Assembly (NCBI GenBank): GCA_025774555.1
Contig: JALGVT010000019.1
Span: 1-64,000 of the forward strand
Direction: 5' to 3'
DNA length: 64,000 nucleotides
Origin: a candidate division LCP-89 bacterium
GTDB taxonomy: Bacteria > Electryoneota > B3-LCP
A program made the translations under genes and the position numbers. The notes under the pieces are model-generated. The model made no database searches. It was not told where the DNA came from and worked only from the letters and a program-made list of their open reading frames with translations. How positions within the stretch are numbered: the stretch's first letter is position 1; every line of letters starts with the position of its first letter. Shown piece by piece: positions 1 to 64,000 of this stretch.

Positions 1-113
1 AATCCACACTCAGCCTTGAAATACCTGAGCCCGGTAGAATTCGAGACTGAATGGTCCCGAAACTCTACACAAAAAGCCGCCTAAAATTGTCTTGTTTTGA
101 GGGGTGCAGTACA
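1..113 (+). mobile_element. Right end of an IS3-family insertion sequence
   Basis: Frame 1 is open from the window edge to a TAA at 82-84. It reads NPHSALKYLSPVEFE near its start, which matches the C-terminal signature of IS3-family OrfB transposases (usually RPHSALGYLTPxEF). Just after the stop, the DNA TGTCTTGTTTTGAGGGGTGC followed by AGTACA looks like an IS3-type terminal inverted repeat, so the element probably ends near 113. The catalytic DDE part lies outside the window. The left inverted repeat and target duplication cannot be checked here. Confidence 0.75.
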
Positions 114-124
114 AATAATCTATG

Positions 125-151
125 AAAGCGGAGTCGATTGATTCCGCTTTT
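125..151 (+). terminator. Hairpin terminator after the IS end
   Basis: AAAGCGGA (125-132) pairs with TCCGCTTT (143-150) around a 10-nt loop and is followed by T. It lies between the IS end and the next promoter and could work on either strand. Confidence 0.5.
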
Positions 152-244
152 CAATTTCTTGGCTCTCGCTCTTCTTCATCACTATAATCTACTAATCCAC
201 TAACTTTTTCATTAACATCAAAAGAACATGACTTTCACAGTGCC

Positions 245-273
245 TTGACTTTAGCAAATATATTTTGTATATT
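245..273 (+). promoter_or_regulatory. Sigma70-type promoter for the small lipoprotein
   Basis: TTGACT (245-250) and TATATT (268-273) are separated by exactly 17 bp. The lipoprotein ATG at 311 lies 37 bp downstream, leaving a short leader. Confidence 0.6.
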
Positions 274-310
274 CCTCGACATTCACTAATATTTCTACAA
301 TATCGCCATC

Positions 311-487
311 ATGAAAAGGACATTCACAATACTATCGCTGTTGTGCCTTCTTGTTCTCATAGCATGTACAGACGATCATATATCCTACAGATTAGAGACT
401 AAATCGCTTGATTGCTTGGTTCCCGGGCAACCTTTTCACATATTACAAATAACCTCTCAACAAAATGAAATCATCAAATCAGCATAG
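311..487 (+). CDS. Small lipoprotein, 58 aa, unknown function
   Basis: The frame starts at ATG 311 and ends at TAG 485-487. It has a basic start (MKRTF), a hydrophobic stretch and a lipobox, LIAC, with the Cys at residue 19. It therefore looks like a lipoprotein with a mature part of only 40 residues. No clear ribosome site precedes it, but a good promoter does (245-273). Its end overlaps the next ORF by 23 bp. The short mature part and the damaged neighbourhood make a truncated gene possible. No family is recognised. Confidence 0.45.
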   Translation: MKRTFTILSLLCLLVLIACTDDHISYRLETKSLDCLVPGQPFHILQITSQQNEIIKSA

Positions 488-698
488 ATACAGATTGAGT
501 TTTAAGGTTGTCCTGTTTGTAATGGCTCTGAATATCCTCATGGCAACTTTCCGCTGGACAGGAAAAATTCCATTCTGGCACTATGAATTCAAAATTTCTG
601 TCTTAGAGAGTTTCGGAAACTATGACAGTATTATTGCATATGATACTGATAACGACGGCATCGATGAAATCATTGCAACCACCAAATCTCTCCCTTAA
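465..698 (+). pseudogene. Truncated N-terminus of an FG-GAP-like exported protein
   Basis: This 77-residue frame has a basic start and one hydrophobic segment (about residues 13-30). It ends just after a DTDNDGIDE sequence. DxDxDG loops followed by hydrophobic residues are typical of calcium-binding FG-GAP or VCBS repeats, which normally occur many times in proteins of several hundred residues. The frame stops after the first such loop, and 8 bp later the 26-bp repeat begins. I infer a gene that has lost its 3' part. It could also be a short real protein. Confidence 0.4.
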
Positions 699-706
699 CC
701 TTCCAC

Positions 707-732
707 CAAAACTGTCCGAAATGGTTTGACGA
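707..732 (+). repeat. 26-bp direct repeat, copy 1
   Basis: The sequence begins CAAAACTGTCCGAAA and ends GGTTTGACGA. It recurs at 5823-5848 in the same orientation with one mismatch (T or G at position 16). Both copies sit next to broken genes. The rest of 698-1005 holds no gene that I can support, only this repeat and the inverted repeat at 935-969. Confidence 0.7.
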
Positions 733-934
733 TGTACAATAGATCATTACCTACCGATTTTTACCACCTACTGACCGATTTTAACCAGCAGTGACTTACT
801 CATATGTCAACCGACAGCATAAAGATTCCGCAAATATTGAATATACAATGAATTAGTCAATTTGGAAAAACCATTTCCCCATTTTATCTTTGGCATAAAT
901 CTTGTTGTTTTTCACGAATATATAGGTTATCTTT

Positions 935-969
935 CTCCTGACACTACTTCACAGCTAATATGTCAGGAG
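935..969. promoter_or_regulatory. Perfect 9-bp inverted repeat before the 120-aa gene
   Basis: CTCCTGACA (935-943) and TGTCAGGAG (961-969) are exact reverse complements with a 17-bp spacer. They lie 35 bp before the ATG at 1005. This could be an operator or an RNA hairpin in the leader. Confidence 0.4.
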
Positions 970-1004
970 TACTTTAAACCCAATAAACCAGAAGGAGAAA
1001 ACTT

Positions 1005-1367
1005 ATGGCAAACCTAGCGGAAATCAAACGTGCGCCGACCGGGACTGAGTATCGCACCAGCGACACGAGTGCCTGGCAGACTGCATCCACTGGTCAGATC
1101 CTGCAAAACAGTTATCATACCAGAAACACGCAAAACAACGATTATCAAGTAGAACTCTTTGCCGATGCTGAAATGGCATTCGGGACCATTCTCACCGTCT
1201 CATTATCAGAAATAACCGGGACTGTGAAATACAAAGACTCGCAGGGTGTGTGGGTGACAGCTGACACCGATGGCGATGTATTCGCCGCAGCGGTTGCCAC
1301 AGAACCGGGTGGTAGTGTGTATGTGATATGTTCCGGCGGTGGAGCTTATCGACCACCGAAATGGTAG
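1005..1367 (+). CDS. Small hypothetical protein, 120 aa
   Basis: It starts at ATG 1005 after a strong ribosome site, AGAAGGAGAA, at about 991-1000. There is no signal peptide or membrane segment. The sequence is rich in T, S and G and looks like a beta-strand protein. The stretch EITGTVKYKDSQGVWVTA recalls the strand pairs of FecR-like or surface beta-domains, but this resemblance is weak. The end is glycine-rich and basic (SGGGAYRPPKW). A perfect inverted repeat lies just upstream. It precedes a sensor gene set by 40 bp but is not clearly linked to it. No family is recognised. Confidence 0.6.
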   Translation: MANLAEIKRAPTGTEYRTSDTSAWQTASTGQILQNSYHTRNTQNNDYQVELFADAEMAFGTILTVSLSEITGTVKYKDSQGVWVTADTDGDVFAAAVATEPGGSVYVICSGGGAYRPPKW

Positions 1368-1408
1368 TGCTTAAGAATAGAGCGAGGTCATATTAGAATC
1401 AATAATCC

Positions 1409-2107
1409 ATGAATAATTATATTATTTTTTTTAACACCCATCTGGTATTTGTTCTTTCGCTGTTAACTGCAGTGATCTGGTATTATTATTCGCGTACAGA
1501 AACTCGCTCCCTCTTCGGATTTGTGCTTTATCCGATATACCATTTTAGGGAAATTCTCGATCCCAGAGAAAATTCCTTTGTCTTCGTCATTGTCTTCAGC
1601 TATCTGACCTTTCTTAGCGGAATCGCCCATTTCATTTTCCCTGAGAGCCCTTATGCCTATCTTTTCTGGTTGGGCGGCTTCCTATTCTTCGAATACTGCA
1701 TGATACTAATATATATCCTGCAGCCACGAAAACTACTCTCGCGCTTATTGATCTTCATCATTCCCGGTATTCTTATAGCTGTTGGCATTTACCTATCCGT
1801 TCATCAAAGAAGTTATCAGCCGATGAACATCGTGGACTTTATGGCACAGGTTACACTTTTTATTGGAGCGGTTACAGCGATTTTAGAAATTATTAACAAA
1901 GACTTATTCCCTGAGAAAACGGAGACTTTTTTCATCGCCTTCGGTCTGATTATATTTTCTTTCCTACACATATTATCCACCAGCATCATGATATTGGACT
2001 TTGTCGAATACTTTGATTTTTCCTACTACGCAACTTTGATTACCCTGTTATACTGGATTGTGATCATTCCGTGGATCAAACGACTCAAATCCAAATTATC
2101 CTCATAG
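1409..2107 (+). CDS. Polytopic membrane protein, probable sensor partner of the next kinase
   Basis: This 232-residue protein has about seven hydrophobic segments spread over its whole length and ends in a short basic tail (IKRLKSKLSS). This resembles the membrane-embedded sensor halves found in front of some histidine kinases. Its last 37 bp overlap the GTG start of the kinase gene, so the two are probably translationally coupled, and the pair may do the work of one membrane-bound sensor kinase. No ligand can be named. A frameshift joining the two reading frames is also possible. Confidence 0.6.
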   Translation: MNNYIIFFNTHLVFVLSLLTAVIWYYYSRTETRSLFGFVLYPIYHFREILDPRENSFVFVIVFSYLTFLSGIAHFIFPESPYAYLFWLGGFLFFEYCMILIYILQPRKLLSRLLIFIIPGILIAVGIYLSVHQRSYQPMNIVDFMAQVTLFIGAVTAILEIINKDLFPEKTETFFIAFGLIIFSFLHILSTSIMILDFVEYFDFSYYATLITLLYWIVIIPWIKRLKSKLSS

Positions 2108-3324
2108 TCGCCTTCCTGCTGTTTCTGGGGTTTCTGGGCATTATTATTTTCCTGCTGGTTCGCTTGGCAACCAATCAGCACTACTTGAAAAGTGCACGGG
2201 CGGAGTTGCAGGAGCATAACGCTAACCTTGAAATAGTTATCGCAGAGCGCACGCGCAAGTTGGCAGTATCGGAGGAAAAATACAGAAACCTATTCCTCAA
2301 ATCAAAAGAAGCCATCATCATTTTTAATAGCCGATCCGGGGACATTCTGGATGTCAATGAAGAAGCAACTCGGCTGTTTAAACAGACCTCAGATGAGCTC
2401 AATGCCAGGACGATTCGGGATATCCACCTCACGGATCTTGATGTTGATGCTCAAGAAGTCTGGAATGAACGGGTGTTAGAACTTGAAGATGGCTCTATGA
2501 AAGTAGTCGAATGCCTGATTGGATCGACCGATGAGCAAAACACGCAAATCATGCAGGCAATCTGCCGGGATATTACAGAGAAACGGGATCTGGAAGCGCA
2601 ACTCGCGCAGTCTCAGAAGCTGATCGGTTTGGGGCTACTTGCCGCCGGCGTTGCCCATGAACTGAACAATCCTTTAAGTTCCATTTACAATTCCTGCTAC
2701 TTCATCAAAGATGAATTACCGCATCCCTCCGCTAAAGTGGCTAAGCATCTCGGCATAATCGAATCCCAGATAGAACGTTGCATCAAGATCATCAAGGATC
2801 TACTGAACTTCTCCAGCGCACCTAAGATGCAGATGCAGTTGGAACATGCGGACGTCAACGAAATCGTGCAGCGAACGCTCTCCCTGATAGAAGAAGAGAT
2901 GCACTTCGCCAATATTAAAATAGAGACAAACTATTCTGAGCTACCCGCCATCCTGATCGATACTGCCCGTCTAACGGCTGTCATTTTCAACATCATCATG
3001 AATTCCATGCAGGCCATGCCTGGTGGTGGTAAGCTGACGATTACGACGCTTTCGGAAAAACGGACGTTGCAACAGGAGGACGATATCGCTTCCAATATTG
3101 AATGTAACGTCATCAGAATTGGCGATACTGGCGTTGGGATTTCGCAGCAGAATCTCCCAAAGCTTTTCACACCCTTCTTCACCACCAAGCTTAAATCAGG
3201 TGGTCTCGGCATGGGATTATCCGTATCTTATCAAATCATTAAAATGTTTCGCGGGGCGATTCTGGTCAAAAGCGAATTGGGTAAGGGAACTGAATTTGAA
3301 ATTGTAATGCCCATAAGGACATAG
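2071..3324 (+). CDS. PAS-containing sensor histidine kinase
   Basis: The protein has 417 residues from a GTG start. It contains one membrane helix (about 8-32), a coiled linker, a PAS domain (about 68-170), and a HisKA domain with the phospho-accepting His196 in GVAHELNNPL. An HATPase domain follows, with the N box near IFNIIMNSMQAM, a DTGVGI box and GLGMGLSVS. It should autophosphorylate and pass phosphate to the NtrC-type regulator two bases downstream. The start overlaps the membrane protein upstream. The cognate signal is unknown. Confidence 0.9.
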   Translation: MDQTTQIQIILIVAFLLFLGFLGIIIFLLVRLATNQHYLKSARAELQEHNANLEIVIAERTRKLAVSEEKYRNLFLKSKEAIIIFNSRSGDILDVNEEATRLFKQTSDELNARTIRDIHLTDLDVDAQEVWNERVLELEDGSMKVVECLIGSTDEQNTQIMQAICRDITEKRDLEAQLAQSQKLIGLGLLAAGVAHELNNPLSSIYNSCYFIKDELPHPSAKVAKHLGIIESQIERCIKIIKDLLNFSSAPKMQMQLEHADVNEIVQRTLSLIEEEMHFANIKIETNYSELPAILIDTARLTAVIFNIIMNSMQAMPGGGKLTITTLSEKRTLQQEDDIASNIECNVIRIGDTGVGISQQNLPKLFTPFFTTKLKSGGLGMGLSVSYQIIKMFRGAILVKSELGKGTEFEIVMPIRT

Positions 3325-3326
3325 TT

Positions 3327-4697
3327 ATGCCGTATAACTCCAAGATTCTAATTGTGGATGACGAGCAACCGATCCTAGATTCCCTGGGTGATCTACTGGT
3401 ACAGCGCGGCTATAGTGTCGGCACAGCAAAATCCGCTGAAGAAGCGTTGGAGAGCTTAAATGAGAGTGACAGCTTCGATCTTGCGCTGGTTGATTATCTA
3501 CTTCCTGGCATAAACGGCATTGATTTTATCAAGCAGATTAAACAAGAACATCCTGATCTATCCATCATTATGATTACCGGTAAGGGTACTATCTCCCTTG
3601 CGGTGGAAGCGATGAAATCAGGGGTGGCGGATTTCCTGGAAAAGCCGGTCAATCCAGAAGAACTTCATCTGATCATAAAGAGGGAATTAAAATACAAACA
3701 TGCCATTGATCAGAATGCTTATTTTATGGCGGAACTGGCGAGGCGGAGCAGCATTGAGAATATCGTGGGACAAACTGACTCCATGTTGGCGATTTTCGAG
3801 CAGGTTCGTCAGGTTGCACAAACAGATGCGTCCGTTTTAATAACAGGTGAGAGTGGTACTGGCAAGGAATTGTTTGCTCACCATATACACTATTGCAGTC
3901 GAAGAAAGAACGGGAGGTTAGTGCAGTTCAGCTGTGTTGATCTGGCGCCAGGTATCGTCGAGAGCGAACTATTTGGACACAAGAAGGGCTCTTATACAGG
4001 AGCAATTTCAACTGAAAAGGGACGCTTTGAATTTGCTGATGGCGGCACTCTCTTTCTGGATGAGATCGGAGACATTCCGTTAGAATTTCAGCCGAAACTT
4101 TTGAATGTTCTCCAGTCAAAACAGTTTACGCCCATTGGAGGTAATCGCTCCTTTAGTTCGGATTTTCGGTTGATCACTGCAACTAACAAAGATCTCGAGC
4201 AGAAAATAGCCAGAGATCAATTCCGCAGTGACCTCTATTACCGGCTAAACGTGGTTGAAATAAAAGTGCCTCCATTACGTGATCACAAAGGAGATATCCC
4301 GCCTTTGCTGAATCATTTCATCAAAGTATATCGCGAAAAAACAAACAATCCCATTCGCGGTATAACAAAGGCGGCGCAAGACATGTTGATGCACTATAAC
4401 TGGCCAGGCAATATCCGCCAGCTAAAAAATGCCATCGAATGGGCATTCGTCTTCTGTCATGAGGATCTGATAGATATTGGGCATTTGCCCAGCTACGTCT
4501 CTGATGATAACAGCAAACTGTCGCTTACACCGACTCAGGGCTGTACAAATTTGGCTCTCATCGAAAAGGATTTGATCCTGAAATGTCTGCAAAAAACAAA
4601 TTGGAATAAAACTCATGCAGCTGATCTTCTGGGGATCAACAGAAACACACTAAGAAGCAAGATACAGCGCTACGGCATACCCGATCAAGTGCTTTAG
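3327..4697 (+). CDS. NtrC-family sigma54-dependent response regulator
   Basis: This 456-residue protein has three domains in order. The receiver (1-120) has acidic D11/D12, phospho-site D56 and K106. The AAA+ ATPase (about 145-380) has Walker A GESGTGKE (174-181), the sigma54 contact loop GSYTGA (221-226, usual form GAFTGA) and Walker B LFLDEIG. A Fis-type helix-turn-helix lies at the C-terminus (NKTHAADLLGINRNTLRSKI). It activates transcription by sigma54 RNA polymerase when phosphorylated. It follows its kinase by two bases. The target genes are not evident. Confidence 0.93.
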   Translation: MPYNSKILIVDDEQPILDSLGDLLVQRGYSVGTAKSAEEALESLNESDSFDLALVDYLLPGINGIDFIKQIKQEHPDLSIIMITGKGTISLAVEAMKSGVADFLEKPVNPEELHLIIKRELKYKHAIDQNAYFMAELARRSSIENIVGQTDSMLAIFEQVRQVAQTDASVLITGESGTGKELFAHHIHYCSRRKNGRLVQFSCVDLAPGIVESELFGHKKGSYTGAISTEKGRFEFADGGTLFLDEIGDIPLEFQPKLLNVLQSKQFTPIGGNRSFSSDFRLITATNKDLEQKIARDQFRSDLYYRLNVVEIKVPPLRDHKGDIPPLLNHFIKVYREKTNNPIRGITKAAQDMLMHYNWPGNIRQLKNAIEWAFVFCHEDLIDIGHLPSYVSDDNSKLSLTPTQGCTNLALIEKDLILKCLQKTNWNKTHAADLLGINRNTLRSKIQRYGIPDQVL

Positions 4698-4698
4698 A

Positions 4699-4744
4699 TC
4701 ACTGATCGGAAATTGAGTAGTTACCGACCGATCTTTATCAGTGA
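4699..4744 (+). terminator. Hairpin after the NtrC-type gene
   Basis: TCACTGAT (4699-4706) pairs with ATCAGTGA (4737-4744), with an inner CGG/CCG pairing. There is no T-run, so it may be a factor-dependent stop or only a stable RNA end. Confidence 0.35.
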
Positions 4745-4896
4745 ACTTCAACTCACCGCGCAACCGTTTTTATCTCCACACTTAAACCTCGATTTAACAA
4801 CTCATTAGCAAATACCTGATTCTCAAACGAATCAATTATTCTCCGGCATGAAGCTTGCCTATAGACAAGTAAACCTATACGATAAGAGGAGTTGGA

Positions 4897-5304
4897 TTGA
4901 CCATCGGATTAATAAATTTATCTGCGGCGACAATTGAGACGATCAGGGATCTGGCAGTCAGATACGACTGCGAAGTCAAGAGCCATAGAAGAGTCAAGGA
5001 TTTGATTGCCTACAGCAATTCGATGGATCTTCAACTGATCATTTTTCAATTTACAGATTTCTCTTCAAGCGAATACGAATCCTATATACAACTCAAGAAT
5101 CACAATCCTGCAATACCTCTCTTTGTTACTACGCCTCATTTCACTATAAACGAGGTATTTCGGATCGGACAGATCGGAGCCTCTGAACTAATATTCCAAC
5201 CTATCGACCTAGAGCGACTGGCCTGCTTGTTGGAAGCCTACATAACTGAATCTCCAAAGGATTATACTGTCTCCGAACCGCCCGTCAAAAGGGAGGCGTA
5301 TTAG
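4897..5304 (+). CDS. Degenerate receiver-like protein, 135 aa
   Basis: The start is TTG 4897, chosen because AAGAGGA at 4884-4890 is well placed and no ATG fits. The length and strand order match a receiver domain. The segment ending GASELIFQPIDLERL lines up with the usual GAxDFLxKPFDLEEL end. The acidic pocket is missing, the phospho-Asp position falls in LIIFQFTDFS without a clear Asp, and the conserved Lys before Pro is Gln. It is probably a pseudo-receiver that cannot be phosphorylated. It follows the NtrC system and may bind one of its parts. Confidence 0.55.
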   Translation: MTIGLINLSAATIETIRDLAVRYDCEVKSHRRVKDLIAYSNSMDLQLIIFQFTDFSSSEYESYIQLKNHNPAIPLFVTTPHFTINEVFRIGQIGASELIFQPIDLERLACLLEAYITESPKDYTVSEPPVKREAY

Positions 5305-5592
5305 GCTTGTTGAGAGGATGAATTCGATTGTTTAAAATCGGTTGCGGAATGATGGAAATTGACCAGTTAAAGACCAGAAGCTACTGACTTAGAGTTCGAT
5401 TGTCTTGTTAACCAAGGCACTCGCAGGTCGGTTTATGTTATCGACCAATAGTCCGCATTCAAGGAGAATATCGAGATATTGCGGCTAAGCTGTTTGGAGA
5501 ACTATTCTACCGTTTCTTAGCCAGGGTGCTACAGCAACAGCTTTGGCAAAACATAAAACCTAAAGCACGCCAGTAATACCAGGAGATAAATC

Positions 5593-5790
5593 ATGAGGGG
5601 AAGCCTAGTTGACAGAATCAAGCAGGAAGCGAATCTTAGACATCTTTCACTGACTAAGAAACGCTGCAGGGAACTACATAAGGAATGGCTGGAGAAGATT
5701 GAGCAGGCTACCGAGAAAGCAACTATAGAGGCCATCCAGGAACAGTTGGATCAATACTGGATTGATTTGGAGGATGCACAGTTGAAGTAG
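5593..5790 (+). CDS. Small charged helical protein, 65 aa
   Basis: ATG 5593 is preceded by CAGGAGATAAATC, a good ribosome site. The product is almost all charged helix with heptad-like spacing (KKRCRELHKEWLEKIEQATEKATIEAIQEQL). It has no signal peptide or membrane segment. It resembles small coiled-coil adaptor proteins, but no family is recognised. It lies just before the second copy of the 26-bp repeat. Confidence 0.45.
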   Translation: MRGSLVDRIKQEANLRHLSLTKKRCRELHKEWLEKIEQATEKATIEAIQEQLDQYWIDLEDAQLK

Positions 5791-5822
5791 GATGACAAGC
5801 ACGGTTTCCTGTACATCTTCAA

Positions 5823-5848
5823 CAAAACTGTCCGAAAGGGTTTGACGA
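5823..5848 (+). repeat. 26-bp direct repeat, copy 2
   Basis: This copy matches 707-732 at 25 of 26 positions in the same orientation, 5116 bp away. It runs directly into the frame of the orphan sorting domain. Confidence 0.7.
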
Positions 5849-6060
5849 CGCTTATACAAAGTTTAAGCGCTGCGGATCGAGTGAAACTGTCGATCTATGA
5901 TATTCAGGGCCGTCTATTGGCTACTCTGGTCGATGGTTTCCGAAATGCCGGTATCCACGAAGTAACATTTGGTGCCAGTGATCTCTCTTCGGGGATCTAC
6001 TTTGCTCAGATTGAGGCCGGCAACCGCAGTGCCATTCAAAAGCTGATGCTGGTGAAGTAG
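5842..6060 (+). pseudogene. Orphan type IX secretion sorting-domain fragment
   Basis: The 72 residues contain the core of a type A C-terminal sorting domain: VKLSIYDIQGRLLATLVDG, AGIHEVTF, SGIYFAQIEAG and the final QKLMLVK. The complete genes at 22294, 30895 and 34147 carry the same block at the very end of much longer exported proteins. Here there is no signal peptide, no YPNPFN part and no cargo, and only a weak TTG start. It is best read as the 3' end of a secreted-protein gene whose body has been lost at the 26-bp repeat. Confidence 0.7.
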
Positions 6061-6182
6061 TACTTCAATCATACTCACAAAACAAATAAGGCTGGACTCA
6101 TTCTTGAATCCAGCCTTTCGATTCTCTGCTACCTTGCAAAAACCTTGCACGAGGTGGTATTTTGGGCAAACTTAAGTACAAC

Positions 6183-6234
6183 GAGCAACGGACTCATAAT
6201 CCGTTGGTCGTAGGTTCGAGTCCTACTGGGCCCA
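6183..6234 (+). pseudogene. 3' part of a tRNA gene with CAU anticodon, probable att-site remnant
   Basis: From the 3' strand of the D stem (GAGC) onward the tRNA is intact. The anticodon stem ACGGA/TCCGT encloses loop CTCATAA (anticodon CAU). A 5-nt variable loop follows. The T stem GTAGG/CCTAC encloses TTCGAGT, and the acceptor strand is TGGGCCC plus discriminator A. The 5' acceptor and D-loop part does not match: GGGCAAA stands where GGGCCCA is expected. No CCA is encoded. A 3' tRNA piece near a recombinase remnant is typical of an element integration site. Confidence 0.6.
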
Positions 6235-6430
6235 CAAATACGATAAGCTTGATTTAAGCACAAATCCCCACTCGTCCCAATGTTGGTATATGTTGGTCTG
6301 TGTGGGGTTATTCGTCTCTGAGACGGAACAAACCCCGGAACAGTTGACGGAACACTTTCGAAGTTGCTCTCCTGGAGCAAATCGTGTGGGAGAAAGAAAG
6401 ACGCTCTGAAATAGGACGTCCGAGCAATTA

Positions 6431-6459
6431 AAAAAAGCGGAGCCTGAAGGTTACGCTTT
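6431..6459 (-). terminator. Minus-strand terminator behind the recombinase remnant
   Basis: Read on the minus strand, AAAGCG and CGCTTT form a stem followed by a T-run (the A-run at 6431-6436 on the plus strand). It ends the minus-strand unit above it. Confidence 0.4.
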
Positions 6460-6535
6460 CTCCTGTTATCCCGAATATTTTACTCACGATATTGCCAAAA
6501 TTCGCAAGTAAATTTCTTCGCTGTTATCCGGCTGA

Positions 6536-6805
6536 TCAATCCCACTCTTCGAGTAGTATCGCCATTTTCCCTGATTGGTTCGTTCGCCGATCGTCATAGA
6601 AGCCGGTCGTTTGAATCGAAGTGTGTCCTGCGAACTGCTGGACGCCGGTGATTCGCTTGCGTACCGTTGGGTTATGGTGAAAGTTAGTGAAGAGCCTATG
6701 ATCGCCTCTTTCATAGGCGGTATCTGCTGCGATCAAACCCGTCGCCTGCTGGACACGCTCAATCATACTTTGGACCTTCCCGTCATCCAGTTCGGAGCAC
6801 CGCAC
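6536..6805 (-). pseudogene. Tyrosine recombinase (integrase) C-terminal remnant
   Basis: The minus-strand frame contains VQQFAGHTSIQTTGFYDDRR. This matches the last catalytic block of phage-type integrases (VQxxLGHxSxxTTxxYDRR), with the GH histidine and the nucleophilic Tyr. The catalytic Arg box (HDLRHT type) and the N-terminal domains are not found in frame, and the upstream residues do not fit the family. The gene is therefore broken, by truncation or frameshift. It lies about 300 bp from the tRNA remnant. I infer a decayed integrative element. Confidence 0.6.
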
Positions 6806-6984
6806 ACCTGAAACGCGGATGGATCCTATTTCAAAGCAGAAATGCTACGCGCTTTTGATAGAATTTCCGAAATCACCGGCAGCAAACCAAGTGACGCTCT
6901 TTTAAAAGGACGTATTCTATTTCGAACTGTCGCACGGGATGATTCGATCACAGATCAATCTCACTACAATTCCTTTCTGGTTGA

Positions 6985-7329
6985 CGTTACAGTGTTCTCT
7001 GCAATAAGCTGGAACAGGCGTTTGGGTACAACGTATTTGATTCAGGAAATGGGAAAGACGCTTATTTGGCGGTGTAGCAAATGAATGAATCTATAGTTCT
7101 ACTCCTGACTGACATCATTATGCCAGATACGAACGGACCGGAACTCGCTGAAAAAGCAAAGAAACTATTTCCCCTGATTAACTTACTGTTTATGTTGGGC
7201 TACACTGAAGAAGCAATAGTGAACATTGACATGTTAGAATCAGGAGTAAACTACATACAGAAACCGATCTCTCTTAACGCTTTAAACAGGGAGCTGCGAA
7301 TATATTTGATGGCTAAAATATTCCGATAG
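6985..7329 (+). pseudogene. Broken receiver domain (response regulator or hybrid kinase end)
   Basis: One frame reads NKLEQAFGYNVFDSGNGKDA, a TAG at 7075-7077, then NESIVLLLTDIIMPDTNGPE and further on YIQKPISLNALNRELR. These are successive blocks of a receiver domain, with the phospho-Asp in LTDIIMP and the Lys in QKP. The stop codon splits them, and the first receiver strand with its acidic pair is gone. The part from ATG 7081 (82 aa) could still be translated but would not fold as a full receiver. The layout fits the end of a hybrid kinase. Confidence 0.6.
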
Positions 7330-7343
7330 GAAATTATTTTATT

Positions 7344-7380
7344 AATGGGCGCCTATTTATCGAGGTGCCCATTTATTATT
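7344..7380 (+). terminator. Rho-independent-like terminator
   Basis: AATGGGCGCC (7344-7353) pairs with GGTGCCCATT (7364-7373), with one G-T pair, followed by T-rich DNA. It separates the remnant region from the chemotaxis cluster. Confidence 0.6.
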
Positions 7381-7390
7381 TGGATATTGT

Positions 7391-7418
7391 TTGAAATATC
7401 CGATATAGAATATATATT
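7391..7418 (+). promoter_or_regulatory. Promoter of the chemotaxis cluster
   Basis: TTGAAA (7391-7396) and TATATT (7413-7418) are 16 bp apart. They lie right after a terminator and about 185 bp before cheW. Confidence 0.5.
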
Positions 7419-7607
7419 GTATTAACCTTCTGAATGGACTGGATACAGAAATCGAAGCCTTTCTGGCAATAAACCAGACATCATCGATGAATCAATAAAC
7501 ACTGACGAGTGTAAGCAGATAATCGGCGAAATTCAAAAGTTGATATATCATCTGGTTAAAGCAAATATAAAATTATATTTTGACAATCATAACGAGGTGA
7601 GGTGGAT

Positions 7608-8117
7608 ATGGATGAAGAAAGAAAATTTGAACTGCTGGAAGAAGAAGCAGAAGACACGCTTGAAGGGAAATTCCTGACATTTGCTCTTGGCGGCGAGGAG
7701 TATGGCATTGAAATCCGGAATGTGACAGAGATTATCGGAATTCAGAATGTCACAGATCTGCCGGACGTTCCTAATTACATGAAAGGCGTCATCAATCTCC
7801 GCGGCAAGGTAATACCGGTTATAGACGTTCGCCTGCGTTTCAATTTCGAAGAGAGAGAATACGACGAACGCACCTGCATCATCGTCGTTAACATCAACGA
7901 AATAGCGGTCGGATTGGTCGTCGATTCGGTTTCAGAAGTGCTTGATATTCCGGCAGGGAATATCGAACCTCCCGGCAAAATAGCACAAGGAATCGGCTCT
8001 GAGTACATTCAGGGATTCGGTAAAGTAGATAATCAGGTAAAAATTCTGCTGAATACCAAGCAACTCTTATATACCGGCGATCTGGAAACGCTTGAAACGA
8101 TGTCGGGAGAAATATAA
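7608..8117 (+). CDS. cheW: CheW chemotaxis coupling protein
   Basis: This 169-residue protein has the CheW fold signature across its length: FLTFALGGEEYGIEI, PDVPNYMKGVINLRGKVIPVIDVR and GLVVDSVSEVLDI. CheW bridges MCP receptors and CheA. An in-frame GTG at 7602 is possible, but the ribosome site GAGGTGAG (7594-7601) is best placed for ATG 7608. It opens a cluster with a methyltransferase-like gene and an MCP directly behind it. The acidic N-terminus is not part of the fold. Confidence 0.93.
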   Translation: MDEERKFELLEEEAEDTLEGKFLTFALGGEEYGIEIRNVTEIIGIQNVTDLPDVPNYMKGVINLRGKVIPVIDVRLRFNFEEREYDERTCIIVVNINEIAVGLVVDSVSEVLDIPAGNIEPPGKIAQGIGSEYIQGFGKVDNQVKILLNTKQLLYTGDLETLETMSGEI

Positions 8118-8178
8118 GAGGCGTAGTTAAACTATCGTCCGGATTTGAACTAAAAGCAATTATCAGGTGGTAGAAGAC

Positions 8179-8787
8179 ATGGCGTTCACTTTTTTCTTCA
8201 GAGATTCACAGACTCTGGAATACCTTCTAAATCAGTTCATTCGAGAAGTAAAAAATTGCAGACAGATAGACATCTGGGATGCAGGGTGAGCCATGGGATT
8301 GGAACCTCTTATTCTTGCCATTATGATGATAGAGAGACTGGAACATTTTACCTTTAAAAAAGTCAGAATCTACGCTTCCGACATTGATGAAAGTGATCGA
8401 TTCGGCAGCATTATTACCAAAGGTATCTACACGGATGTAGAGACCAAGCGAATCCCGAGAGACGTCTTTGAAAGATATTTCAAGCAGAATGGCAGTCCGG
8501 ACAGTTTCATCATCGATGGTGAAATCAGCAATCGTGTCTCTTTCCAGAAGTATGACTTGCGAACACTCGAGCCGATAGGGGGTAACTTCAGCTTGACTCT
8601 CTGCAAAAACGTGCTTCTACACCTGCATCCGAAGGAACGTATCGAATTAATCAGGATGTTTTATAACGCGCTCGTGCCCGGTGGATACTTCGTCACTGAA
8701 CATATACAGAAGATGCCTCCAGAGTTGCAATATAAATTCATCCAATTAGCAGATAACGTCCAGATACAAAAAAAAATAGCGAACTAA
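8179..8787 (+). CDS. Short CheR-type methyltransferase interrupted by an in-frame TGA
   Basis: From ATG 8179 (AGGTGG upstream) the frame reads a CheR SAM-binding domain: FFFRDSQTLE, IDIWDAG, then TGA at 8287-8289, then AMGLEPLILA. It continues through YASDIDES, GGNFSLTLCKNVLLHLH and GGYFVTEH to 8787. Related short CheR proteins have Cys at the TGA position (AGCxxGxEP, the SAM loop). The normal CheR N-terminal domain is absent. Either this is a nonsense mutation, with translation possible only from ATG 8293, or TGA is recoded. The sequence on both sides of the stop is well preserved. Confidence 0.7.
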
Positions 8788-8959
8788 GTGAAAACCATTA
8801 CAGACAGAGTTAGAAATACAGCGGTCGGATTCTGGGAGAAGATGTGTTTCCATAATGATCACAATGGGAACTTTATCTGGGAAACTGAGGCTCAAAAATC
8901 ACACAATATAGAACAATAACAGAATCAGAATGAAACAACGCAAATGGAAGGAAAGTAGA

Positions 8960-11242
8960 ATGGCAGGAATTAAAAACATTAAAGTAGCACCGAGAATGAT
9001 CGGAGGGTTTCTGATCATCGCGGGCTTTACTGCCTTCGCGGCTTTCATGGGCATTTCCAGGGTCTGCATAGTAAACCATGATACCGACATTATTACCCAG
9101 GACAGGCTGCCGCAAACTCAGGCTTCAATGCGGCTGCAGATACTTCAGAAAGCCTGCAGGGTCAATTTATTGGAACTCTCTTTAGTGCGAACGAGAATGG
9201 ACCAATGGGAGCATTACAAAGAGAGTTACCAAGATAAGGCAGAGGAATTTGGAAAATGGGCTCAGGGAATGCTCCATGGAAACGAAGAACTGGGAATAAA
9301 CGCAGCCCGAAAGGGAGGTCAGATTGAGCAGTTTATACAGGAAGCGCTAAAGGAATTCATCGCCTTCGATGCGATCGCTGAAGAGCTGATCGAACACAAA
9401 AAACAGCTCATAGAACAGGTTAACGCAGGTAAGATTCGTGCTTCTGAAGCTCTCGCAGATGAGAGGTTGAAAAAGCTCGTTCGAGAAGAGCTAAGGGTTG
9501 CGAGTAGGAATCTTGAAGAACCGATTGAAGCCATCGATGTGCGGGCCGAGGGGCAGATAGCTGCCGCAGTGGAAGACGCTCACCATACTGCAAAATCCAC
9601 CAGGACCACCCTGATCATTGTTTTAATTATCGGTGTTACCGCGGCAATAGGCATCGGTTTCTTCATAGCGAATAGCATATCCAAACCGCTGACACAGCTC
9701 CGCGATGTATCCTCGAAGTTGGCAGAAGGGAACACGGATGTTAACCTGACTATCAACCAAAAGGATGAAATTGGTGAGGTAGCCAGTGCTTTAGAGCGGG
9801 TCATATCCGCTGAACGCGCTATTGAAGATGGTATCGTAAAAGTCAGTCGGGGCGATATGAACGTTGATCTGCAGACGAGGTCAGAAAGTGACAAACTCAC
9901 AATCGCTGTTCTACAGATGGTTAAAATTATTCGTGGTCTGGTGGCTGAAGCGGACATGCTCAGCAAAGCAACCGTAGAAGGCAAACTGGACACCCGCGGT
10001 GACGCCAGTAAGTTCCAGGGCGACTTTGCCGGAATCGTCAAGGGCGTTAACGACACGCTAGATGCCGTGATCGGACCGTTAAACGTTGCCGCCGAATACG
10101 TGGACCGCATCAGCAAAGGCGACATCCCCGAAAAGATCACCGATGTTTACACCGGTGATTTCAACGAAATCAAGAACAATCTGAATGAGCTAATCGATAG
10201 CCTCAATCATATTACGGCTATAGCTACTAAAATTGCAGAAGGTAATCTCGCTATAGATATTGAAGCTCGCTCCCAGAATGACAGCTTGATGATGGTTCTG
10301 GCAGAAATGGTCGTGAATCTGAATGACATCCTCGGGAATGTCGACATTGCAGTTGAACAGATTGACAGCGGATCAGGGCAGGTATCAGATTCCAGCCAGG
10401 CGTTGTCACAGGGGGCAACTGAATCTGCCAGTTCACTGGAAGAGATCACCTCATTCATGCAGGAGATGGCATCACAAACCAAGCAGAATGCTGAAAATGC
10501 CACTCAGGCAAGCCAGTTAGCCGCAGACTCACGCAAGAACGCCGACGAGGGCAACGAGCAGATGCAAGGGATGCTGAGCGCCATGAGTGAGATCAACGAT
10601 TCGTCACAGAACATCGGCAAGATCATCAAGGTAATTGACGAGATCGCCTTCCAGACAAACCTGCTGGCGTTGAATGCGGCTGTCGAAGGGGCACGCGCAG
10701 GCGTTCACGGCAAGGGCTTTGCAGTAGTTGCGGAAGAGGTTAGAAATCTGGCTATGCGCAGCGCTAAAGCAGCCAAAGAGACGACTGATCTGATCGAAGG
10801 TTCTTTCCAGAAGGTCGAGAACGGCACTAAAATCGCCAATGAGACTGCCCAGGCGTTTGAAGAGATCGTTGGCAGCATCACCAAGATGACCGATCTGGTC
10901 GGTGAAATTGCCAGCGCTTCCAACGAACAGGCACAGGGCATCGATCAGGTCAATACCGGTCTGGGACAGATCGATCAGGTGACGCAGTCTAATACCGCCA
11001 GTGCTGAAGAGAGCGCCTCGGCTGCAGAGGAACTCTCAAGCCAGGCTACGCAGCTCAAGCAGATGCTAGCCAAGTTCAACCTCAGGAATCAGGGCAATTT
11101 TACTGCAACAGCTCCAAGTTCAGCGCCAGCACGAAACACCGATACCGATGACTGGAGCAAAGTCGAGGGAAAACCGGAAGTGAGTTACCTGACGCCTGAA
11201 GACGTCATTTCGCTGGACGATAAAGATTTCGGAAATTTCTAA
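8960..11242 (+). CDS. Methyl-accepting chemotaxis protein
   Basis: I chose ATG 8960 over 8930 because GGAAGGAAAG sits just before it, giving 760 residues. Domains in order are a first membrane helix, a four-helix-bundle type periplasmic sensor with no named ligand site, a second membrane helix (TLIIVLIIGVTAAIGIGFF), and a HAMP followed by further HAMP-like repeats (VSRGDMNVDL, ISKGDIPEKI, IAEGNLAIDI). The MCP signalling domain follows, with the conserved tip IDEIAFQTNLLALNAAVEGARAG near residue 558. The C-terminus ends in DKDFGNF, a possible CheR/CheB docking tail. It works with the Che proteins around it. Confidence 0.93.
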   Translation: MAGIKNIKVAPRMIGGFLIIAGFTAFAAFMGISRVCIVNHDTDIITQDRLPQTQASMRLQILQKACRVNLLELSLVRTRMDQWEHYKESYQDKAEEFGKWAQGMLHGNEELGINAARKGGQIEQFIQEALKEFIAFDAIAEELIEHKKQLIEQVNAGKIRASEALADERLKKLVREELRVASRNLEEPIEAIDVRAEGQIAAAVEDAHHTAKSTRTTLIIVLIIGVTAAIGIGFFIANSISKPLTQLRDVSSKLAEGNTDVNLTINQKDEIGEVASALERVISAERAIEDGIVKVSRGDMNVDLQTRSESDKLTIAVLQMVKIIRGLVAEADMLSKATVEGKLDTRGDASKFQGDFAGIVKGVNDTLDAVIGPLNVAAEYVDRISKGDIPEKITDVYTGDFNEIKNNLNELIDSLNHITAIATKIAEGNLAIDIEARSQNDSLMMVLAEMVVNLNDILGNVDIAVEQIDSGSGQVSDSSQALSQGATESASSLEEITSFMQEMASQTKQNAENATQASQLAADSRKNADEGNEQMQGMLSAMSEINDSSQNIGKIIKVIDEIAFQTNLLALNAAVEGARAGVHGKGFAVVAEEVRNLAMRSAKAAKETTDLIEGSFQKVENGTKIANETAQAFEEIVGSITKMTDLVGEIASASNEQAQGIDQVNTGLGQIDQVTQSNTASAEESASAAEELSSQATQLKQMLAKFNLRNQGNFTATAPSSAPARNTDTDDWSKVEGKPEVSYLTPEDVISLDDKDFGNF

Positions 11243-11264
11243 TAACCAACCTAACCGAGGTTAT

Positions 11265-11439
11265 GAGGCTGTCCCAAAAGTAACTTTCATAGTCATTGCG
11301 AGGAACGTAGTAATGTGGCAATCTCCTATATTACATACGTTTAGCGATTGCCATACTTTGTTCGTGCCGAAGGCATCCTCCGTAGGAGTCCTTCTGACCT
11401 ATGGGACAATGACAGACTTAAAACTTTTAGGACACCCCT
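11265..11439. repeat. Palindromic intergenic repeat, family 1, copy 1
   Basis: It starts GAGGCTGTCCCAAAAG and ends CTTTTAGGACACCCCT, which are near-complementary ends. Inside is CATTGCGAGGAACG followed by GTGGCAATCTCCT. Related copies lie at 27906-28000 and 30743-30875. It has no ORF and separates the MCP from cheR. Confidence 0.75.
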
Positions 11440-11492
11440 AGAGAAATACGATGGTAATTACACTACCACTGTTTAATTAGAGGTTTACCTTG

Positions 11493-12359
11493 ATGAATCA
11501 AGATTTCGACACATCACAGATTTCACACTTGATCACCATTACAGATCGCGAATACCGGATGCTATGTGAACTTATCTATGACAAATTTGGTATCAATCTC
11601 GGAGAACAGAAACGTTCGCTGGTTACCGGCAGGCTGAACACGGTATTGAAGAAGCTGGGATTTGATCAATTTAACAAGTATTACGAATACATTCTTTCTG
11701 ATCGAACAGGTAAGGCTCTGGACACATTGATCAATCGGATATCGACCAATCATACTTATTTCAACCGTGAAAAGGATCATTTCGATTTTTTTACTGGCAC
11801 TGTTCTTTCTGAAATAACCACTATCATGAAACGCGCAAAGCGCAAAGACCTTCGCATCTGGTGCCCGGGGTGTTCGAGCGGTGAGGAACCGTACATGTTA
11901 GCGATCCTGCTGTCTGAATATTTTAACAAACAGCTGTCCTTATGGGACGTAAAAATATTAGCGACAGATATTTCAGACCGGGTTTTGACCATAGCAAAAA
12001 ACGGCGTCTATTTAGATGAGAATACAAACAAACTACCATCGGGATTGAAGAATAAATACTTTTATAAGATGCAGGATAATAGTTATGCCGTTACTGATAA
12101 AATTAAAAATATAATCACTTTTCGCCGCCTTAACCTGATGCGTGAAAACTACCCTTTCAAGGGGAAGTTTCAAGTAATATTCTGTCGAAATGTGATGATC
12201 TATTTCGATCATCAGACTAGAGATGCGCTGGTTGCCCGTTTCTCGCGATATATGGAAGATAAAGGGTATTTATTTATTGGTCATTCTGAAACTCTGGGGC
12301 GTGACAACCGGCATTATAAATACGTTAAACCTGCGGTTTATCAAAAAACAGACAGGTGA
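11493..12359 (+). CDS. cheR: CheR chemoreceptor methyltransferase
   Basis: This 288-residue protein has the full CheR layout. The N-terminal helical domain (FGINLGEQKRSLVTGRL, then ISTNHTYFNRE) leads into the SAM-binding domain with WCPGCSSGEEPYMLAILL, ILATDIS and FRRLNLM. The end has IFCRNVMIYFD and GYLFIGHSE. It methylates glutamates of MCPs using SAM. ATG 11493 is preferred over the adjacent TTG because AGAGG lies 9 bp upstream. It begins the run cheR-cheB-cheD. Confidence 0.95.
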   Translation: MNQDFDTSQISHLITITDREYRMLCELIYDKFGINLGEQKRSLVTGRLNTVLKKLGFDQFNKYYEYILSDRTGKALDTLINRISTNHTYFNREKDHFDFFTGTVLSEITTIMKRAKRKDLRIWCPGCSSGEEPYMLAILLSEYFNKQLSLWDVKILATDISDRVLTIAKNGVYLDENTNKLPSGLKNKYFYKMQDNSYAVTDKIKNIITFRRLNLMRENYPFKGKFQVIFCRNVMIYFDHQTRDALVARFSRYMEDKGYLFIGHSETLGRDNRHYKYVKPAVYQKTDR

Positions 12360-12369
12360 ATGAATAATC

Positions 12370-13437
12370 ATGAAGACTCCTAATGGAAAAGTAAGGGTTC
12401 TGATCGTTGACGATTCCGCTTTGATTCGTCAGATTATGACCAAGGGTCTGAATATGGATCCGGAGATCGAAGTGATTGGAGCAGCTCCTGATTCCTACAT
12501 CGCCAGAGACATGATCGTTAAATATAATCCGGACGTCCTTACCTTAGACGTTGAAATGCCAAAAATGGACGGTGTGGAATTCCTGCGTAGACTTATGCCG
12601 CAGAAACCGATGCCGGTGCTGATGGTCAGCTCCTTAACGCAGCGTGGAGGAAGAATTACATTTGAAGCGCTGGATGCAGGTGCAATTGATTTCATTACAA
12701 AGCCGTCTGCTAACGTAGTGAACGCTATGTTTGATATGATCTTCGAAGTACAGCAGAAAGTAAAGATGGCTGCAAAGGTCAATATCCAGGCGTATCTGGC
12801 GACAAAAAAATTCAGCAGGCGCGTGCCCTTAAAGGCGAGCGCTACTCTGGCAGAATCTACGAATAAAGTAATTGCCATCGGTGCATCGACAGGCGGCACA
12901 GAAGCGATCCGACAGATTATTACCCGGTTCCCTGCATCTACACCTGGAGTGGTGATTGTTCAGCACATGCCGCCGGGATTTACGAAAATGTTCGCGGAGC
13001 GTTTGAATGGTGAAAGTGAGATGAATGTTAAAGAAGCTCGGACTGGGGACAAGGTAATGCAGGGGACTGTACTGATTGCGCAGGGCGACTATCATATGAA
13101 TGTCATTCGTTCTGGAGGTGAGTATCGTGTGAACTGCAGACAGAACGAGAAGGTAAATGGTCACCGCCCCTCGGTTGAAGTGCTATTCGATTCCGTGGCA
13201 AAATATGCAGGACCCAATTCAATAGGTGTAATTTTGACCGGCATGGGCAATGATGGCGCCGAGGCTATGGCACGCTTGCGTAAAACCGGGGCGCGAACCA
13301 TAGCTCAGGATGAAGCGACGTCTATCGTTTTTGGTATGCCCAAAGTAGCCTATAAATGCGGAGGAGCGGAAAGATTGGTTCCAATTCAATCAATTGCGCA
13401 ATCGGTGCTGAATATATTAGCGGAGAAAAACCAATGA
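12370..13437 (+). CDS. cheB: CheB protein-glutamate methylesterase/deamidase
   Basis: This 355-residue protein combines a receiver domain (acidic D14/D15, phospho-site D60, K111) and a methylesterase domain. The catalytic triad is Ser173 in GASTGG, His199 in VQHMPP and Asp295 in GMGNDG. It removes methyl groups from MCPs and is activated by CheA. It starts 10 bp after cheR and its stop overlaps the cheD start in an ATGA. Confidence 0.96.
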   Translation: MKTPNGKVRVLIVDDSALIRQIMTKGLNMDPEIEVIGAAPDSYIARDMIVKYNPDVLTLDVEMPKMDGVEFLRRLMPQKPMPVLMVSSLTQRGGRITFEALDAGAIDFITKPSANVVNAMFDMIFEVQQKVKMAAKVNIQAYLATKKFSRRVPLKASATLAESTNKVIAIGASTGGTEAIRQIITRFPASTPGVVIVQHMPPGFTKMFAERLNGESEMNVKEARTGDKVMQGTVLIAQGDYHMNVIRSGGEYRVNCRQNEKVNGHRPSVEVLFDSVAKYAGPNSIGVILTGMGNDGAEAMARLRKTGARTIAQDEATSIVFGMPKVAYKCGGAERLVPIQSIAQSVLNILAEKNQ

Positions 13438-13913
13438 GCGTAATTTACGTTGGTGTTGGTGAATATGCTGTATCGAAAACTCCAGGAGACACAATAAAAA
13501 CCATGGCTTTGGGATCATGTGTTGGTGTGATCTTTCTGATGCCAAAGATCAGGGCTGTAGGTTTATTACACGTTGCACTACCAGATTCATCTATCAACCA
13601 TAAACGTGCTAGTGAAAAACCTGGTATGTTTGCTGATACAGGAATTCCAGCTATTATTAAGCAGATACAAAAGATGGGGAATAATGGAAAAATCATAATG
13701 AAGTTAGCCGGTGGAGCCGCCATAATGGATCCAAATAATACCTTTAATATCGGCAAGCGGAATATTCTTGCCGTTCGTAAAATACTCTGGCAGTACAAAC
13801 TGGGCGCACAGACAGAGGACCTCGGCGACTCGATCAGCAGAACTGTATCGATCGAAGTGAACACGGGGAAAGTGTACTTATCTTCACCGGGGAGGGGCGA
13901 ATGGCAGTTATAA
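13434..13913 (+). CDS. cheD: CheD chemoreceptor glutamine deamidase
   Basis: The true start is ATG 13434 (CGGAGAAAA upstream), which overlaps the cheB stop; an open frame further upstream is only read-through of cheB. The 159-residue product has the catalytic Cys29 in LGSCVGV and His46 in GLLHVALP, followed by the KLAGGAAIM segment. CheD deamidates receptor glutamines and in many bacteria is controlled by CheC or CheX-type phosphatases, one of which lies downstream. Confidence 0.94.
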   Translation: MSVIYVGVGEYAVSKTPGDTIKTMALGSCVGVIFLMPKIRAVGLLHVALPDSSINHKRASEKPGMFADTGIPAIIKQIQKMGNNGKIIMKLAGGAAIMDPNNTFNIGKRNILAVRKILWQYKLGAQTEDLGDSISRTVSIEVNTGKVYLSSPGRGEWQL

Positions 13914-14788
13914 CCACAAACTTACAGGATGAAGCCCTGACGGAAACGATTGCCAACAGAGTGTCTAATATCCCCCTGCTGTCTCACGTAGCTTCACAGC
14001 TGCTGGCAATATTGGGTGGCAGTGACCACTCCATGCAGGATGTGGTCAAAATCGTCGAAACAGACATCTCCTTGACTGCACAAGTTCTCAGAGTAGCAAA
14101 TTCGGCTGCATTCTACAGAGGTCAGGATGTCACAACTGTATCTAACGCAATCCTCAATCTGGGTGAAAAAATGGTCACTGGAGTCGCATTAGGATCATGT
14201 GCTTCCAGGGTTTTTAATAGTCCCCTCGAAGGGTATGAAAGCCCCTCAGGTGAACTGTGGAACCACTCACTCCGCACCGCCATTGCATCGCGAGAGATAG
14301 CTGCCGTCACCGCCGTGAGCGTTTCGACCGACATCGCCTTTACAGCAGGTTTGCTACATGATATTGGGAAATCTATTATATCCGAATTCCTTATAGACAC
14401 CGCTGATGAGATGCTTTCGAAATGCGATAATGGACTCCATGACGATTTTCTTGCAGCGGAGAAAGAGCAGATAGGCACTGATCATGCCATGATCGGATAC
14501 AAACTTGCCTGTCACTGGAATCTACCCGAACCGATCTCTGCGGTTATCTTAAACCATCATCATCCGAACGACGCTGAAGAGGAATATAAAGAGCTTGTTT
14601 ATATCGTTCACATCGGGGACATTCTTGCTATGATGGGTGGAACTGGGACTGGTATCGATACTCTTTTCTATAAAATTGACGAACGATACGAAGAATATAT
14701 TAGCATGCAATCCGATAGTATCCCGCAGATATTGTTAACAGTTCAAGAGGAATTCGAACGGACTAAAACCGCCGTATTCTCTGAATGA
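13901..14788 (+). CDS. HDOD domain signalling protein
   Basis: This 295-residue protein has the HDOD signature: IPLLSHVASQLLAIL, IVETDISLTAQVLRVANSAAF, AILNLGEKMV, and the later HD-like FTAGLLHDIGK with NHHHP. HDOD proteins are non-enzymatic or poorly understood regulators often found with receivers and chemotaxis genes. The start overlaps cheD by 13 bp, so it is part of the same operon. Here the HD motif LLHDIGK is intact, so some phosphohydrolase activity cannot be ruled out. Confidence 0.88.
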   Translation: MAVITTNLQDEALTETIANRVSNIPLLSHVASQLLAILGGSDHSMQDVVKIVETDISLTAQVLRVANSAAFYRGQDVTTVSNAILNLGEKMVTGVALGSCASRVFNSPLEGYESPSGELWNHSLRTAIASREIAAVTAVSVSTDIAFTAGLLHDIGKSIISEFLIDTADEMLSKCDNGLHDDFLAAEKEQIGTDHAMIGYKLACHWNLPEPISAVILNHHHPNDAEEEYKELVYIVHIGDILAMMGGTGTGIDTLFYKIDERYEEYISMQSDSIPQILLTVQEEFERTKTAVFSE

Positions 14789-14799
14789 GGTGAAATAAT

Positions 14800-15195
14800 A
14801 TGTACCGGACAATAATCGTTACAGATGATTCTGCTACAGCCAGATTAATGGTAAAGAGATGCCTGGAGATCGCCGGATGCGAGGGTGCTACATTCTATGA
14901 GGCGTGCGATGGCAAGGAAGCGCTGCAGTTAGCAAAGGAGCATCAAGCCGATCTATTGGTCACAGACCTTAATATGCCGGAAATGGATGGTATCTCTCTC
15001 CTGAAACGTGTCAAGGCAAGCCCCAGGCTCACTGATCTGCCTGTGTTAGTGATAAGCAGTCTAAGTAATGCAGCAAGGGAGATTGAATTGCTTGAACTGG
15101 GGGCTTTTGCCGTGTTGTCTAAGCCAGTTACCCCGACGAATCTGGTGGACATACTACAAAAGCAAACAGACGCTGATGAAACACAGTGGGGTTAA
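14800..15195 (+). CDS. cheY: CheY-type single-domain response regulator
   Basis: This stand-alone receiver of 131 residues has acidic D9/D10, phospho-site D56 in LLVTDLNMPEMDG, a Ser pair at SSL and the conserved Lys in LSKPVTP. It should carry phosphate from CheA to the output. It lies 11 bp after the HDOD gene and 2 bp before the CheX-like gene. The output target, a motor, a pilus or something else, is not in the window. Confidence 0.85.
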   Translation: MYRTIIVTDDSATARLMVKRCLEIAGCEGATFYEACDGKEALQLAKEHQADLLVTDLNMPEMDGISLLKRVKASPRLTDLPVLVISSLSNAAREIELLELGAFAVLSKPVTPTNLVDILQKQTDADETQWG

Positions 15196-15197
15196 AG

Positions 15198-15746
15198 ATG
15201 AATGAAAAGCTGAACAGGTTCGAGTCTGCCTTGGTAGAGGCGATTTCGCGTACAATGGAAGGTATGGCTTTTACTGATATCGAAGTCTTAAAGGATCAGG
15301 AAGGGATAGACGTTTTCGATCAGTTCGAGGGTAAGAATAAGATGTCAGAACTACTTGATAACAGTATAATGTGGGCAATATTGCCTTTGATCAATCCTTT
15401 GACAGGAAGTATTCTAATCGAGGTTAAATACGATTATGGTCAACTTATAAGTCAGGCTCTCTTCGGATTTGAGAATGGAGATACCTCAGAAGAGATCATT
15501 TTCGATGCCCTGGCAGAATCTCTGAATACGATATGCGGCTGCTTTATTAAAGCTCTGATTCCCCCTGATAAGGAATATGAGATCGGCTTCCCAACGACGG
15601 GAAAAGGTGAGTATCCTCGGAACGGTAACTCTGGAGTTACCATGTATTTCAATGTAGGCGGAAATACTATGAAGGCGGTCATATTGGGTGACGATTTCCA
15701 AACAGCAGACACCGGTGACTTCATCAATCAGGAGATGATTAAATAA
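15198..15746 (+). CDS. CheX/CheC-like phosphatase-type protein
   Basis: The 182-residue frame from ATG 15198 (a GTG at 15186 overlaps cheY and is less likely) has the CheX pattern. DALAESLNTICGCFIKAL resembles the ExxN active-site helix of CheX and CheC, followed by the GFPTTGKG strand turn. Such proteins dephosphorylate CheY-P. Its position right after cheY supports this. The match is moderate and the protein is a distant member. Confidence 0.65.
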   Translation: MNEKLNRFESALVEAISRTMEGMAFTDIEVLKDQEGIDVFDQFEGKNKMSELLDNSIMWAILPLINPLTGSILIEVKYDYGQLISQALFGFENGDTSEEIIFDALAESLNTICGCFIKALIPPDKEYEIGFPTTGKGEYPRNGNSGVTMYFNVGGNTMKAVILGDDFQTADTGDFINQEMIK

Positions 15747-15811
15747 GGATCGTATTTCTATTAAATCGATGATCTTTCAGTTAGCAGTAATAATCAAAGG
15801 AAATTATCATT

Positions 15812-18232
15812 ATGTCTAATACTGCATTCGATACAGAACAGCAGGAGATTGCACTGGGGTTCGTGGAGGAGAGCCTGGAAATGCTCGAGGAAGTTGAGCC
15901 CCTTCTGATCGAGCTTGAAAAGCGATCTGATCAATCCGGCGATGTCGATCCGGAAGTTGTCAACACGATTTTTCGCCTGTTTCATTCCTTAAAGGGCGGC
16001 GCTGGTTTCCTTGGGTTTGACACGGTTGGAAAAATCACGCACACTGCTGAAACATTGCTGGACCTATTCAGAAAAGGCGCATTAAAATTCAGTAGCGACC
16101 ACATAGATATCCTTATGCGTACATGCGATTTCATTCGCAAGCTCTTAAATAAAATAGAAGATACTTTTGAAGACTCTGGATTTGAATACGAGTCATCAGA
16201 ACTCGTTGTTGAGCTAACAGTAATGATAGATCAACTATCTGATAACTCCGAAGATAAGGCGGCTGCCAAAAATAATCGAAATAAAAAAAACGAAGTCCAA
16301 ACGGCAGATCCGAAACCTGCCGAAAGGGAAGAGTTATGCGAAACTAAATCAAAGAGTAAAGGAGAACCGCTTCAAGCCGGTGAAGATATGATGCTGGATT
16401 TACAGTCTCTTATCTCGCCTGAAATGGTCAAGCAATTCGTTACTGAGGGTGAAGAGCTGTTAGAAACTGCCGAAGAGGCTCTGTTGAACATGGAAAAAGA
16501 GCCTCAGAATGAGGAATTCATCTCTACAGCATTCAGAGCGTTGCATAGTTTTAAGGGGAATGCCGGTTACCTCGCATATTCGGATCTTCAGAAACTAAGC
16601 CACCAGATGGAATCTGTGCTCGATTTAATTCGCGAGGGCGAAATTACAGGCGAAGGCGAACTGCTTTCGTTTTTGCTCGAAGCCCTGGATGTTTTGCAGT
16701 ATGGTATTGCTGTGGTACACAAGGGCGAAGAGCCCTTAATCCAGGGGTTATCTGGTTGGATCAGTCTTCTAAATGATTATACTTTGGATATGTCCAATGA
16801 GTCGGGAGAAACTGCAAAGGAGGATAACGAATCTGTTGAAGAACCGGAAACAGTCCGGACGCAGGAAGAACCAGACGCAACTGAAACGGTGGATAGTAAG
16901 ATTGAACCACCGCTCGCCGAACAGACTAAAGCGGCGGCTGAGTGGGATGGTAAAACGGAACGCCGTAAAGAAGAAGATCGCAGAAAAGTACGACGTCCTG
17001 ATCAGCCGGAACGCCGGGCAAGTTCACATCAGACTGTTCGTGTCGATGTGGAAAAACTGGACTCGTTGTTGGACCTCGTTGGCGAGCTGGTTATCGCTGA
17101 AACCATGGTTGCTCAAAATCCCGACCTGAAAGTGTTGGACATCTCCATGGACCGGTTTGATAAATCCGTTATGCAGCTGACCAAAATATCCCGTGATCTC
17201 CAGGATATCGCGACTTCTATAAGGATGATTCCATTGTCAGGAACCTTCCGCCGCATGATCCGACTGGTGCGGGATCTATCACAAAAGTCAGGGAAAAAGG
17301 TCGATCTCAAGCTGGTCGGCGAGGAAACCGAAGTCGATAAAACCGTCATCGAACAGATCAATGATCCTCTGGTGCATATTATCAGGAACTCCATTGATCA
17401 CGGTCTGGAAACTCCTGAGGAACGCGAAGCAAGTGGAAAACCTGCCGACGGCACGGTCAAACTTGAAGCTAAATACGTTGGCGGCGAGGTATGGATCGCT
17501 ATTGATGATGATGGCAGAGGTTTAAACCGTGATAAAATCATCCAGAAGGCAATTGAACGAGGATTGGTGATCGGTGATGGAGCTGATCTACCCGACAAAG
17601 AAGTCTGGCAATTGATTTTTCAACCCGGATTCTCAACCGCTGATAAAATAACCGACGTTTCCGGTAGAGGCGTAGGGATGGACGTGGTCAAACGCAACAT
17701 CGAGGATATACGCGGAAAGGTTGACGTCCACAGTTCAACAGGCAAGGGTAGTTCTATTGTCTTGCGTATTCCACTGACTCTGGCGATCATCGATGGTATG
17801 CTGATCAGAGTGGGTAACATTCGCTATACCTTACCCCTCATTAACATAAAAGAGTCTCTACAACCATCGGAAGCAGACGTCACAAAAACACCTGATGGAC
17901 ATGAAATTGTCAATATTCGCGGCAAATTTATACCAGTTATCAGGCTACATAAATTATTCAACATTGAACCTGAACGTGAAAAATTATCTGAAGGCATTAT
18001 CATTGTCCTGGAAAGCCAGGGCGATAGTGTCTGTCTCTTTGTTGATGAGCAACTGGGACAACAGCAAATTGTAATCAAGGAGCTTTCTGAATACATCGGC
18101 CACGTCCAATGTGTCTCAGGCTGTACTATTCTCGGTGATGGCGATGTCAGCCTGATTATTGACGTTGCTGGCATGATCAGCATGCTGCAAAGGGCAGAAA
18201 AAGTGGCAGGTGATATCCCAGCAGGCTTATAA
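15812..18232 (+). CDS. cheA: CheA histidine kinase with two HPt domains
   Basis: This 806-residue protein has a first HPt domain (His58 in LFHSLKGGAGFLG), a linker and a second HPt domain (His245 in ALHSFKGNAGYLAY). An acidic linker with a basic patch (ERRKEEDRRKVRR) follows. The dimerisation helix starts near 410 (VDVEKLDSLLDLVGELVI). The ATPase domain has DPLVHIIRNSIDHGLE and GRGVGMDVV, and a CheW-like domain ends the protein. No CheY-binding P2 domain is evident. It phosphorylates CheY and CheB. Confidence 0.95.
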   Translation: MSNTAFDTEQQEIALGFVEESLEMLEEVEPLLIELEKRSDQSGDVDPEVVNTIFRLFHSLKGGAGFLGFDTVGKITHTAETLLDLFRKGALKFSSDHIDILMRTCDFIRKLLNKIEDTFEDSGFEYESSELVVELTVMIDQLSDNSEDKAAAKNNRNKKNEVQTADPKPAEREELCETKSKSKGEPLQAGEDMMLDLQSLISPEMVKQFVTEGEELLETAEEALLNMEKEPQNEEFISTAFRALHSFKGNAGYLAYSDLQKLSHQMESVLDLIREGEITGEGELLSFLLEALDVLQYGIAVVHKGEEPLIQGLSGWISLLNDYTLDMSNESGETAKEDNESVEEPETVRTQEEPDATETVDSKIEPPLAEQTKAAAEWDGKTERRKEEDRRKVRRPDQPERRASSHQTVRVDVEKLDSLLDLVGELVIAETMVAQNPDLKVLDISMDRFDKSVMQLTKISRDLQDIATSIRMIPLSGTFRRMIRLVRDLSQKSGKKVDLKLVGEETEVDKTVIEQINDPLVHIIRNSIDHGLETPEEREASGKPADGTVKLEAKYVGGEVWIAIDDDGRGLNRDKIIQKAIERGLVIGDGADLPDKEVWQLIFQPGFSTADKITDVSGRGVGMDVVKRNIEDIRGKVDVHSSTGKGSSIVLRIPLTLAIIDGMLIRVGNIRYTLPLINIKESLQPSEADVTKTPDGHEIVNIRGKFIPVIRLHKLFNIEPEREKLSEGIIIVLESQGDSVCLFVDEQLGQQQIVIKELSEYIGHVQCVSGCTILGDGDVSLIIDVAGMISMLQRAEKVAGDIPAGL

Positions 18233-18512
18233 GCTAATTCCTTGAAATTACAACACCCTCCTACACGAATCAGTGCATTCCGAAGACTATCCTTTTTTGT
18301 GACTGCCGGTTTCCTCCCGGATAATCCTCAAAATATTCAATGTCCAGCGACGTAAGATTGGTGAAATAGAGATATCCCTTATCGCCCCTGCAACTCTACA
18401 CTTTTAAAATGTTTCACTTTTATAGAGGTCAATATATTATTATATTAAAGAGTGAATTGTTTTTGTATTTACACTCTATGCACAGCAAACAATGAAAATT
18501 GCGGAGGCAACT

Positions 18513-21167
18513 ATGCGAGCAACCCTGCTTTGTGCTGCGGCAGCATTGCTTTTTATTACCTGCATCAGCTTTGCAGGTGGTGAAATCCTGCCAGTCCCCG
18601 GTTTGTACGATCCGGTAACCATGTTGTCAACTACCACTGGTGATCCATACCCAACTTTTCCAGAGGACGCTAATATCATCCCACCGATGAACTCCGACCG
18701 TGTCGATGACTTCGACCAGGCGCTGACTATCCTGATACGCACACCGGACGTTACTAACATCCATGTGACGGAAAGTTTCGATAGTCTGTTATACTCATCA
18801 GGGATCTACCCCACAGGCAGCATGAATGACTATTTTCAGGAAAGCTCCTATGGTGAATTTGGTGTACATGGAGACGTAGTTGGCTGGGTGATGGCTGAAC
18901 ACGATTATTCGTATTATACAAATAACAATTACGGTTTCAGCGGATACCCGCATAACGCTCAAAAACTGGCAGAAGAAGCCGTCTTAGCGGCTGATGTACT
19001 TGGGGTTGATTTCTCACAGTATGATAACGATAACGACGGCAGAGTCGATGCTTTAATTGTCGTGCATCAAGGCCCCGGCGCTGAAAATACAGGCAGTGTC
19101 AACGATATCTGGTCGCATCGCTGGGCATTCCCGGAAGTCTATCTGGACGGAGTCTATGTCAGCGATTACAGCATGGACCCGGAGCTTGCCGGAACTGGAG
19201 CAACCGGTGAAATCGAACATATTGGCGTTTTCGCCCATGAATATACTCATCTGTTGGGATTGCCCGATCTGTACGATTATGATGAGAAGCTGAATGCTGC
19301 GACATTTACCACCTTGGGCGATGATAATGATCACCCGGTGATGGACTGGGGAATCATGGGTTACGGCGGGTACGGTATATCATCCTACGGCAGAGGTTCT
19401 CATCCCAGCCACCATCATTCTTATTTCAAGTACCTCCTGGGCTGGGTCGATCCGATTATATTGACTTCATCTCAGACTAATATCCAAGTGCAGGAATATG
19501 AAACCAACCCGGTTGTCTATTTGATCCCCATCGGCGGAGGAGGCACCGAATTCTTCCTGATTGAAAACCGCAATCCCAACAATACCAATGCCATCTTCGA
19601 TAAATGGGACAGCGATTTCTCTGCGTGGTTCAACTGGTTCACGCCCGGGAGCAATCAACTTGATGCTGGATTGATCATCTCGCATATAGATGAAACGATG
19701 CCCTTAAACAACGGCTATCCTGATGATCCACATTACTGTTGCATGGTTGAGGACGCGGGTTACACATCATCACAGCCCTGGCCCAATTTAGAATTCACCG
19801 AATGGTGGTATCCCTACGAATTTAAATGTGGCGCTGCCTGGTCAGCGGAAGATCTGCAGGATGAATTCACACCGAACAGTGATCCGAGCACGGATGGCTA
19901 CTACGGTCCCTCTGGTATATACATCACCAACATCAGCAATTCAGGACCGGTAATGTCCTTCGATTTGGAATTTGCCGGCGATCCGGATTTTGCTTATGTT
20001 ACCACGCGCGTTGAAAATGACGACAGAGATTACGATGGTTTCTTGGATTTCGATGAAACCGGCGACCTCTATATCCAGATACAAAATACGGGCAGCGGCG
20101 ATGCCAGTCAGGTCAGCGGGATTCTCACCACCAGCGATCCGTATATGACGATCCTTGACGATCAGGCGGATTTCCCTGATGCCGGCATTGGTGAAACTGT
20201 TGAGAATAGCATCCCCTTCCGAATTGAAATCGCCCCCGACTGTCCCATCGGTTATGATGCTGAAGCAATCCTCGAAGTAACCTGGGAAGGTAGTGGTTAT
20301 ACACTGCTGACCATATCACTCGAACTGAACTGGGATCTGTGTTTTGTTGATGACGTCGAAAGCGGAACTGGAAGTTGGACGCACGGTGTCGCATCCGGCA
20401 GCTACGAGGATGAATGGCATATTTCAGCAACCAGAAACCACACCCCGAGTGGTCAATATTCATGGAAATGCGGTTCGCAGAGTGGCGGGAATTACGGTAC
20501 CTTCCTCAATGCGGAATTGGCTTTAGTGTTCCTTGCACATGGTGAAGCCCGCCTTTCCTTCTGGCACCGCATGAATTGTGAAGAAAGTTGGGATGGCGGC
20601 GTGATCGAGATGCTGGAAGGAAGCGGCTGGGAACTCGTCTATCCAATAGGTGGATATCCCGATATGATCACGAATGTCGGTTCGGGCGGACCCTTTAACT
20701 ACGGCACCGAATGCTATTCTTCCGATTTCGATTGGACGCATTCTACGGTAATTCTTCCTGACTGCGGATTCGGGGATCATGTCCGTTTCCGTTTCGGCAG
20801 CGATCAGGGGGTTGGAGAAGAAGGCTGGTATCTGGATGACTTCAGAATCTATTACGGCGAAGGCTTGATCGGTATTCAAGACGAAGAGGTGATCAAAGCG
20901 CCGCAGGATTTTGCGCTGTATACGCCTTACCCGAATCCCTTTAACTCGTCAACTGTATTGACTTATTCATTGCCGTATAACACTGAAATCAAACTGGACC
21001 TGATTGACGTCAGCGGCAGGAAGGTGATGACCTTGGTTGATGGCACGAGGTCGGCTGGAGAACATTCATTCACGGTTTCCGGAGCATTGCTGTCTTCCGG
21101 CATTTACTTCGCAGTGCTGCAAACTCCGGACAAGAGAATGGTTCAGAAACTTATGTACTTAAAATAG
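18513..21167 (+). CDS. Secreted M6-type metallopeptidase with type IX sorting domain
   Basis: ATG 18513 is preferred because GGAGG lies 5 bp before it (an ATG at 18492 is also in frame). The 884-residue protein has a signal peptide (LLCAAAALLFITCISFA). The catalytic zinc site is HEYTH (His242, Glu243, His246) in VFAHEYTHLLGLPDLYDYD, the form used by M6 immune-inhibitor-A-like peptidases. A MAM-like beta region follows, and the sorting domain has YPNPFNSST, IDVSGRKVM, SGIYFAV and a final KLMYLK. It should be exported and degrade proteins outside the cell. Confidence 0.88.
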   Translation: MRATLLCAAAALLFITCISFAGGEILPVPGLYDPVTMLSTTTGDPYPTFPEDANIIPPMNSDRVDDFDQALTILIRTPDVTNIHVTESFDSLLYSSGIYPTGSMNDYFQESSYGEFGVHGDVVGWVMAEHDYSYYTNNNYGFSGYPHNAQKLAEEAVLAADVLGVDFSQYDNDNDGRVDALIVVHQGPGAENTGSVNDIWSHRWAFPEVYLDGVYVSDYSMDPELAGTGATGEIEHIGVFAHEYTHLLGLPDLYDYDEKLNAATFTTLGDDNDHPVMDWGIMGYGGYGISSYGRGSHPSHHHSYFKYLLGWVDPIILTSSQTNIQVQEYETNPVVYLIPIGGGGTEFFLIENRNPNNTNAIFDKWDSDFSAWFNWFTPGSNQLDAGLIISHIDETMPLNNGYPDDPHYCCMVEDAGYTSSQPWPNLEFTEWWYPYEFKCGAAWSAEDLQDEFTPNSDPSTDGYYGPSGIYITNISNSGPVMSFDLEFAGDPDFAYVTTRVENDDRDYDGFLDFDETGDLYIQIQNTGSGDASQVSGILTTSDPYMTILDDQADFPDAGIGETVENSIPFRIEIAPDCPIGYDAEAILEVTWEGSGYTLLTISLELNWDLCFVDDVESGTGSWTHGVASGSYEDEWHISATRNHTPSGQYSWKCGSQSGGNYGTFLNAELALVFLAHGEARLSFWHRMNCEESWDGGVIEMLEGSGWELVYPIGGYPDMITNVGSGGPFNYGTECYSSDFDWTHSTVILPDCGFGDHVRFRFGSDQGVGEEGWYLDDFRIYYGEGLIGIQDEEVIKAPQDFALYTPYPNPFNSSTVLTYSLPYNTEIKLDLIDVSGRKVMTLVDGTRSAGEHSFTVSGALLSSGIYFAVLQTPDKRMVQKLMYLK

Positions 21168-21195
21168 CTGTAGAAAACTAAATAGCTAGGTTGAG

Positions 21196-21225
21196 GGCGT
21201 CCCATTCAGTTGGGGCGCCTTTTTT
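21196..21225 (+). terminator. Strong rho-independent terminator
   Basis: GGCGTCCCA (21196-21204) pairs with TGGGGCGCC (21211-21219) and is followed by six T. It ends the peptidase transcript. Confidence 0.85.
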
Positions 21226-21511
21226 AATGTAGGTAAAATATAGCAGGGCGGCATAAGCCGTGCGCAGGATACTGATGGCGCTGTCAGAATGGCAGAGTGC
21301 TGGATTTGTATAGTATGCTAAAATAAATACATGTGATTATACAGAGGTATGTTTTTTGTCTTTCAACATAAATAACAATATCGAGATCATTTTGTTAAGT
21401 ACGACTTGAGGCGTCAAACAAAATACCGGAAAACCCCGTATAATATGCGCAGAATATGCAGACATATTATGCCAAATTAAGACTATTACAATATCTTAGT
21501 TGTGCGGCGTG

Positions 21512-21784
21512 ATGCGGTTGATAAAGAGATTCACCGTACATATAGACATGAGGCACGGGACTTGCATCCTTAAAAAACAGAGGCGATTTTTATATCAACC
21601 TGATGATTTTTATACCGAAAAAGCTAAGTACTGAGCGAAGAAGACTTTACGGAAAATTAAAAAATTTAAAGAAGTGATATTGCTCACTCCTGATGCACGA
21701 GGGAATCATTATATTTCCCCGGTGAATTTGAGGGAGTTACGCATTCAGGGAAAACTGGGAGGAAATTATGGCAGCGGTTCATGA
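21512..21784 (+). other. Coding-like stretch split by TGA, before the zinc-ribbon gene
   Basis: The gap 21226-21767 has no long gene. One frame from ATG 21512 runs 40 codons to TGA 21632-21634 and continues open to 21784. The residues look protein-like (RRFLYQPDDFYTEKAKY, then KKFKEVILLTPDARGNHYIS). It could be a decayed small gene or chance. The rest of the gap is AT-rich with no feature I can support. Confidence 0.2.
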
Positions 21785-22010
21785 AAATCAAACGAAGCGC
21801 CGCCGTAGAAAGAGACAGACCGACGGCAGGCGCAGCAAGTTGAAAACATGTACAGTATGCGCGGCAAAGACACGTTGGTTGTCAGTCGATGGCAGGTGCT
21901 GGGAATGTACAATTCAGAGTGCCAAAAGCAAGGTCCCGCTGTTTGTAGAACTCCATAATGAAGAAAACCGCGCCCCGGATAATTATATCGATTCCGTTGG
22001 TAACTGGTAA
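21768..22010 (+). CDS. Small basic zinc-ribbon protein, 80 aa
   Basis: ATG 21768 is preceded by GGGAGGAAATT, an excellent ribosome site, and a terminator follows the gene. The N-terminus is very basic (TKRRRRKRQTDGRRSKLK). Two Cys pairs, CTVC and CWEC, are spaced like a zinc ribbon. It probably binds nucleic acid or ribosomes. No family is recognised. It stands alone between two secreted-protein genes. Confidence 0.6.
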   Translation: MAAVHENQTKRRRRKRQTDGRRSKLKTCTVCAAKTRWLSVDGRCWECTIQSAKSKVPLFVELHNEENRAPDNYIDSVGNW

Positions 22011-22040
22011 TCTACAAATATACAGAGGGAATAGAAAAAA

Positions 22041-22066
22041 GCTGTCCTGAGAAGGGCAGCTTTTTT
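22041..22066. terminator. Bidirectional terminator
   Basis: GCTGTCCT pairs with AGGGCAGC, preceded by six A (22035-22040) and followed by six T (22061-22066), so it can stop transcription from both sides. Confidence 0.8.
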
Positions 22067-22293
22067 ATTGCCAAATCCGTTGAATTGACTCCATCTCACC
22101 GTTTAATCACCTCTAATGCTGCTCAAAAATTCAATAATGTAGTAGTATAAATTGCTATGGTATCATATATCATACTGATAAATAATGATTTAAGACATAT
22201 CTTTATTGGCATCCATATTGTACGAATATTTTAATCAGCATTGACGCGAATACGTTTTTAAATGAACAAACTTATAGATTTCCAGGAGGAATC

Positions 22294-23394
22294 ATGCCAA
22301 AAGTTATAAAGGTATTTACTGTTATGACAGCGTTGCTTGTCATAATTGTCGTCTGTAACGCGCAGATGCTCAATTTACCGGAGAGCGTCGTGTATGATCA
22401 AGAACGCGATCGGTATCTGGTCTCGAACTGGAGCAGCGGGAGCGTCGTGCAAATAGACAGTTGGGGAGTGCAGTCTATCTTTATCAGTTACCAGCAGTGT
22501 TATGCGGGATTGCATATCAGTGGAAATACCATCTATGCTGCCTGTCGTGAATATGGGGTGAAAGGTTTCGACCTTGAAACCGGATTAAACGTGTTAAATG
22601 TTCCAATATTCGGCGCAACCAATATTAACGATATAACATCTGACAATGCTGGCAATCTGTATGTTTCATACCCGACTGAAAGCGTGATCTATAAGGTAGA
22701 TATAGCAACACAGAATTGGTGGACTTTCGCAGACCAGAACCTCGACACTCCCAACGGTATAATGTTCGATGAATATAATAATCGACTGGTTTTGGTATCT
22801 TATAAAAACTACTCACCGGTGCAAGCCATCAGCCTTGATGATTCAGTTGTAACCACTATCACAAACACTACCCTACATGGACTCGATGGTATAACGAGGG
22901 ACGATGCTGGTAACTGGTACGTTTCATCCTGGTACAGCAACGCCTGTTTCAAATTCGACAGCACATTCTCAGGTCCCCCTGAACTATTTTCAAATCACAA
23001 CGACGATCCTGCCGATATCTTTTACGACGAAATAAACAGCGTTCTTGCAGTGCCGCTGTTCTTTACTAACGACATAGAATTCGTTTCGGTGCCGAGTGTC
23101 GTAAGATCTCAATCCAACCTTAATATTCCGGCTATATTTCATCTATATCCCGCCTTTCCCAATCCATTCAATCCGACGACAGCTCTCAGCTTTCAGCTCT
23201 CAGCGTTCAGCTATGTAAATCTTACTGTCTATGACATTCAGGGACGCGAGGTCGCTAAGCTGATCAATGGCTGGAGAGACGCAGGTGTTCACGAAATCAC
23301 CTTCGATGCGTCGGAGCTGGCTTCCGGGATTTACATTTACCATCTGACCGCTGGAGAATTCAATGCCAGTGGCAAAATGGTTCTGATAAGATAG
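22294..23394 (+). CDS. Secreted beta-propeller protein with type IX sorting domain
   Basis: This 366-residue protein starts after CCAGGAGGAATC. It has a signal peptide ending near VCNAQ. The body has repeated units of the NHL or SMP-30 kind (LPESVVYDQERDRYLVSNW, ITSDNAGNLYVSYP, LDTPNGIMFDEYNNRLVLVS, LDGITRDDAGNWYVSSW). The end is a sorting domain with FPNPFNPTT, VYDIQGREVAKL, SGIYIYHL and a final KMVLIR. It should be exported to the surface. The ligand or enzyme activity is unknown. Confidence 0.85.
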   Translation: MPKVIKVFTVMTALLVIIVVCNAQMLNLPESVVYDQERDRYLVSNWSSGSVVQIDSWGVQSIFISYQQCYAGLHISGNTIYAACREYGVKGFDLETGLNVLNVPIFGATNINDITSDNAGNLYVSYPTESVIYKVDIATQNWWTFADQNLDTPNGIMFDEYNNRLVLVSYKNYSPVQAISLDDSVVTTITNTTLHGLDGITRDDAGNWYVSSWYSNACFKFDSTFSGPPELFSNHNDDPADIFYDEINSVLAVPLFFTNDIEFVSVPSVVRSQSNLNIPAIFHLYPAFPNPFNPTTALSFQLSAFSYVNLTVYDIQGREVAKLINGWRDAGVHEITFDASELASGIYIYHLTAGEFNASGKMVLIR

Positions 23395-23472
23395 CAGACA
23401 GCTACTGGATTATAGGTATAATTGCTATCTTTTAGAAACATCAGATGAGAACCTCTGACCTCTTTTTATCTT

Positions 23473-23506
23473 CAGGGCGGACTTCGTGTCCGCCCTGTTT
23501 ATTTTC
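23473..23506 (+). terminator. Strong hairpin terminator
   Basis: CAGGGCGGAC (23473-23482) pairs with GTCCGCCCTG (23488-23497) around TTCGT, followed by a T-rich tract. Confidence 0.8.
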
Positions 23507-23528
23507 ATCGAATTGTGCCAATTGACGC

Positions 23529-23557
23529 TTGATATTTACCGTTATGATGATTATATT
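23529..23557 (+). promoter_or_regulatory. Promoter of the amino-acid symporter gene
   Basis: TTGATA (23529-23534) and TATATT (23552-23557) are 17 bp apart, 44 bp before the ATG at 23602. Confidence 0.5.
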
Positions 23558-23601
23558 TAGCAAACCTCATAATACCTCTATATCCAATCACAGGCGATTT
23601 T

Positions 23602-25191
23602 ATGCAAGCCCTCACCGACTTCATCAATGAATTATCCTCATTTTTCGGGATGATATTAATCATTCCGTTGATCGGCACTGGAGTATTCCTAACTCTGAAA
23701 ATGCGCTTTATCCAGATGCGCAAGCTGAAACACTCCTGGGAGATTATACGCGGTGTGTATGACGATCCTCAGGATGCCGGAGATATAACGCACTTTCAGG
23801 CACTCTCTGCCGCGCTTTCCGCCACCATCGGCATCGGCAATATCGCCGGAGTTGCCACGGCGATTCATTATGGTGGTCCCGGAGCATTATTCTGGATGTG
23901 GGTTACTGCCTTTTTCGGTATGTGCACTAAATACGTTGAATGTTCGCTGTCACAGAAATATAGGAATATAAATCCGGACGGATCAGCCTCTGGCGGTCCG
24001 ATGTATTACATTGAAAAAGGTTTGGGAACCGGCTGGAAACCGCTGGCGGTGATATTCGCAGTATGCGCGGCATTGTGCAGCTTTGGCACAGGGAACATGG
24101 TGCAGAGTTTCACCGTCGCTGACAGTTTCCGCACCGAATTCGGTATTGGCGGAATTAAGCGGATCGGGCAGGTAGCGTCGAAACTGGTGCCTTTCATGAG
24201 TGCATTGTACATAATCGCCGCGGTCACGATTCTTGTTATGCATCTTCCCAAAGTGCCGGAAGCAATAGGGATGATCTTTGAACATGCTTTTACGCCGCTT
24301 GCAGGCGTCGGTGGATTCGCCGGAGCGACCATGTTTTATACTCTCAACTGGGGTGTGCGGAGGGGACTGTTTTCCAATGAAGCCGGACAGGGTTCCGCGC
24401 CTATTGCTCATGCCGCAGCCAAAACCGGCGAACCGATCAGGGAAGGCGCCGTTGCTATGGTGGGTCCGCTTTTAGACACGTTGATTATATGTACGATGAC
24501 CGGATTGGTTATCCTCACCGGAGCCTGGAACGGTAAAGAGATGACCAACAAACCGCTTTCTGATATTGAAATACTCCAACCCGGGTCCGAATATGTCCAG
24601 AACACCGAACTTGACGGAGAACGCTATGTCGGTGAATTCAGGGTGGAGTACGGCGTCGCTAAGGGCGTTCAACTGGCTGCCAATCATGGCTTGATCGATG
24701 GCGGCTTAATCGGTGAGACCCAAAGCGATCCCTTCAGCGGACGCGTCGCGGTTGATTCTTCGGGTGTGATAACTATCCTTGAGGATGAATACACCACGGC
24801 TGATCTTCTGGTATTCGGTGAGATGCGCCAGAACGGATCACTGTTGACTTCCTTTGCGTTTTCAAAAGGTCTGGGCGGCGAATGGGGATCATGGCTGGTA
24901 ACTATCGGCGTCTTTCTCTTTGCCATTTCTACCATGATATCCTGGTCGTACTACGGAGACCGCAGTGTGCAGTATCTCTGGGGCGATAAAGCCGTGCTGC
25001 CCTACAAATGTGTCTATGTCCTCTTCAATTTCTTAGGCTCCATACTCGCTCTCGAAGTTGTCTGGGGATTGGGAGACGTGGCGTTGTCTTTGATGAGCTT
25101 TCCCAACCTGCTGGCTCTGATTATCTTAGCCGCCAAGGTCGCAGGCTGGCAAAAGGATTACTTCTCAAGAGAGCATAAGCGGTTTAAATAA
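23602..25191 (+). CDS. Sodium:alanine/glycine symporter (AGCS family)
   Basis: This 529-residue protein has about ten membrane helices and AGCS signatures: ATIGIGNIAGVATAIHYGGPGALFWMWVTAFFGM, KYVECSLSQKYR, RRGLFSNEAGQGSAPIAHAAA and STMISWSYYGDRSVQYLWG. It imports a small neutral amino acid with sodium. Between the middle and late helices there is an extra hydrophilic segment of roughly 85 residues (around LSDIEILQPGSEYV to EMRQNGSLL), which makes it longer than the usual 450-480 residues. It stands between the secreted-protein region and the DUF89 gene. Confidence 0.92.
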   Translation: MQALTDFINELSSFFGMILIIPLIGTGVFLTLKMRFIQMRKLKHSWEIIRGVYDDPQDAGDITHFQALSAALSATIGIGNIAGVATAIHYGGPGALFWMWVTAFFGMCTKYVECSLSQKYRNINPDGSASGGPMYYIEKGLGTGWKPLAVIFAVCAALCSFGTGNMVQSFTVADSFRTEFGIGGIKRIGQVASKLVPFMSALYIIAAVTILVMHLPKVPEAIGMIFEHAFTPLAGVGGFAGATMFYTLNWGVRRGLFSNEAGQGSAPIAHAAAKTGEPIREGAVAMVGPLLDTLIICTMTGLVILTGAWNGKEMTNKPLSDIEILQPGSEYVQNTELDGERYVGEFRVEYGVAKGVQLAANHGLIDGGLIGETQSDPFSGRVAVDSSGVITILEDEYTTADLLVFGEMRQNGSLLTSFAFSKGLGGEWGSWLVTIGVFLFAISTMISWSYYGDRSVQYLWGDKAVLPYKCVYVLFNFLGSILALEVVWGLGDVALSLMSFPNLLALIILAAKVAGWQKDYFSREHKRFK

Positions 25192-25260
25192 AATAATCAA
25201 TTGAGAAACGAGCAAAAACCCCTGGCAGGATGATTTAATCCTGTTTCTTACGAAAGTATT

Positions 25261-26118
25261 ATGAAAACCTACCTAGATTGTGTTCCCTGCTTCCTGCGCC
25301 AAACCCTAGAAGTGCTGCGCTCAACTGTAGATGATGAGCAGATCCGCTGGGAGGTCATGTATAAAGTTCTGACCGCTCTCACCGATTTTGACTTCAAACG
25401 TTCACCACCTGAAATAGGAACGTTCATACATCGGCTTATTCGCGAAAAAACAGGCATCGTGGATCCCTACAAGGAAGCCAAGGTGCGTTCCAACCGGTTG
25501 GCTCTGGAGCTTTACCCTGAACTGAAATCACGGATTGAGTCATCTCCCGATCTGTGGGAAACCAGTCTGCGGCTTGCGATTGCCGGAAACATCATCGACC
25601 TCGGTTTTAAGAAGGAAATCCTTCTGGAAGACGTTCAACTATCTATTGATGAAGCGTTGCAGCAGCAGTTGCCGGATGGAGCTGCGGAGCGGCTGAAAGA
25701 AGATGTGGCAAATGCTGAATCTATCCTCTACCTCGGCGATAACGCTGGCGAAATTGTCTTCGACCGGCTCTTCATAGAACAGATGCCAACCGGAAAGATC
25801 ACCTTCGTCGTGAGGGGTTTTCCAATTATTAATGACGCTACCATGGAAGATGCTGTCGATGTAGGTATGACTTCCTTAATTAATGTTATTGATAACGGTT
25901 CTGATCTTCCCGGAACGTTGCTGGAAGATTGTTCTCCACAATTCATGGAAAAATATAACAGTTCAGGTCTAATCATCGCCAAAGGGCAGGGGAATTACGA
26001 GACGCTGACCGATCCAGCAAAGAATATCTGCTATCTTTTCAAGGTCAAATGCCCTGTAATAGCGCGCGATTCAGGTGTGAAAATGGGGCAGATAGCGGTA
26101 TTGTGGAAGGATTCTTAG
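25261..26118 (+). CDS. DUF89/ARMT1-like damage-control phosphatase
   Basis: This 285-residue protein begins MKTYLDCVPCFLRQ, with the CxxC (Cys7, Cys10) of the prokaryotic DUF89 subgroup. The metal-binding LGDNAGEIVFDRL is followed by the later conserved VDVGM, SGLIIAKGQGNYETL and CYLFKVKCP. These metal-dependent enzymes remove phosphate from damaged or unwanted phosphometabolites. The substrate cannot be read from sequence. It lies 69 bp behind the symporter gene and may share its transcript. Confidence 0.88.
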   Translation: MKTYLDCVPCFLRQTLEVLRSTVDDEQIRWEVMYKVLTALTDFDFKRSPPEIGTFIHRLIREKTGIVDPYKEAKVRSNRLALELYPELKSRIESSPDLWETSLRLAIAGNIIDLGFKKEILLEDVQLSIDEALQQQLPDGAAERLKEDVANAESILYLGDNAGEIVFDRLFIEQMPTGKITFVVRGFPIINDATMEDAVDVGMTSLINVIDNGSDLPGTLLEDCSPQFMEKYNSSGLIIAKGQGNYETLTDPAKNICYLFKVKCPVIARDSGVKMGQIAVLWKDS

Positions 26119-26264
26119 TGTAGATGATATTTGTTGCTGCGTCAGGTGTATAGCCAGTGATGACCTGATGCTCGATCGACAGCTTGATTAAATCTATGTC
26201 CCGATTTCATCCCCATTAGTTTTCTATTCATGATGCTTGCTTCACAAAACCTCCCAATCCCCTC

Positions 26265-26293
26265 TTGACATTTCCATAAAATCTCCCTATCTT
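26265..26293 (+). promoter_or_regulatory. Promoter of the aldehyde dehydrogenase gene
   Basis: TTGACA (26265-26270) and TATCTT (26288-26293) are 17 bp apart, 44 bp before the ATG at 26338. Confidence 0.5.
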
Positions 26294-26337
26294 TTCCTCC
26301 ACCTATCGACTATACCCTTAAGACGTTTGGATGAATC

Positions 26338-27906
26338 ATGGATCGAGACCTTACCTCAGTTCAGGAAGTGCGTGAACTACTTACTCGCGCTGAAGCGGTT
26401 GTGCCAGCGCTACGCGCACTTTCGCAAAAAGATGTTGACCGGATTACTGAAGCTATGGCTGACGCCGGTTATATTGCCGCGGAGAGTTTAGCAAAAATAG
26501 CAGTCGAAGAGACCGGCTTTGGTAAATTTGAGGACAAAGTAACCAAGAACCGCTTTGCCACGCGAAATCTTCTGCAGTATATCGCTACGCTGAAAACCGT
26601 AGGCATCATCGAAGAAGATCCTGTCGGTAAAGTGCATAAAATCGCTGAGTCGATGGGTGTGGTTGCGGCGATTATACCATCGACCAATCCGACTTCAACT
26701 GCGCTTTATAAAGCGATTATTTCCATTAAAGCGCGCAATCCCGTAGTTATGTCACCGCACCCGGCAGCCGTTCGCTGTACTATTGAAGTGTGCAATGTTC
26801 TTTCCGCTGCTGCTGAAAGAGCTGGTGCGCCCAAAGATTCGATCCTCTGTATGTCCATACCGGAAATGTCCGGCACGCAGGAATTGATGAAGCACCAGAT
26901 CACGAAAGTCATTCTGGCGACAGGCGGCACCGGGCTTGTGAAAGCAGCTTACTCTGCGGGCAAGCCTGCTTATGGCGTCGGTCCGGGGAACGTCCCTGCA
27001 TTCATCGAACGCACAGCTGATATTAAAAAAGCTGTTAAGGATATAGTAGTATCGAAAACGTTCGATTATGGCACCGTCTGCGCTTCCGAACAGTCCATAA
27101 TCGTTGACAGCCCGGTCAAAGATGAAACAGTCGCCGAGTTAAAGCGCAACAACGCCTTCTTCTGTTCTGAGGATGAAATAAAACTTCTTGAGAAAGTTAT
27201 GGTCAAACCAGGAGGCGTTATCAATACCAGTATCGTTGGGCAGCCAGCCGCGCGCATCGCGGAAATGGCGGGATTTAAAGTGCCCGATGGTGTCAGCATG
27301 CTTGTTGTTCCGATGAATGGAGTAGGGAAGGATTACCCCTTATCATTTGAAAAGATGTCGCCGGTGATCTGCTTTTACGAGGTCGATAGCTGGGAACAGG
27401 GTTGTGAGCGGTGTCTCGAGATACTCAACTTCGGCGGCATTGGACATACTATGGTCATTCACAGTAATGATGAGACGATCATTCGCGAATTCGCGCTTAA
27501 AAAGCCGGTTTTCCGTGTTCTGGTCAACACTCCCGCCACGCAGGGCGCTATCGGTCTGACGACCGGATTGGAACCGGCTATGACATTGGGTCCCGGCACC
27601 TGGGGCGGGTCGAGCACTTCAGATAACGTAACGCCTATGCATTTGATCAACATCAAGCGGCTGGCTTATGAAATCAACCCCATCAATGAGGCAATAGAAG
27701 AAGCTCCCACCAAACCGACCAGCCGCTGGCGCTACGACGATCAGTACCGTTACCGTCAGGTCGAAGAGCCCATCCCCGAACCGGAGCGCCGCGCCGACGC
27801 TCCAGCATCACCGTCGCCCTTGCCCGGCGCTCAGAAGCAATACGGCTCTTCCGGCATCACCGAAGAACAGATTGAGGCGATCATCAAAGAGTTCACGGGG
27901 AAGTAG
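26338..27906 (+). CDS. CoA-acylating aldehyde dehydrogenase with encapsulation-peptide-like tail
   Basis: This 522-residue protein has a fold typical of acylating dehydrogenases (EutE/PduP/AdhE-N group): IIPSTNPTSTALYKAIISIKARNP, ATGGTGLVKAAYSAGKPAYGVGPGN, the catalytic Cys248 in FDYGTVCASEQ and FGGIGHTMVIHS. It converts an aldehyde, CoA and NAD to acyl-CoA and NADH. After the enzyme a Pro-rich linker (PEPERRADAPASPSPLPG) leads to a short amphipathic helix (GITEEQIEAIIKEFTGK). This resembles peptides that target enzymes into bacterial microcompartments. No shell gene is in the window. Confidence 0.9.
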   Translation: MDRDLTSVQEVRELLTRAEAVVPALRALSQKDVDRITEAMADAGYIAAESLAKIAVEETGFGKFEDKVTKNRFATRNLLQYIATLKTVGIIEEDPVGKVHKIAESMGVVAAIIPSTNPTSTALYKAIISIKARNPVVMSPHPAAVRCTIEVCNVLSAAAERAGAPKDSILCMSIPEMSGTQELMKHQITKVILATGGTGLVKAAYSAGKPAYGVGPGNVPAFIERTADIKKAVKDIVVSKTFDYGTVCASEQSIIVDSPVKDETVAELKRNNAFFCSEDEIKLLEKVMVKPGGVINTSIVGQPAARIAEMAGFKVPDGVSMLVVPMNGVGKDYPLSFEKMSPVICFYEVDSWEQGCERCLEILNFGGIGHTMVIHSNDETIIREFALKKPVFRVLVNTPATQGAIGLTTGLEPAMTLGPGTWGGSSTSDNVTPMHLINIKRLAYEINPINEAIEEAPTKPTSRWRYDDQYRYRQVEEPIPEPERRADAPASPSPLPGAQKQYGSSGITEEQIEAIIKEFTGK

Positions 27907-28000
27907 AGGCTGTCCCAAAAGTCTATTAGTGGTCATTGCCCCGAAGGGATGCCTTCGGCACGAGACCCAATTCATTGGGTCGAAGCAATCTCCATAGCTA
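27906..28000. repeat. Palindromic intergenic repeat, family 1, degenerate copy
   Basis: It starts GAGGCTGTCCCAAAAG directly behind the dehydrogenase stop. It contains GTCATTGC and later GCAATCTCC, like the copy at 11265, but the closing arm is lost. A nested hairpin (CCGAAGGGATGCCTTCGG) and a second one around GACCCAATTCATTGGGTC lie inside. Confidence 0.6.
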
Positions 28001-28027
28001 TATATAACAGGACATTACGGAGGAACT

Positions 28028-28768
28028 ATGCACCAGCATCTGCAGGATAAAGTTGCCTGGATTACCGGGGGAGGATCCGGCATCGGAGCGGCTACGGCTA
28101 AACGCTTCGCTGAGGAAGGAGCAAAACTGGCTCTGACCGACGTCAACCAGGAAGCGCTGGATAAAATTGCGGCGGAAATAGGCGGTGATATCTTCACTAT
28201 GACCGCAGACGTCAGTAAACGGGATGAGGTTAAGGCTGCCGCCAACGCTATCGAGGAGAAATTCGGAACTATTGACATTCTGATCTGCAACGCCGGCATC
28301 AACCGCGACACCTTTGCCATGAAGATGTCCGAGGACAAATGGGATTCCGTTATAGACGTCAACCTGAAGGGAACGTTTCTCTGCTGTCAGGCGGTGATCC
28401 CGCCGATGATGCGCAGCAAATCCGGCAGGATCGTTACAACGGCTTCTATCGGCGCGCTGGGCAATATTGGGCAGGCGAATTATTCGGCATCCAAGGCGGG
28501 TGTTATTGGGCTGACCAAAACGCTGGCGCTTGAATTATCAAGGTATAACGTCACCGTCAACTGCGTCGCGCCTGGCGCGACCATGACGCCGATGCTGGCA
28601 GGAGTTCCTGAGAATATCCGCGAAGCGATGGTCAAGGAGATACCCCTGAAACGCCTCGGACAACCGTCTGATATCGCCGCAGCGCACGTCTTTTTCTGTT
28701 CAGAAGACGCCGCATTTATCACAGGGCAGGTTCTTTTCGTCGATGGCGGAATGTCAACAGGAGTATAA
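28028..28768 (+). CDS. Short-chain dehydrogenase, FabG-type 3-oxoacyl reductase
   Basis: This 246-residue protein follows ACGGAGGAACT. It shows the classical SDR motifs: TGGGSGIG for the cofactor, the NAG motif in ICNAGI, catalytic Ser in TTASIGALGNIG and YSASK. It also has the FabG-like tail ITGQVLFVDGGMS. The likely substrate is a 3-oxoacyl-ACP or acyl-CoA with NAD(P)H. It follows the acyl-CoA-forming dehydrogenase, so a role in reducing or oxidising an acyl-CoA intermediate is plausible but not shown. Confidence 0.9.
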   Translation: MHQHLQDKVAWITGGGSGIGAATAKRFAEEGAKLALTDVNQEALDKIAAEIGGDIFTMTADVSKRDEVKAAANAIEEKFGTIDILICNAGINRDTFAMKMSEDKWDSVIDVNLKGTFLCCQAVIPPMMRSKSGRIVTTASIGALGNIGQANYSASKAGVIGLTKTLALELSRYNVTVNCVAPGATMTPMLAGVPENIREAMVKEIPLKRLGQPSDIAAAHVFFCSEDAAFITGQVLFVDGGMSTGV

Positions 28769-28791
28769 TAAGTCGGGTTATTGTAGAAGGG

Positions 28792-28827
28792 AATTGTAGG
28801 GGCGAGGTATTCCTCGCCCTTACAATT
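28792..28827. repeat. Palindromic intergenic repeat, family 2, used as convergent terminator
   Basis: AATTGTAGGGGCGAGG pairs with CCTCGCCCTTACAATT around TATT with one G-T pair. It lies between two convergent genes. A related GTAGGGGCG hairpin lies at 34090-34114 on the other strand. Confidence 0.65.
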
Positions 28828-28850
28828 TACAATGAACTTCTTTTGGTTAT

Positions 28851-29714
28851 TTAAAAATCTCCCCTGAACATATACGCGTAATCTTTTACAAATTGTGCAA
28901 AAGATCTCGCAGGTTTGCCGAGAATATCAGGTATATCATTCCAGACACGTTCACCGCCACCCTGCCTGAACTGCACATAAAGATTCAATAACTCCTCAAC
29001 TTCCCACGAAGGAAAGCCTTTCTCGATCATATTCTCCTTGGCAGTTCTTAACGTAATACTCTGGTATTTAACCTCTCGCCCGATTGCTTCTGAAAGTAAA
29101 TCGGCGACCCGGTGATAGGAAACCGCCTCTGCGCCAGTGAGCCTGTAGATCCTTCCCCGATGACTTTCTTCAGTCAGGACTTTCACTGCAACTTCTGCAA
29201 TATCCCTGGCATCAACCATAGCAATTTTCGCATCAGCCAGCGGCGCATAGAAAGCGCCTTCCGCTGCGATCGATGGTGCGAACGCAAGTGTATTCTGCAT
29301 GAAATTATGGCAGCGGAGAATTGTGTAGGGAATGCCGGATGATTTGAGGTTGGCTTCAGATTGCCCATGCCATCTGGCTATTAAGGATGACGAGTCAGGG
29401 TTAGCTCCCAGTGTGGAGAGTTTGACTATACGGCGGATGCCGCTTTCGGCTGCGGCGGAGATAACGTTTCTTTCCCAGGATACCTGTTGCGGATCGCTCG
29501 GCGTAATCAGCAGGAGTCTGGATACGTCATTAAGCGCGGTTTTTAGCGATGCGACATCGTCGAGTTCGCCCTGCATGATATGAACATCATGCGGGAGGAG
29601 AGTTGCAGCTCTTTCACGATTTCGCGTGAATGCTTTTGCAGTTATTCCGGCTGGCGACAGAATCCTTATGACTTCTTTTCCGACCGTGCCCGTAGCGCCG
29701 ATGATCAGTATCAC
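28851..29714 (-). CDS. NmrA-like NAD(P)-binding protein
   Basis: I chose the GTG at 29714 because GAGGAG lies 6 bp before it and the product then begins MILIIGATGTVGKEV, the cofactor loop. It has 287 residues. Further motifs are MQGELDDVASLKTAL, VKLSTLGA, IPYTILRCHNFMQN and DARDIAEVAVKVL, which fit atypical SDRs of the NmrA/HSCARG group. These act as redox sensors or reductases. It starts 11 bp behind the EamA transporter gene, so they share a transcript. Confidence 0.85.
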   Translation of the reverse strand: MILIIGATGTVGKEVIRILSPAGITAKAFTRNRERAATLLPHDVHIMQGELDDVASLKTALNDVSRLLLITPSDPQQVSWERNVISAAAESGIRRIVKLSTLGANPDSSSLIARWHGQSEANLKSSGIPYTILRCHNFMQNTLAFAPSIAAEGAFYAPLADAKIAMVDARDIAEVAVKVLTEESHRGRIYRLTGAEAVSYHRVADLLSEAIGREVKYQSITLRTAKENMIEKGFPSWEVEELLNLYVQFRQGGGERVWNDIPDILGKPARSFAQFVKDYAYMFRGDF

Positions 29715-29724
29715 AAGACACTCC

Positions 29725-30621
29725 TCAGCCAAACATCACCATAATTGATCCGCCCACTCCTAATATAATCCCTATCGTGCGCTGTAGATTGATCGGTTCT
29801 TTCAGAAATATATAGGCGAAGATAAATACGAAAATGCTGCTGGTCTGGTTCAGAGCTGCCGCTGTGGAAGCCATGGTGAACTTCATGCCAGCCAGCCAGA
29901 AAACCAGCGCCAAATAAGCGCCCACAACTGAACCGGAAAGCGTGTATCCCCATCTGTCAACAGACAGTACAGACTTCACAATATTGCGCCTCGAAGGATG
30001 AAACAGCAGGACAATCAAGAGCACAATAACCCCGCCGACAAGCCGTATTTCAGAAACCCAGAACAGGGGAGATTTTTCCAGAACCGGCTTGATCATGACG
30101 ATGCTCACTGCCACTGTCAGCATCGCCAGGATACCGTAGATTATACCCATAATCAAGTCATGGCGATTGGTCTGGTTATTACCTCTTTGCTGTATGGCGG
30201 TGAGAACGGCAGAGATAATCAGGATTGTGCCGATAATCTGGATGACAGTCAGACTTTCGTCCAGCCATATAATCGATAAACCGATAATGAAGGGAGCATA
30301 GAAGCAATCAACGATTGCCGCTAATCCGGCGCCTAATCGGTTCAAGCACATAAAGAAAAGAGTATCGGATATTCCAATGCCGAGAGCGCCGGAAAAGAGG
30401 AGCAATCCCCAGTCCGCAAGAGGGGCTTCGTAGAAAAAAGATTCGCCGAAAAGCCAAAGGGTAGGCAGAAGCAGCAAAACGGCGAGGAGATCCTTGAAAA
30501 GGTTCAGCCCGATGGGGTGAACCTTTTCACCGCTTTTCTTAAAGAGTATAACTGCAACAGCCCAGATAATAGCGGTTAGTATAGCGTTGGTTTCGCCAAG
30601 ATAAGAGAAGGAGGTGAACAT
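29725..30621 (-). CDS. EamA/DMT-family transporter
   Basis: ATG 30621 gives 298 residues, the usual size for the family. The longer open frame to 30774 runs into the intergenic repeat and is not real. Ten hydrophobic helices in two EamA halves are visible, with the half-repeats ALGIGISDTLFFMCLNRLGAGLAAIV and STAAALNQTSSIFVFIFAYIFLKEPI. It should export or exchange a small metabolite. The substrate is unknown. Confidence 0.87.
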   Translation of the reverse strand: MFTSFSYLGETNAILTAIIWAVAVILFKKSGEKVHPIGLNLFKDLLAVLLLLPTLWLFGESFFYEAPLADWGLLLFSGALGIGISDTLFFMCLNRLGAGLAAIVDCFYAPFIIGLSIIWLDESLTVIQIIGTILIISAVLTAIQQRGNNQTNRHDLIMGIIYGILAMLTVAVSIVMIKPVLEKSPLFWVSEIRLVGGVIVLLIVLLFHPSRRNIVKSVLSVDRWGYTLSGSVVGAYLALVFWLAGMKFTMASTAAALNQTSSIFVFIFAYIFLKEPINLQRTIGIILGVGGSIMVMFG

Positions 30622-30742
30622 TGAGTTGATCGGTAAATTTCTGATGCAGTTTAGGAATATAATACGCCAATTAAACCGTTTTTCCAAACGCTTTGGGGAA
30701 AATGACACGTAGGAAGTAGTAATATTTTCGAGATATACAAAA

Positions 30743-30875
30743 GGGGCTGCCCCAAAAGAAGAAAACAACGTCATTGCGAGGAACGAAGTGACGTGGCAAT
30801 CTCCTATTTTACAAGCACTAAGAGATTACCACACTTCGTTCGTAATGACGGTTTATAGACGTTTGGGACAGCCCC
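30743..30875. repeat. Palindromic intergenic repeat, family 1, most complete copy
   Basis: The ends GGGGCTGCCCCAAAAG and GTTTGGGACAGCCCC are near reverse complements. Inside, GTCATTGCGAGGAACGAAGTG faces CACTTCGTTCGTAATGAC. The whole 133-bp unit can fold as one long hairpin. It has no ORF. Confidence 0.8.
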
Positions 30876-30894
30876 TACAACTTGCAACTTGCAA

Positions 30895-33885
30895 CTATTT
30901 CATCAATACCATTTTGCCGGAAGCAGTGAAATATTCCGCTTCGAAATGGTACAGGTAGATTCCAGATGCCAGCGTGGAGGCATCAAATATAGCTTCATGG
31001 ATACCCGCATCCTGCCATGTATCGACAAGTTCTGAAACAAGCCGACCGGAAATATCATAGACTGACAGCTTTATGAAGCTGCGACCTGATAGCTGATAGC
31101 CGATAGCTGTAACCGGATTAAACGGATTGGGATATGCGCCCAACAGCGTATACTCTGTAGGGGAGATGTGGGCGTCGCCCTTTTCAATCTCATCAAACGG
31201 ATTGGGAACTCCATCGGGAACAAACGGCTGGAATTCAGCAATTCCGACTACACCGTCTTTTACAAATGGGAATCCACTCACATCCCAGGCGACGTCCGGG
31301 TGAACGCCCACTTTCCCTGTGAAAGTGTAGTTACCAGCTGCATAAGAACCGGGAACAGGGTAGTACATGTTGGGACGATTGATCGTCCATCCGGGAAGAT
31401 AATTCGAGAAAGATCTCTGGACTACAGTTGTCGGTGTTCCGCCTTCATATACTACTTCCAACCAGGCGTCGTAATCTAAAGGAACCGTTCCATAGTTCTC
31501 CACGAAAACGTCGAAGTAGAGGTTGCCGCCGCCGGATGGAACAGGCGATCCTGATTGGTATGTCAGTTCTATGTCCAGAGCTGGTGTCGATCCGCTGGAA
31601 ACCACAACCAGCACGTCGTCGATGTACCAGCCGGTTTCTCCCGCTGACCCATCGCTGCCAAATCTAAAGCGGAAGCGGACGTTACCTTCGTAACCTGTCA
31701 GGTCGAAGGACACTTCTTCCCACCCGCCGGTTTCGCCGGAGAATATTTCTGTCTCAGCTACAAATGGTCCGGGAGTGCTGCCCGTTCTGACTAAGTAAGG
31801 ATAACCACCGGTTGGCGTGATCTGATTCCAGTTGCCGCCATTGACTGATATTTCAACCAATCCGCCGTCATAAGCATATCCGGGGTATGAGGAAGAAATT
31901 TCAGCGGACATGATATGCCAGAAACTCAGACGCGATCCGTTGTCAATGGGATATTCCGCACTGACCAAACCCGCGTCCAGAAGGTTGCCGTAGCTACCTG
32001 TGCCTGTATCGCCGCATTTATAGCTGTAGCTCCCACCTGAAGTGTGATTCTGTCGAGTGGATAGGTGCCACTGGTCGTTGAAACCAGGTAGAACGATACT
32101 GTGCGACCAATCCGGCGCTCCATATTCCATGTCTTCTAAGTAAGCAGGTACAATTTCACCGCCGTACATGCCTACAGGAGGATCATAAGCGGTATTCGCG
32201 TTCTGGGAAATATCGACGGCAACTATGCGGTATTCGTAAGTATCTCCGATAACAACCGTGCCATCCAACTGACCACTGTAGATGTTGCCGACAGGTGTAA
32301 GCGATACGTTCGTCTGTGGCGTGCCATTAATGGAATATTCGACATACACCTCGTCAATTCCTGTGTTATCGGTAACTTGTGCTGTGATGATGGGGGGCCA
32401 TTCATACAGTGACAGATCGGAAAGCGGCTGGTGAGTTATGACCGGAGGTTCCGTATCCGGATAAATGTTAAACTGGTGCGGATCAGGTGCGCCGATAAAG
32501 GGATGATTTTCACTCCTGCCGGATAGATCTTCAGCATGGATGTAGTATTCTATTGTGCTGAAATTTGCCTGTTCTGGAATGTATCCAATATAGATGTCGC
32601 CGCCCTGGTTGGTCATCAGCGCAGAACTGTAACCGCCTCCTTCCAATCTCCATAAGATCTCCGGGCTGCCGGCTGATAGAGGCTGATTACTGTACGCATG
32701 AATAATCGCTTCGACAGGATAATCCTGTCCGTTATTTTCCCTGTCTAACAGCGGCACGTGAGTGATGCGCAGCATATAACGATCGGTGATGCCCATGGTG
32801 CGGCAGTGAATGGCATCATCGGAAACCCAGCTGCCTGTGTAACCTAAAATTTCATAGCCGGGCATGGCGTCCTGATAAGTCTGCATGGCATCATCGTCTA
32901 AATCTGAGCCGAACAGGGGAACCAGAACTTTGTCATTAAGGATCAGCGAATTAGTGTAAGGCGTTGAAGAGTAACAATCGACTCGAACCACTTCATAAGG
33001 CTTGCCGTAAGGGCTGATCTGGCTTTCCCAGTAGGCGACGTTCGCCTCCAACGTTGAATTGGGAGGACTCAGACGTTTTGCTAATATCGTCCCCGGATTC
33101 AACATCTTAGCCCAACAGTCGATGTGATGAATGCCGCTTGAAAGGATATCCGGAACCACGTCGTAATCGTTGCCCAGCCAATCGAACATATATTGATCCA
33201 CCTGTGCCTGAGATAGACTCGGATTCTCGTCATAAACAAGAACCGTGGACATCGATGTTCCCACACCGTCGCTCATGTGATTGCCCCCAGTGTGAATAAG
33301 AGGCAGGTCATAGACCGGGATGCCGAGTTGCTGACCCAGCGCCACAGGAATCATGTTGTCATCGGGACGGTAAGGGCGGTTATAAGTGTGATTGGAAATC
33401 CCCTGTTCGTTATCTCCTGTGAAGATGAACCAGGGACCGTAATCGCGCGTCCACATGCTATTGGACGGCGCAATCAGCCAATCAGTGTTAGCCATATTCA
33501 CACCGGCGCTCTGGTACATATTATAAACTGATGACTGTTGCGAAGAACTTGACACGATAGTCGTAATCACCACATCTTCCGACATCTCAGCCACGATAGA
33601 AGTTGAAATGCCGAGAGGATAGCGGATTAAAACTCCGGTCATCCGTTCCCATTCAGCCGGATTGACTGCAGGGGAGGGTGGAGGATCGTCCGTAAATACG
33701 GGAGGAGGGATTTTTCCCTCATGCGCTTTTTCCCACTCGGATGGACCGTGCGGCGCGCCCATGACCGGATCCCAGTCCGGAGGAGTTGGCAGGTCGTAGT
33801 CCTGGGATAATGCAGGTACAGCGCAAATTATTAAGATAGCGGGGAGCAGGATTACAAGGTTGAAACGTCTCAGTAAGCTGTTCAT
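30895..33885 (-). CDS. Secreted peptidylarginine-deiminase-like enzyme with type IX sorting domain
   Basis: This 996-residue protein follows GGAGGT and a good promoter. It has a signal peptide (to about residue 27) and a PAD_porph-type deiminase domain (about 75-400). Key residues are D148 in TRDYGPW, H254 and D256 in HIDCWAKM, N312 in YTNSLILN and catalytic C361 in DAIHC. They match in order the known residues of the Porphyromonas enzyme. Immunoglobulin-like and MAM-like beta regions follow, then a sorting domain with YPNPFNPVT and a final KMVLMK. It should convert arginine residues to citrulline outside the cell. Confidence 0.88.
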   Translation of the reverse strand: MNSLLRRFNLVILLPAILIICAVPALSQDYDLPTPPDWDPVMGAPHGPSEWEKAHEGKIPPPVFTDDPPPSPAVNPAEWERMTGVLIRYPLGISTSIVAEMSEDVVITTIVSSSSQQSSVYNMYQSAGVNMANTDWLIAPSNSMWTRDYGPWFIFTGDNEQGISNHTYNRPYRPDDNMIPVALGQQLGIPVYDLPLIHTGGNHMSDGVGTSMSTVLVYDENPSLSQAQVDQYMFDWLGNDYDVVPDILSSGIHHIDCWAKMLNPGTILAKRLSPPNSTLEANVAYWESQISPYGKPYEVVRVDCYSSTPYTNSLILNDKVLVPLFGSDLDDDAMQTYQDAMPGYEILGYTGSWVSDDAIHCRTMGITDRYMLRITHVPLLDRENNGQDYPVEAIIHAYSNQPLSAGSPEILWRLEGGGYSSALMTNQGGDIYIGYIPEQANFSTIEYYIHAEDLSGRSENHPFIGAPDPHQFNIYPDTEPPVITHQPLSDLSLYEWPPIITAQVTDNTGIDEVYVEYSINGTPQTNVSLTPVGNIYSGQLDGTVVIGDTYEYRIVAVDISQNANTAYDPPVGMYGGEIVPAYLEDMEYGAPDWSHSIVLPGFNDQWHLSTRQNHTSGGSYSYKCGDTGTGSYGNLLDAGLVSAEYPIDNGSRLSFWHIMSAEISSSYPGYAYDGGLVEISVNGGNWNQITPTGGYPYLVRTGSTPGPFVAETEIFSGETGGWEEVSFDLTGYEGNVRFRFRFGSDGSAGETGWYIDDVLVVVSSGSTPALDIELTYQSGSPVPSGGGNLYFDVFVENYGTVPLDYDAWLEVVYEGGTPTTVVQRSFSNYLPGWTINRPNMYYPVPGSYAAGNYTFTGKVGVHPDVAWDVSGFPFVKDGVVGIAEFQPFVPDGVPNPFDEIEKGDAHISPTEYTLLGAYPNPFNPVTAIGYQLSGRSFIKLSVYDISGRLVSELVDTWQDAGIHEAIFDASTLASGIYLYHFEAEYFTASGKMVLMK

Positions 33886-33938
33886 GACAAGACCTCCGTT
33901 GGAATCTTGGTAAGCTATATTTTTATTCTATCACTATA

Positions 33939-33967
33939 AATATACAAAAATATTACCTTAAAAACAA
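33939..33967 (-). promoter_or_regulatory. Promoter of the deiminase gene
   Basis: On the minus strand TTGTTT (33967-33962) and TATATT (33944-33939) are 17 bp apart, about 53 bp before the ATG. Confidence 0.5.
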
Positions 33968-34089
33968 GCGAGTCTGCAATTTATACAAAATATTTTATAA
34001 TTGTCGTTTAAGCGTGTATCGTACTCGCTATAATTTAGTCGGTTACGAAGGACGCCTTGTCCCTGTGGGGTTTCAGAGAATACAGAAAA

Positions 34090-34114
34090 AGGGGGCGCAC
34101 AATCGTACGCCCCT
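34090..34114. repeat. Palindromic intergenic repeat, family 2
   Basis: AGGGGGCGCAC pairs with GTACGCCCCT around AATC. It lies just behind the C25 peptidase gene (minus strand) and probably ends its transcript. The flanking CCCCTACAACTTGCAA also occurs at 30871-30886 behind the deiminase gene. Confidence 0.55.
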
Positions 34115-34146
34115 ACAACTTGCAATTAGCAACTTTCATTTCGTAA

Positions 34147-37100
34147 CTATTTCATCAGCACCATCTTACCACTGGCAATGAAGTCGCCTGCTTCGATGTG
34201 GTAGATATATATGCCTGACGCCAGACCGGACGCATCGAAATTTACTTCATACGATCCGGCGTTCTGCCAGCCGTTCACTAATGTGCTTACCAACCTGCCT
34301 TGTACATCATAAATACCCAGCTTTACAATACTGGAAGCAGGCAACTGATAGCTGATTGCTGTAACCGGATTGAACGGATTGGGATAGTTCTGTCCCAGTG
34401 AAAACTCCGTCGGAGGTGTCTGCGCTTCAAGGGACTCGACTACGTATGGCGGTTCTATCGTAGAATATTTAATGGCGAATGTGTTTTCAAGAGGCATGGC
34501 GAGTTCGTCATAATTCCCTGAATACAGGAATTGAATGCCGATAGCGCCATCTCCGTCTTCAATTCCGATGGAACAGTTATCCACCAGATCGCTCATCATG
34601 TTATACATAACAACGATTTCACCGTCGCCGGACAGCGTTGGATATGCCGCCGGATCGAGCAATTGAATCTGGAAGGTTTCATACGACAACGGATCGGATT
34701 CGTGAGGAACCTGATACCACTCTATGATGAAACGGTCATTGTCCATATCATGGTAACTCGCTACCTGTCCGTAATTGCCCGGAGCTAAATCATCCCAGAA
34801 TGCGGCTACCATTTTATTGGGCGGCACTGAGTGAGGTATCGGCATGTTATTCGGATAGAAGGTTTCAGTTTGACCGAATTCCAACCATCCGTGAGACGCC
34901 ACGCTGATCATGTCGTACTCAACACCGTAGAATTGGAAGGAGAATGGCAAATAAGTGACTGTATAACTGTTGTTACCAACGCCGAGGTCTGTGCCGCTTC
35001 CGCCCGCCATGGGGGCGATCTCAAGCCAATCATAAGAAGGAGCGTGTTCACCATCGTAGAGATCATACGCCCAGTAACCGTAGTCATCAGGACCGATGGG
35101 GTTGCGGCGCTCATCGCCGAACAGGATAGTGAATCCGACAGTGTCGGCGTAACCGCTAAGCGCGGTAATTTCCAGCGTGAAGTCGAGAACTGTCCCTTGC
35201 GCAAGCATTTGACTGGCAAAGACGTCGGTGAATGTAATAATGTCCTGTGCGCTCGAATTCAGTTCATTCAGTGTAACGCTCGGGTTCGGAATCGTGATCA
35301 GAGGATCGACACAACTGAGGATGACTGTCAAATCCTCGCTGTCGCCGCTGCCGTTATTCTCGACAGTTATAGCAAGATCGACGGTTTCACCTGGATCGAA
35401 GTGATTATCGCCGTTTCCGCCTATAAAGTCATCGACAAAAAGATCCTCATACTGGACGACAGGAGAATGTGCCGTTATGAAGAAAGTTGAAGTCCAGATT
35501 GAATCTCCGTCAGTGGCTGTCATGGTAAATTCGACGTTATGATTATCGGGGATTTCACCCAGAGCCTCGACTGCGTAACCATCCTCGACGAACGCGCGTC
35601 CTCCGCTGGGAATGAGAGCGAACGTTTCAAAGTCATCGCTGATTGCCACGTTCAGATCATCCGAACTGATGGTTACGTCTATATTATTCGCGGCAATTGT
35701 TCCGAGGTTCTCAACGGCAATGGACAACAGCACAGTTTCACCGAGATCTAACATCTGGTTGTTATTGCCGCTTGCATCGTTGATCGACAGGGCATAGAAG
35801 ATGACATAGTTATCTTGCAGCGTAACGATGCTGACGCTCTCCTGATAGCGATAGTAATTCGGTTTTGTCACTGTGACAATCATGTCGCTACCGGGAAGCT
35901 GTGGTTCGATGGTTATCGGCAGCGGTCCGCCCGTGCCTTCTTCGACGGCGATAACTTCATCGTTCACCGTCAGAGCGATAATCGCTCCTAAATCCGCAGT
36001 AACGGTAAAGCTGGTTAAGCCGGTGAACAGCACCGGGGAATGCGAAACGGACATCGTCTGCGGCACTTCTGAATACAGCGTTGTAAAGGCGTCGCCGAAG
36101 TGATGGAAGAGGTTATATGTATGAACCTTGTTGCCGGTATTATACGGCCAGTTTGAGACTGACAAGTATATTTTACCTGAAGCATTGGCGAAGCAGGTGC
36201 GCTGGTTTTCAAAACCAACTGGATCGCTGCCATATCCCGGATCGAAATCGGGCCACATAGAGTCATAAACGCCCCACTGGTAGGTGTCATTTACGAAAGA
36301 ATAGGACACCTCAGACGCCGCATTGACGCCCAATGCGCCATGATCCATATTATGAAATGCCTCCGCGAAGCATTGCGGGCTATAACCGAAATTCCCTGTA
36401 CAGCAGTTCGTCGAAAACACGAAAGGCAGTTGATTGTTGGAAAGTCCGCTCAGGCTTCCAATATTATACATTGGATCGCCCCAGCCTTCTTCGTAGCCGT
36501 GATCTCTGTGCTGCACTAAGAAAGCGCCGCTGTTGATATCAGCGTTGATTCTGGACGCGTTGCCGCCCCAGTCGAGCAGATGTTCAGGGGTAGCGGGAAT
36601 GTACCCCAGACCGTTAGGCCCAAAGTAATTGACTATGGTGCCGGTATTGGAATTTGTTGACCATAACACACCTGGATTTCCAGAGCAAATCGCATATTCA
36701 CGAACAGGGTGCTTGTTCTGCTCGTTTTCAAAGTAACCGTAGATAATATCCGTGCAGAGTATGAACCAGCGGTCATCCTGCCATCCACCCGCGATTACCG
36801 GATTATCGTAGAAATTTGGATCGGTTGGCGGTGTGCGTTCATAATTCAACAATTTGTTCACTGTAGTGGCGAGATGAGCTTCATCTTGAACGCTGATCCT
36901 TCCGATAGCAAAATCAGGCAGGTTGTCGGCGTTCATGTCCGCATACATATTATCTGAGAGGCAGTAATTAGACCAGGTAGGGGATGCAATACCGGATGCG
37001 CCCTGTACGTCAGAAAGAAGCAGCACAGCGACAGGTGGAATATCCCATGTGTAGTAAGCATTAATCAGGTAGTTGGATATCAGTGTGGAATTGTTGCCGC

Positions 37101-37956
37101 CAATTTCGGATAGCGGCGTAATGCCGGTGATAATCCCCTGAAGATTCCGCCACTGTTTAATCGTATCCGCCCAGGCGCTGTAAAGGGGATCATCAGGAAT
37201 GATGATCAGGTATTCGCAGTTATCTTCGTCGGACACAGAATGACGGTTGTAATCGACCTGCGGCAGGGATTGGTAATTGATAAGATGCTGGCTGAGGATA
37301 GGATCCCAGTATCTGCTGCGCAAGCGATCCTCACCAAAATGACCGTTACCGCCGATGAAATCAACGCGGACTCTGATATCGCGATAAACGATTAGTTCCC
37401 GCTTCACCGGATTGTACTGAAACGGCGTGATACCGAGGATGACCACGTCAACGCCGCGCATCTTTGTCTCTTCTGATAACAGCACAGGATTCTCGGGATA
37501 ATAGGCATCCACGGAATAAATATCGCTATCCTTTACATAGACTAACGGTGAATCATCAGTCTCCAGCGGAATTGGCGGCGCAGGGATGATATTCAGGTTC
37601 TGGTAAATTTCGGTTTGAGTCGCAATGATCTGGAAGTTCACCGCCGCTCCCTGGGGGATGGCTACGTAACGACCAGCGCCGGGCAGATCGGGGGCGCCGG
37701 CATTATTGGGAAGATAAACTCCCGGGATTTGCACAAACTGCATGGTTTCCCCATCGATTTGCTGGTCGATAATTGTCAATTCGGGGATGGAAAAAACTAT
37801 TTCTACTCCAGATACATCCTGATTGACAAGATTGAATCCAGCTTCTCCCCAGTTGTCCTCGAAGGTGATAACTTCAGCAAATGCAGATGTTGTGATCAAC
37901 AGCAGCAGCAGGCTGATCATCATAGTTATCGCGAGCTTTTCGGTTTTGCAGCGCAT
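34147..37956 (-). CDS. Gingipain-like C25 cysteine peptidase with type IX sorting domain
   Basis: This 1269-residue protein has a signal peptide (to about 27), a C25 propeptide-like region (about 28-240) and the catalytic domain. The His lies in VQHRDHGYEEGW (His486) and the Cys in FSTNCCTGNF (Cys518 or 519), as in gingipain xHG and CVNGDF. Several CARDB-like or Ig-like repeats follow (LGETVLLSIAVENLGT, PGETVDLAITVENNGS). The sorting domain has YPNPFNPVT, IYDVQGRLVS, SGIYIYHI and a final KMVLMK. It is a likely extracellular protease. Confidence 0.9.
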   Translation of the reverse strand: MRCKTEKLAITMMISLLLLLITTSAFAEVITFEDNWGEAGFNLVNQDVSGVEIVFSIPELTIIDQQIDGETMQFVQIPGVYLPNNAGAPDLPGAGRYVAIPQGAAVNFQIIATQTEIYQNLNIIPAPPIPLETDDSPLVYVKDSDIYSVDAYYPENPVLLSEETKMRGVDVVILGITPFQYNPVKRELIVYRDIRVRVDFIGGNGHFGEDRLRSRYWDPILSQHLINYQSLPQVDYNRHSVSDEDNCEYLIIIPDDPLYSAWADTIKQWRNLQGIITGITPLSEIGGNNSTLISNYLINAYYTWDIPPVAVLLLSDVQGASGIASPTWSNYCLSDNMYADMNADNLPDFAIGRISVQDEAHLATTVNKLLNYERTPPTDPNFYDNPVIAGGWQDDRWFILCTDIIYGYFENEQNKHPVREYAICSGNPGVLWSTNSNTGTIVNYFGPNGLGYIPATPEHLLDWGGNASRINADINSGAFLVQHRDHGYEEGWGDPMYNIGSLSGLSNNQLPFVFSTNCCTGNFGYSPQCFAEAFHNMDHGALGVNAASEVSYSFVNDTYQWGVYDSMWPDFDPGYGSDPVGFENQRTCFANASGKIYLSVSNWPYNTGNKVHTYNLFHHFGDAFTTLYSEVPQTMSVSHSPVLFTGLTSFTVTADLGAIIALTVNDEVIAVEEGTGGPLPITIEPQLPGSDMIVTVTKPNYYRYQESVSIVTLQDNYVIFYALSINDASGNNNQMLDLGETVLLSIAVENLGTIAANNIDVTISSDDLNVAISDDFETFALIPSGGRAFVEDGYAVEALGEIPDNHNVEFTMTATDGDSIWTSTFFITAHSPVVQYEDLFVDDFIGGNGDNHFDPGETVDLAITVENNGSGDSEDLTVILSCVDPLITIPNPSVTLNELNSSAQDIITFTDVFASQMLAQGTVLDFTLEITALSGYADTVGFTILFGDERRNPIGPDDYGYWAYDLYDGEHAPSYDWLEIAPMAGGSGTDLGVGNNSYTVTYLPFSFQFYGVEYDMISVASHGWLEFGQTETFYPNNMPIPHSVPPNKMVAAFWDDLAPGNYGQVASYHDMDNDRFIIEWYQVPHESDPLSYETFQIQLLDPAAYPTLSGDGEIVVMYNMMSDLVDNCSIGIEDGDGAIGIQFLYSGNYDELAMPLENTFAIKYSTIEPPYVVESLEAQTPPTEFSLGQNYPNPFNPVTAISYQLPASSIVKLGIYDVQGRLVSTLVNGWQNAGSYEVNFDASGLASGIYIYHIEAGDFIASGKMVLMK

Positions 37957-38003
37957 ACTGTTTTGCCTCTCAATTTGGTGATTAGTGTCTGCCTAATTTA
38001 AAT

Positions 38004-38032
38004 AATATAATAATAAATATGAAATATTCCAA
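38004..38032 (-). promoter_or_regulatory. Promoter of the C25 peptidase gene
   Basis: On the minus strand TTGGAA (38032-38027) and TATATT (38009-38004) are 17 bp apart, about 47 bp before the ATG. Confidence 0.5.
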
Positions 38033-38220
38033 GCGCAAAAAAATGCTATTACAGGTTAGCAACTCATGTTGTGAGTATTTCAAAGGATAATCCTTCAATT
38101 TCTATCGTATACACAGTAAGAAAATGAAGTAAACTCTGGATTTTTAATTCTATTTGTTATAGATTTGTCTTCAAACTTTCATTGTAGCGATCAGATGCAA
38201 ATACTTATTCGAGAGTAATC

Positions 38221-38946
38221 ATGTTGACAGATATGAAAATCACAGTTATCTTCGATAATAATCAATTCAGCACCAGGCTCATTCCGAAGTTTGGCTTTTC
38301 CTGTGTCGTTGATACTGGTTCTGAAAAAATCCTGTTTGACACAGGTTCAGATGGTGATGTACTGCTCCAGAATCTACAAAAAGAGGGATTCGATCCGGGC
38401 GGTTTCAATTTAATCTTCATCTCACACCTGCACTGGGATCATACCGGCGGGTTGGAACGAATACTTGAAGCTAAAAAAGATATACCCGTATTCTTGCCGG
38501 ACGATGCCACTGATGATTACATCGCTGCATTGCGTGAGGGCGGGACGCCTGCCAGCAAAGTAACAACTCCCATCGAGATAAATAATGGTATTTATTCCAC
38601 CGGTTCATTGCCCGGAAGGAAGAGGGAGCATGCGCTGGTAATTGAGACATCATCTGGATTGGCGGTTATAACTGGCTGCGCGCATCCCGGTATTGTCAAA
38701 ATCGCTGAAACGGCAAAATCCGTCGTTAAGCGGGATATCTGTCTGCTGCTCGGCGGATTTCACCTTCGCGATACTGCGCCTGCCGCTGTGAATGATACGA
38801 TAGAGCGGCTCATTGAGTTGGGAATTGAACGGGTATGCCCGCTTCACTGCACCGGCGATTCTGCCCGGGAACAGTTCGCTTCATCATTTAACGATAGGTG
38901 CATTCTGGGCGGTGTCGGATTGACTGTAAAAATCCCCGATAAATGA
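38221..38946 (+). CDS. Metallo-beta-lactamase-fold hydrolase
   Basis: This 241-residue protein has the metal-binding motif HLHWDH in LIFISHLHWDHTGG, an earlier LFDTGSD, a later His in TGCAHPGI, and FHLRD. This is the form of the archaeal/bacterial MBL group related to 7,8-dihydropterin-6-methyl-4-(beta-D-ribofuranosyl)-aminobenzene-5'-phosphate synthase-like proteins. The exact substrate is unknown. An internal ATG at 38233 (MKITVIFD) is an alternative start. It is divergent from the C25 gene. Confidence 0.88.
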   Translation: MLTDMKITVIFDNNQFSTRLIPKFGFSCVVDTGSEKILFDTGSDGDVLLQNLQKEGFDPGGFNLIFISHLHWDHTGGLERILEAKKDIPVFLPDDATDDYIAALREGGTPASKVTTPIEINNGIYSTGSLPGRKREHALVIETSSGLAVITGCAHPGIVKIAETAKSVVKRDICLLLGGFHLRDTAPAAVNDTIERLIELGIERVCPLHCTGDSAREQFASSFNDRCILGGVGLTVKIPDK

Positions 38947-39025
38947 TTAACTACTGGTTTATTATGAGCCATTATTTGTAATGTAAAGAGCTTGATCTGC
39001 TCAATAAATCATTTTTATTTGTAAC

Positions 39026-39054
39026 TTGACAATGAAGGGCAATTTTACTATATT
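39026..39054 (+). promoter_or_regulatory. Consensus-like promoter of the SLC13 locus
   Basis: TTGACA (39026-39031) and TATATT (39049-39054) are separated by 17 bp. The first gene starts 125 bp downstream, leaving a long leader in which I see no riboswitch. Confidence 0.65.
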
Positions 39055-39179
39055 TAGGGGGAATACAAATTCAAAATTGCCATTCTATTTTCCTGTCGAT
39101 TATCAAAATTAAACTGCCAATCAGAAACTATTATACCGCTGTGCAAGCAAGCGGCTGATAATAACCAAACCAGATAAGC

Positions 39180-40652
39180 ATGCCCGAAGAATTCAGTATT
39201 TCATCTGCTGCAAAGAATATCGATTGGAAAAGGATTTCCTTTATTTTTCTCGGTATTGGCTTGTTTCTAATCGTTTATCTCGCTCCTCAACTGCCGGATG
39301 CAGTGGATCCGGCTGGAGAAAGCTTTCCGCTCACCAGAGAAGGCAAAGCAGCCCTTGCGCTATTTCTATTAGCGGCGACATGGTGGGTTTTCGAGGTAGT
39401 GCCGATCGGTATTACCGCAATCGCGATAGGTGTTATACAGGCGCTCTTTTCAATCCGTTCAGCCAATGATGCTTTCAGCGATTTTATGAATCCCTCTGTT
39501 TGGTTTATATTCGCTTCGTTAGTTATAGGAAGAACCTTCACCAAGAGCGGTTTAACTCAGCGTATGGCATACAACATGCTGGTCATTGTCGGTGAACGCA
39601 CCAGCATGATCTATTTAGGGAGCTTTATATTGATTGCAATGCTGACAATGATTATGGCGCATACCGCCGTCGCAGCGACCATTTACCCTCTCCTGATGGC
39701 TATATATTCACTATATACTGACGAACAAAAGCCGACGCGTTTCGGGAAAGGACTGTTTATCGGCATGGCTTTCGTCGCCGGAGCAGGAAGCATTTGTACT
39801 CTGCTGGGCGCGGCGCGCGGCGCAGTGGCTATAGGTTTCTATAAAGATATCATCGGAACTGAAATCTCCTTCTTCGATTATTCCCGCTACCTGGCGCCTA
39901 TAGGATGGTTGATGGTCTTTCTATTATGGGCGTTCTTTATGGTGTTTTTAAAACCCGAAAACAAAACCATACCGGGGCTGCGAGAAAAGGCAAAATCGCT
40001 TCGTTCCAAACTGGGACCAATCGCCAATGTTGAATGGTTCACTCTCATCGTCGTTATGGGCGCGATTGCTGTGATGAGCCTCCGTTCCTTTGTTCCCATG
40101 CTTCAACCTATCAATAAATCGGCAATCATCCTGACAACGACCATTCTGTTCTTCATCTTCAAGGTTCTGACTGTTCAAGACCTGGAAGAAATTCCTTGGA
40201 ATATCATATTACTGTTTGGCGGCGCGATGAGCATCGGGTTTTGTTTATGGCAGACAGGTGCGGCTGAATGGATGGCTATCTACTGGCTGGGACTGTTTCA
40301 GAATGCGCACTGGTTTATTTTTGTCATGGGAATGGCTATTTTCGTTCTGACCATGACAAATCTGATTATGAATGTCGCAGCTATCGCCATTACTATGCCG
40401 ATTGCTTTAGTTATCGCGCCCTACCTTGGTGTTTCACCAGAGGTTGTGATGTTTGCCTCTCTGGTAGTTGCCGGAATGCCGTTCCTCTTCCTGGTTGGAG
40501 CGGCGCCTAACGCGATTGCTTATGAAAGTAAACAGTTCACGTCTGCTGAATTCATGAAATATGGGGTGCCGGCATCGATTCTGCTGATGATCATTCTCGC
40601 CATCTTTGTTACGGTAATCTGGCCCCTTCTTGGATTACCGATTCATGTTTAA
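39180..40652 (+). CDS. SLC13/DASS-family sodium:anion transporter
   Basis: This 490-residue protein has about 12 membrane segments. Family features include EVVPIGITAIAIGVIQ, the SNT-like helix hairpins (FMNPSVWFIFASLVIGRTFTKSG and MAHTAVAATIYPLL), and a second half with IILLFGGAMSIGFCLWQTGAAEW and LVGAAPNAIAYESKQFTSAEFMKYG. It imports a di- or tricarboxylate or an inorganic anion such as sulfate with sodium. It heads a locus of signalling genes that may control it. Confidence 0.92.
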   Translation: MPEEFSISSAAKNIDWKRISFIFLGIGLFLIVYLAPQLPDAVDPAGESFPLTREGKAALALFLLAATWWVFEVVPIGITAIAIGVIQALFSIRSANDAFSDFMNPSVWFIFASLVIGRTFTKSGLTQRMAYNMLVIVGERTSMIYLGSFILIAMLTMIMAHTAVAATIYPLLMAIYSLYTDEQKPTRFGKGLFIGMAFVAGAGSICTLLGAARGAVAIGFYKDIIGTEISFFDYSRYLAPIGWLMVFLLWAFFMVFLKPENKTIPGLREKAKSLRSKLGPIANVEWFTLIVVMGAIAVMSLRSFVPMLQPINKSAIILTTTILFFIFKVLTVQDLEEIPWNIILLFGGAMSIGFCLWQTGAAEWMAIYWLGLFQNAHWFIFVMGMAIFVLTMTNLIMNVAAIAITMPIALVIAPYLGVSPEVVMFASLVVAGMPFLFLVGAAPNAIAYESKQFTSAEFMKYGVPASILLMIILAIFVTVIWPLLGLPIHV

Positions 40653-40712
40653 TTAACGGTTGTTTCGCATAAGTCTTCCGTTAGCAACGTTTCCTTTACT
40701 TAGGAGATTAAT

Positions 40713-41264
40713 ATGAAATTGAAAAAAATAAATGAGCTGATGCTGCCGCTCGACGAATATGCTGTCGTTGAGGAAGAGGCTACTATGATAGATGCGATTC
40801 GGGAACTGGATACTGCGCAGAAAAAACTTCCCTCCAGTCTCCAGCCCCATCGTGCTGTCCTGGTTATCAACGATAAAGGGGAGATTGTTGGAAAACTGGG
40901 ACAATTAGTTTTTCTGAAAGCTCTTGAGCCCAGATATGATAGTATCGGTGACATAGACAAACTTGCTTCCCGCGGTTGGAGTTCCGACTTTCTATCTTCA
41001 GTGATGGATAATATGAGATTGTGGAAAGAGAGTTTTGCCGATTACGTGCGGCGAGCCGAGAACACCAAGGTCAAGGAAGTTATGCACTCGGTTACCGAGT
41101 ATATTGACATCGACGCGCCTCTGAGCGAAGCAGTTCATAAACTGGTTATGTACCAGACCTTGTCAATTCTAGTGAAAAAGGGCGATAAGGTCGTCGGCAT
41201 CTTGAGACTCGCCGACGTATTTTCTGAGATAGCAGACAAAATAAAGACATATTCAGAGTCGTAA
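40713..41264 (+). CDS. CBS-domain protein, 183 aa
   Basis: Two CBS motifs flank a helical insert: VVEEEATMIDAIRELD with HRAVLVINDKGEIVGKLGQL, and VKEVMHSVTEYIDIDAPLSEAVHKLV with LSILVKKGDKVVGILRLADVF. CBS pairs bind adenine nucleotides and act as energy sensors. It lies 60 bp behind the SLC13 gene and 88 bp before the kinase-like/receiver fusion, so it may link transport to energy state. ATG 40713 follows TTAGGAGATTAAT, a good ribosome site. Confidence 0.88.
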   Translation: MKLKKINELMLPLDEYAVVEEEATMIDAIRELDTAQKKLPSSLQPHRAVLVINDKGEIVGKLGQLVFLKALEPRYDSIGDIDKLASRGWSSDFLSSVMDNMRLWKESFADYVRRAENTKVKEVMHSVTEYIDIDAPLSEAVHKLVMYQTLSILVKKGDKVVGILRLADVFSEIADKIKTYSES

Positions 41265-41352
41265 ATAAAGGAACGGACTCTTACGGTGCATAGCTATTGA
41301 TTCCCTTTATTCTGGTTAGAATTAAGACCAACACATCATAAGGAGGAGACTG

Positions 41353-42567
41353 ATGGCAATCATTTCGATATTCAGCGGAACTTATTGCCATAGCGCTGAA
41401 ATCATAGACGGCGTGGCTGAGAAGTGTGAGAGAAAATGGACTGATAGCGGCATCATCGAAGCCACTGCAAAACGCTGGAGCATTTCAGCAGAAAAGCTGC
41501 ATAGAGCGGTCTTCGGTCCAGCTCCATTCCTCGGCAATTTCAGAAGGGAGAGAACGAAATACGCTGCTTACCTCAAAATGATGCTTGCTGAGGTAGTAAA
41601 AGAAGAAAATATCCTTCTTGATGGGTTCATAGGTCATTTTATAAGCACGGATATTCCTCATATTGTGCAAGTCTGTGTGATCGCGAACTATGACTATCGC
41701 ATGGAAATTGCAATGAAAAGTCTATCCGAAAAAGAGGCGAAGCAGAAGATTAAAAAAGATGACGAAATCAGGACACAGTGGACCCAATATCTGTTTGAAA
41801 AAGCGCCGTATAATGATTCTCTGTATGATATTATTATTCCCATGCAGACTACTTCAATCGAAGATGCTATCGAAATTATCCTGAATAATTCACAAAAAGA
41901 GGCAGTCAAAACGACATCCGAATCGCTCAAGAAATTAGAGGATTTCAGCATAGCTGCGATAGCAAACCATACCCTGCTCAACAAGGGATATGATGATTTC
42001 GATATCTCTTGTGAAGATGGTATCGTAACTGTAGCCGTGAACAAATCCGTTACCAGGCTCGAACATTATATGGGAAAAATAAAGAGTGTCGTCGAGGAGT
42101 TAGCTGAGGTGAAATCGGCAGAAGTGAAAGTCGGGACGAAATATCAGCAGCCCAGTATACTGACTACCGTGGAGTTCCAACTGCCCAAGAAAGTACTGCT
42201 GGTTGACGACGAAAAGGAATTTGTTCATACCTTGTCAGAAAGACTGCAGACCCGCAATCTCGAATCCACAATCGTTTATGACGGCGAAGAGGCATTAGCG
42301 CGTATCAAAGATGAAGAACCTGAAGTGATGGTTCTTGATCTTAAGATGCCGGGCATCGATGGGATTGAAGTTCTGCGCAGGGTGAAGAAAGAACACCCGG
42401 ATATCGAAGTAATTATTTTAACCGGTCATGGTTCGGAGAAAGAAGAAGCTCTGGCGCACCAGTTGGGCGCATTTGCATACCTGCAGAAACCAGTTAACAT
42501 TGACGTGTTAGCTCAGAAAATGAAAGACGCTTACAGAAAAATCGCAGAGAAGAAATCCGCAGACTAA
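41353..42567 (+). CDS. Cytidylate-kinase-like domain fused to a receiver
   Basis: This 404-residue protein follows AAGGAGGAG. The N-terminal part (about 1-180) resembles cytidylate-kinase-like P-loop proteins (ISIFSGTYCHSAEI, ILLDGFIGHF, VCVIANYDYRMEIAMK, YNDSLYDIIIPMQTTSIEDAIEII). The P-loop lacks the usual GKS, so nucleotide binding is doubtful. A small alpha/beta linker domain follows. A complete receiver starts near 278 with phospho-site Asp329 in MVLDLKMPG and Lys in LQKPV. It is probably a phosphorylation-controlled regulator of the neighbouring transporter or kinases. Confidence 0.8.
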   Translation: MAIISIFSGTYCHSAEIIDGVAEKCERKWTDSGIIEATAKRWSISAEKLHRAVFGPAPFLGNFRRERTKYAAYLKMMLAEVVKEENILLDGFIGHFISTDIPHIVQVCVIANYDYRMEIAMKSLSEKEAKQKIKKDDEIRTQWTQYLFEKAPYNDSLYDIIIPMQTTSIEDAIEIILNNSQKEAVKTTSESLKKLEDFSIAAIANHTLLNKGYDDFDISCEDGIVTVAVNKSVTRLEHYMGKIKSVVEELAEVKSAEVKVGTKYQQPSILTTVEFQLPKKVLLVDDEKEFVHTLSERLQTRNLESTIVYDGEEALARIKDEEPEVMVLDLKMPGIDGIEVLRRVKKEHPDIEVIILTGHGSEKEEALAHQLGAFAYLQKPVNIDVLAQKMKDAYRKIAEKKSAD

Positions 42568-42628
42568 AAAATCCTGAGGCGCTTATCACTGCAAAGAGAA
42601 TTAATGTGGTATTTGCTTGATTGTTGCT

Positions 42629-44323
42629 ATGAAAAATATAAATCATACAGCAGTTAATGGTCAAGCTCCAGTTAGAGGTGAACAAAGCTATCGACGCCTC
42701 TGGCTCTATACCAGCCTTTTAATGTCGCTGGTGGCTATTATGCCTCTGATCATTTTGACTATTGTCCATTATCACCAGTACCAGAAAGCGGCGCGAACTG
42801 AGCTGATCTACCCCATCTCAAGGCTTCTATCAAATACCAAACGTTCCCTGGAAACGGTTATAGATGAGAGAAAATCTGCACTTTCCCTTATTGTCAACGA
42901 GAAGCTTATAGATGATTTAAAAACAGAGGCAAAGCTTAATCGCACTTTTTCTAACTTAAAGGAGGCGTTCGGCGGTTTCATCGATCTAGGATTAATTGAT
43001 ATCCAAGGAAACCAGTTAGCTTATGTGGGACCATACGACCTGCAGGGTAAGAACTATAAAGATCAACCCTGGTTCCATGAAGTCAGCATCCGTTCTGTCT
43101 ATGTAAGTAATGTTTTCATGGGACACCGTAATTTCCCGCATTTCGTTATTGCGGTAAAGCGGGACGATCTGGATAAAGGATTCTACGTTTTACGGGCAAC
43201 AATTGACATGAAGTTGCTGGATAACGAAATGCAGGCTCTTGATTTGGGACCATCCAGCGACATCTTTCTATTGAATAGGGATGGGATGCTTCAATCACAA
43301 TCTCGATTTCATGGTAAAATTCTCGGTCCGTGCAGCATTCCTGTTCCGCATTATTCTTCACAAGCTGAACTAATGACCGATTATTTTGAAAACCAGAAGA
43401 ACCACATTCTTGGATATGCTTACATTGAACGCTCCCCTTTTATTTTAATTACAGTACAGAACCAGAGAGAGCTACTGAAGACCTGGATTGCAGTTAAAAA
43501 TGACCCAATCTGGTTCCTGATTGGTAGCAGTATAATGATAATTCTGGTGACGTTCGGTATAGCAACTTACCTGACCAACCGCGTACGTGAATCAGATACG
43601 CACCGGGCGAAGATCTTCCATAACATGGAATATACCAATAAAATGGCTTCTATTGGGCGTCTATCAGCGAGCGTGGCGCATGAGATCAATAACCCTTTGG
43701 CGATCATTAACGAGAAAGCTGGGTTAATGAAGGACATGGCAAGCTTTACCGACGATTTTTCACAGAAGGAAAAAGTTCTTAATCTCGTAGATTCCATTCT
43801 AAATTCGGTGGATCGCTGCAGCACGGTAACGCACAGATTGCTTGGATTTGCCAAGCGTATGGACATACAAAATGAGTTGATTGACCTGGGGCTGTTACTG
43901 CGAGAAGTCCTCGGATTTCTCGGCAAGGAGATGGAGCACCGCAATATTTCAGTACACTTTGACCTCCCCGACGATATCCCAACCATCGAAAGTGATCGCG
44001 GACAATTGCAACAGGTTTTTTTGAACATTATCAATAACGCTTTTGCAGCTGTCGATGACAATGGTTGGATCAGGATCGCTGTTGAAGATAGAAATAATAA
44101 TATGGTCGCCGTTACTATCTGTGATAATGGCACAGGTATTTCAAAAGAGGACGTCAAGCGGCTCTTTGAACCTTTCTTCTCAACGAAAGGGCAGTTTGGA
44201 ACCGGGTTAGGATTGTCGATTACAAATGATATAATTCAGAAATTGGGCGGACGTATTGAAGTAGAGAGCGAACTCGGTGAAGGAACTTGTTTTATAATAA
44301 TCTTACCGCGTACAAAGGTATAG
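42629..44323 (+). CDS. Membrane sensor histidine kinase with Cache-like sensor
   Basis: From ATG 42629 the protein has 564 residues. Two membrane helices (LMSLVAIMPLIILTIV and WFLIGSSIMIILVTFGIAT) enclose a periplasmic domain of about 250 residues that looks like a dCache sensor (YVGPYDLQGKNYKDQPWFHEV, FVIAVKRDD). HisKA has His351 in SVAHEINNPLAI. HATPase has FLNIINNAFAAV, DNGTGIS and GTGLGLSIT. It presumably phosphorylates the receivers on either side. The dCache sensor suggests an outside small-molecule ligand, perhaps the anion carried by the SLC13 protein. Confidence 0.92.
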   Translation: MKNINHTAVNGQAPVRGEQSYRRLWLYTSLLMSLVAIMPLIILTIVHYHQYQKAARTELIYPISRLLSNTKRSLETVIDERKSALSLIVNEKLIDDLKTEAKLNRTFSNLKEAFGGFIDLGLIDIQGNQLAYVGPYDLQGKNYKDQPWFHEVSIRSVYVSNVFMGHRNFPHFVIAVKRDDLDKGFYVLRATIDMKLLDNEMQALDLGPSSDIFLLNRDGMLQSQSRFHGKILGPCSIPVPHYSSQAELMTDYFENQKNHILGYAYIERSPFILITVQNQRELLKTWIAVKNDPIWFLIGSSIMIILVTFGIATYLTNRVRESDTHRAKIFHNMEYTNKMASIGRLSASVAHEINNPLAIINEKAGLMKDMASFTDDFSQKEKVLNLVDSILNSVDRCSTVTHRLLGFAKRMDIQNELIDLGLLLREVLGFLGKEMEHRNISVHFDLPDDIPTIESDRGQLQQVFLNIINNAFAAVDDNGWIRIAVEDRNNNMVAVTICDNGTGISKEDVKRLFEPFFSTKGQFGTGLGLSITNDIIQKLGGRIEVESELGEGTCFIIILPRTKV

Positions 44324-44338
44324 TATCAGGAGGTCGTG

Positions 44339-44710
44339 ATGGCTGAAATACGAGTTTTACTTATTGATGATGAAGAGGAACTGGTTTCAACCCTCGTTGA
44401 GCGACTTGGCATCAGAAACATTGAAGCTGAATACGTGATGACCGGCGCTGAGGGAATCGAACTTCTGGGAAAGAAAGAGTTCGATGCAGTGTTATTGGAT
44501 TACAAACTTCCAGGAATGAGTGGTCTGGAAGTGATGAAGCAGATCAATGAGTTATATCCCAGGGTCAAGGTACTGCTGATTACTGGAGCGGGTTCGGTCG
44601 ATGAAGGCGGTGATGAAGTCCCTGAAGAGAAAGCCTCTGACGTTTTATTGAAACCCATCGATATTGAAGTATTGATTGCCAAGCTCAGAGAAGCTGTTGG
44701 AGATAGATAA
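44339..44710 (+). CDS. Single-domain response regulator
   Basis: ATG 44339 is favoured by AGGAGG at 44328-44333. The 123-residue receiver has acidic D10/D11, phospho-site D54 in VLLDYKLPGMSG, Thr in LITGAG and Lys in LLKPID. An insertion (VDEGGDEVPEEKA) sits in the loop before the last strand. It has no output domain. It lies 15 bp behind the sensor kinase and one base before the next gene, so it is likely a relay carrier. Confidence 0.9.
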   Translation: MAEIRVLLIDDEEELVSTLVERLGIRNIEAEYVMTGAEGIELLGKKEFDAVLLDYKLPGMSGLEVMKQINELYPRVKVLLITGAGSVDEGGDEVPEEKASDVLLKPIDIEVLIAKLREAVGDR

Positions 44711-44711
44711 A

Positions 44712-45395
44712 ATGAATATGCCAGCAGATGGAAAACAGATCGATTTTCGTGAACATGGATTGACCTTTTTCGGAACAATCACTGCCTCGGTTACGCATGA
44801 ACTGAACAATGTCATGGGAATCATCGAACAGACGGCGGGTCTGCTTGACGATCTCTGCGTCGGAGTGGATTATGGTCGTCCAATTGAGATAGAAAAACTC
44901 CGTGAAATATCCGGCAGAGTTGTCATGCAGGTTGACCGCGGCGTTGACATTATAAAAAGACTCAACTTCTTCGCACACAGCGTTGATGAATCCGTCAGAG
45001 AATTTGAGCTTAATGCGTTGCTGAAGAACCTTGTGTCTTTGGCACAGCGATTTGCAACTCTAAAGAAGATATCTTTAGAAGGCAGGTTTAACGACTTCGA
45101 ACATACTGTTAAAACAAACCCATTTATTCTGGAGCAGGTTGTATTTATCTGCATTCAACTTGCCATTACCCCAACGGAAAAAGACAGCCGCGTTATATTG
45201 ACTTCACAGCAGGAATCTACTGGATCCGTCATTTTGATTACGGGTCCTCCCGTTCCAGAGAATGATGAAACAAAGTCGAAGATGGAGCTTTTAAGGGCAT
45301 TGATGGGTTTAATAAAAGGGGATATTGAATTGACTGCTGAGGATGATCGGATCTATTTCAAGTTGACCGTTCCTAATATCAGTAATGAGGAGTAA
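44712..45395 (+). CDS. Degenerate histidine kinase (HisKA-like, defective ATPase)
   Basis: ATG 44712 directly follows the previous stop (TAAA-ATG). The 227-residue product begins with a HisKA-like helix, ASVTHELNNVMG (His29), as in true kinases. The C-terminal half keeps the length of an HATPase domain but I see no N box, no DxGxG and no GxGL motif (compare LITGPPVPEND and LRALMGLIKGDIEL). It probably serves as a histidine phosphotransfer protein or a dimerising inhibitor. Its place between two stand-alone receivers fits a phosphorelay intermediate. Confidence 0.7.
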   Translation: MNMPADGKQIDFREHGLTFFGTITASVTHELNNVMGIIEQTAGLLDDLCVGVDYGRPIEIEKLREISGRVVMQVDRGVDIIKRLNFFAHSVDESVREFELNALLKNLVSLAQRFATLKKISLEGRFNDFEHTVKTNPFILEQVVFICIQLAITPTEKDSRVILTSQQESTGSVILITGPPVPENDETKSKMELLRALMGLIKGDIELTAEDDRIYFKLTVPNISNEE

Positions 45396-45396
45396 A

Positions 45397-45828
45397 ATGG
45401 AAAGCTATAAGGTATTGCTGGTCGATGATGAAGAAGAGTTCACCAACGTTCTTGCCGAGCGGATGGAAACGCGTGGGATGAAAGTAGATTCGGTTCTAAC
45501 CGGACCAAGCGCTATTGAACGCGTCAAGGATACCTTCTATGACGCTGTTATATTAGATATGGCGATGCCTGAAATGGACGGCATTGAAACGATGAAACAC
45601 CTCCTGAAAATAAATCCTGACGTACAGATTATATTCCTGACCGGCAAGGCAACACTGCAAAAGGCGATTGAAGCGGTTAAATTGGGAGCTTACGACTTCA
45701 TGGAGAAACCGGTGAAATTTGAGTCATTACTGGAAAAGGTAGATGAAGCTAAAACCAAAAAGATGGAGCTAAAAGGAAAAAGGGAGGAAGAAAGGATTAA
45801 AAATATTCTAGGCAAGAAGGGGTGGTAA
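45397..45828 (+). CDS. Single-domain response regulator with charged tail
   Basis: ATG 45397 is chosen because GAGGAG (45387-45392) precedes it. The 143-residue protein has acidic D10/D11, phospho-site D54 in VILDMAMPEMDG, Thr in FLTGKA and Lys in MEKPVK. A lysine-rich helical tail follows (EAKTKKMELKGKREEERIK). It overlaps the degenerate kinase's transcript end and is the last gene before a terminator at 45941. The tail may bind a partner. Confidence 0.9.
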   Translation: MESYKVLLVDDEEEFTNVLAERMETRGMKVDSVLTGPSAIERVKDTFYDAVILDMAMPEMDGIETMKHLLKINPDVQIIFLTGKATLQKAIEAVKLGAYDFMEKPVKFESLLEKVDEAKTKKMELKGKREEERIKNILGKKGW

Positions 45829-45940
45829 GAGCACGTTTCTATTAACTAATGAAGGAATTGTTTTTAGTTCACTCTGAAAAGCGCCTTAAAATCATTCCTA
45901 CAGAAATCTAATCCAAATCTTCATTCCTCTTATGATTTAT

Positions 45941-45967
45941 AGGATTCACAATCTGAATCCTTTTTTT
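45941..45967 (+). terminator. Rho-independent terminator of the SLC13/relay locus
   Basis: AGGATTCA (45941-45948) pairs with TGAATCCT (45954-45961) around CAATC and runs into seven T. Confidence 0.85.
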
Positions 45968-46024
45968 ATTTGCGAATAAACTGATTATTTAGTAACTTAT
46001 GCTTGTTCTTGAAAAGAAAGACCT

Positions 46025-47668
46025 ATGAAAAGAATTCTGACGTTCTGCTTAATGACGCTCTGCACGGTTCTAACCATTGGAAGCGGCGTCAATTATGCCT
46101 GTACCAGTATAATTGTAACCAAAGGAGCTTCCGCCGACGGATCGGTTATGGTCACCTACAACTGCGACGGCGTTTTCCATCCCATCCTGCGATATACGCC
46201 TGCGGCGGATTACCCGCCCGGCGATTCACTTGAAATCAAGGATTGGTCGGGGAATTTACGTGGTAAAATCGCTCAGGTCGAACACACCTATTCCGTTGTG
46301 CGTCTGATCAATGAGCATCAGCTTGTCATCGGCGAGACGACTGTCGATGGAAGACAGGAACTGCAAAATCCAGATGCGCTCCTGCACTATTGGGATCTGA
46401 TGCAATTAGCCCTTAAACGCGCGACAACCGCCCGTGAAGCCATTGCGGTGATCACGGATCTGGTCAATACTTATGGCTATCGTTCCACAGGTGAATCGAT
46501 TTCCATTGCCGACACAGAAGAGGCATGGCTGTTAGAGATCATCGGACCCGGACCCGGTGAAGATGGCGCGGTGTGGGTCGCAATGAAAATCCCGGATGGT
46601 TATATCTGCGCTCACGCCAACAAGGCGAGGATCCGCGAATTCCCGCTGGATGATCCCGAAAACTGTATCTATTCAGACAATGTGATATCCCTCGCCATTG
46701 AAAAAGGATACTATCATCCTGCCAGCGGCGAACCTTTCAATTTCCAGGAAGCGTATTGCCCCACCACCCCTCGCAATCAACGCTATGCGGATGCGCGCGT
46801 CTGGAGTGTTTATCGGCGGGCGGCAGCGTCTCTTAATCTATCCGCTGATTATCATCGGGCGGTTGAAGGCGCGGAACCATACCCGCTCTGGGTAAAACCG
46901 GATCAGAAACTGTCGCTCTCCGATCTGTTCGATTTGAACAGGGATCATTACGAAGGGACGGATTTCGATATGCGGGTGGGGATTGATGCTGGTCCTTATG
47001 GATCGCCTAACCGTTGGCGTCCTATATGCTGGGAACAGGATGGCGAGGAATATGTCTGGGAACGCCCCATTTCCACACAGCAAACCGGATTCTCTATTGT
47101 GACCCAGTCGAGATCGTGGCTCCCTGACCCGATCGGCGGTGTTTTATGGTACGGCGTAGATGATACCTATACCACCTGCTATGTTCCCCTGTATTGCAGC
47201 ATCAACGACCTGCCGTTTCCCTATACGGTTGGCAGGCTGAACAAATTCACCTGGGAATCTGCTTGGTGGGTGTTCAATTTCGTCGCCAATTATGCCAATC
47301 TGAAATACTCCTATATGATCCAGGATATTCAGACCGTACAGAACGAACTTGAGGGAATGATGATCCAGGCGCAGCCGGAAGTCGATAAGGCTGCTCTCAA
47401 ATTTTATGAGTCCAATCCCGACTCAATGATAACTTACTTGACAGGCTACTCTGTTAAGCAGGGTGAAATGGTAGTAAAAACGTGGCGTGAACTGGGAGAA
47501 TTCTTGATTCAGAAATACAATGATGGCTACGTACAGGACGACGAGTTCCGTTCGCATAAAGAAGGCTACCCTGAGCAATGGCTGCGGGAAGTTATCAAAT
47601 CCCGACCTGAACAGTTCAAACTGCCGGAAAAAGATGAAGAGACGCCGGAATCAAATTTGATTGACTGA
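46025..47668 (+). CDS. Secreted C69-family dipeptidase-like Ntn hydrolase
   Basis: This 547-residue protein has a signal peptide (to VNYA) that leaves Cys26 in ACTSIIVTKGASADGSV as the new N-terminus. This is the nucleophile arrangement of family C69 peptidases. Further matches are LVIGETTVDGRQEL, SISIADTEEAWLLEIIGPG, GYICAHANKARI and WRPICWEQDGEEYVWERPISTQQTGFS. It likely cleaves dipeptides or small peptides in the periplasm. No sorting domain is present. Confidence 0.88.
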   Translation: MKRILTFCLMTLCTVLTIGSGVNYACTSIIVTKGASADGSVMVTYNCDGVFHPILRYTPAADYPPGDSLEIKDWSGNLRGKIAQVEHTYSVVRLINEHQLVIGETTVDGRQELQNPDALLHYWDLMQLALKRATTAREAIAVITDLVNTYGYRSTGESISIADTEEAWLLEIIGPGPGEDGAVWVAMKIPDGYICAHANKARIREFPLDDPENCIYSDNVISLAIEKGYYHPASGEPFNFQEAYCPTTPRNQRYADARVWSVYRRAAASLNLSADYHRAVEGAEPYPLWVKPDQKLSLSDLFDLNRDHYEGTDFDMRVGIDAGPYGSPNRWRPICWEQDGEEYVWERPISTQQTGFSIVTQSRSWLPDPIGGVLWYGVDDTYTTCYVPLYCSINDLPFPYTVGRLNKFTWESAWWVFNFVANYANLKYSYMIQDIQTVQNELEGMMIQAQPEVDKAALKFYESNPDSMITYLTGYSVKQGEMVVKTWRELGEFLIQKYNDGYVQDDEFRSHKEGYPEQWLREVIKSRPEQFKLPEKDEETPESNLID

Positions 47669-47683
47669 AAACGAGATGGAAAG

Positions 47684-48139
47684 ATGCTGAAACGTATAAA
47701 AGATTTGATCTCACAATCCCAAAAGCAGGAGATAAACAAAAGAAGCCTGATGGATATAGGGCTTGCTGTCTGCGCCCTGCTTCTCGAAGTTGCTGATAGC
47801 GACGGCAAATTCAGCGATAACGAAAGAGCACACGTAATTGCAACATTGAAGCAACGCTTTTCTCTGACTGACGAAGAGGCTATGGATCTGATGGAAAATG
47901 CCTCCGACCATCGCAAGAACAGCCTTGATATCTGGAAATTTACCAACCGCATCAATGAGATGCACGACCGAGACGAACGTAAGCTGATAATGGAAGAAGT
48001 CTGGAGTGTCATCTATGCTGACGGCACATTGGATTCACATGAGGATTATTTAGTACATAAACTGGCAAATCTACTGCGGCTTCGTCATTCCGAAATGATT
48101 GAAGCGAAAGTAAAGGCGCTGAAACAGCTCAGAGGATAG
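47684..48139 (+). CDS. TerB-like helical protein
   Basis: This 151-residue all-helical protein has the TerB/TerB-like double motif with acidic turns: LLEVADSDGKFSDNERAHV and WSVIYADGTLDSHEDYLVHKLANLL. TerB-family proteins bind metal and occur in stress and tellurite-resistance contexts. It lies 15 bp behind the C69 gene and directly overlaps the FetA-like gene region (GTG within its stop), so it is probably co-transcribed with the exporter. Confidence 0.85.
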   Translation: MLKRIKDLISQSQKQEINKRSLMDIGLAVCALLLEVADSDGKFSDNERAHVIATLKQRFSLTDEEAMDLMENASDHRKNSLDIWKFTNRINEMHDRDERKLIMEEVWSVIYADGTLDSHEDYLVHKLANLLRLRHSEMIEAKVKALKQLRG

Positions 48140-48141
48140 TG

Positions 48142-48837
48142 ATGCCTGAAACCGCTATGAAGCAGTATGGCGACTCTCTGTCGGTCAAGTACCCTGTCGT
48201 AGAACTTCAAAATACAACGGTTCGCTTCGGCGATAAAACCGTTATGGATGCTTTCTCGTTTTCCCTTCAACAGGGTGAAAAAGTAACCATCACCGGCAGA
48301 TCAGGATCGGGCAAATCGACTATCCTGCGCTGTATTTTAGGCTTCATCACGCCGACTTCTGGAGCAGTTTTTATTGATGGTGAAAAGCTCAGTGATTATT
48401 CAGTCTGGAAACTGCGATCACGTATAGCTTATGTGGCGCAGGAGCCTGATCTGGGAAGCGGCAAAGTGCGCGATATAATTAAACGTCCTTTTCTTTTCCG
48501 CGTTAACGCCCATCTACGCGACAACATGTCACGCTTAGACGAACTATTCAAACGTTTTCTTCTCTCACCGAATCTTATGGAAGCGGATAGCGCCGATTTA
48601 TCGGGAGGTGAAAAACAGCGCGTTGCTCTCATTTCTGCCATTCTTCTGGAAAGAAAAATATTTCTTCTCGACGAAGTAACTTCGGCATTAGATTCTAAAA
48701 GCAAGAGAGCCGTGGTAGGGTACTTCAAATTCAGGCAGGATATTTCTATACTTTCTATTTTACATGAACCGGGTAATGAAGACTTTGCAGACCGAATAAT
48801 CGACCTGGATTCCATAACTCCGAGAAGCGAGATATGA
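48142..48837 (+). CDS. fetA: ABC transporter ATP-binding protein, FetA/YbbL-like
   Basis: From ATG 48142 (AGAGGA before it) the 231-residue protein has Walker A GRSGSGKST, the Q-loop VAQEPD, signature LSGGEKQRVA and Walker B KIFLLDEVTSALD. The permease overlapping its stop is of the FetB type, which identifies it as the partner ATPase. In Escherichia coli FetAB exports iron and helps against oxidative stress. A link with TerB fits metal or stress handling. Confidence 0.82.
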   Translation: MPETAMKQYGDSLSVKYPVVELQNTTVRFGDKTVMDAFSFSLQQGEKVTITGRSGSGKSTILRCILGFITPTSGAVFIDGEKLSDYSVWKLRSRIAYVAQEPDLGSGKVRDIIKRPFLFRVNAHLRDNMSRLDELFKRFLLSPNLMEADSADLSGGEKQRVALISAILLERKIFLLDEVTSALDSKSKRAVVGYFKFRQDISILSILHEPGNEDFADRIIDLDSITPRSEI

Positions 48838-49622
48838 GCGCTGAGAATATTTCAATGTTCAACCTGGCTGTTGCCTACCTGCTCTTAATCTTCCCGCTCG
48901 GGTTGATGTTATGGTACGGCATCCCCGGAGTAGGGAAAATGCTGCTTGCGGCTCTACGCATGACGCTGCAACTGCTCTTTGTAGGGTTTTATCTACAGGT
49001 TGTTTTCAACCTGAATAACGGTTGGCTGACAGGATTGTGGCTTCTGATTATGATTATTGTTGCTGATCTATCTATTATACGCAACTGCAGGTTGAAACTG
49101 AAACGTTTAGGGGCGTCGATGTTCATTGCGCTTTTGCTGGGCACTGCAATACCGGCTTTTTTCTTTCTCGGAATTATTCTGCACCTACCGAAGATATTAG
49201 AAGCGCAGTATGCTATTCCTATCGTCGGAATGATTCTCGGAAATTGTATGCGGTCGGATATCATCGGGATCAACAGTTTTTACCGTATGTTGCGAAAAGA
49301 TGAGAAGTCCTATCTGCTTTCGCTGGCGCAGGGCGCGACGCTGTCGGAAGCATGCAGACCCTACCTGCGCGACGCTTTTCAGGCGGCGTTAGCCCCCATG
49401 ACGGCTACCATGTCAACTGTTGGACTGGTGGCACTGCCAGGTATGATGACCGGCGTTATTCTGGCTGGCGCCGATCCGGTGACGGCGATTAAATATCAAA
49501 TAGCAATCATGCTGGCAATTTTCTCAGGCACTGCGATCACCGTTTTTGCCGCTATCCGGTTGTCAATGAGAAGCAGTTTTACAGGATATGGAATATTGGA
49601 CCGCGGAGTGTTTAGGGAATAA
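48834..49622 (+). CDS. fetB: FetB/YbbM-like (UPF0014) permease
   Basis: It overlaps the ATPase stop by ATGA. The 262-residue protein has about seven membrane helices. Family marks are LRMTLQLLFVGFYLQVVF, IPIVGMILGNCMRSDIIGINSFYRML, the EA motif-like LSLAQGATLSEACRPYLRDAFQAAL and MSTVGLVALPGMMTGVILAGADPVTAIKYQIAIML. It should form an ABC exporter with the preceding gene, probably for iron. Confidence 0.9.
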   Translation: MSAENISMFNLAVAYLLLIFPLGLMLWYGIPGVGKMLLAALRMTLQLLFVGFYLQVVFNLNNGWLTGLWLLIMIIVADLSIIRNCRLKLKRLGASMFIALLLGTAIPAFFFLGIILHLPKILEAQYAIPIVGMILGNCMRSDIIGINSFYRMLRKDEKSYLLSLAQGATLSEACRPYLRDAFQAALAPMTATMSTVGLVALPGMMTGVILAGADPVTAIKYQIAIMLAIFSGTAITVFAAIRLSMRSSFTGYGILDRGVFRE

Positions 49623-49706
49623 ATGGTAAAATGTATATTGCCGCGCTAAAGGTATCTCAAAAAGCCGGAAAGACCGACATCTTCAACAAGCAAATAAAAA
49701 TATAAT

Positions 49707-49726
49707 CGGGGTCGCCTCAGACCCCG
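49707..49726. terminator. Hairpin between the exporter and the acyl-CoA ligase
   Basis: CGGGGTC pairs with GACCCCG around GCCTCA. There is no T-run, so its stop function is uncertain. Confidence 0.4.
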
Positions 49727-49741
49727 AAATGCAATAAGACC

Positions 49742-51304
49742 ATGACTATCTACGACATCCTCCAGCAAGCTATTTATAAATACCCTGACAACCTGGCTGT
49801 CGCCGATGGTGAGGTTCGCTTGACTTATCGCGAAGTGGGGGAGAGGGTTGACGCTCTGGCACTTTTTCTCAGATCGAAAGGGATTGAACAGGGCGACCGC
49901 ATCTCCATTCTCGACGTCAATTCACATTATTTCTATGAAGCGTATTTCGCCGCTGCCGGTCTTGGCGCTATTCTTAATCCCATAAACATACGACTCTCCG
50001 AAACAGAACTGACCTATATCATCAACGATACAGAATCGCGTTGGCTGCTTTGCGCGCCGCAATTCTGCCATAACGCTGAACGGGTGATAAGAAAAAGAAT
50101 ATCGCTGAAAGGCGTTCTATGGCTGGGTAAGATACCACCGGTTAAATGCGATATATCCTTCTTCTCGTTTAAAGACGTTCAAAGCCATAATGAGCGATTT
50201 CAACCTGCCGCAGTCAAGCCCGACGATATAGCCCACCTCTACTACACAAGCGGCACAACCGGCACTCCCAAAGGCGTAATCCTGACTCATAAGAACGTCT
50301 GTAGGCATTCCGAAGGCACGGTGCAGGAGCTGGGTTTATCACCCCATGACGTCTGGGGACATATCGCTCCTATGTTTCATTTAGCGGATGCCTGGTCGGT
50401 CTTTGCAGTCACTATGGTCGGAGGCAGGCATATCATACAGCCCAGATTCGACGCTGAAGCAACTTTGGAGTTGATACGCAGTGAAAATATCACCATCAGC
50501 AATCTGATTCCCACCATGCTGAATTTAATGGTCAAGTGCTCGCATGTCAGTGAGTGTGACTTATCATCATTAAGAGTGATTCTTAGCGGCGGCGCTCCAA
50601 TCGCGCCTGAAGTAGTTAAAAAGGTCGTTGAAATATTCGGCTGTGACTATATCCAGACCTATGGCATGACTGAAACCAGTCCCTATCTGACATTGAGCAT
50701 ACTAAAAGAAAATATGAGCGCCTTTTCTGCCGAGGAACAATTGAGATATAAGTCGCGCACCGGTCGTCCGTTTATGACTGTGGATCTTAAAGTGATGCGC
50801 GCAGACGGCATAAGCGAAGTTGAATCTGATGATCGCGAAGTGGGGGAGATCTGGGTAAGAGGCGATACAATTACGCCTGGATATTGGAAGAGACCGGATG
50901 AAACGAAGAAGTCTTTCGAAGCAGGCTGGTTGAAAACCGGTGATCTCGCCGTGATTGATGCAGAAGGCTACGTGAATATCGTTGATCGCAAGGAGGATGT
51001 AATCATCAGCGGAGGTGAGAATATCTATTCGACTGAGATTGAGACTGTTCTCTATCGTCACCCAGCGGTTCTGGAAGCGGCTGTATTCGGGAAACCTGAT
51101 GAGGTTTGGGGTGAAGCAGTTACCGCCGTAGTGGCGCTCAAAAACGGTGAATCTGCTGATGATGAGGAGATAATAGCGTTCTGCCGGGAGCAGCTTTCAG
51201 TATTCAAAGCGCCCAAGTCAATTATCTTTCTTCCTGAAATACCCAAGACCGGTTCCGGGAAAATATCGAAGCAATTACTTAAAGCAAAGTATTCTCAACC
51301 ATGA
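49742..51304 (+). CDS. Acyl-CoA synthetase (AMP-forming ligase)
   Basis: This 520-residue protein has the adenylate-forming motifs: YYTSGTTGTPKGVILTHKNV for ATP, YGMTETSPYL, WLKTGDLAVIDAEGYVNIVDRKEDVIISGGENIYSTEIE and the C-terminal Lys in PKTGSGKISKQLL. It activates a carboxylic acid, likely a medium or long-chain fatty acid, to its CoA ester. No clear ribosome site is seen. Its stop overlaps the next membrane-protein gene by ATGA. Confidence 0.9.
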   Translation: MTIYDILQQAIYKYPDNLAVADGEVRLTYREVGERVDALALFLRSKGIEQGDRISILDVNSHYFYEAYFAAAGLGAILNPINIRLSETELTYIINDTESRWLLCAPQFCHNAERVIRKRISLKGVLWLGKIPPVKCDISFFSFKDVQSHNERFQPAAVKPDDIAHLYYTSGTTGTPKGVILTHKNVCRHSEGTVQELGLSPHDVWGHIAPMFHLADAWSVFAVTMVGGRHIIQPRFDAEATLELIRSENITISNLIPTMLNLMVKCSHVSECDLSSLRVILSGGAPIAPEVVKKVVEIFGCDYIQTYGMTETSPYLTLSILKENMSAFSAEEQLRYKSRTGRPFMTVDLKVMRADGISEVESDDREVGEIWVRGDTITPGYWKRPDETKKSFEAGWLKTGDLAVIDAEGYVNIVDRKEDVIISGGENIYSTEIETVLYRHPAVLEAAVFGKPDEVWGEAVTAVVALKNGESADDEEIIAFCREQLSVFKAPKSIIFLPEIPKTGSGKISKQLLKAKYSQP

Positions 51305-51828
51305 TCGCCTCCTATATCCAATGGGTTTCACAGAATCCGTTGACTTCAGCGGCAATTCAGTTTGCCATTTTAGGCACGTTGGGTGAAGTATTATCCTCCA
51401 GTATTCAAAAAAGGAAGATCGCTCTTCACTGTTATTCTTCACAGCTACTTGGTAAAGTTGCAGCCTGGGCGCTGTTGGGGATAATCATCAAATACGGCTT
51501 TACCGGAATGAAGGGGTTCACTCAAGCCCTTCTGGATCATCAACTACTGCCTGTGTTCATGAACAGCGGTGTAGGCTGGGCTTTTGCGGTATCCACCCTG
51601 ACAAATGTGTTTTTCGGACCCCAGATGATGTTCTTTCACCGGTGTGAAGATAATCTGATCCTCTGGCGGTGGGAATTAGGCGGCATGACAAAGGCGTGGT
51701 GGACGCTTATCTGGTTCTGGATACCCGCGCACACTGTTACTTTCAGTCTGCCGATAGACTTTCAAATTGGTCTTGCCGCTCTCTGGTCGGTTGTCCTGGG
51801 TTTGATTATGGGATTGACAAAGAAGTAG
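51301..51828 (+). CDS. Mpv17/PMP22-like membrane protein
   Basis: This 175-residue protein has about four hydrophobic segments. The pattern LLDHQLLPVF, then FFGPQMMFFHR and finally WTLIWFWIPAHTVTFSLPIDFQIGLAALWSVVLGLIMG recalls the Mpv17/PMP22 C-terminal signature (WxxWPxxQxxNFxxVPxxxR). In eukaryotes these are channels of organelle membranes; bacterial members are poorly studied. It is translationally coupled to the acyl-CoA ligase. Confidence 0.55.
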   Translation: MIASYIQWVSQNPLTSAAIQFAILGTLGEVLSSSIQKRKIALHCYSSQLLGKVAAWALLGIIIKYGFTGMKGFTQALLDHQLLPVFMNSGVGWAFAVSTLTNVFFGPQMMFFHRCEDNLILWRWELGGMTKAWWTLIWFWIPAHTVTFSLPIDFQIGLAALWSVVLGLIMGLTKK

Positions 51829-51855
51829 GATTCCGCCTTTAATTATAAAACCGGT

Positions 51856-53496
51856 TCAATGAATAACGCCGACTAAATGCAGCGCTTCCCGTGATTCTCC
51901 ACGGAAGTGAAACTGAGCCTCCGACGGCGCCTTTCTACCATCACGATTGACGAGAATATCTACCCTTAAATAGTCATTCGCCTTGTCTATAGCGTCGTCT
52001 GGAATCAGGAAGCGAAATTCAGCATCCTGCCCCGCCAATGAAAGTCCGCTGGTCAATTCCTTTCCGCGATCATCCCTGAATGACACTTCGTACCGCACGT
52101 TTTCATCAGCATTGTCAAAAACCTCTTTTTGAACGTCGACGAATGTGATAATTCCATCCTCAATCCCGACAAATTCGATTGGCGATACTTCACTGTAACA
52201 ATATTCGAGAGTCTTTCTGCGTCGCTCCATAAGCGTATTAACGATGTAATCACCTGCTTCAGGTTCAGGATAATGAGCTGCATTCACAAGTGTTCTGATG
52301 TGCTCCTCAGTCAGCGCCGAAATGATTTTTGCCGCCCAGTAGTTGTCATCCCGACGGGAGATGCGTGCCGGCAAAAACTGGTAGGTTTCACGCCAGGTTG
52401 CAGGATTGAATTGTGCGGCTTCAAAGGCGCCGACTGATTTCCATCTGGTATATTCCACGTTCTCCCAGGTTTGAACCTTTAAACCTAAAGTGAGGTAATT
52501 GCCCCATACCTGACCGAAGTTGAAATAGTGCGAGAATCCGTCCCACATCCAGTCATGTTCAGCGCCGTGTCCTCCGAAGGCTTCGCCGAAATCAAGTAGG
52601 TAATGCACCACATATCCATCCTCAGAGTCCTCATGATAAACATCCAGCGAATTATCTATCCGAATATCTGCGTGATTGGTAAAAGCGCCGAAAATACGCA
52701 TCGCCCGCATGGTTCTGCGGTTTTCGTGATCTATGCTATCGTTGGGATCATCTTCCCGCACCCCGTTCTCAGCCGTGGGACCGAGAATCTTTCCCTTGAG
52801 AAAAAGACTGAAGGTACAGCGATGCGTGTTATTGACGGGAGCGGCTGCTCTGTGAAATACCGCCTCTATGCTCTCTTCGGTTAATTTGCTCTCTGGATTT
52901 ATCTGCAAATCTTCCGCTCTGAAAAATACCAGATAATCTTCAGGGACGTTATAACCGAACCCCCAGAAGAGACGGTTCACTACCAGCGCTGTGCTGCTTC
53001 CAATCCCGGGGAATTCCGGTGGATCAAATTTGACCAGATAGGTGTGTCCTCTGGAATCCACTGCGAAAAATCCCGGATTTGATCCGCTCGTTTTCGCTCT
53101 GACAACCGTATAAGGCGGTTCTGGATAACCAACCGTTTCCACCCCGTGAAGAAGCTCATCAGGAGAAACGTCTCGATAGCCAAGCCGTGGTGTGTACCAG
53201 GTTGATGCAGGCACGTCATCCATGGAATTCACGTCTTGTGAGCGCGGAGTTGCCTTAAAATCAAAAGTATCGACTAACGGACGGCGCATAAGATTGTTAT
53301 AATAGTAATAGACTTTTTCGAAATCCATCTTCTCAGGGGGCGGTACGGAATGTTTGTCATCCTCAACAGTTACAGGAGGAGCGTCTAAGAAGCGGACGGC
53401 ATGACTTCCGCACCCGATGATGAACATACCCAGAATAAATGGTATAAACCCGGTTGATATAATTCTCATCTGCTTCATCAAATCGTTCAACGCCAT
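51856..53496 (-). CDS. Lipoprotein with protein-kinase-like motifs
   Basis: ATG 53496 is chosen over the TTG at 53502; the gene overlaps the barrel gene by about 10 bp. The 546-residue protein has a lipobox ending at Cys29 (GMFIIGC). It carries a kinase-like series: a glycine-containing loop with VDSRGHTYLVKFD (Lys156), a helical segment (STALVVNRLFWGFGYNVPE), HADIRIDN (HxDxxxxN, His275, Asp277, Asn282) and LLDFGEAFGG (DFG, Asp302). This order matches the HRD and DFG motifs of the kinase fold. A C-terminal beta domain follows. The activity is unproven; I infer a surface or periplasmic kinase-fold protein. Confidence 0.65.
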   Translation of the reverse strand: MALNDLMKQMRIISTGFIPFILGMFIIGCGSHAVRFLDAPPVTVEDDKHSVPPPEKMDFEKVYYYYNNLMRRPLVDTFDFKATPRSQDVNSMDDVPASTWYTPRLGYRDVSPDELLHGVETVGYPEPPYTVVRAKTSGSNPGFFAVDSRGHTYLVKFDPPEFPGIGSSTALVVNRLFWGFGYNVPEDYLVFFRAEDLQINPESKLTEESIEAVFHRAAAPVNNTHRCTFSLFLKGKILGPTAENGVREDDPNDSIDHENRRTMRAMRIFGAFTNHADIRIDNSLDVYHEDSEDGYVVHYLLDFGEAFGGHGAEHDWMWDGFSHYFNFGQVWGNYLTLGLKVQTWENVEYTRWKSVGAFEAAQFNPATWRETYQFLPARISRRDDNYWAAKIISALTEEHIRTLVNAAHYPEPEAGDYIVNTLMERRRKTLEYCYSEVSPIEFVGIEDGIITFVDVQKEVFDNADENVRYEVSFRDDRGKELTSGLSLAGQDAEFRFLIPDDAIDKANDYLRVDILVNRDGRKAPSEAQFHFRGESREALHLVGVIH

Positions 53497-54845
53497 TCGC
53501 AACGCTCAGGTTTATCGAAACTTGATCCGAATAATATTGTAACCCTGATCCCTTCAGACCCATAAACTGCTTGAAAACCAGCGACGTCAGCATGGTGAAT
53601 CTGCAGCGTCATCCCCGTACCGAATGCCCAGGGAGCTTTGTCAATTTCCACCTCATCAAGAGTTTCTGATACGATCAGGAAATCGGTGAACAGGTAACCG
53701 GTGAGTGTGTATGTCAGGGGCCAGCGGTATTCTAAAGAAGGGACGAAGGAGTAGTTGTCCAACCTCAGCAATCTTCTCGAAGAGACGCCCCGGAAATTGA
53801 GGTGCCGAGGATATTCGGTGAAGGGTATAACTGCCTCATCGTTTAGGTTCTCTAACGCATTCAAGGTCAAACTTGGTACGATCAATCTATTATGTCTTAG
53901 AACAGGAATAAACAGCGAGAAGTCAAAGCCCGATCGCAGGAAACTGATATCATTATCAACTCCACCGGAGTAGCCAAAATATCCGCTTGCAGAATATCCA
54001 CCTGATTTTATCTGCTTCAAATTTCGGGAATCGTACCGCGCCGAAATTTCACTGTACGTCATTTTGACATTCTGCCCGACGAATTCGAGAGCAGGTACGT
54101 CGAAAACATGGTCGAGCCTGTTATCACCTTCAGAGGGGCTTATAACTTCACGCTCGCGGTAAAGAGACGTCAATGATAATTCAAAACAAGGACTTATTTG
54201 CTTGCTGACCAGTAGCTGTAGTTTTCGACGATCCTGCTTATAAACGGCGTTTTCATGCTCTGCTGTCTTTAGAAAGCGACTTCTGGGATCGTTACTTGGA
54301 TCGTTTCCAATACCATAGTAAATGCGGTCATCTTCTTCCGCTTTTTCACCAGTTATAGAAATCTTCCAGGGAAAAGCTTTGTATTTATCGTCGAGCCTTA
54401 GTTTTACTCTCTGTCGCCAACGGTCGGAGTTGGCGTATTTCCCCTGAAACGAGGCGCCAAGGATGTCACTGCGATAAAATACCTTCACACCGACTTCAGG
54501 TCGAAACTCACTGTCTAATTCTGCTGAAGGATACCACCCCAGGCGTTTTTCGTAAAAGAATAAAAATCCTTCAATATATTCGATTACTTCCGGTTTAGTC
54601 GCGGCGTAAAGCCCTCTTCCAAGCAGATATGTAGCGCCGCTGATCGTTTCCCTCGGTACGAAAAATAGTGCGTTGAGACCACCGCGGAAATAGTTAGGGG
54701 AATGCGCTAATGACTCAATCCCGCTGATAGACACCGTGCTGTTAACTATGCCTGTTGAATCAGGAGATTCATCGAGCGCTAAGGCGGTGGATAAGTTGAA
54801 TATGTAGATAAGACAGATGGATAAACTGGTTAAAGTCTTTTTCAT
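53487..54845 (-). CDS. Omp85-like outer-membrane barrel protein
   Basis: This 452-residue protein has a signal peptide (to about LALA). The rest is amphipathic beta strands typical of a 16-strand barrel. The end of the barrel contains YPRHLNFRGVSSRRLLRLDNYSFVPSLEYRWPLTYTLTGYLFTDF, which fits the BamA/TamA-type surface-antigen signature with an RG motif. No POTRA domains are present. It starts 7 bp behind the hybrid kinase gene and overlaps the lipoprotein gene. Confidence 0.8.
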   Translation of the reverse strand: MKKTLTSLSICLIYIFNLSTALALDESPDSTGIVNSTVSISGIESLAHSPNYFRGGLNALFFVPRETISGATYLLGRGLYAATKPEVIEYIEGFLFFYEKRLGWYPSAELDSEFRPEVGVKVFYRSDILGASFQGKYANSDRWRQRVKLRLDDKYKAFPWKISITGEKAEEDDRIYYGIGNDPSNDPRSRFLKTAEHENAVYKQDRRKLQLLVSKQISPCFELSLTSLYREREVISPSEGDNRLDHVFDVPALEFVGQNVKMTYSEISARYDSRNLKQIKSGGYSASGYFGYSGGVDNDISFLRSGFDFSLFIPVLRHNRLIVPSLTLNALENLNDEAVIPFTEYPRHLNFRGVSSRRLLRLDNYSFVPSLEYRWPLTYTLTGYLFTDFLIVSETLDEVEIDKAPWAFGTGMTLQIHHADVAGFQAVYGSEGIRVTILFGSSFDKPERCEWR

Positions 54846-54852
54846 TCTCTAT

Positions 54853-57800
54853 CTATTTCAGGTTTGTCGGCAGGATGATAGTAAATTTGGTGCCCTTTCC
54901 TATTTCACTTTCTGCCTTTATCTCTCCTTTGTGATCCTGAATGATCTGGTAGCAGATAGATAGTCCCAATCCAGTTCCAATGCCGACTCCTTTCGTGGTG
55001 AATCCGGGATCGAAAATTCTTTCTAGTTTATCTTGCGGAATGCCTGAGCCCGTATCCATGATCTCAATATGCACTTTCTTTTTCTTCGAGCTGGTGCTGA
55101 TGGTGATTTCACCTTTTCCCAATATAGATTGCCTGGCGTTGATCAGCAGGTTCATAAAAACCTGATTTAACTGTCCAGGATAACAAGAGATAACTGGAAT
55201 ATCCCCATAATTCCTGTGTATGGTTATATTATGCTTCAGCTCGTGGTGAACTAAAGTCAAAGTGTCTTCAAGACCTTCGTGAATATCCGCGTCTTTCAAT
55301 TCCGCTTCGTCTAATCGAGCGAATGATCTGAGTCTTCGTACAATTTCTGTAACGCGGTCGGTCCCCGAAGTTATTACGCGGTTTGCGTCTTCAATAATTT
55401 TCAATAAATTCTGAAGTGTTTCTCCGTTATAATCGCTGTTACTGCATATAATCTTCAAGGATGACTTCAACTTGTTAATCGCCAGTATCAGCGTGTCATG
55501 CATACTGTTCACCGCGCCTATTGGAGTATTTATTTCATGTGCGATACCCGCTACAAGCATGCCGAGAGACGCCATCTTTTCGGATTGAACCAACTGCGTT
55601 TGTGTATTTTTTAAACTGATATTCGCCTGAGCAAAATCCTCGAGAGCCTTTTTTAACTCTGTAATGTCATGTGCGACGCCGATTATCTCTGAAGGATTAT
55701 TATCGGCGTCTATTAAAACGGAAGCATGAGTGACAAACCATCTAACGTCTCCACCCTTATTTCTAATTTTAAATTCATACTCTTCACGCCTGGCTTCCGG
55801 CGCGGTAGTTGAACGAAGCCATTTTCTAAAACCCGAGTGATCAGGATTATCTATAAGATCCAGGTTCTTTCGTCCCAGCCACGCTTTAACTTCATAGCCT
55901 GTTGCCTCTTTGAATTTAGGCGATAAATATGTGAATTCACCATTAAGATTGAGCGAATAAATTATATCGTTGGCATTTTCGACCAGACTGCGGAAACGTT
56001 CTTCACTGATACTCAGCGCCTCAAGAGCCCTGCCGCGTGAAATGTAACCCCCGATCATTTCAGAAGCAGTTCGCAGCAGCCGGATCTCTTCATCGTCCCA
56101 ATCGCGCTCCTTTTCAAGATCATCAAAGCCAATAAAACCATACCATTCGCCGTCCACATAAATAGGTAACACTATGATGGACTTGACTCCTTGATCCTCA
56201 AGAATAAGTTTCACCGATTCTGATTGTTCTCTCGTTATTGCATAGTATGGTTCTCCTCTCTTTAGGTTGTCGATCCAATGCTCGAATCCTGCTTTATAGG
56301 GAAGGTTCTGGAGCAGCGGATTTCCGATTTCACATTTAACTCCCGGTGCGCAAACCTCATAACACTGCCGCATACAGAGTCCGAAAGAGGGATCTTCAAA
56401 GTTCTCAAAAAGATAAACCCGTCCGGCATCGGCTGCTTCGAGGAGGTGTCCTAAAGCATTTTCGATGGAACTATCCATATCATCTATCTCGAGCAGAGCC
56501 TGCGAACATTCTGCAATGCCTACCTCGTAACGTAGCTTTGCGGCGATGATCTCCTGATCGCGTTTTCGCGCGGTGATATCCCTTCCCATTCCCACGATGC
56601 GAGTTATCTCCCCATCATCGTTTTGTACAGGAAATATGGACATATCAACATGATATACTGAGCCATCTTTCGCCTGAATCCTGGTTTCACCTCTGAAATT
56701 GCCGGTTTCAGCGATAGAGCGTTTAATTCCTTTACTAAAACTCTCACCCGTCATGTGACTGATGTGCTTTCCTATTAATTCGTCATCTGAATATCCAGAG
56801 GATCGTTCATGAGCTGGATTCCTCGACAGGATATTTCCATCGGGATCGGTGATGACTATGCCGTCACTGGCAGCCATGAATATACGCTTATAGAGCGCCA
56901 GGTTCTCTTCAGTTTCCTTGCGATCTGAGATGTCCTCAGAAACGCCGCAGATCCTGTATATTTCTCCTTTTGAGTTACGAATAGGGAAAGCTTTTGCTCT
57001 TATCCACTTAATAGAGCCATTCTCTCTGATGAGTCGGTACTCAATAGTTCTCTCACTTATCTCTTCAGTATCGCAACTATCCCGCATTATGCTGGCATCG
57101 TCCGGGTGTATGTGCTTTAACCACTCTTCCTGATCCATTTCCAATATCTCCGGATCTATTCCCAATACTTCCTTAAATTTAGGACTTACATAAAGAACTT
57201 TGTCGGCTTCGGTGGACGCTAACCAGAAAACTTCATTAATATTTTCAGCTATCTGTCGAAATCGTTCCTCGCTTTCACGGAGAGCCTCTTCTGCTTTTCT
57301 CCGTACGTCTATGTCATACAAACCGCCGATAATGACTTTCTCCCCTGAAAATTCAGACGCAATTAAATTTAAGATCATCCAGATGATTTCACCATCAGAC
57401 TTCTTAATGCGGACTTCGTAATCACGGATGAAACCGTGCTTCTTTATCTGTTCGATAACCTTCTCTCGATCTTTTGGATCTGCGTAAAAGTCAACAGTCG
57501 TCCGACCGATTACCTGATTCGTGGGAACACCCATCAGATTAGCGAGTGGTTCGTTCGCAAAGAGAACCTTTCCATCAATGAGTCTGCTTACGATATAAGG
57601 TATCGGAGATACTTCGACAACGGTGCTGAGTAGTTCCGTTGTCCGCTTATAGCTTTTAGAGAGTTCCCTGTTGGCATCGCTCAGCGACTTGGTGCTCTGC
57701 TCTATCCTTTTCTCGAGATCAACAGTCCGGTAACGGAGTGACTCTTCCTCGTCGTGAGAAATCTTCAGGTCGGCTTTTAGCTTGTGTGACTCAATTGCCC

Positions 57801-58149
57801 TGTTAATTTTGCTCTGGATTAACTCGAAATCTAAGGGCTTGATGATGAAATCATCGGCGCCCTGTTTTATCGCCTGAACTGCAAGCTCCACCGTGCCATG
57901 TGCCGTCATCACTATAAATGGGAAGTCTGGTGAAACCTTTTTTATTTCGTTAAGGACTTCAAGACCGCCCATGCCGGGCATGTTTAAATCACACAAGACA
58001 ACATCCGTGTCACTGCTGTGGAACTTACGAACGCCTTCATCACCAGACGAAGCGGCATCAACTATGAATCCATGCTTTTCCGCTTGTTCAAGAAATGCCT
58101 GCCGCTGTGCGGTGTCATCTTCGATGTACAGGATATTTAAGTTGGACAT
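54853..58149 (-). CDS. Multi-PAS hybrid sensor histidine kinase
   Basis: This 1098-residue soluble protein follows TGAGGATT. It begins with a receiver domain (D11/D12, phospho-site D54 in VLCDLNMPGMGG) and a coiled linker. PAS domains follow (VVEVSPIPYIVSRLIDGKV, FRQIAENINEVFWL, FMAASDGIVITDPDGN). A GAF-like domain comes next (FENFEDPSFGLCMRQCYEVC to GEWYGFIGFDDLE), then another PAS, HisKA with His in GIAHEINTPIG, and HATPase with DTGSGIPQ and GTGLGLSI. No membrane helix is present. It leads the transcript with the barrel and the kinase-like lipoprotein. Confidence 0.93.
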   Translation of the reverse strand: MSNLNILYIEDDTAQRQAFLEQAEKHGFIVDAASSGDEGVRKFHSSDTDVVLCDLNMPGMGGLEVLNEIKKVSPDFPFIVMTAHGTVELAVQAIKQGADDFIIKPLDFELIQSKINRAIESHKLKADLKISHDEEESLRYRTVDLEKRIEQSTKSLSDANRELSKSYKRTTELLSTVVEVSPIPYIVSRLIDGKVLFANEPLANLMGVPTNQVIGRTTVDFYADPKDREKVIEQIKKHGFIRDYEVRIKKSDGEIIWMILNLIASEFSGEKVIIGGLYDIDVRRKAEEALRESEERFRQIAENINEVFWLASTEADKVLYVSPKFKEVLGIDPEILEMDQEEWLKHIHPDDASIMRDSCDTEEISERTIEYRLIRENGSIKWIRAKAFPIRNSKGEIYRICGVSEDISDRKETEENLALYKRIFMAASDGIVITDPDGNILSRNPAHERSSGYSDDELIGKHISHMTGESFSKGIKRSIAETGNFRGETRIQAKDGSVYHVDMSIFPVQNDDGEITRIVGMGRDITARKRDQEIIAAKLRYEVGIAECSQALLEIDDMDSSIENALGHLLEAADAGRVYLFENFEDPSFGLCMRQCYEVCAPGVKCEIGNPLLQNLPYKAGFEHWIDNLKRGEPYYAITREQSESVKLILEDQGVKSIIVLPIYVDGEWYGFIGFDDLEKERDWDDEEIRLLRTASEMIGGYISRGRALEALSISEERFRSLVENANDIIYSLNLNGEFTYLSPKFKEATGYEVKAWLGRKNLDLIDNPDHSGFRKWLRSTTAPEARREEYEFKIRNKGGDVRWFVTHASVLIDADNNPSEIIGVAHDITELKKALEDFAQANISLKNTQTQLVQSEKMASLGMLVAGIAHEINTPIGAVNSMHDTLILAINKLKSSLKIICSNSDYNGETLQNLLKIIEDANRVITSGTDRVTEIVRRLRSFARLDEAELKDADIHEGLEDTLTLVHHELKHNITIHRNYGDIPVISCYPGQLNQVFMNLLINARQSILGKGEITISTSSKKKKVHIEIMDTGSGIPQDKLERIFDPGFTTKGVGIGTGLGLSICYQIIQDHKGEIKAESEIGKGTKFTIILPTNLK

Positions 58150-58364
58150 CTGATTTAATCCTCAATGTGACAACCTGGAACTAATGTGTTGCGTTGACAA
58201 CAGCGTATATGAAAGATAACACTATATTCAGGAGATTCCAAGAAAACGGTTCACAAATTACGAAATGATTTGGATGCGGCTGTATAGAGGCTGTTTAACC
58301 CGCAGGGTCGTTACCAGAGGCTGTGGTGAAGTGATCTTTGGTGATCTGTATTTTCTCTATTTTA

Positions 58365-60473
58365 TCATTTCATCAGGAGTATCTTTCCATGATTGACCAG
58401 CCCGCCCACTCTTATTTCATATAGATAAATGCCTGATGGAAGGTCAGATGCGTTGAAGCTAACTCCATGTCTGCCGGCTTCACGCCACCCATTTATGAGA
58501 GTTGCAATTCTGCGCCCTGAGATATTATAGATTGACAGGTTCACTATAGATTTCACAGGCAGTGTATAGAAGAAACTCGTTACCGGATTGAAGGGATTTG
58601 GGTATGTATCTACTATGATGCCGCCGTCCGATATTACTATTGCGTCTTCGTCAGAATGATCTACTGCATTTCCCCAGCCCCGCAGACTCCACTGCACGAA
58701 ACAGGTGCGCAAAGCATTACCAGCTCGTTTTTCGATAATGAAATCATCTTCGGTATATATCTGGTCGGGATAGTCACCGATCCTGCATCTGTAAGTATAG
58801 TATCCAGGCGGTGCATATCCGGGAATAACCTGCGTAAGCAGTCTGGAAAGGACGCTGTTCGCCGCTATACTGAAGTTGTCCCTTTTGGTGATAAGATAAG
58901 TTCCGCCCGCTGGCAGATCGACCTCGATCCAGATTTCACCTGCTATATCGTAAGTTCCATTGTTCTCAACCTCCAGAACACAGTCGAAGGAGCCTCCTCC
59001 TGCCGGGATAATTATCGGAGGATTCTGAGGTGTAACTGTTACTTGCAATGGAAAAGCTCCAGCATGAAAGGTATAATGTGCTTCCGGTCCGTAGCGCGGC
59101 GCAGTAGTCCAGTTACCCTCATAGTTTTTGGCGTAGATAAAGTAATCTACATAGCCTCCGGGACAGGGTGGAATATCAGCCTCGAAGGTTGATCCCGCAG
59201 TATTATTCAGTGTTATGGTTGACCATTGTTGATTCACACTGTTTCGCCAGATTACCTGCATCGAGTCTGGATTTAAATTACCGAGAGATACTATCTCTGC
59301 CGAGACAGTGTATGGTTCAGTCGTATTAAGCGTATTCGACAACGGCGCATGCTGAATATGAATCAAGCTGGGGTGCGGAACATTGGAAGTGATGCAGTTT
59401 ATGGCTCCACTCAGCGAGATAATAGAACTGCAGTTGATTCCATGGACTTCATACCCTGGCATGTTTTCTCTGAATATTTCAAGAGCGCCGTCATCGTAGG
59501 ACGGCATATTATACGTTGGAACCAGCACTTTATTCTGAACAATTAAAGTATTGCAATAAGTATAGGGTGAATACGACCAGTTGGGAGTGGGAATACGGAT
59601 CACTTTAAAAGGGGTGCCGTTCATGTTGGTCATGCTTGAAAACATCTCTGCTGTTGCTTCCATCGCCGCGTTGTACGGACTACCCGACGGGAATTCGTTG
59701 ACCAGGACGGTATGGTCATTCAGTAGCTTGGCGGACATATTCAGATGATCGATACCGAAAAACATCGGGGTTAATGGCAGTGTGTCTATGTCGCAATAAT
59801 GATGGAAAATACCATTAACGCCCTGGGCTGTCAATCCCCAGTTTTCGGCCAGTATCAATTCTGAGCAGTATGCGTTTCCCTGCCCGTCGATCAGCCAGTT
59901 GCCGCCTGTGTGCGTTAAGTCGATGCCGTAATATTCGATTCCCCAGAGTTGCGAGAGCCATTCCGGTATAACGTCATCCAACGGACGAGGGCGGTTATAA
60001 TCCCATTCATACATCGCAAGATCCCATGAATCGAGCCTCCAGAGCCACCACGGCGCGTAATCCCTGATCCAGACGGAATTGGTTGCCTGGACGAGGAATT
60101 CAACTGAATCGATCGGTGATACGCCCTGCGTCAATAGATAGCTTTGGCAGGATGAAGCCTGGCTCATGCTGCTTACCACAATATAGGCCCGGGTGACGTC
60201 CACCACATAGTCGATTATCTGCGATAGCAGATAATTATGATCACCCCAGCGAAAAAGGATGGCTTCAACTTCTTCCCATTCGGCAATGGTCCTTACCGGT
60301 TCATCAGGCGGAGGTGTGGGATCATCTGTATGAGGTAGCGGCATTCCAATTTCGGAGGGCGCCAAGCCTCGAGGCAGGGAACTACAATCTTGTGAGACCA
60401 ATTCGTTCGCTGCCAGCGACGAACAGCTCGCGGTGATCACTATAGAAGTTATCAAGAAAAAAGCACGCATCAT
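58365..60473 (-). CDS. Second secreted peptidylarginine-deiminase-like protein with sorting domain
   Basis: This 702-residue protein has a signal peptide (to about residue 21) and a deiminase domain. D138 in WIRDYAPW, N308 in YCNTLIVQNKVLVP and catalytic C360 in GAINC are in place. The H-x-D motif of the other copy reads H243-L-N245 (DHLNMSAKLLN), so Asp is replaced by Asn. The end is a sorting domain with YPNPFNPVT, IYNISGRRIA, SGIYLYEI and a final KILLMK. It is likely secreted; activity may differ from the first copy. Confidence 0.85.
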   Translation of the reverse strand: MMRAFFLITSIVITASCSSLAANELVSQDCSSLPRGLAPSEIGMPLPHTDDPTPPPDEPVRTIAEWEEVEAILFRWGDHNYLLSQIIDYVVDVTRAYIVVSSMSQASSCQSYLLTQGVSPIDSVEFLVQATNSVWIRDYAPWWLWRLDSWDLAMYEWDYNRPRPLDDVIPEWLSQLWGIEYYGIDLTHTGGNWLIDGQGNAYCSELILAENWGLTAQGVNGIFHHYCDIDTLPLTPMFFGIDHLNMSAKLLNDHTVLVNEFPSGSPYNAAMEATAEMFSSMTNMNGTPFKVIRIPTPNWSYSPYTYCNTLIVQNKVLVPTYNMPSYDDGALEIFRENMPGYEVHGINCSSIISLSGAINCITSNVPHPSLIHIQHAPLSNTLNTTEPYTVSAEIVSLGNLNPDSMQVIWRNSVNQQWSTITLNNTAGSTFEADIPPCPGGYVDYFIYAKNYEGNWTTAPRYGPEAHYTFHAGAFPLQVTVTPQNPPIIIPAGGGSFDCVLEVENNGTYDIAGEIWIEVDLPAGGTYLITKRDNFSIAANSVLSRLLTQVIPGYAPPGYYTYRCRIGDYPDQIYTEDDFIIEKRAGNALRTCFVQWSLRGWGNAVDHSDEDAIVISDGGIIVDTYPNPFNPVTSFFYTLPVKSIVNLSIYNISGRRIATLINGWREAGRHGVSFNASDLPSGIYLYEIRVGGLVNHGKILLMK

Positions 60474-60500
60474 GCAGCCTTACTATTTATTCTTCTATAT

Positions 60501-60529
60501 AAAATAAGCAAATTTAGAGGGTTTGTCAA
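60501..60529 (-). promoter_or_regulatory. Promoter of the second deiminase gene
   Basis: On the minus strand TTGACA (60529-60524) and TATTTT (60506-60501) are 17 bp apart, 27 bp before the ATG. Confidence 0.55.
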
Positions 60530-60710
60530 GCAATATTTTTCAACCCGCCGCGATTTGCATGAATTACAACTTGGCTGAGACGTCCGTTTTCATGCTGAGA
60601 TAAGGTTACCGGGGCGCTTTCGATTTTGGCTCAGATTATGCTTGAAAAAGCGAATAATATCTGGTAACTTATGCCATTGTAATATAACTGCTTGCAAAAT
60701 TAGGTCATTG

Positions 60711-60983
60711 ATGATGGAAAGTGATGACAGGGCGAGACCGGAATTCAGGTTCACCGAGGCTACCCTTACACGACTTTTACAGAAGGCAATGAAGGTAAGT
60801 CAACAAGGAACTGCCAAGTTCTATGCCGCTGTATGCAGTAGTCTTCATCATCCTGATGAAGACATCTGGATCGGTGAGAAGAGAGAGGATCGGCGCGAAG
60901 CGCTGCGGGACGCTGTCCTGCATAATAAAAAATACAATCATCACGCTGGTGTGGTCGGTCGGTTTAATCTCTCAGACGATTAA
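60711..60983 (+). CDS. Small hypothetical protein, 90 aa
   Basis: ATG 60711 is a plausible start (AGG at 60702-60704); the open frame goes back to a TTG at 60642. It is a soluble, charged protein (FTEATLTRLLQKAMKVSQQGTAKFYAAV, EKREDRREALRDAV, KKYNHHAG). It recalls nothing I know. It is convergent with the DUF3800 gene, 9 bp apart, so it might be part of a small defence-like or housekeeping pair, but this is only position. Confidence 0.4.
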   Translation: MMESDDRARPEFRFTEATLTRLLQKAMKVSQQGTAKFYAAVCSSLHHPDEDIWIGEKREDRREALRDAVLHNKKYNHHAGVVGRFNLSDD

Positions 60984-60992
60984 TGTACAGCC

Positions 60993-61733
60993 TTAACTGA
61001 TGACGTTTATACCCCGTAATTGATAATCATCAACCTCGTAAGAAGAGACGTACTGCAGCGATTCGACTTCCGAGTAGAAGTCTTTCATTTCGTACCGTCC
61101 TCCCTGATGCTGGTTTATTATATAAGCAAATACATCTGCAGCCTGTAGTCCAGGCGAGTGCGAAGACGGCATGAACATGGGCGCGCCTGAAATCCCCTGA
61201 AACCCTTGAGCATAAGGGCTTTTATACACCAGTTGCATTATTTCTTCGCTGATAGATTTACTTTGCGTTCTATCTTCTAATTTAAAGATCAAATTAGCCA
61301 TTCTCCCCGGGTGTCTCTCCAACGTAAAAGCATTTACGCGCTCAAGTAGGAATGGAAACATTTCGTTTGATCTCTCTTGTCCGGCGGAAAGATCGATATC
61401 TGGCTTTTCTATTTTATCATGCGGGGATTGTTGATACGATTTTGTAAAAGAGAATACGACGCCTTTCTGCAGCCTTCCCAGACTGAATAGTTCCTGCACA
61501 AACTCACGCTTCCGGTAACTATCGAGAGATCTCCTGTTCAGAAGCAATCTCCCCCGCAGAGGATAGCCTCCTATATCCTGACGTTTGAAGAATTTCTCCT
61601 TCAAATTGATCAGTTTTCGGCAAAATCCATCGTAATCTATCTCGGCGAAAGCCAGCCCTGAAAGCGTTACGATACAAGCGTTTTTCCCCGCGGGCTTCCA
61701 GCAGTTCTCGTTCACGAACACAACCACAGACAT
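60993..61733 (-). CDS. DUF3800-like protein
   Basis: This 246-residue protein starts after GGAGTGTCTGT. The end of the domain, SHSPGLQAADVFAYIINQHQGGR, matches the conserved C-terminal DUF3800 block (LQxADxIAY). The middle has LIFKLEDRTQSKSISEEI. DUF3800 proteins are predicted RNase-H-like nucleases seen in accessory and defence regions. The usual N-terminal DESG reads VNENCW here, so the first acidic residue is changed and activity is uncertain. Confidence 0.6.
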   Translation of the reverse strand: MSVVVFVNENCWKPAGKNACIVTLSGLAFAEIDYDGFCRKLINLKEKFFKRQDIGGYPLRGRLLLNRRSLDSYRKREFVQELFSLGRLQKGVVFSFTKSYQQSPHDKIEKPDIDLSAGQERSNEMFPFLLERVNAFTLERHPGRMANLIFKLEDRTQSKSISEEIMQLVYKSPYAQGFQGISGAPMFMPSSHSPGLQAADVFAYIINQHQGGRYEMKDFYSEVESLQYVSSYEVDDYQLRGINVIS

Positions 61734-61896
61734 ACAGACACTCCATGATCATCAGCAAGTCAACCGTGCCATCTTTTATGTTTTGTTCCATAGCGTTTAG
61801 ATGAGCATTGATTGGTTTCTTTATTCTGTATTGTACGAGGGTAGTGAGCGTTACCGAATTATTTTCATTTTGTGAAGATATATTATTATTGCCACA

Positions 61897-62009
61897 GGAT
61901 GGGATCAGTTTGAAGTCGAGTAGGTCGGATTCCCCCGAATCCGACGCATGGCTATAAATTGACCATATTAATAATTATTTGTTCAGTAGGGATGGGATCA
62001 GTTTGAAGT
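61897..62009. repeat. 20-bp direct repeats flanking a palindrome
   Basis: GGATGGGATCAGTTTGAAGT occurs at 61897-61916 and 61990-62009. Between them GTCGGATTC (61924-61932) pairs with GAATCCGAC (61937-61945) around CCCC. The stretch 61792-62056 has no gene that I can support. Confidence 0.6.
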
Positions 62010-62056
62010 GCTATAGGGAATCTTTACCGGGTGAGATGCTCGAAATATGACAGTGC

Positions 62057-62905
62057 TTACTTTTCCTGCAGAGCCCCGATCTTTGAAAGCAAAGTATCAG
62101 CTTCCGCGCTGTATTCAAATCCCTGTGAAGCGAGAGTTTCGAGCGCTGGAAGCGCCATCTGAGCGTTGCCTGCTGATAGATAGGACTGGGCGAGATACCA
62201 TAGCGCGCGGTTTTTCTGCACAGATTCGCATATTGTCACGGCATACGAGAGAGCCTCAATCGCCTCCTCAGCATGCCTGTTCAGGAAATAACTGACACCG
62301 AGATACAACCAGTAATCCCCCTTGGCTGAATCCGCATCAGCAGCGGTTTTAAGGTGAGCAATAGCGCGGGGATAATCTTCTTCAAGATAGTATTCCATGC
62401 CCTGCTTGAAGTCGCCTGCAACGCTGCTTTCTTCAATACTGCGAAAGGAGGCTTGTTGGTAAAACGCCTGATCGAACGAAACTAATGGCAGATAGGGATT
62501 GGTTGCTACTGGGTGGGGGGGAACGATTAAAAAGAAAATCAGTATAGCGGTCATAGCAAGAGCAGGAATGATCTCCTTCGATGAAAATATTCCCCTGAAG
62601 AAATCGTCAATATTTTTAAATATATTATTAAAAGAGCCTGTTTTATGAGGAATTTTCTCTGATCGTAACAGAATCTCCTGTTTTAATTCTGAAAAGTTAA
62701 CACCTTCATGAGCCAATTCTTTCAGTATCTGTTTTTTATTTTGCTGAATTGTTTCCATATAAGGGTGTAACTCTTCGATTTTGCGTCTGCAGAAGCTGCA
62801 TTCCAACAGGTGGTCTTCGAAGAGCGTGCGCTCTTCCTCGTTCAGTACATCCAATTCGTATTGGGTTATTAGATAACCGACCTCTTTATCGATGCAATCA
62901 CCCAT
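62057..62905 (-). CDS. Zinc-finger anti-sigma-like membrane protein with TPR repeats
   Basis: This 282-residue protein has a zf-HC2-type motif near the N-terminus (His32, Cys36, Cys39 in DHLLECSFCRRK), a membrane helix (about 111-130) and an outer TPR-like region (AIAHLKTAADADSAKGDYWLYLGVSYFLNRHAEEAIEALSYAV). This is the layout of an anti-sigma factor with an external sensing part. It lies 24 bp behind the sigma gene. It probably holds the sigma factor until a signal arrives. Confidence 0.8.
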   Translation of the reverse strand: MGDCIDKEVGYLITQYELDVLNEEERTLFEDHLLECSFCRRKIEELHPYMETIQQNKKQILKELAHEGVNFSELKQEILLRSEKIPHKTGSFNNIFKNIDDFFRGIFSSKEIIPALAMTAILIFFLIVPPHPVATNPYLPLVSFDQAFYQQASFRSIEESSVAGDFKQGMEYYLEEDYPRAIAHLKTAADADSAKGDYWLYLGVSYFLNRHAEEAIEALSYAVTICESVQKNRALWYLAQSYLSAGNAQMALPALETLASQGFEYSAEADTLLSKIGALQEK

Positions 62906-62929
62906 TATCCACGCATCCTCTCATACGGT

Positions 62930-63535
62930 CTATTCCGTTATAAGGGTTTTTAGTTTTTGCCTGCAATCGAATATCCGTTTACGGTATGTTCCCCGGCTGA
63001 GTGAAGGCTCAGAAACGCATAGCAGTTCAAAAAGATGATCTCGATCGTAATCCTCCAGAATCCCCAGGAAGAAAGTCTTGCAAAACTGGGATAAACTCTT
63101 TATAGCAGCTTTGATTTTCTTGATCTGTTCTTCCTTCTCGAGTTTTGGCTGAATGAATACTCCGGGACCGTGCCGGCTCATGACTTCTTCGATCTCTCGC
63201 CTTAATCCCGGCGCCATGGATTCGGGCTCAGTATCAATGGATATCTTCAGAGCGCTCTTTTGTCTGCGATAATAATCGCCAATTTTATTGCGCAGGATCA
63301 CTGCCGCATATCTGTGGGGATCTGAATCGATCTTATCGATTTTCTGCGAAAAGGTGAGCAGTGTATCTTGCAAAGCGTCCTCGAGGTCTTCTTTAGGACG
63401 CCCTCTTAACCTACATTGCAGCATCGGTCGAAGCGTTACCGCCAAACTTGATAAAAGCTCGTCCTGCGCTTCAAGGTTTCCCTGCTTGGAGCGCAGTAAC
63501 AGGTCATTCCAATCCGGTTCTGAATGAATTATCAA
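62930..63535 (-). CDS. ECF-type RNA polymerase sigma factor
   Basis: The 201-residue frame starts at TTG 63535, with no better ATG and a weak ribosome site. It has sigma region 2 (AQDELLSSLAVTLRPMLQCRLRGRPKEDLEDALQDTLLTFSQKI, then YAAVILRNKIGDYYRR) and a region 4-like end (LSQFCKTFFLGILEDY, LSRGTYRKRIFDCRQKL). It directs transcription of a small regulon. It sits between the CHAT gene and its likely anti-sigma factor. Confidence 0.82.
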   Translation of the reverse strand: MIIHSEPDWNDLLLRSKQGNLEAQDELLSSLAVTLRPMLQCRLRGRPKEDLEDALQDTLLTFSQKIDKIDSDPHRYAAVILRNKIGDYYRRQKSALKISIDTEPESMAPGLRREIEEVMSRHGPGVFIQPKLEKEEQIKKIKAAIKSLSQFCKTFFLGILEDYDRDHLFELLCVSEPSLSRGTYRKRIFDCRQKLKTLITE

Positions 63536-63564
63536 ATGAAATCCGAAGGTGATTTTATCCGTAA

Positions 63565-64000
63565 CTAATCGGGTTTGCCTATTAACACAAATGAAGCCCA
63601 GGATAGGGGCGAAGTATAGATCTCGCGAGTTTCTATCTGCGCCCGCTTCAGAGCTTCCGCTTTGCTGAAATGCTTCAGGTTATTGTAAAAACGGTTCATC
63701 AGGTACATGGTTGATTCATCCACCACCAGCCATAAAGATGAAATGACGGTTGGTGACCCGGCGGCTATGAAAGCTCGCGTCAGTCCTACGATTTCATCAC
63801 CGCTGGTTAAACTGCCAGTCGCCGTCTGGCACCCTGAAAGCACTACCAGATCAGCGTTCAGCTTGAGATTGAATATCTCATGGACGTCAAGCTCACCGTC
63901 TTGTTCTTCACCTGGCGCTAATAACAATCCTGAATACATCGGGTAAGCGGCGTTCAGATCGCTATGACAGGCTAAATGCAAATATCTATATTCAGGGGCT
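63565..64000 (-). CDS. CHAT-domain protein, C-terminal part (5' end outside window)
   Basis: The frame runs off the right edge. It reads YRYLHLACHSDLNAAYPMYSGLLLAP, with the catalytic His of the CHAT domain, then VVLSGCQTATGSLTSGDEIVGL with the catalytic Cys. It ends WASFVLIGKP, as usual. CHAT proteins are caspase/separase-like cysteine proteases, often with TPR repeats at the N-terminus, which would lie outside. The sigma gene starts 29 bp downstream, so the three genes form one unit. Confidence 0.85.
   Translation of the reverse strand, partial: APEYRYLHLACHSDLNAAYPMYSGLLLAPGEEQDGELDVHEIFNLKLNADLVVLSGCQTATGSLTSGDEIVGLTRAFIAAGSPTVISSLWLVVDESTMYLMNRFYNNLKHFSKAEALKRAQIETREIYTSPLSWASFVLIGKPD

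Follow-up and report, generated by a model that had tools for sequence, protein, structure and literature searches.

Can a bacterial protein with a kinase-like active site act outside the inner membrane, and what would supply it with nucleotide there? The periplasm is taught as free of ATP, and the usual view is that the inner membrane drives those of its reactions that need energy. The question is raised by three genes of the window, by which we mean the whole stretch of 64,000 nucleotides analysed from a candidate division LCP-89 bacterium. These encode a hybrid sensor kinase, an Omp85-like barrel and a lipoprotein with kinase-like motifs (Table 1), and all three lie on the minus strand where the initial annotation had placed them. 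The kinase-like product is 548 aa from a TTG start and 546 aa from an ATG at 53496; the residues first numbered Lys156, Asp277 and Asp302 from that ATG are Lys158, Asp279 and Asp304 from the TTG, which is the numbering used here. The gene was said to overlap that of the barrel, which is true from the TTG, whereas if another possible start (ATG 53478) is the real one the overlap vanishes and the two genes abut. The multi-PAS hybrid kinase does end a few bases upstream, 7 bases before the start of the barrel gene. A scan for promoters and terminators gave no signal above that of shuffled sequence.

Table 1. Features of the kinase-like locus, in window coordinates.
Feature	Position	Strand	Evidence
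Kinase-fold, predicted lipid-anchored exported protein	51856..53502	-	ORF; family alignment; AlphaFold2; Foldseek; HipA-like profile match
C-terminal Ig/fibronectin-III-like beta-sandwich	51859..52182	-	Model secondary structure; Foldseek matches to FnIII/monobody folds
DFG motif, Asp304	52585..52593	-	Asp 89/90, Phe 90/90, Gly 84/90
HADIRIDN catalytic-loop-like motif, Asp279 and Asn284	52651..52674	-	Asp 85/90, Asn 89/90, His277 78/90
VKFD motif, Lys158, ATP-lysine position	53023..53034	-	Lys in 90/90 homologues; aligns with invariant Lys of HipA_2
Putative signal peptide with lipobox IIG-C, Cys31	53410..53478	-	Sequence
Omp85-superfamily outer-membrane barrel, partner gene	53487..54845	-	Pfam PF01103; homologue directly upstream of kinase in nearly all loci
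Hybrid sensor: response regulator receiver, four PAS, GAF, HisKA, HATPase	54853..58149	-	Pfam

The lysine, HxDxxxxN and DFG motifs are present as first read (YLVKFDP, NHADIRIDNSLD and HYLLDFGEAFGG). They are not a chance occurrence, since they are conserved across a family alignment of 90 sequences showing 24-54% identity to the window protein. The lysine, catalytic Asp, Asn and DFG Asp follow in the correct order in 90/90, 85/90, 89/90 and 89/90 sequences, so that of the three residues whose invariance was to be checked the lysine is absolutely invariant and the two aspartates nearly so. The His of the HxD is not invariant (78/90). Moreover, four members of the clade to which the window protein belongs (L016, L020, L021 and L022) carry N or G in place of the catalytic Asp, and L004, also of this clade, lacks the Asn. 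These losses bear on the possibility that the protein is a pseudokinase, uses nucleotide for some other modification (AMPylation or glutamylation) or is a binder only, serving as a periplasmic subunit of the barrel; other chemistry is known for some kinase-fold proteins. We regard this as unlikely, as the window protein itself keeps Lys158, Asp279, Asn284 and Asp304, all four are highly conserved, and a metallophosphoesterase gene accompanies many family members. Nevertheless, with the His variable and the catalytic Asp lost in some close relatives, pseudokinase status cannot be excluded for every member.

Sequence searches did not place the protein in a known family. The window protein alone had no match in Pfam, NCBIfam or PDB sequences, and the family profile had none among PDB chains up to E 10; membership of the Fam20 family by sequence was rejected on the latter ground, leaving a likeness of fold only. 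The initial annotation had proposed structure prediction and a fold search, and had named the absence of a kinase fold, or homologues without conserved Lys, HxD and DFG residues, as results that would refute it; neither occurred. An AlphaFold2 model from the 90-sequence alignment was confident (pLDDT 95.6, pTM 0.94), superseding one from 13 sequences whose active-site region was poor (pLDDT 71). With this model the top Foldseek matches in the PDB were kinases (E about 1e-4, TM normalised to the target 0.55), thereby meeting the expectation of a two-lobed kinase fold; the best solved match was CtkA (E 1.6e-4), and Golgi casein kinase/Fam20 matched at E 4.2e-4. Comparison with a viral fold library contributed nothing beyond kinases and phage-protein domains. 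Furthermore, hhalign aligned the family with HipA_2 (PF20613) over 151 columns of the kinase core (probability 94.8, E 5.5e-8), with the Lys, catalytic Asp and DFG Asp in register, although the curated Pfam cut-off was not reached: the window protein had no match to PF20613 and 5 of the 90 members matched weakly (best E 6e-4). Therefore a kinase fold for this putatively lipid-anchored protein is supported by model and profile, while its activity is inferred only.

The family thus shares its fold with HipA-like kinases (HipA_2, HipA and CtkA), and the three key residues align by profile. It differs in its length of about 540 aa, with an N-terminal part of its own and a C-terminal beta-sandwich, and in its predicted export, its pairing with a barrel and its scores below Pfam cut-offs. 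HipA kinases are cytoplasmic enzymes, and CtkA is an effector that is secreted. The fold is likewise held in common with the secretory-pathway kinases Fam20C and Golgi casein kinase, which are active outside the cytoplasm in a compartment reliant on imported ATP. As for export, the IIGC read from the sequence is plausibly a lipobox, with localisation inferred; a simple rule assigns a lipobox to 37 of the 96 family ORFs and, in a further 53, detects only a hydrophobic N-terminus.

The barrel is the most constant partner. The window barrel narrowly exceeds the curated cut-off of PF01103 (E 8.2e-6, 26 bits against a cut-off of 24), and Pfam finds no POTRA domain in its N-terminal part; a paralogue in the same genome matches Omp85 at E 1.4e-18. 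A barrel gene lies directly upstream of the kinase in 85 of 96 loci; most of the exceptions are explained by contig ends, over-long frames or kinases in tandem. The kinase-fold protein is a member of an undescribed bacterial family encoded next to an outer-membrane barrel gene. Within the Omp85/TpsB superfamily, a subfamily with PF00149 has been described (Heinz and Lithgow 2014, PMC4104836), so both the barrel type and its link with PF00149 domains have a precedent; the word kinase is absent from that paper, and in the present case the kinase and the phosphoesterase are each encoded by a gene of their own. The hybrid sensor, whose HisKA falls just under the Pfam cut-off, has homologues at the equivalent place in four further loci (L023, L045, L068 and L076).

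In one of these, L045, which belongs to a six-locus cluster, a gene resembling PAP2 lipid phosphatases by motif stands just upstream of the barrel. Together with the presence of PI4K and VPS34 alongside protein kinases in the Foldseek list, this could point to a lipid, LPS or surface polysaccharide as the target rather than a protein, as the fold is also that of Fam20B and PI4K. Such a target seems to us somewhat unlikely: the PAP2-like gene is found in few loci, and the carriers and phosphoesterase described below would suit any phosphorylated target equally. We continue to favour a protein target.

We sought the source of nucleotide in the gene neighbourhood. The window's own locus has neither a carrier nor a phosphatase gene adjacent to it. 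The same genome, however, encodes a second kinase copy on contig 31, in an operon (L095) ordered barrel, kinase, metallophosphoesterase, TLC carrier, TLC-HEAT, cNMP-binding protein and response regulator receiver. Among solved structures, the first of these TLC proteins matches ADP,ATP carriers (a chloroplastic one and another; E 6.5e-13), and in relatives the neighbouring TLC genes exceed the PF03219 cut-off and are homologous to solved ADP,ATP carriers. TLC genes are enriched in kinase over non-kinase genomes in the window's own phylum (8/10 against 0/29, p 7e-7), Acidobacteriota (23/26 against 21/123, p 5e-12) and Myxococcota (8/12 against 23/101, p 0.003). Among named kinase genomes 46/48 have TLC; in the three sampled phyla none was detected in 9/48 kinase genomes (2, 3 and 4, respectively), some of them incomplete. 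An unrelated Na+/H+ antiporter family used as a control also co-occurs (odds ratio 6, p 9e-6), far below TLC with either of two exported kinase families (odds ratio 91, p 3e-19; the second is described below). Co-occurrence is thus partly due to lineage and genome size and is weak evidence alone, so it is adjacency that carries the argument: a TLC gene lies within about 4 kb of the kinase in 25/48 kinase-bearing genomes, where about 0.3 are expected (own phylum 8/10, Acidobacteriota 11/26, Myxococcota 6/12; expected 0.05, 0.19 and 0.06). Because ATP/ADP-carrier genes adjoin the family, the doubt first raised over the absence of extracytoplasmic ATP is addressed.

The second family (A3) is a different exported kinase-like family that does match Fam20 by sequence, the only one of the two to do so. 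It is often fused to a phosphatase or adjacent to one, also borders TLC genes, and is found only in genomes with TLC (20/20, against 24/129). Comparison by hhalign gives no support for common descent with the window family (E 0.046, probability 1 percent), though the motifs align.

Characterised TLC/NTT proteins of parasites and plastids import nucleotides (Major et al. 2017, PMC5381601), and the cluster could accordingly serve external nucleotide scavenging, with the barrel as a pore, the phosphoesterase as a nucleotidase, TLC as the importer and a nucleotide-binding role for the kinase-fold protein. We consider this quite improbable, as the core is the barrel and kinase pair, often without carrier or phosphatase, the phosphatase-fused Fam20-like family is likewise linked to TLC, and two-component sensors and cNMP-binding proteins occur with the cluster. 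Carriers of the same family with NTT-HEAT and then cNBD, as in L095, occur in free-living bacteria, their function having been left open; the text reporting them mentions neither kinases nor the periplasm (PMC5381601). Since proteins of the TLC family may transport NAD or other nucleotides (PMC5381601), it is not established that ATP is what is carried here.

Taken together, the fold, motif conservation, gene order and statistical carrier link, which are observed, lead us to favour, by a modest degree, the window as encoding the core pair of an envelope phosphorylation module, with catalysis, localisation, transport direction and substrate all inferred. The gene of its sensor kinase precedes this pair. 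The kinase-fold protein would be exported by Sec and lipid-anchored, probably in the outer membrane, close to its barrel, and would pass phosphate from a nucleotide to a target in the envelope or at the surface, most probably a protein. In a complete module, inner-membrane TLC-family ATP/ADP carriers would supply nucleotide to the periplasm and take the product back, and a calcineurin-like lipoprotein would remove phosphate; in this genome carriers and phosphatase, encoded once in the contig 31 operon, would serve both kinase copies. We found no description of a kinase, barrel, phosphatase and carrier module in the open-access literature searched.

More tentatively, and with slightly more doubt than belief, we hypothesise that free-living bacteria of many phyla use ATP for phosphorylation in the periplasm or at the outer membrane, with dedicated ATP/ADP carriers providing the fuel. 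Two exported kinase families without detectable common origin beyond fold would share this supply, which would explain the puzzling TLC/NTT carriers of free-living bacteria. Since many relatives, the second copy in this genome among them, adjoin carriers and a phosphatase, our data suggest that some bacteria phosphorylate extracytoplasmic targets and bring an ATP supply of their own, with activity, substrate and carrier direction inferred. Such a module would make a direct test possible, through periplasmic ATP and envelope phosphosites. If true, it would be a bacterial counterpart of Golgi protein phosphorylation, and would account for the retention, in free-living bacteria, of nucleotide carriers that are familiar chiefly from parasites and plastids.

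The three-gene layout proposed in the initial annotation, with a hybrid histidine kinase, a barrel and a kinase-like lipoprotein, was matched exactly in its coordinates, all three genes being on the minus strand. Between the hybrid kinase and the barrel start lie 7 bases. The overlap of the kinase-like and barrel genes depends on the start codon chosen: with TTG 53502 or ATG 53496 the kinase-like gene begins within the 3′ end of the barrel gene, whilst with ATG 53478 8 bases separate them. Residues are numbered here from the TTG (Lys158, His277, Asp279, Asn284, Asp304); the Lys156, Asp277 and Asp302 of the initial annotation were counted from ATG 53496. Pfam identifies the barrel as Omp85 (26 bits, cut-off 24) and finds receiver, PAS, GAF, HisKA and HATPase domains in the hybrid kinase; neither Pfam, NCBIfam nor PDB sequences assigned a family to the kinase-like protein. 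By eye, the adjoining exported protein (702 aa) looks like a secreted enzyme of the arginine/agmatine-deiminase type, with a sorting-like domain at its C-terminus.

The kinase fold suggested from motifs alone is supported by an AlphaFold2 model (90-sequence alignment, pLDDT 95.6, pTM 0.94). Foldseek gave four PDB matches at E < 0.001: two are CtkA, one is Golgi casein kinase (4kqb), and the fourth is a monobody fusion, presumably matched through the C-terminal beta-sandwich. Fam20, PI4K, VPS34, PINK1 and HipT followed. Against HipA_2 proteins from Acidobacteriota the family profile scored a probability of 94.8 (E 5.5e-8), pairing YLVKFDP with YVLKFRG, FTNHAD with FVMNVD and LLDFGEAF with FIDHGAAM; 5/90 members have a weak Pfam HipA_2 match. 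On the model, the Foldseek matches and this profile match, this is a HipA-like kinase-fold family that no curated family covers, and its N-terminal region and C-terminal beta-sandwich are its own. Activity and target are inferred, and a lipid or glycan kinase is a rival reading.

Relatives occur in 12 of the 99 genomes of the relatives sample (window's genome included), and the window's genome encodes a paralogue (31 percent) on its contig 31. Among the matches listed, the nearest is from Candidatus Electryonea (55 percent). In GTDB species genomes the family turned up in at least 209 stretches; the 80 kept are assigned by record title to Calditrichota, KSB1, Zixibacteria, Latescibacterota, Omnitrophota, Fibrobacteria, Acidobacteria, Deltaproteobacteria/Myxococcota, Gemmatimonadetes, Bacteroidetes, Marinimicrobia and others. 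Across 90 aligned members Lys158 is invariant, whilst Asp304 is kept in 89/90, Asp279 in 85/90, Asn284 in 89/90 and His277 in 78/90. Asp279 is N, G or E in five members, four from the window's own clade, and a pseudokinase or other chemistry is accordingly a rival to be weighed; the window protein retains all five residues. A Rhodothermaceae member has EFS for DFG, and no TLC (ATP/ADP carrier) gene was detected in its genome. In L013, a single frame joins a histidine-kinase dimerisation part to the barrel, apparently by deletion or misassembly, and the downstream kinase is truncated.

The pairing of barrel and kinase genes is conserved, the barrel lying directly upstream in 85/96 cases by a strict test; in most of the other 11 the contig stops short, the frame runs on across the barrel or kinases stand in tandem. 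A window-like hybrid sensor precedes the barrel in L023, L076 and L068 (3, 19 and 93 bases) and, with one gene intervening, in L045. Calcineurin-like phosphoesterase and TLC genes recur downstream. The contig-31 operon (L095) is the full version; its carrier is similar to solved ADP,ATP carriers, including a chloroplastic one, and a search of the window's genome found no other TLC. In two Calditrichia the kinase gene has downstream of it a gene for a protein with a patatin-like start (GLALSGGGAKG; ~730 aa, PlpD-like size). A Fibrobacteria contig carries two divergent barrel/kinase pairs; one of the kinases has lost the catalytic Asp, which would be compatible with one active and one inactive partner.

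Coordinates of the features discussed
Locus	Coordinates	Feature
Window	51856-53502 (-)	kinase-like protein
Window	53487-54845 (-)	barrel
Window	54853-58149 (-)	hybrid histidine kinase
Window	58365-60473 (-)	adjoining exported protein
L095	8248-9558	barrel
L095	9566-11284	kinase
L095	11300-12592	phosphoesterase lipoprotein
L095	12609-13949	TLC
L095	13988-16822	TLC-HEAT
L095	16860-17294	cNMP-binding-like
L095	17404-17901	receiver protein
L013	2-1255	fused frame
L018	10410-12587	protein with patatin-like start
L019	9560-11749	protein with patatin-like start
L021	1871-12859	two pairs; TLC, TLC-HEAT, cNMP-binding, receiver genes
L064 (genome G132)	3910-5268	EFS member
L110	4925-6784	second family
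L113	14192-16048	second family
L115	10466-12646	second family
L117	8258-10152	second family
L118	7815-8651	second family
L113	8747-10462	TLC/FHA-like
L119	9199-10899	TLC/FHA-like

Of 39 genomes from the window's phylum, 8 have TLC, and each of these 8 is one of the 10 kinase-bearing genomes (Fisher p 7e-7). Acidobacteriota (n=149) have it in 23/26 kinase genomes versus 21/123 others and Myxococcota (n=113) in 8/12 versus 23/101; it was not detected in 9 of the 48 kinase genomes in the three samples. TLC is present in 46/48 kinase-bearing genomes that were located by name. The genomes cannot be counted as independent, and in Acidobacteriota a Na+/H+ antiporter family with no relation to TLC was associated too, if more weakly (odds ratio 6 versus 91). 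Position is the stronger evidence: TLC and kinase are no more than about 4 kb apart in 8/10, 11/26 and 6/12 kinase genomes of the three samples, against about 0.05, 0.19 and 0.06 genomes under random placement. Nucleotide scavenging by the cluster is a further rival. At two loci TLC genes adjoin FHA-like proteins (by sequence reading only) rather than exported kinases, perhaps a separate use.

The best-supported mechanism is an exported kinase, inferred to sit with the barrel, for which TLC carriers would bring nucleotide (direction inferred) and a putative phosphoesterase would remove phosphate, and whose expression or activity a two-component sensor would control. The fold, the residue conservation, the gene order and the carrier association rest on the results given here, whilst activity, transport direction, localisation and target are inferences. 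The window locus is reduced by comparison, and some members of its clade have lost the catalytic Asp, so the contig-31 paralogue is the better first experimental target.

Free-living bacteria have been reported to carry TLC/NTT carriers and NTT-HEAT fusions, with cNMP-binding genes next to them, function unknown (Major and colleagues, PMC5381601), in a text that mentions neither kinases nor the periplasm; among described Omp85 subfamilies, one carries PF00149 (Heinz and Lithgow, PMC4104836). We found no open-access paper joining TLC carriers, Omp85 barrels and an exported kinase. The kinase fold is of a known kind; it is for the whole module that no described counterpart was found in those papers.

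A separate line of evidence comes from Acidobacteriota with TLC and without this family, some of which have a second one. In L110, L113 and L115, the exported protein near TLC joins a phosphoesterase at its N-terminus to a kinase-like domain at its C-terminus; in L117 these are two separate exported proteins. A profile of this second family hits FAM20A and FAM20C chains at E 1e-10 to 1e-9, and profile comparison with the window family gave no significant relation. It occurs (E below 1e-20) in 20/149 Acidobacteriota genomes, all 20 with TLC. Two kinase-like families without detectable homology beyond the fold are both exported, accompanied by phosphatases and tied to nucleotide carriers, the pattern to be expected if kinases outside the cytoplasm were supplied with nucleotide.
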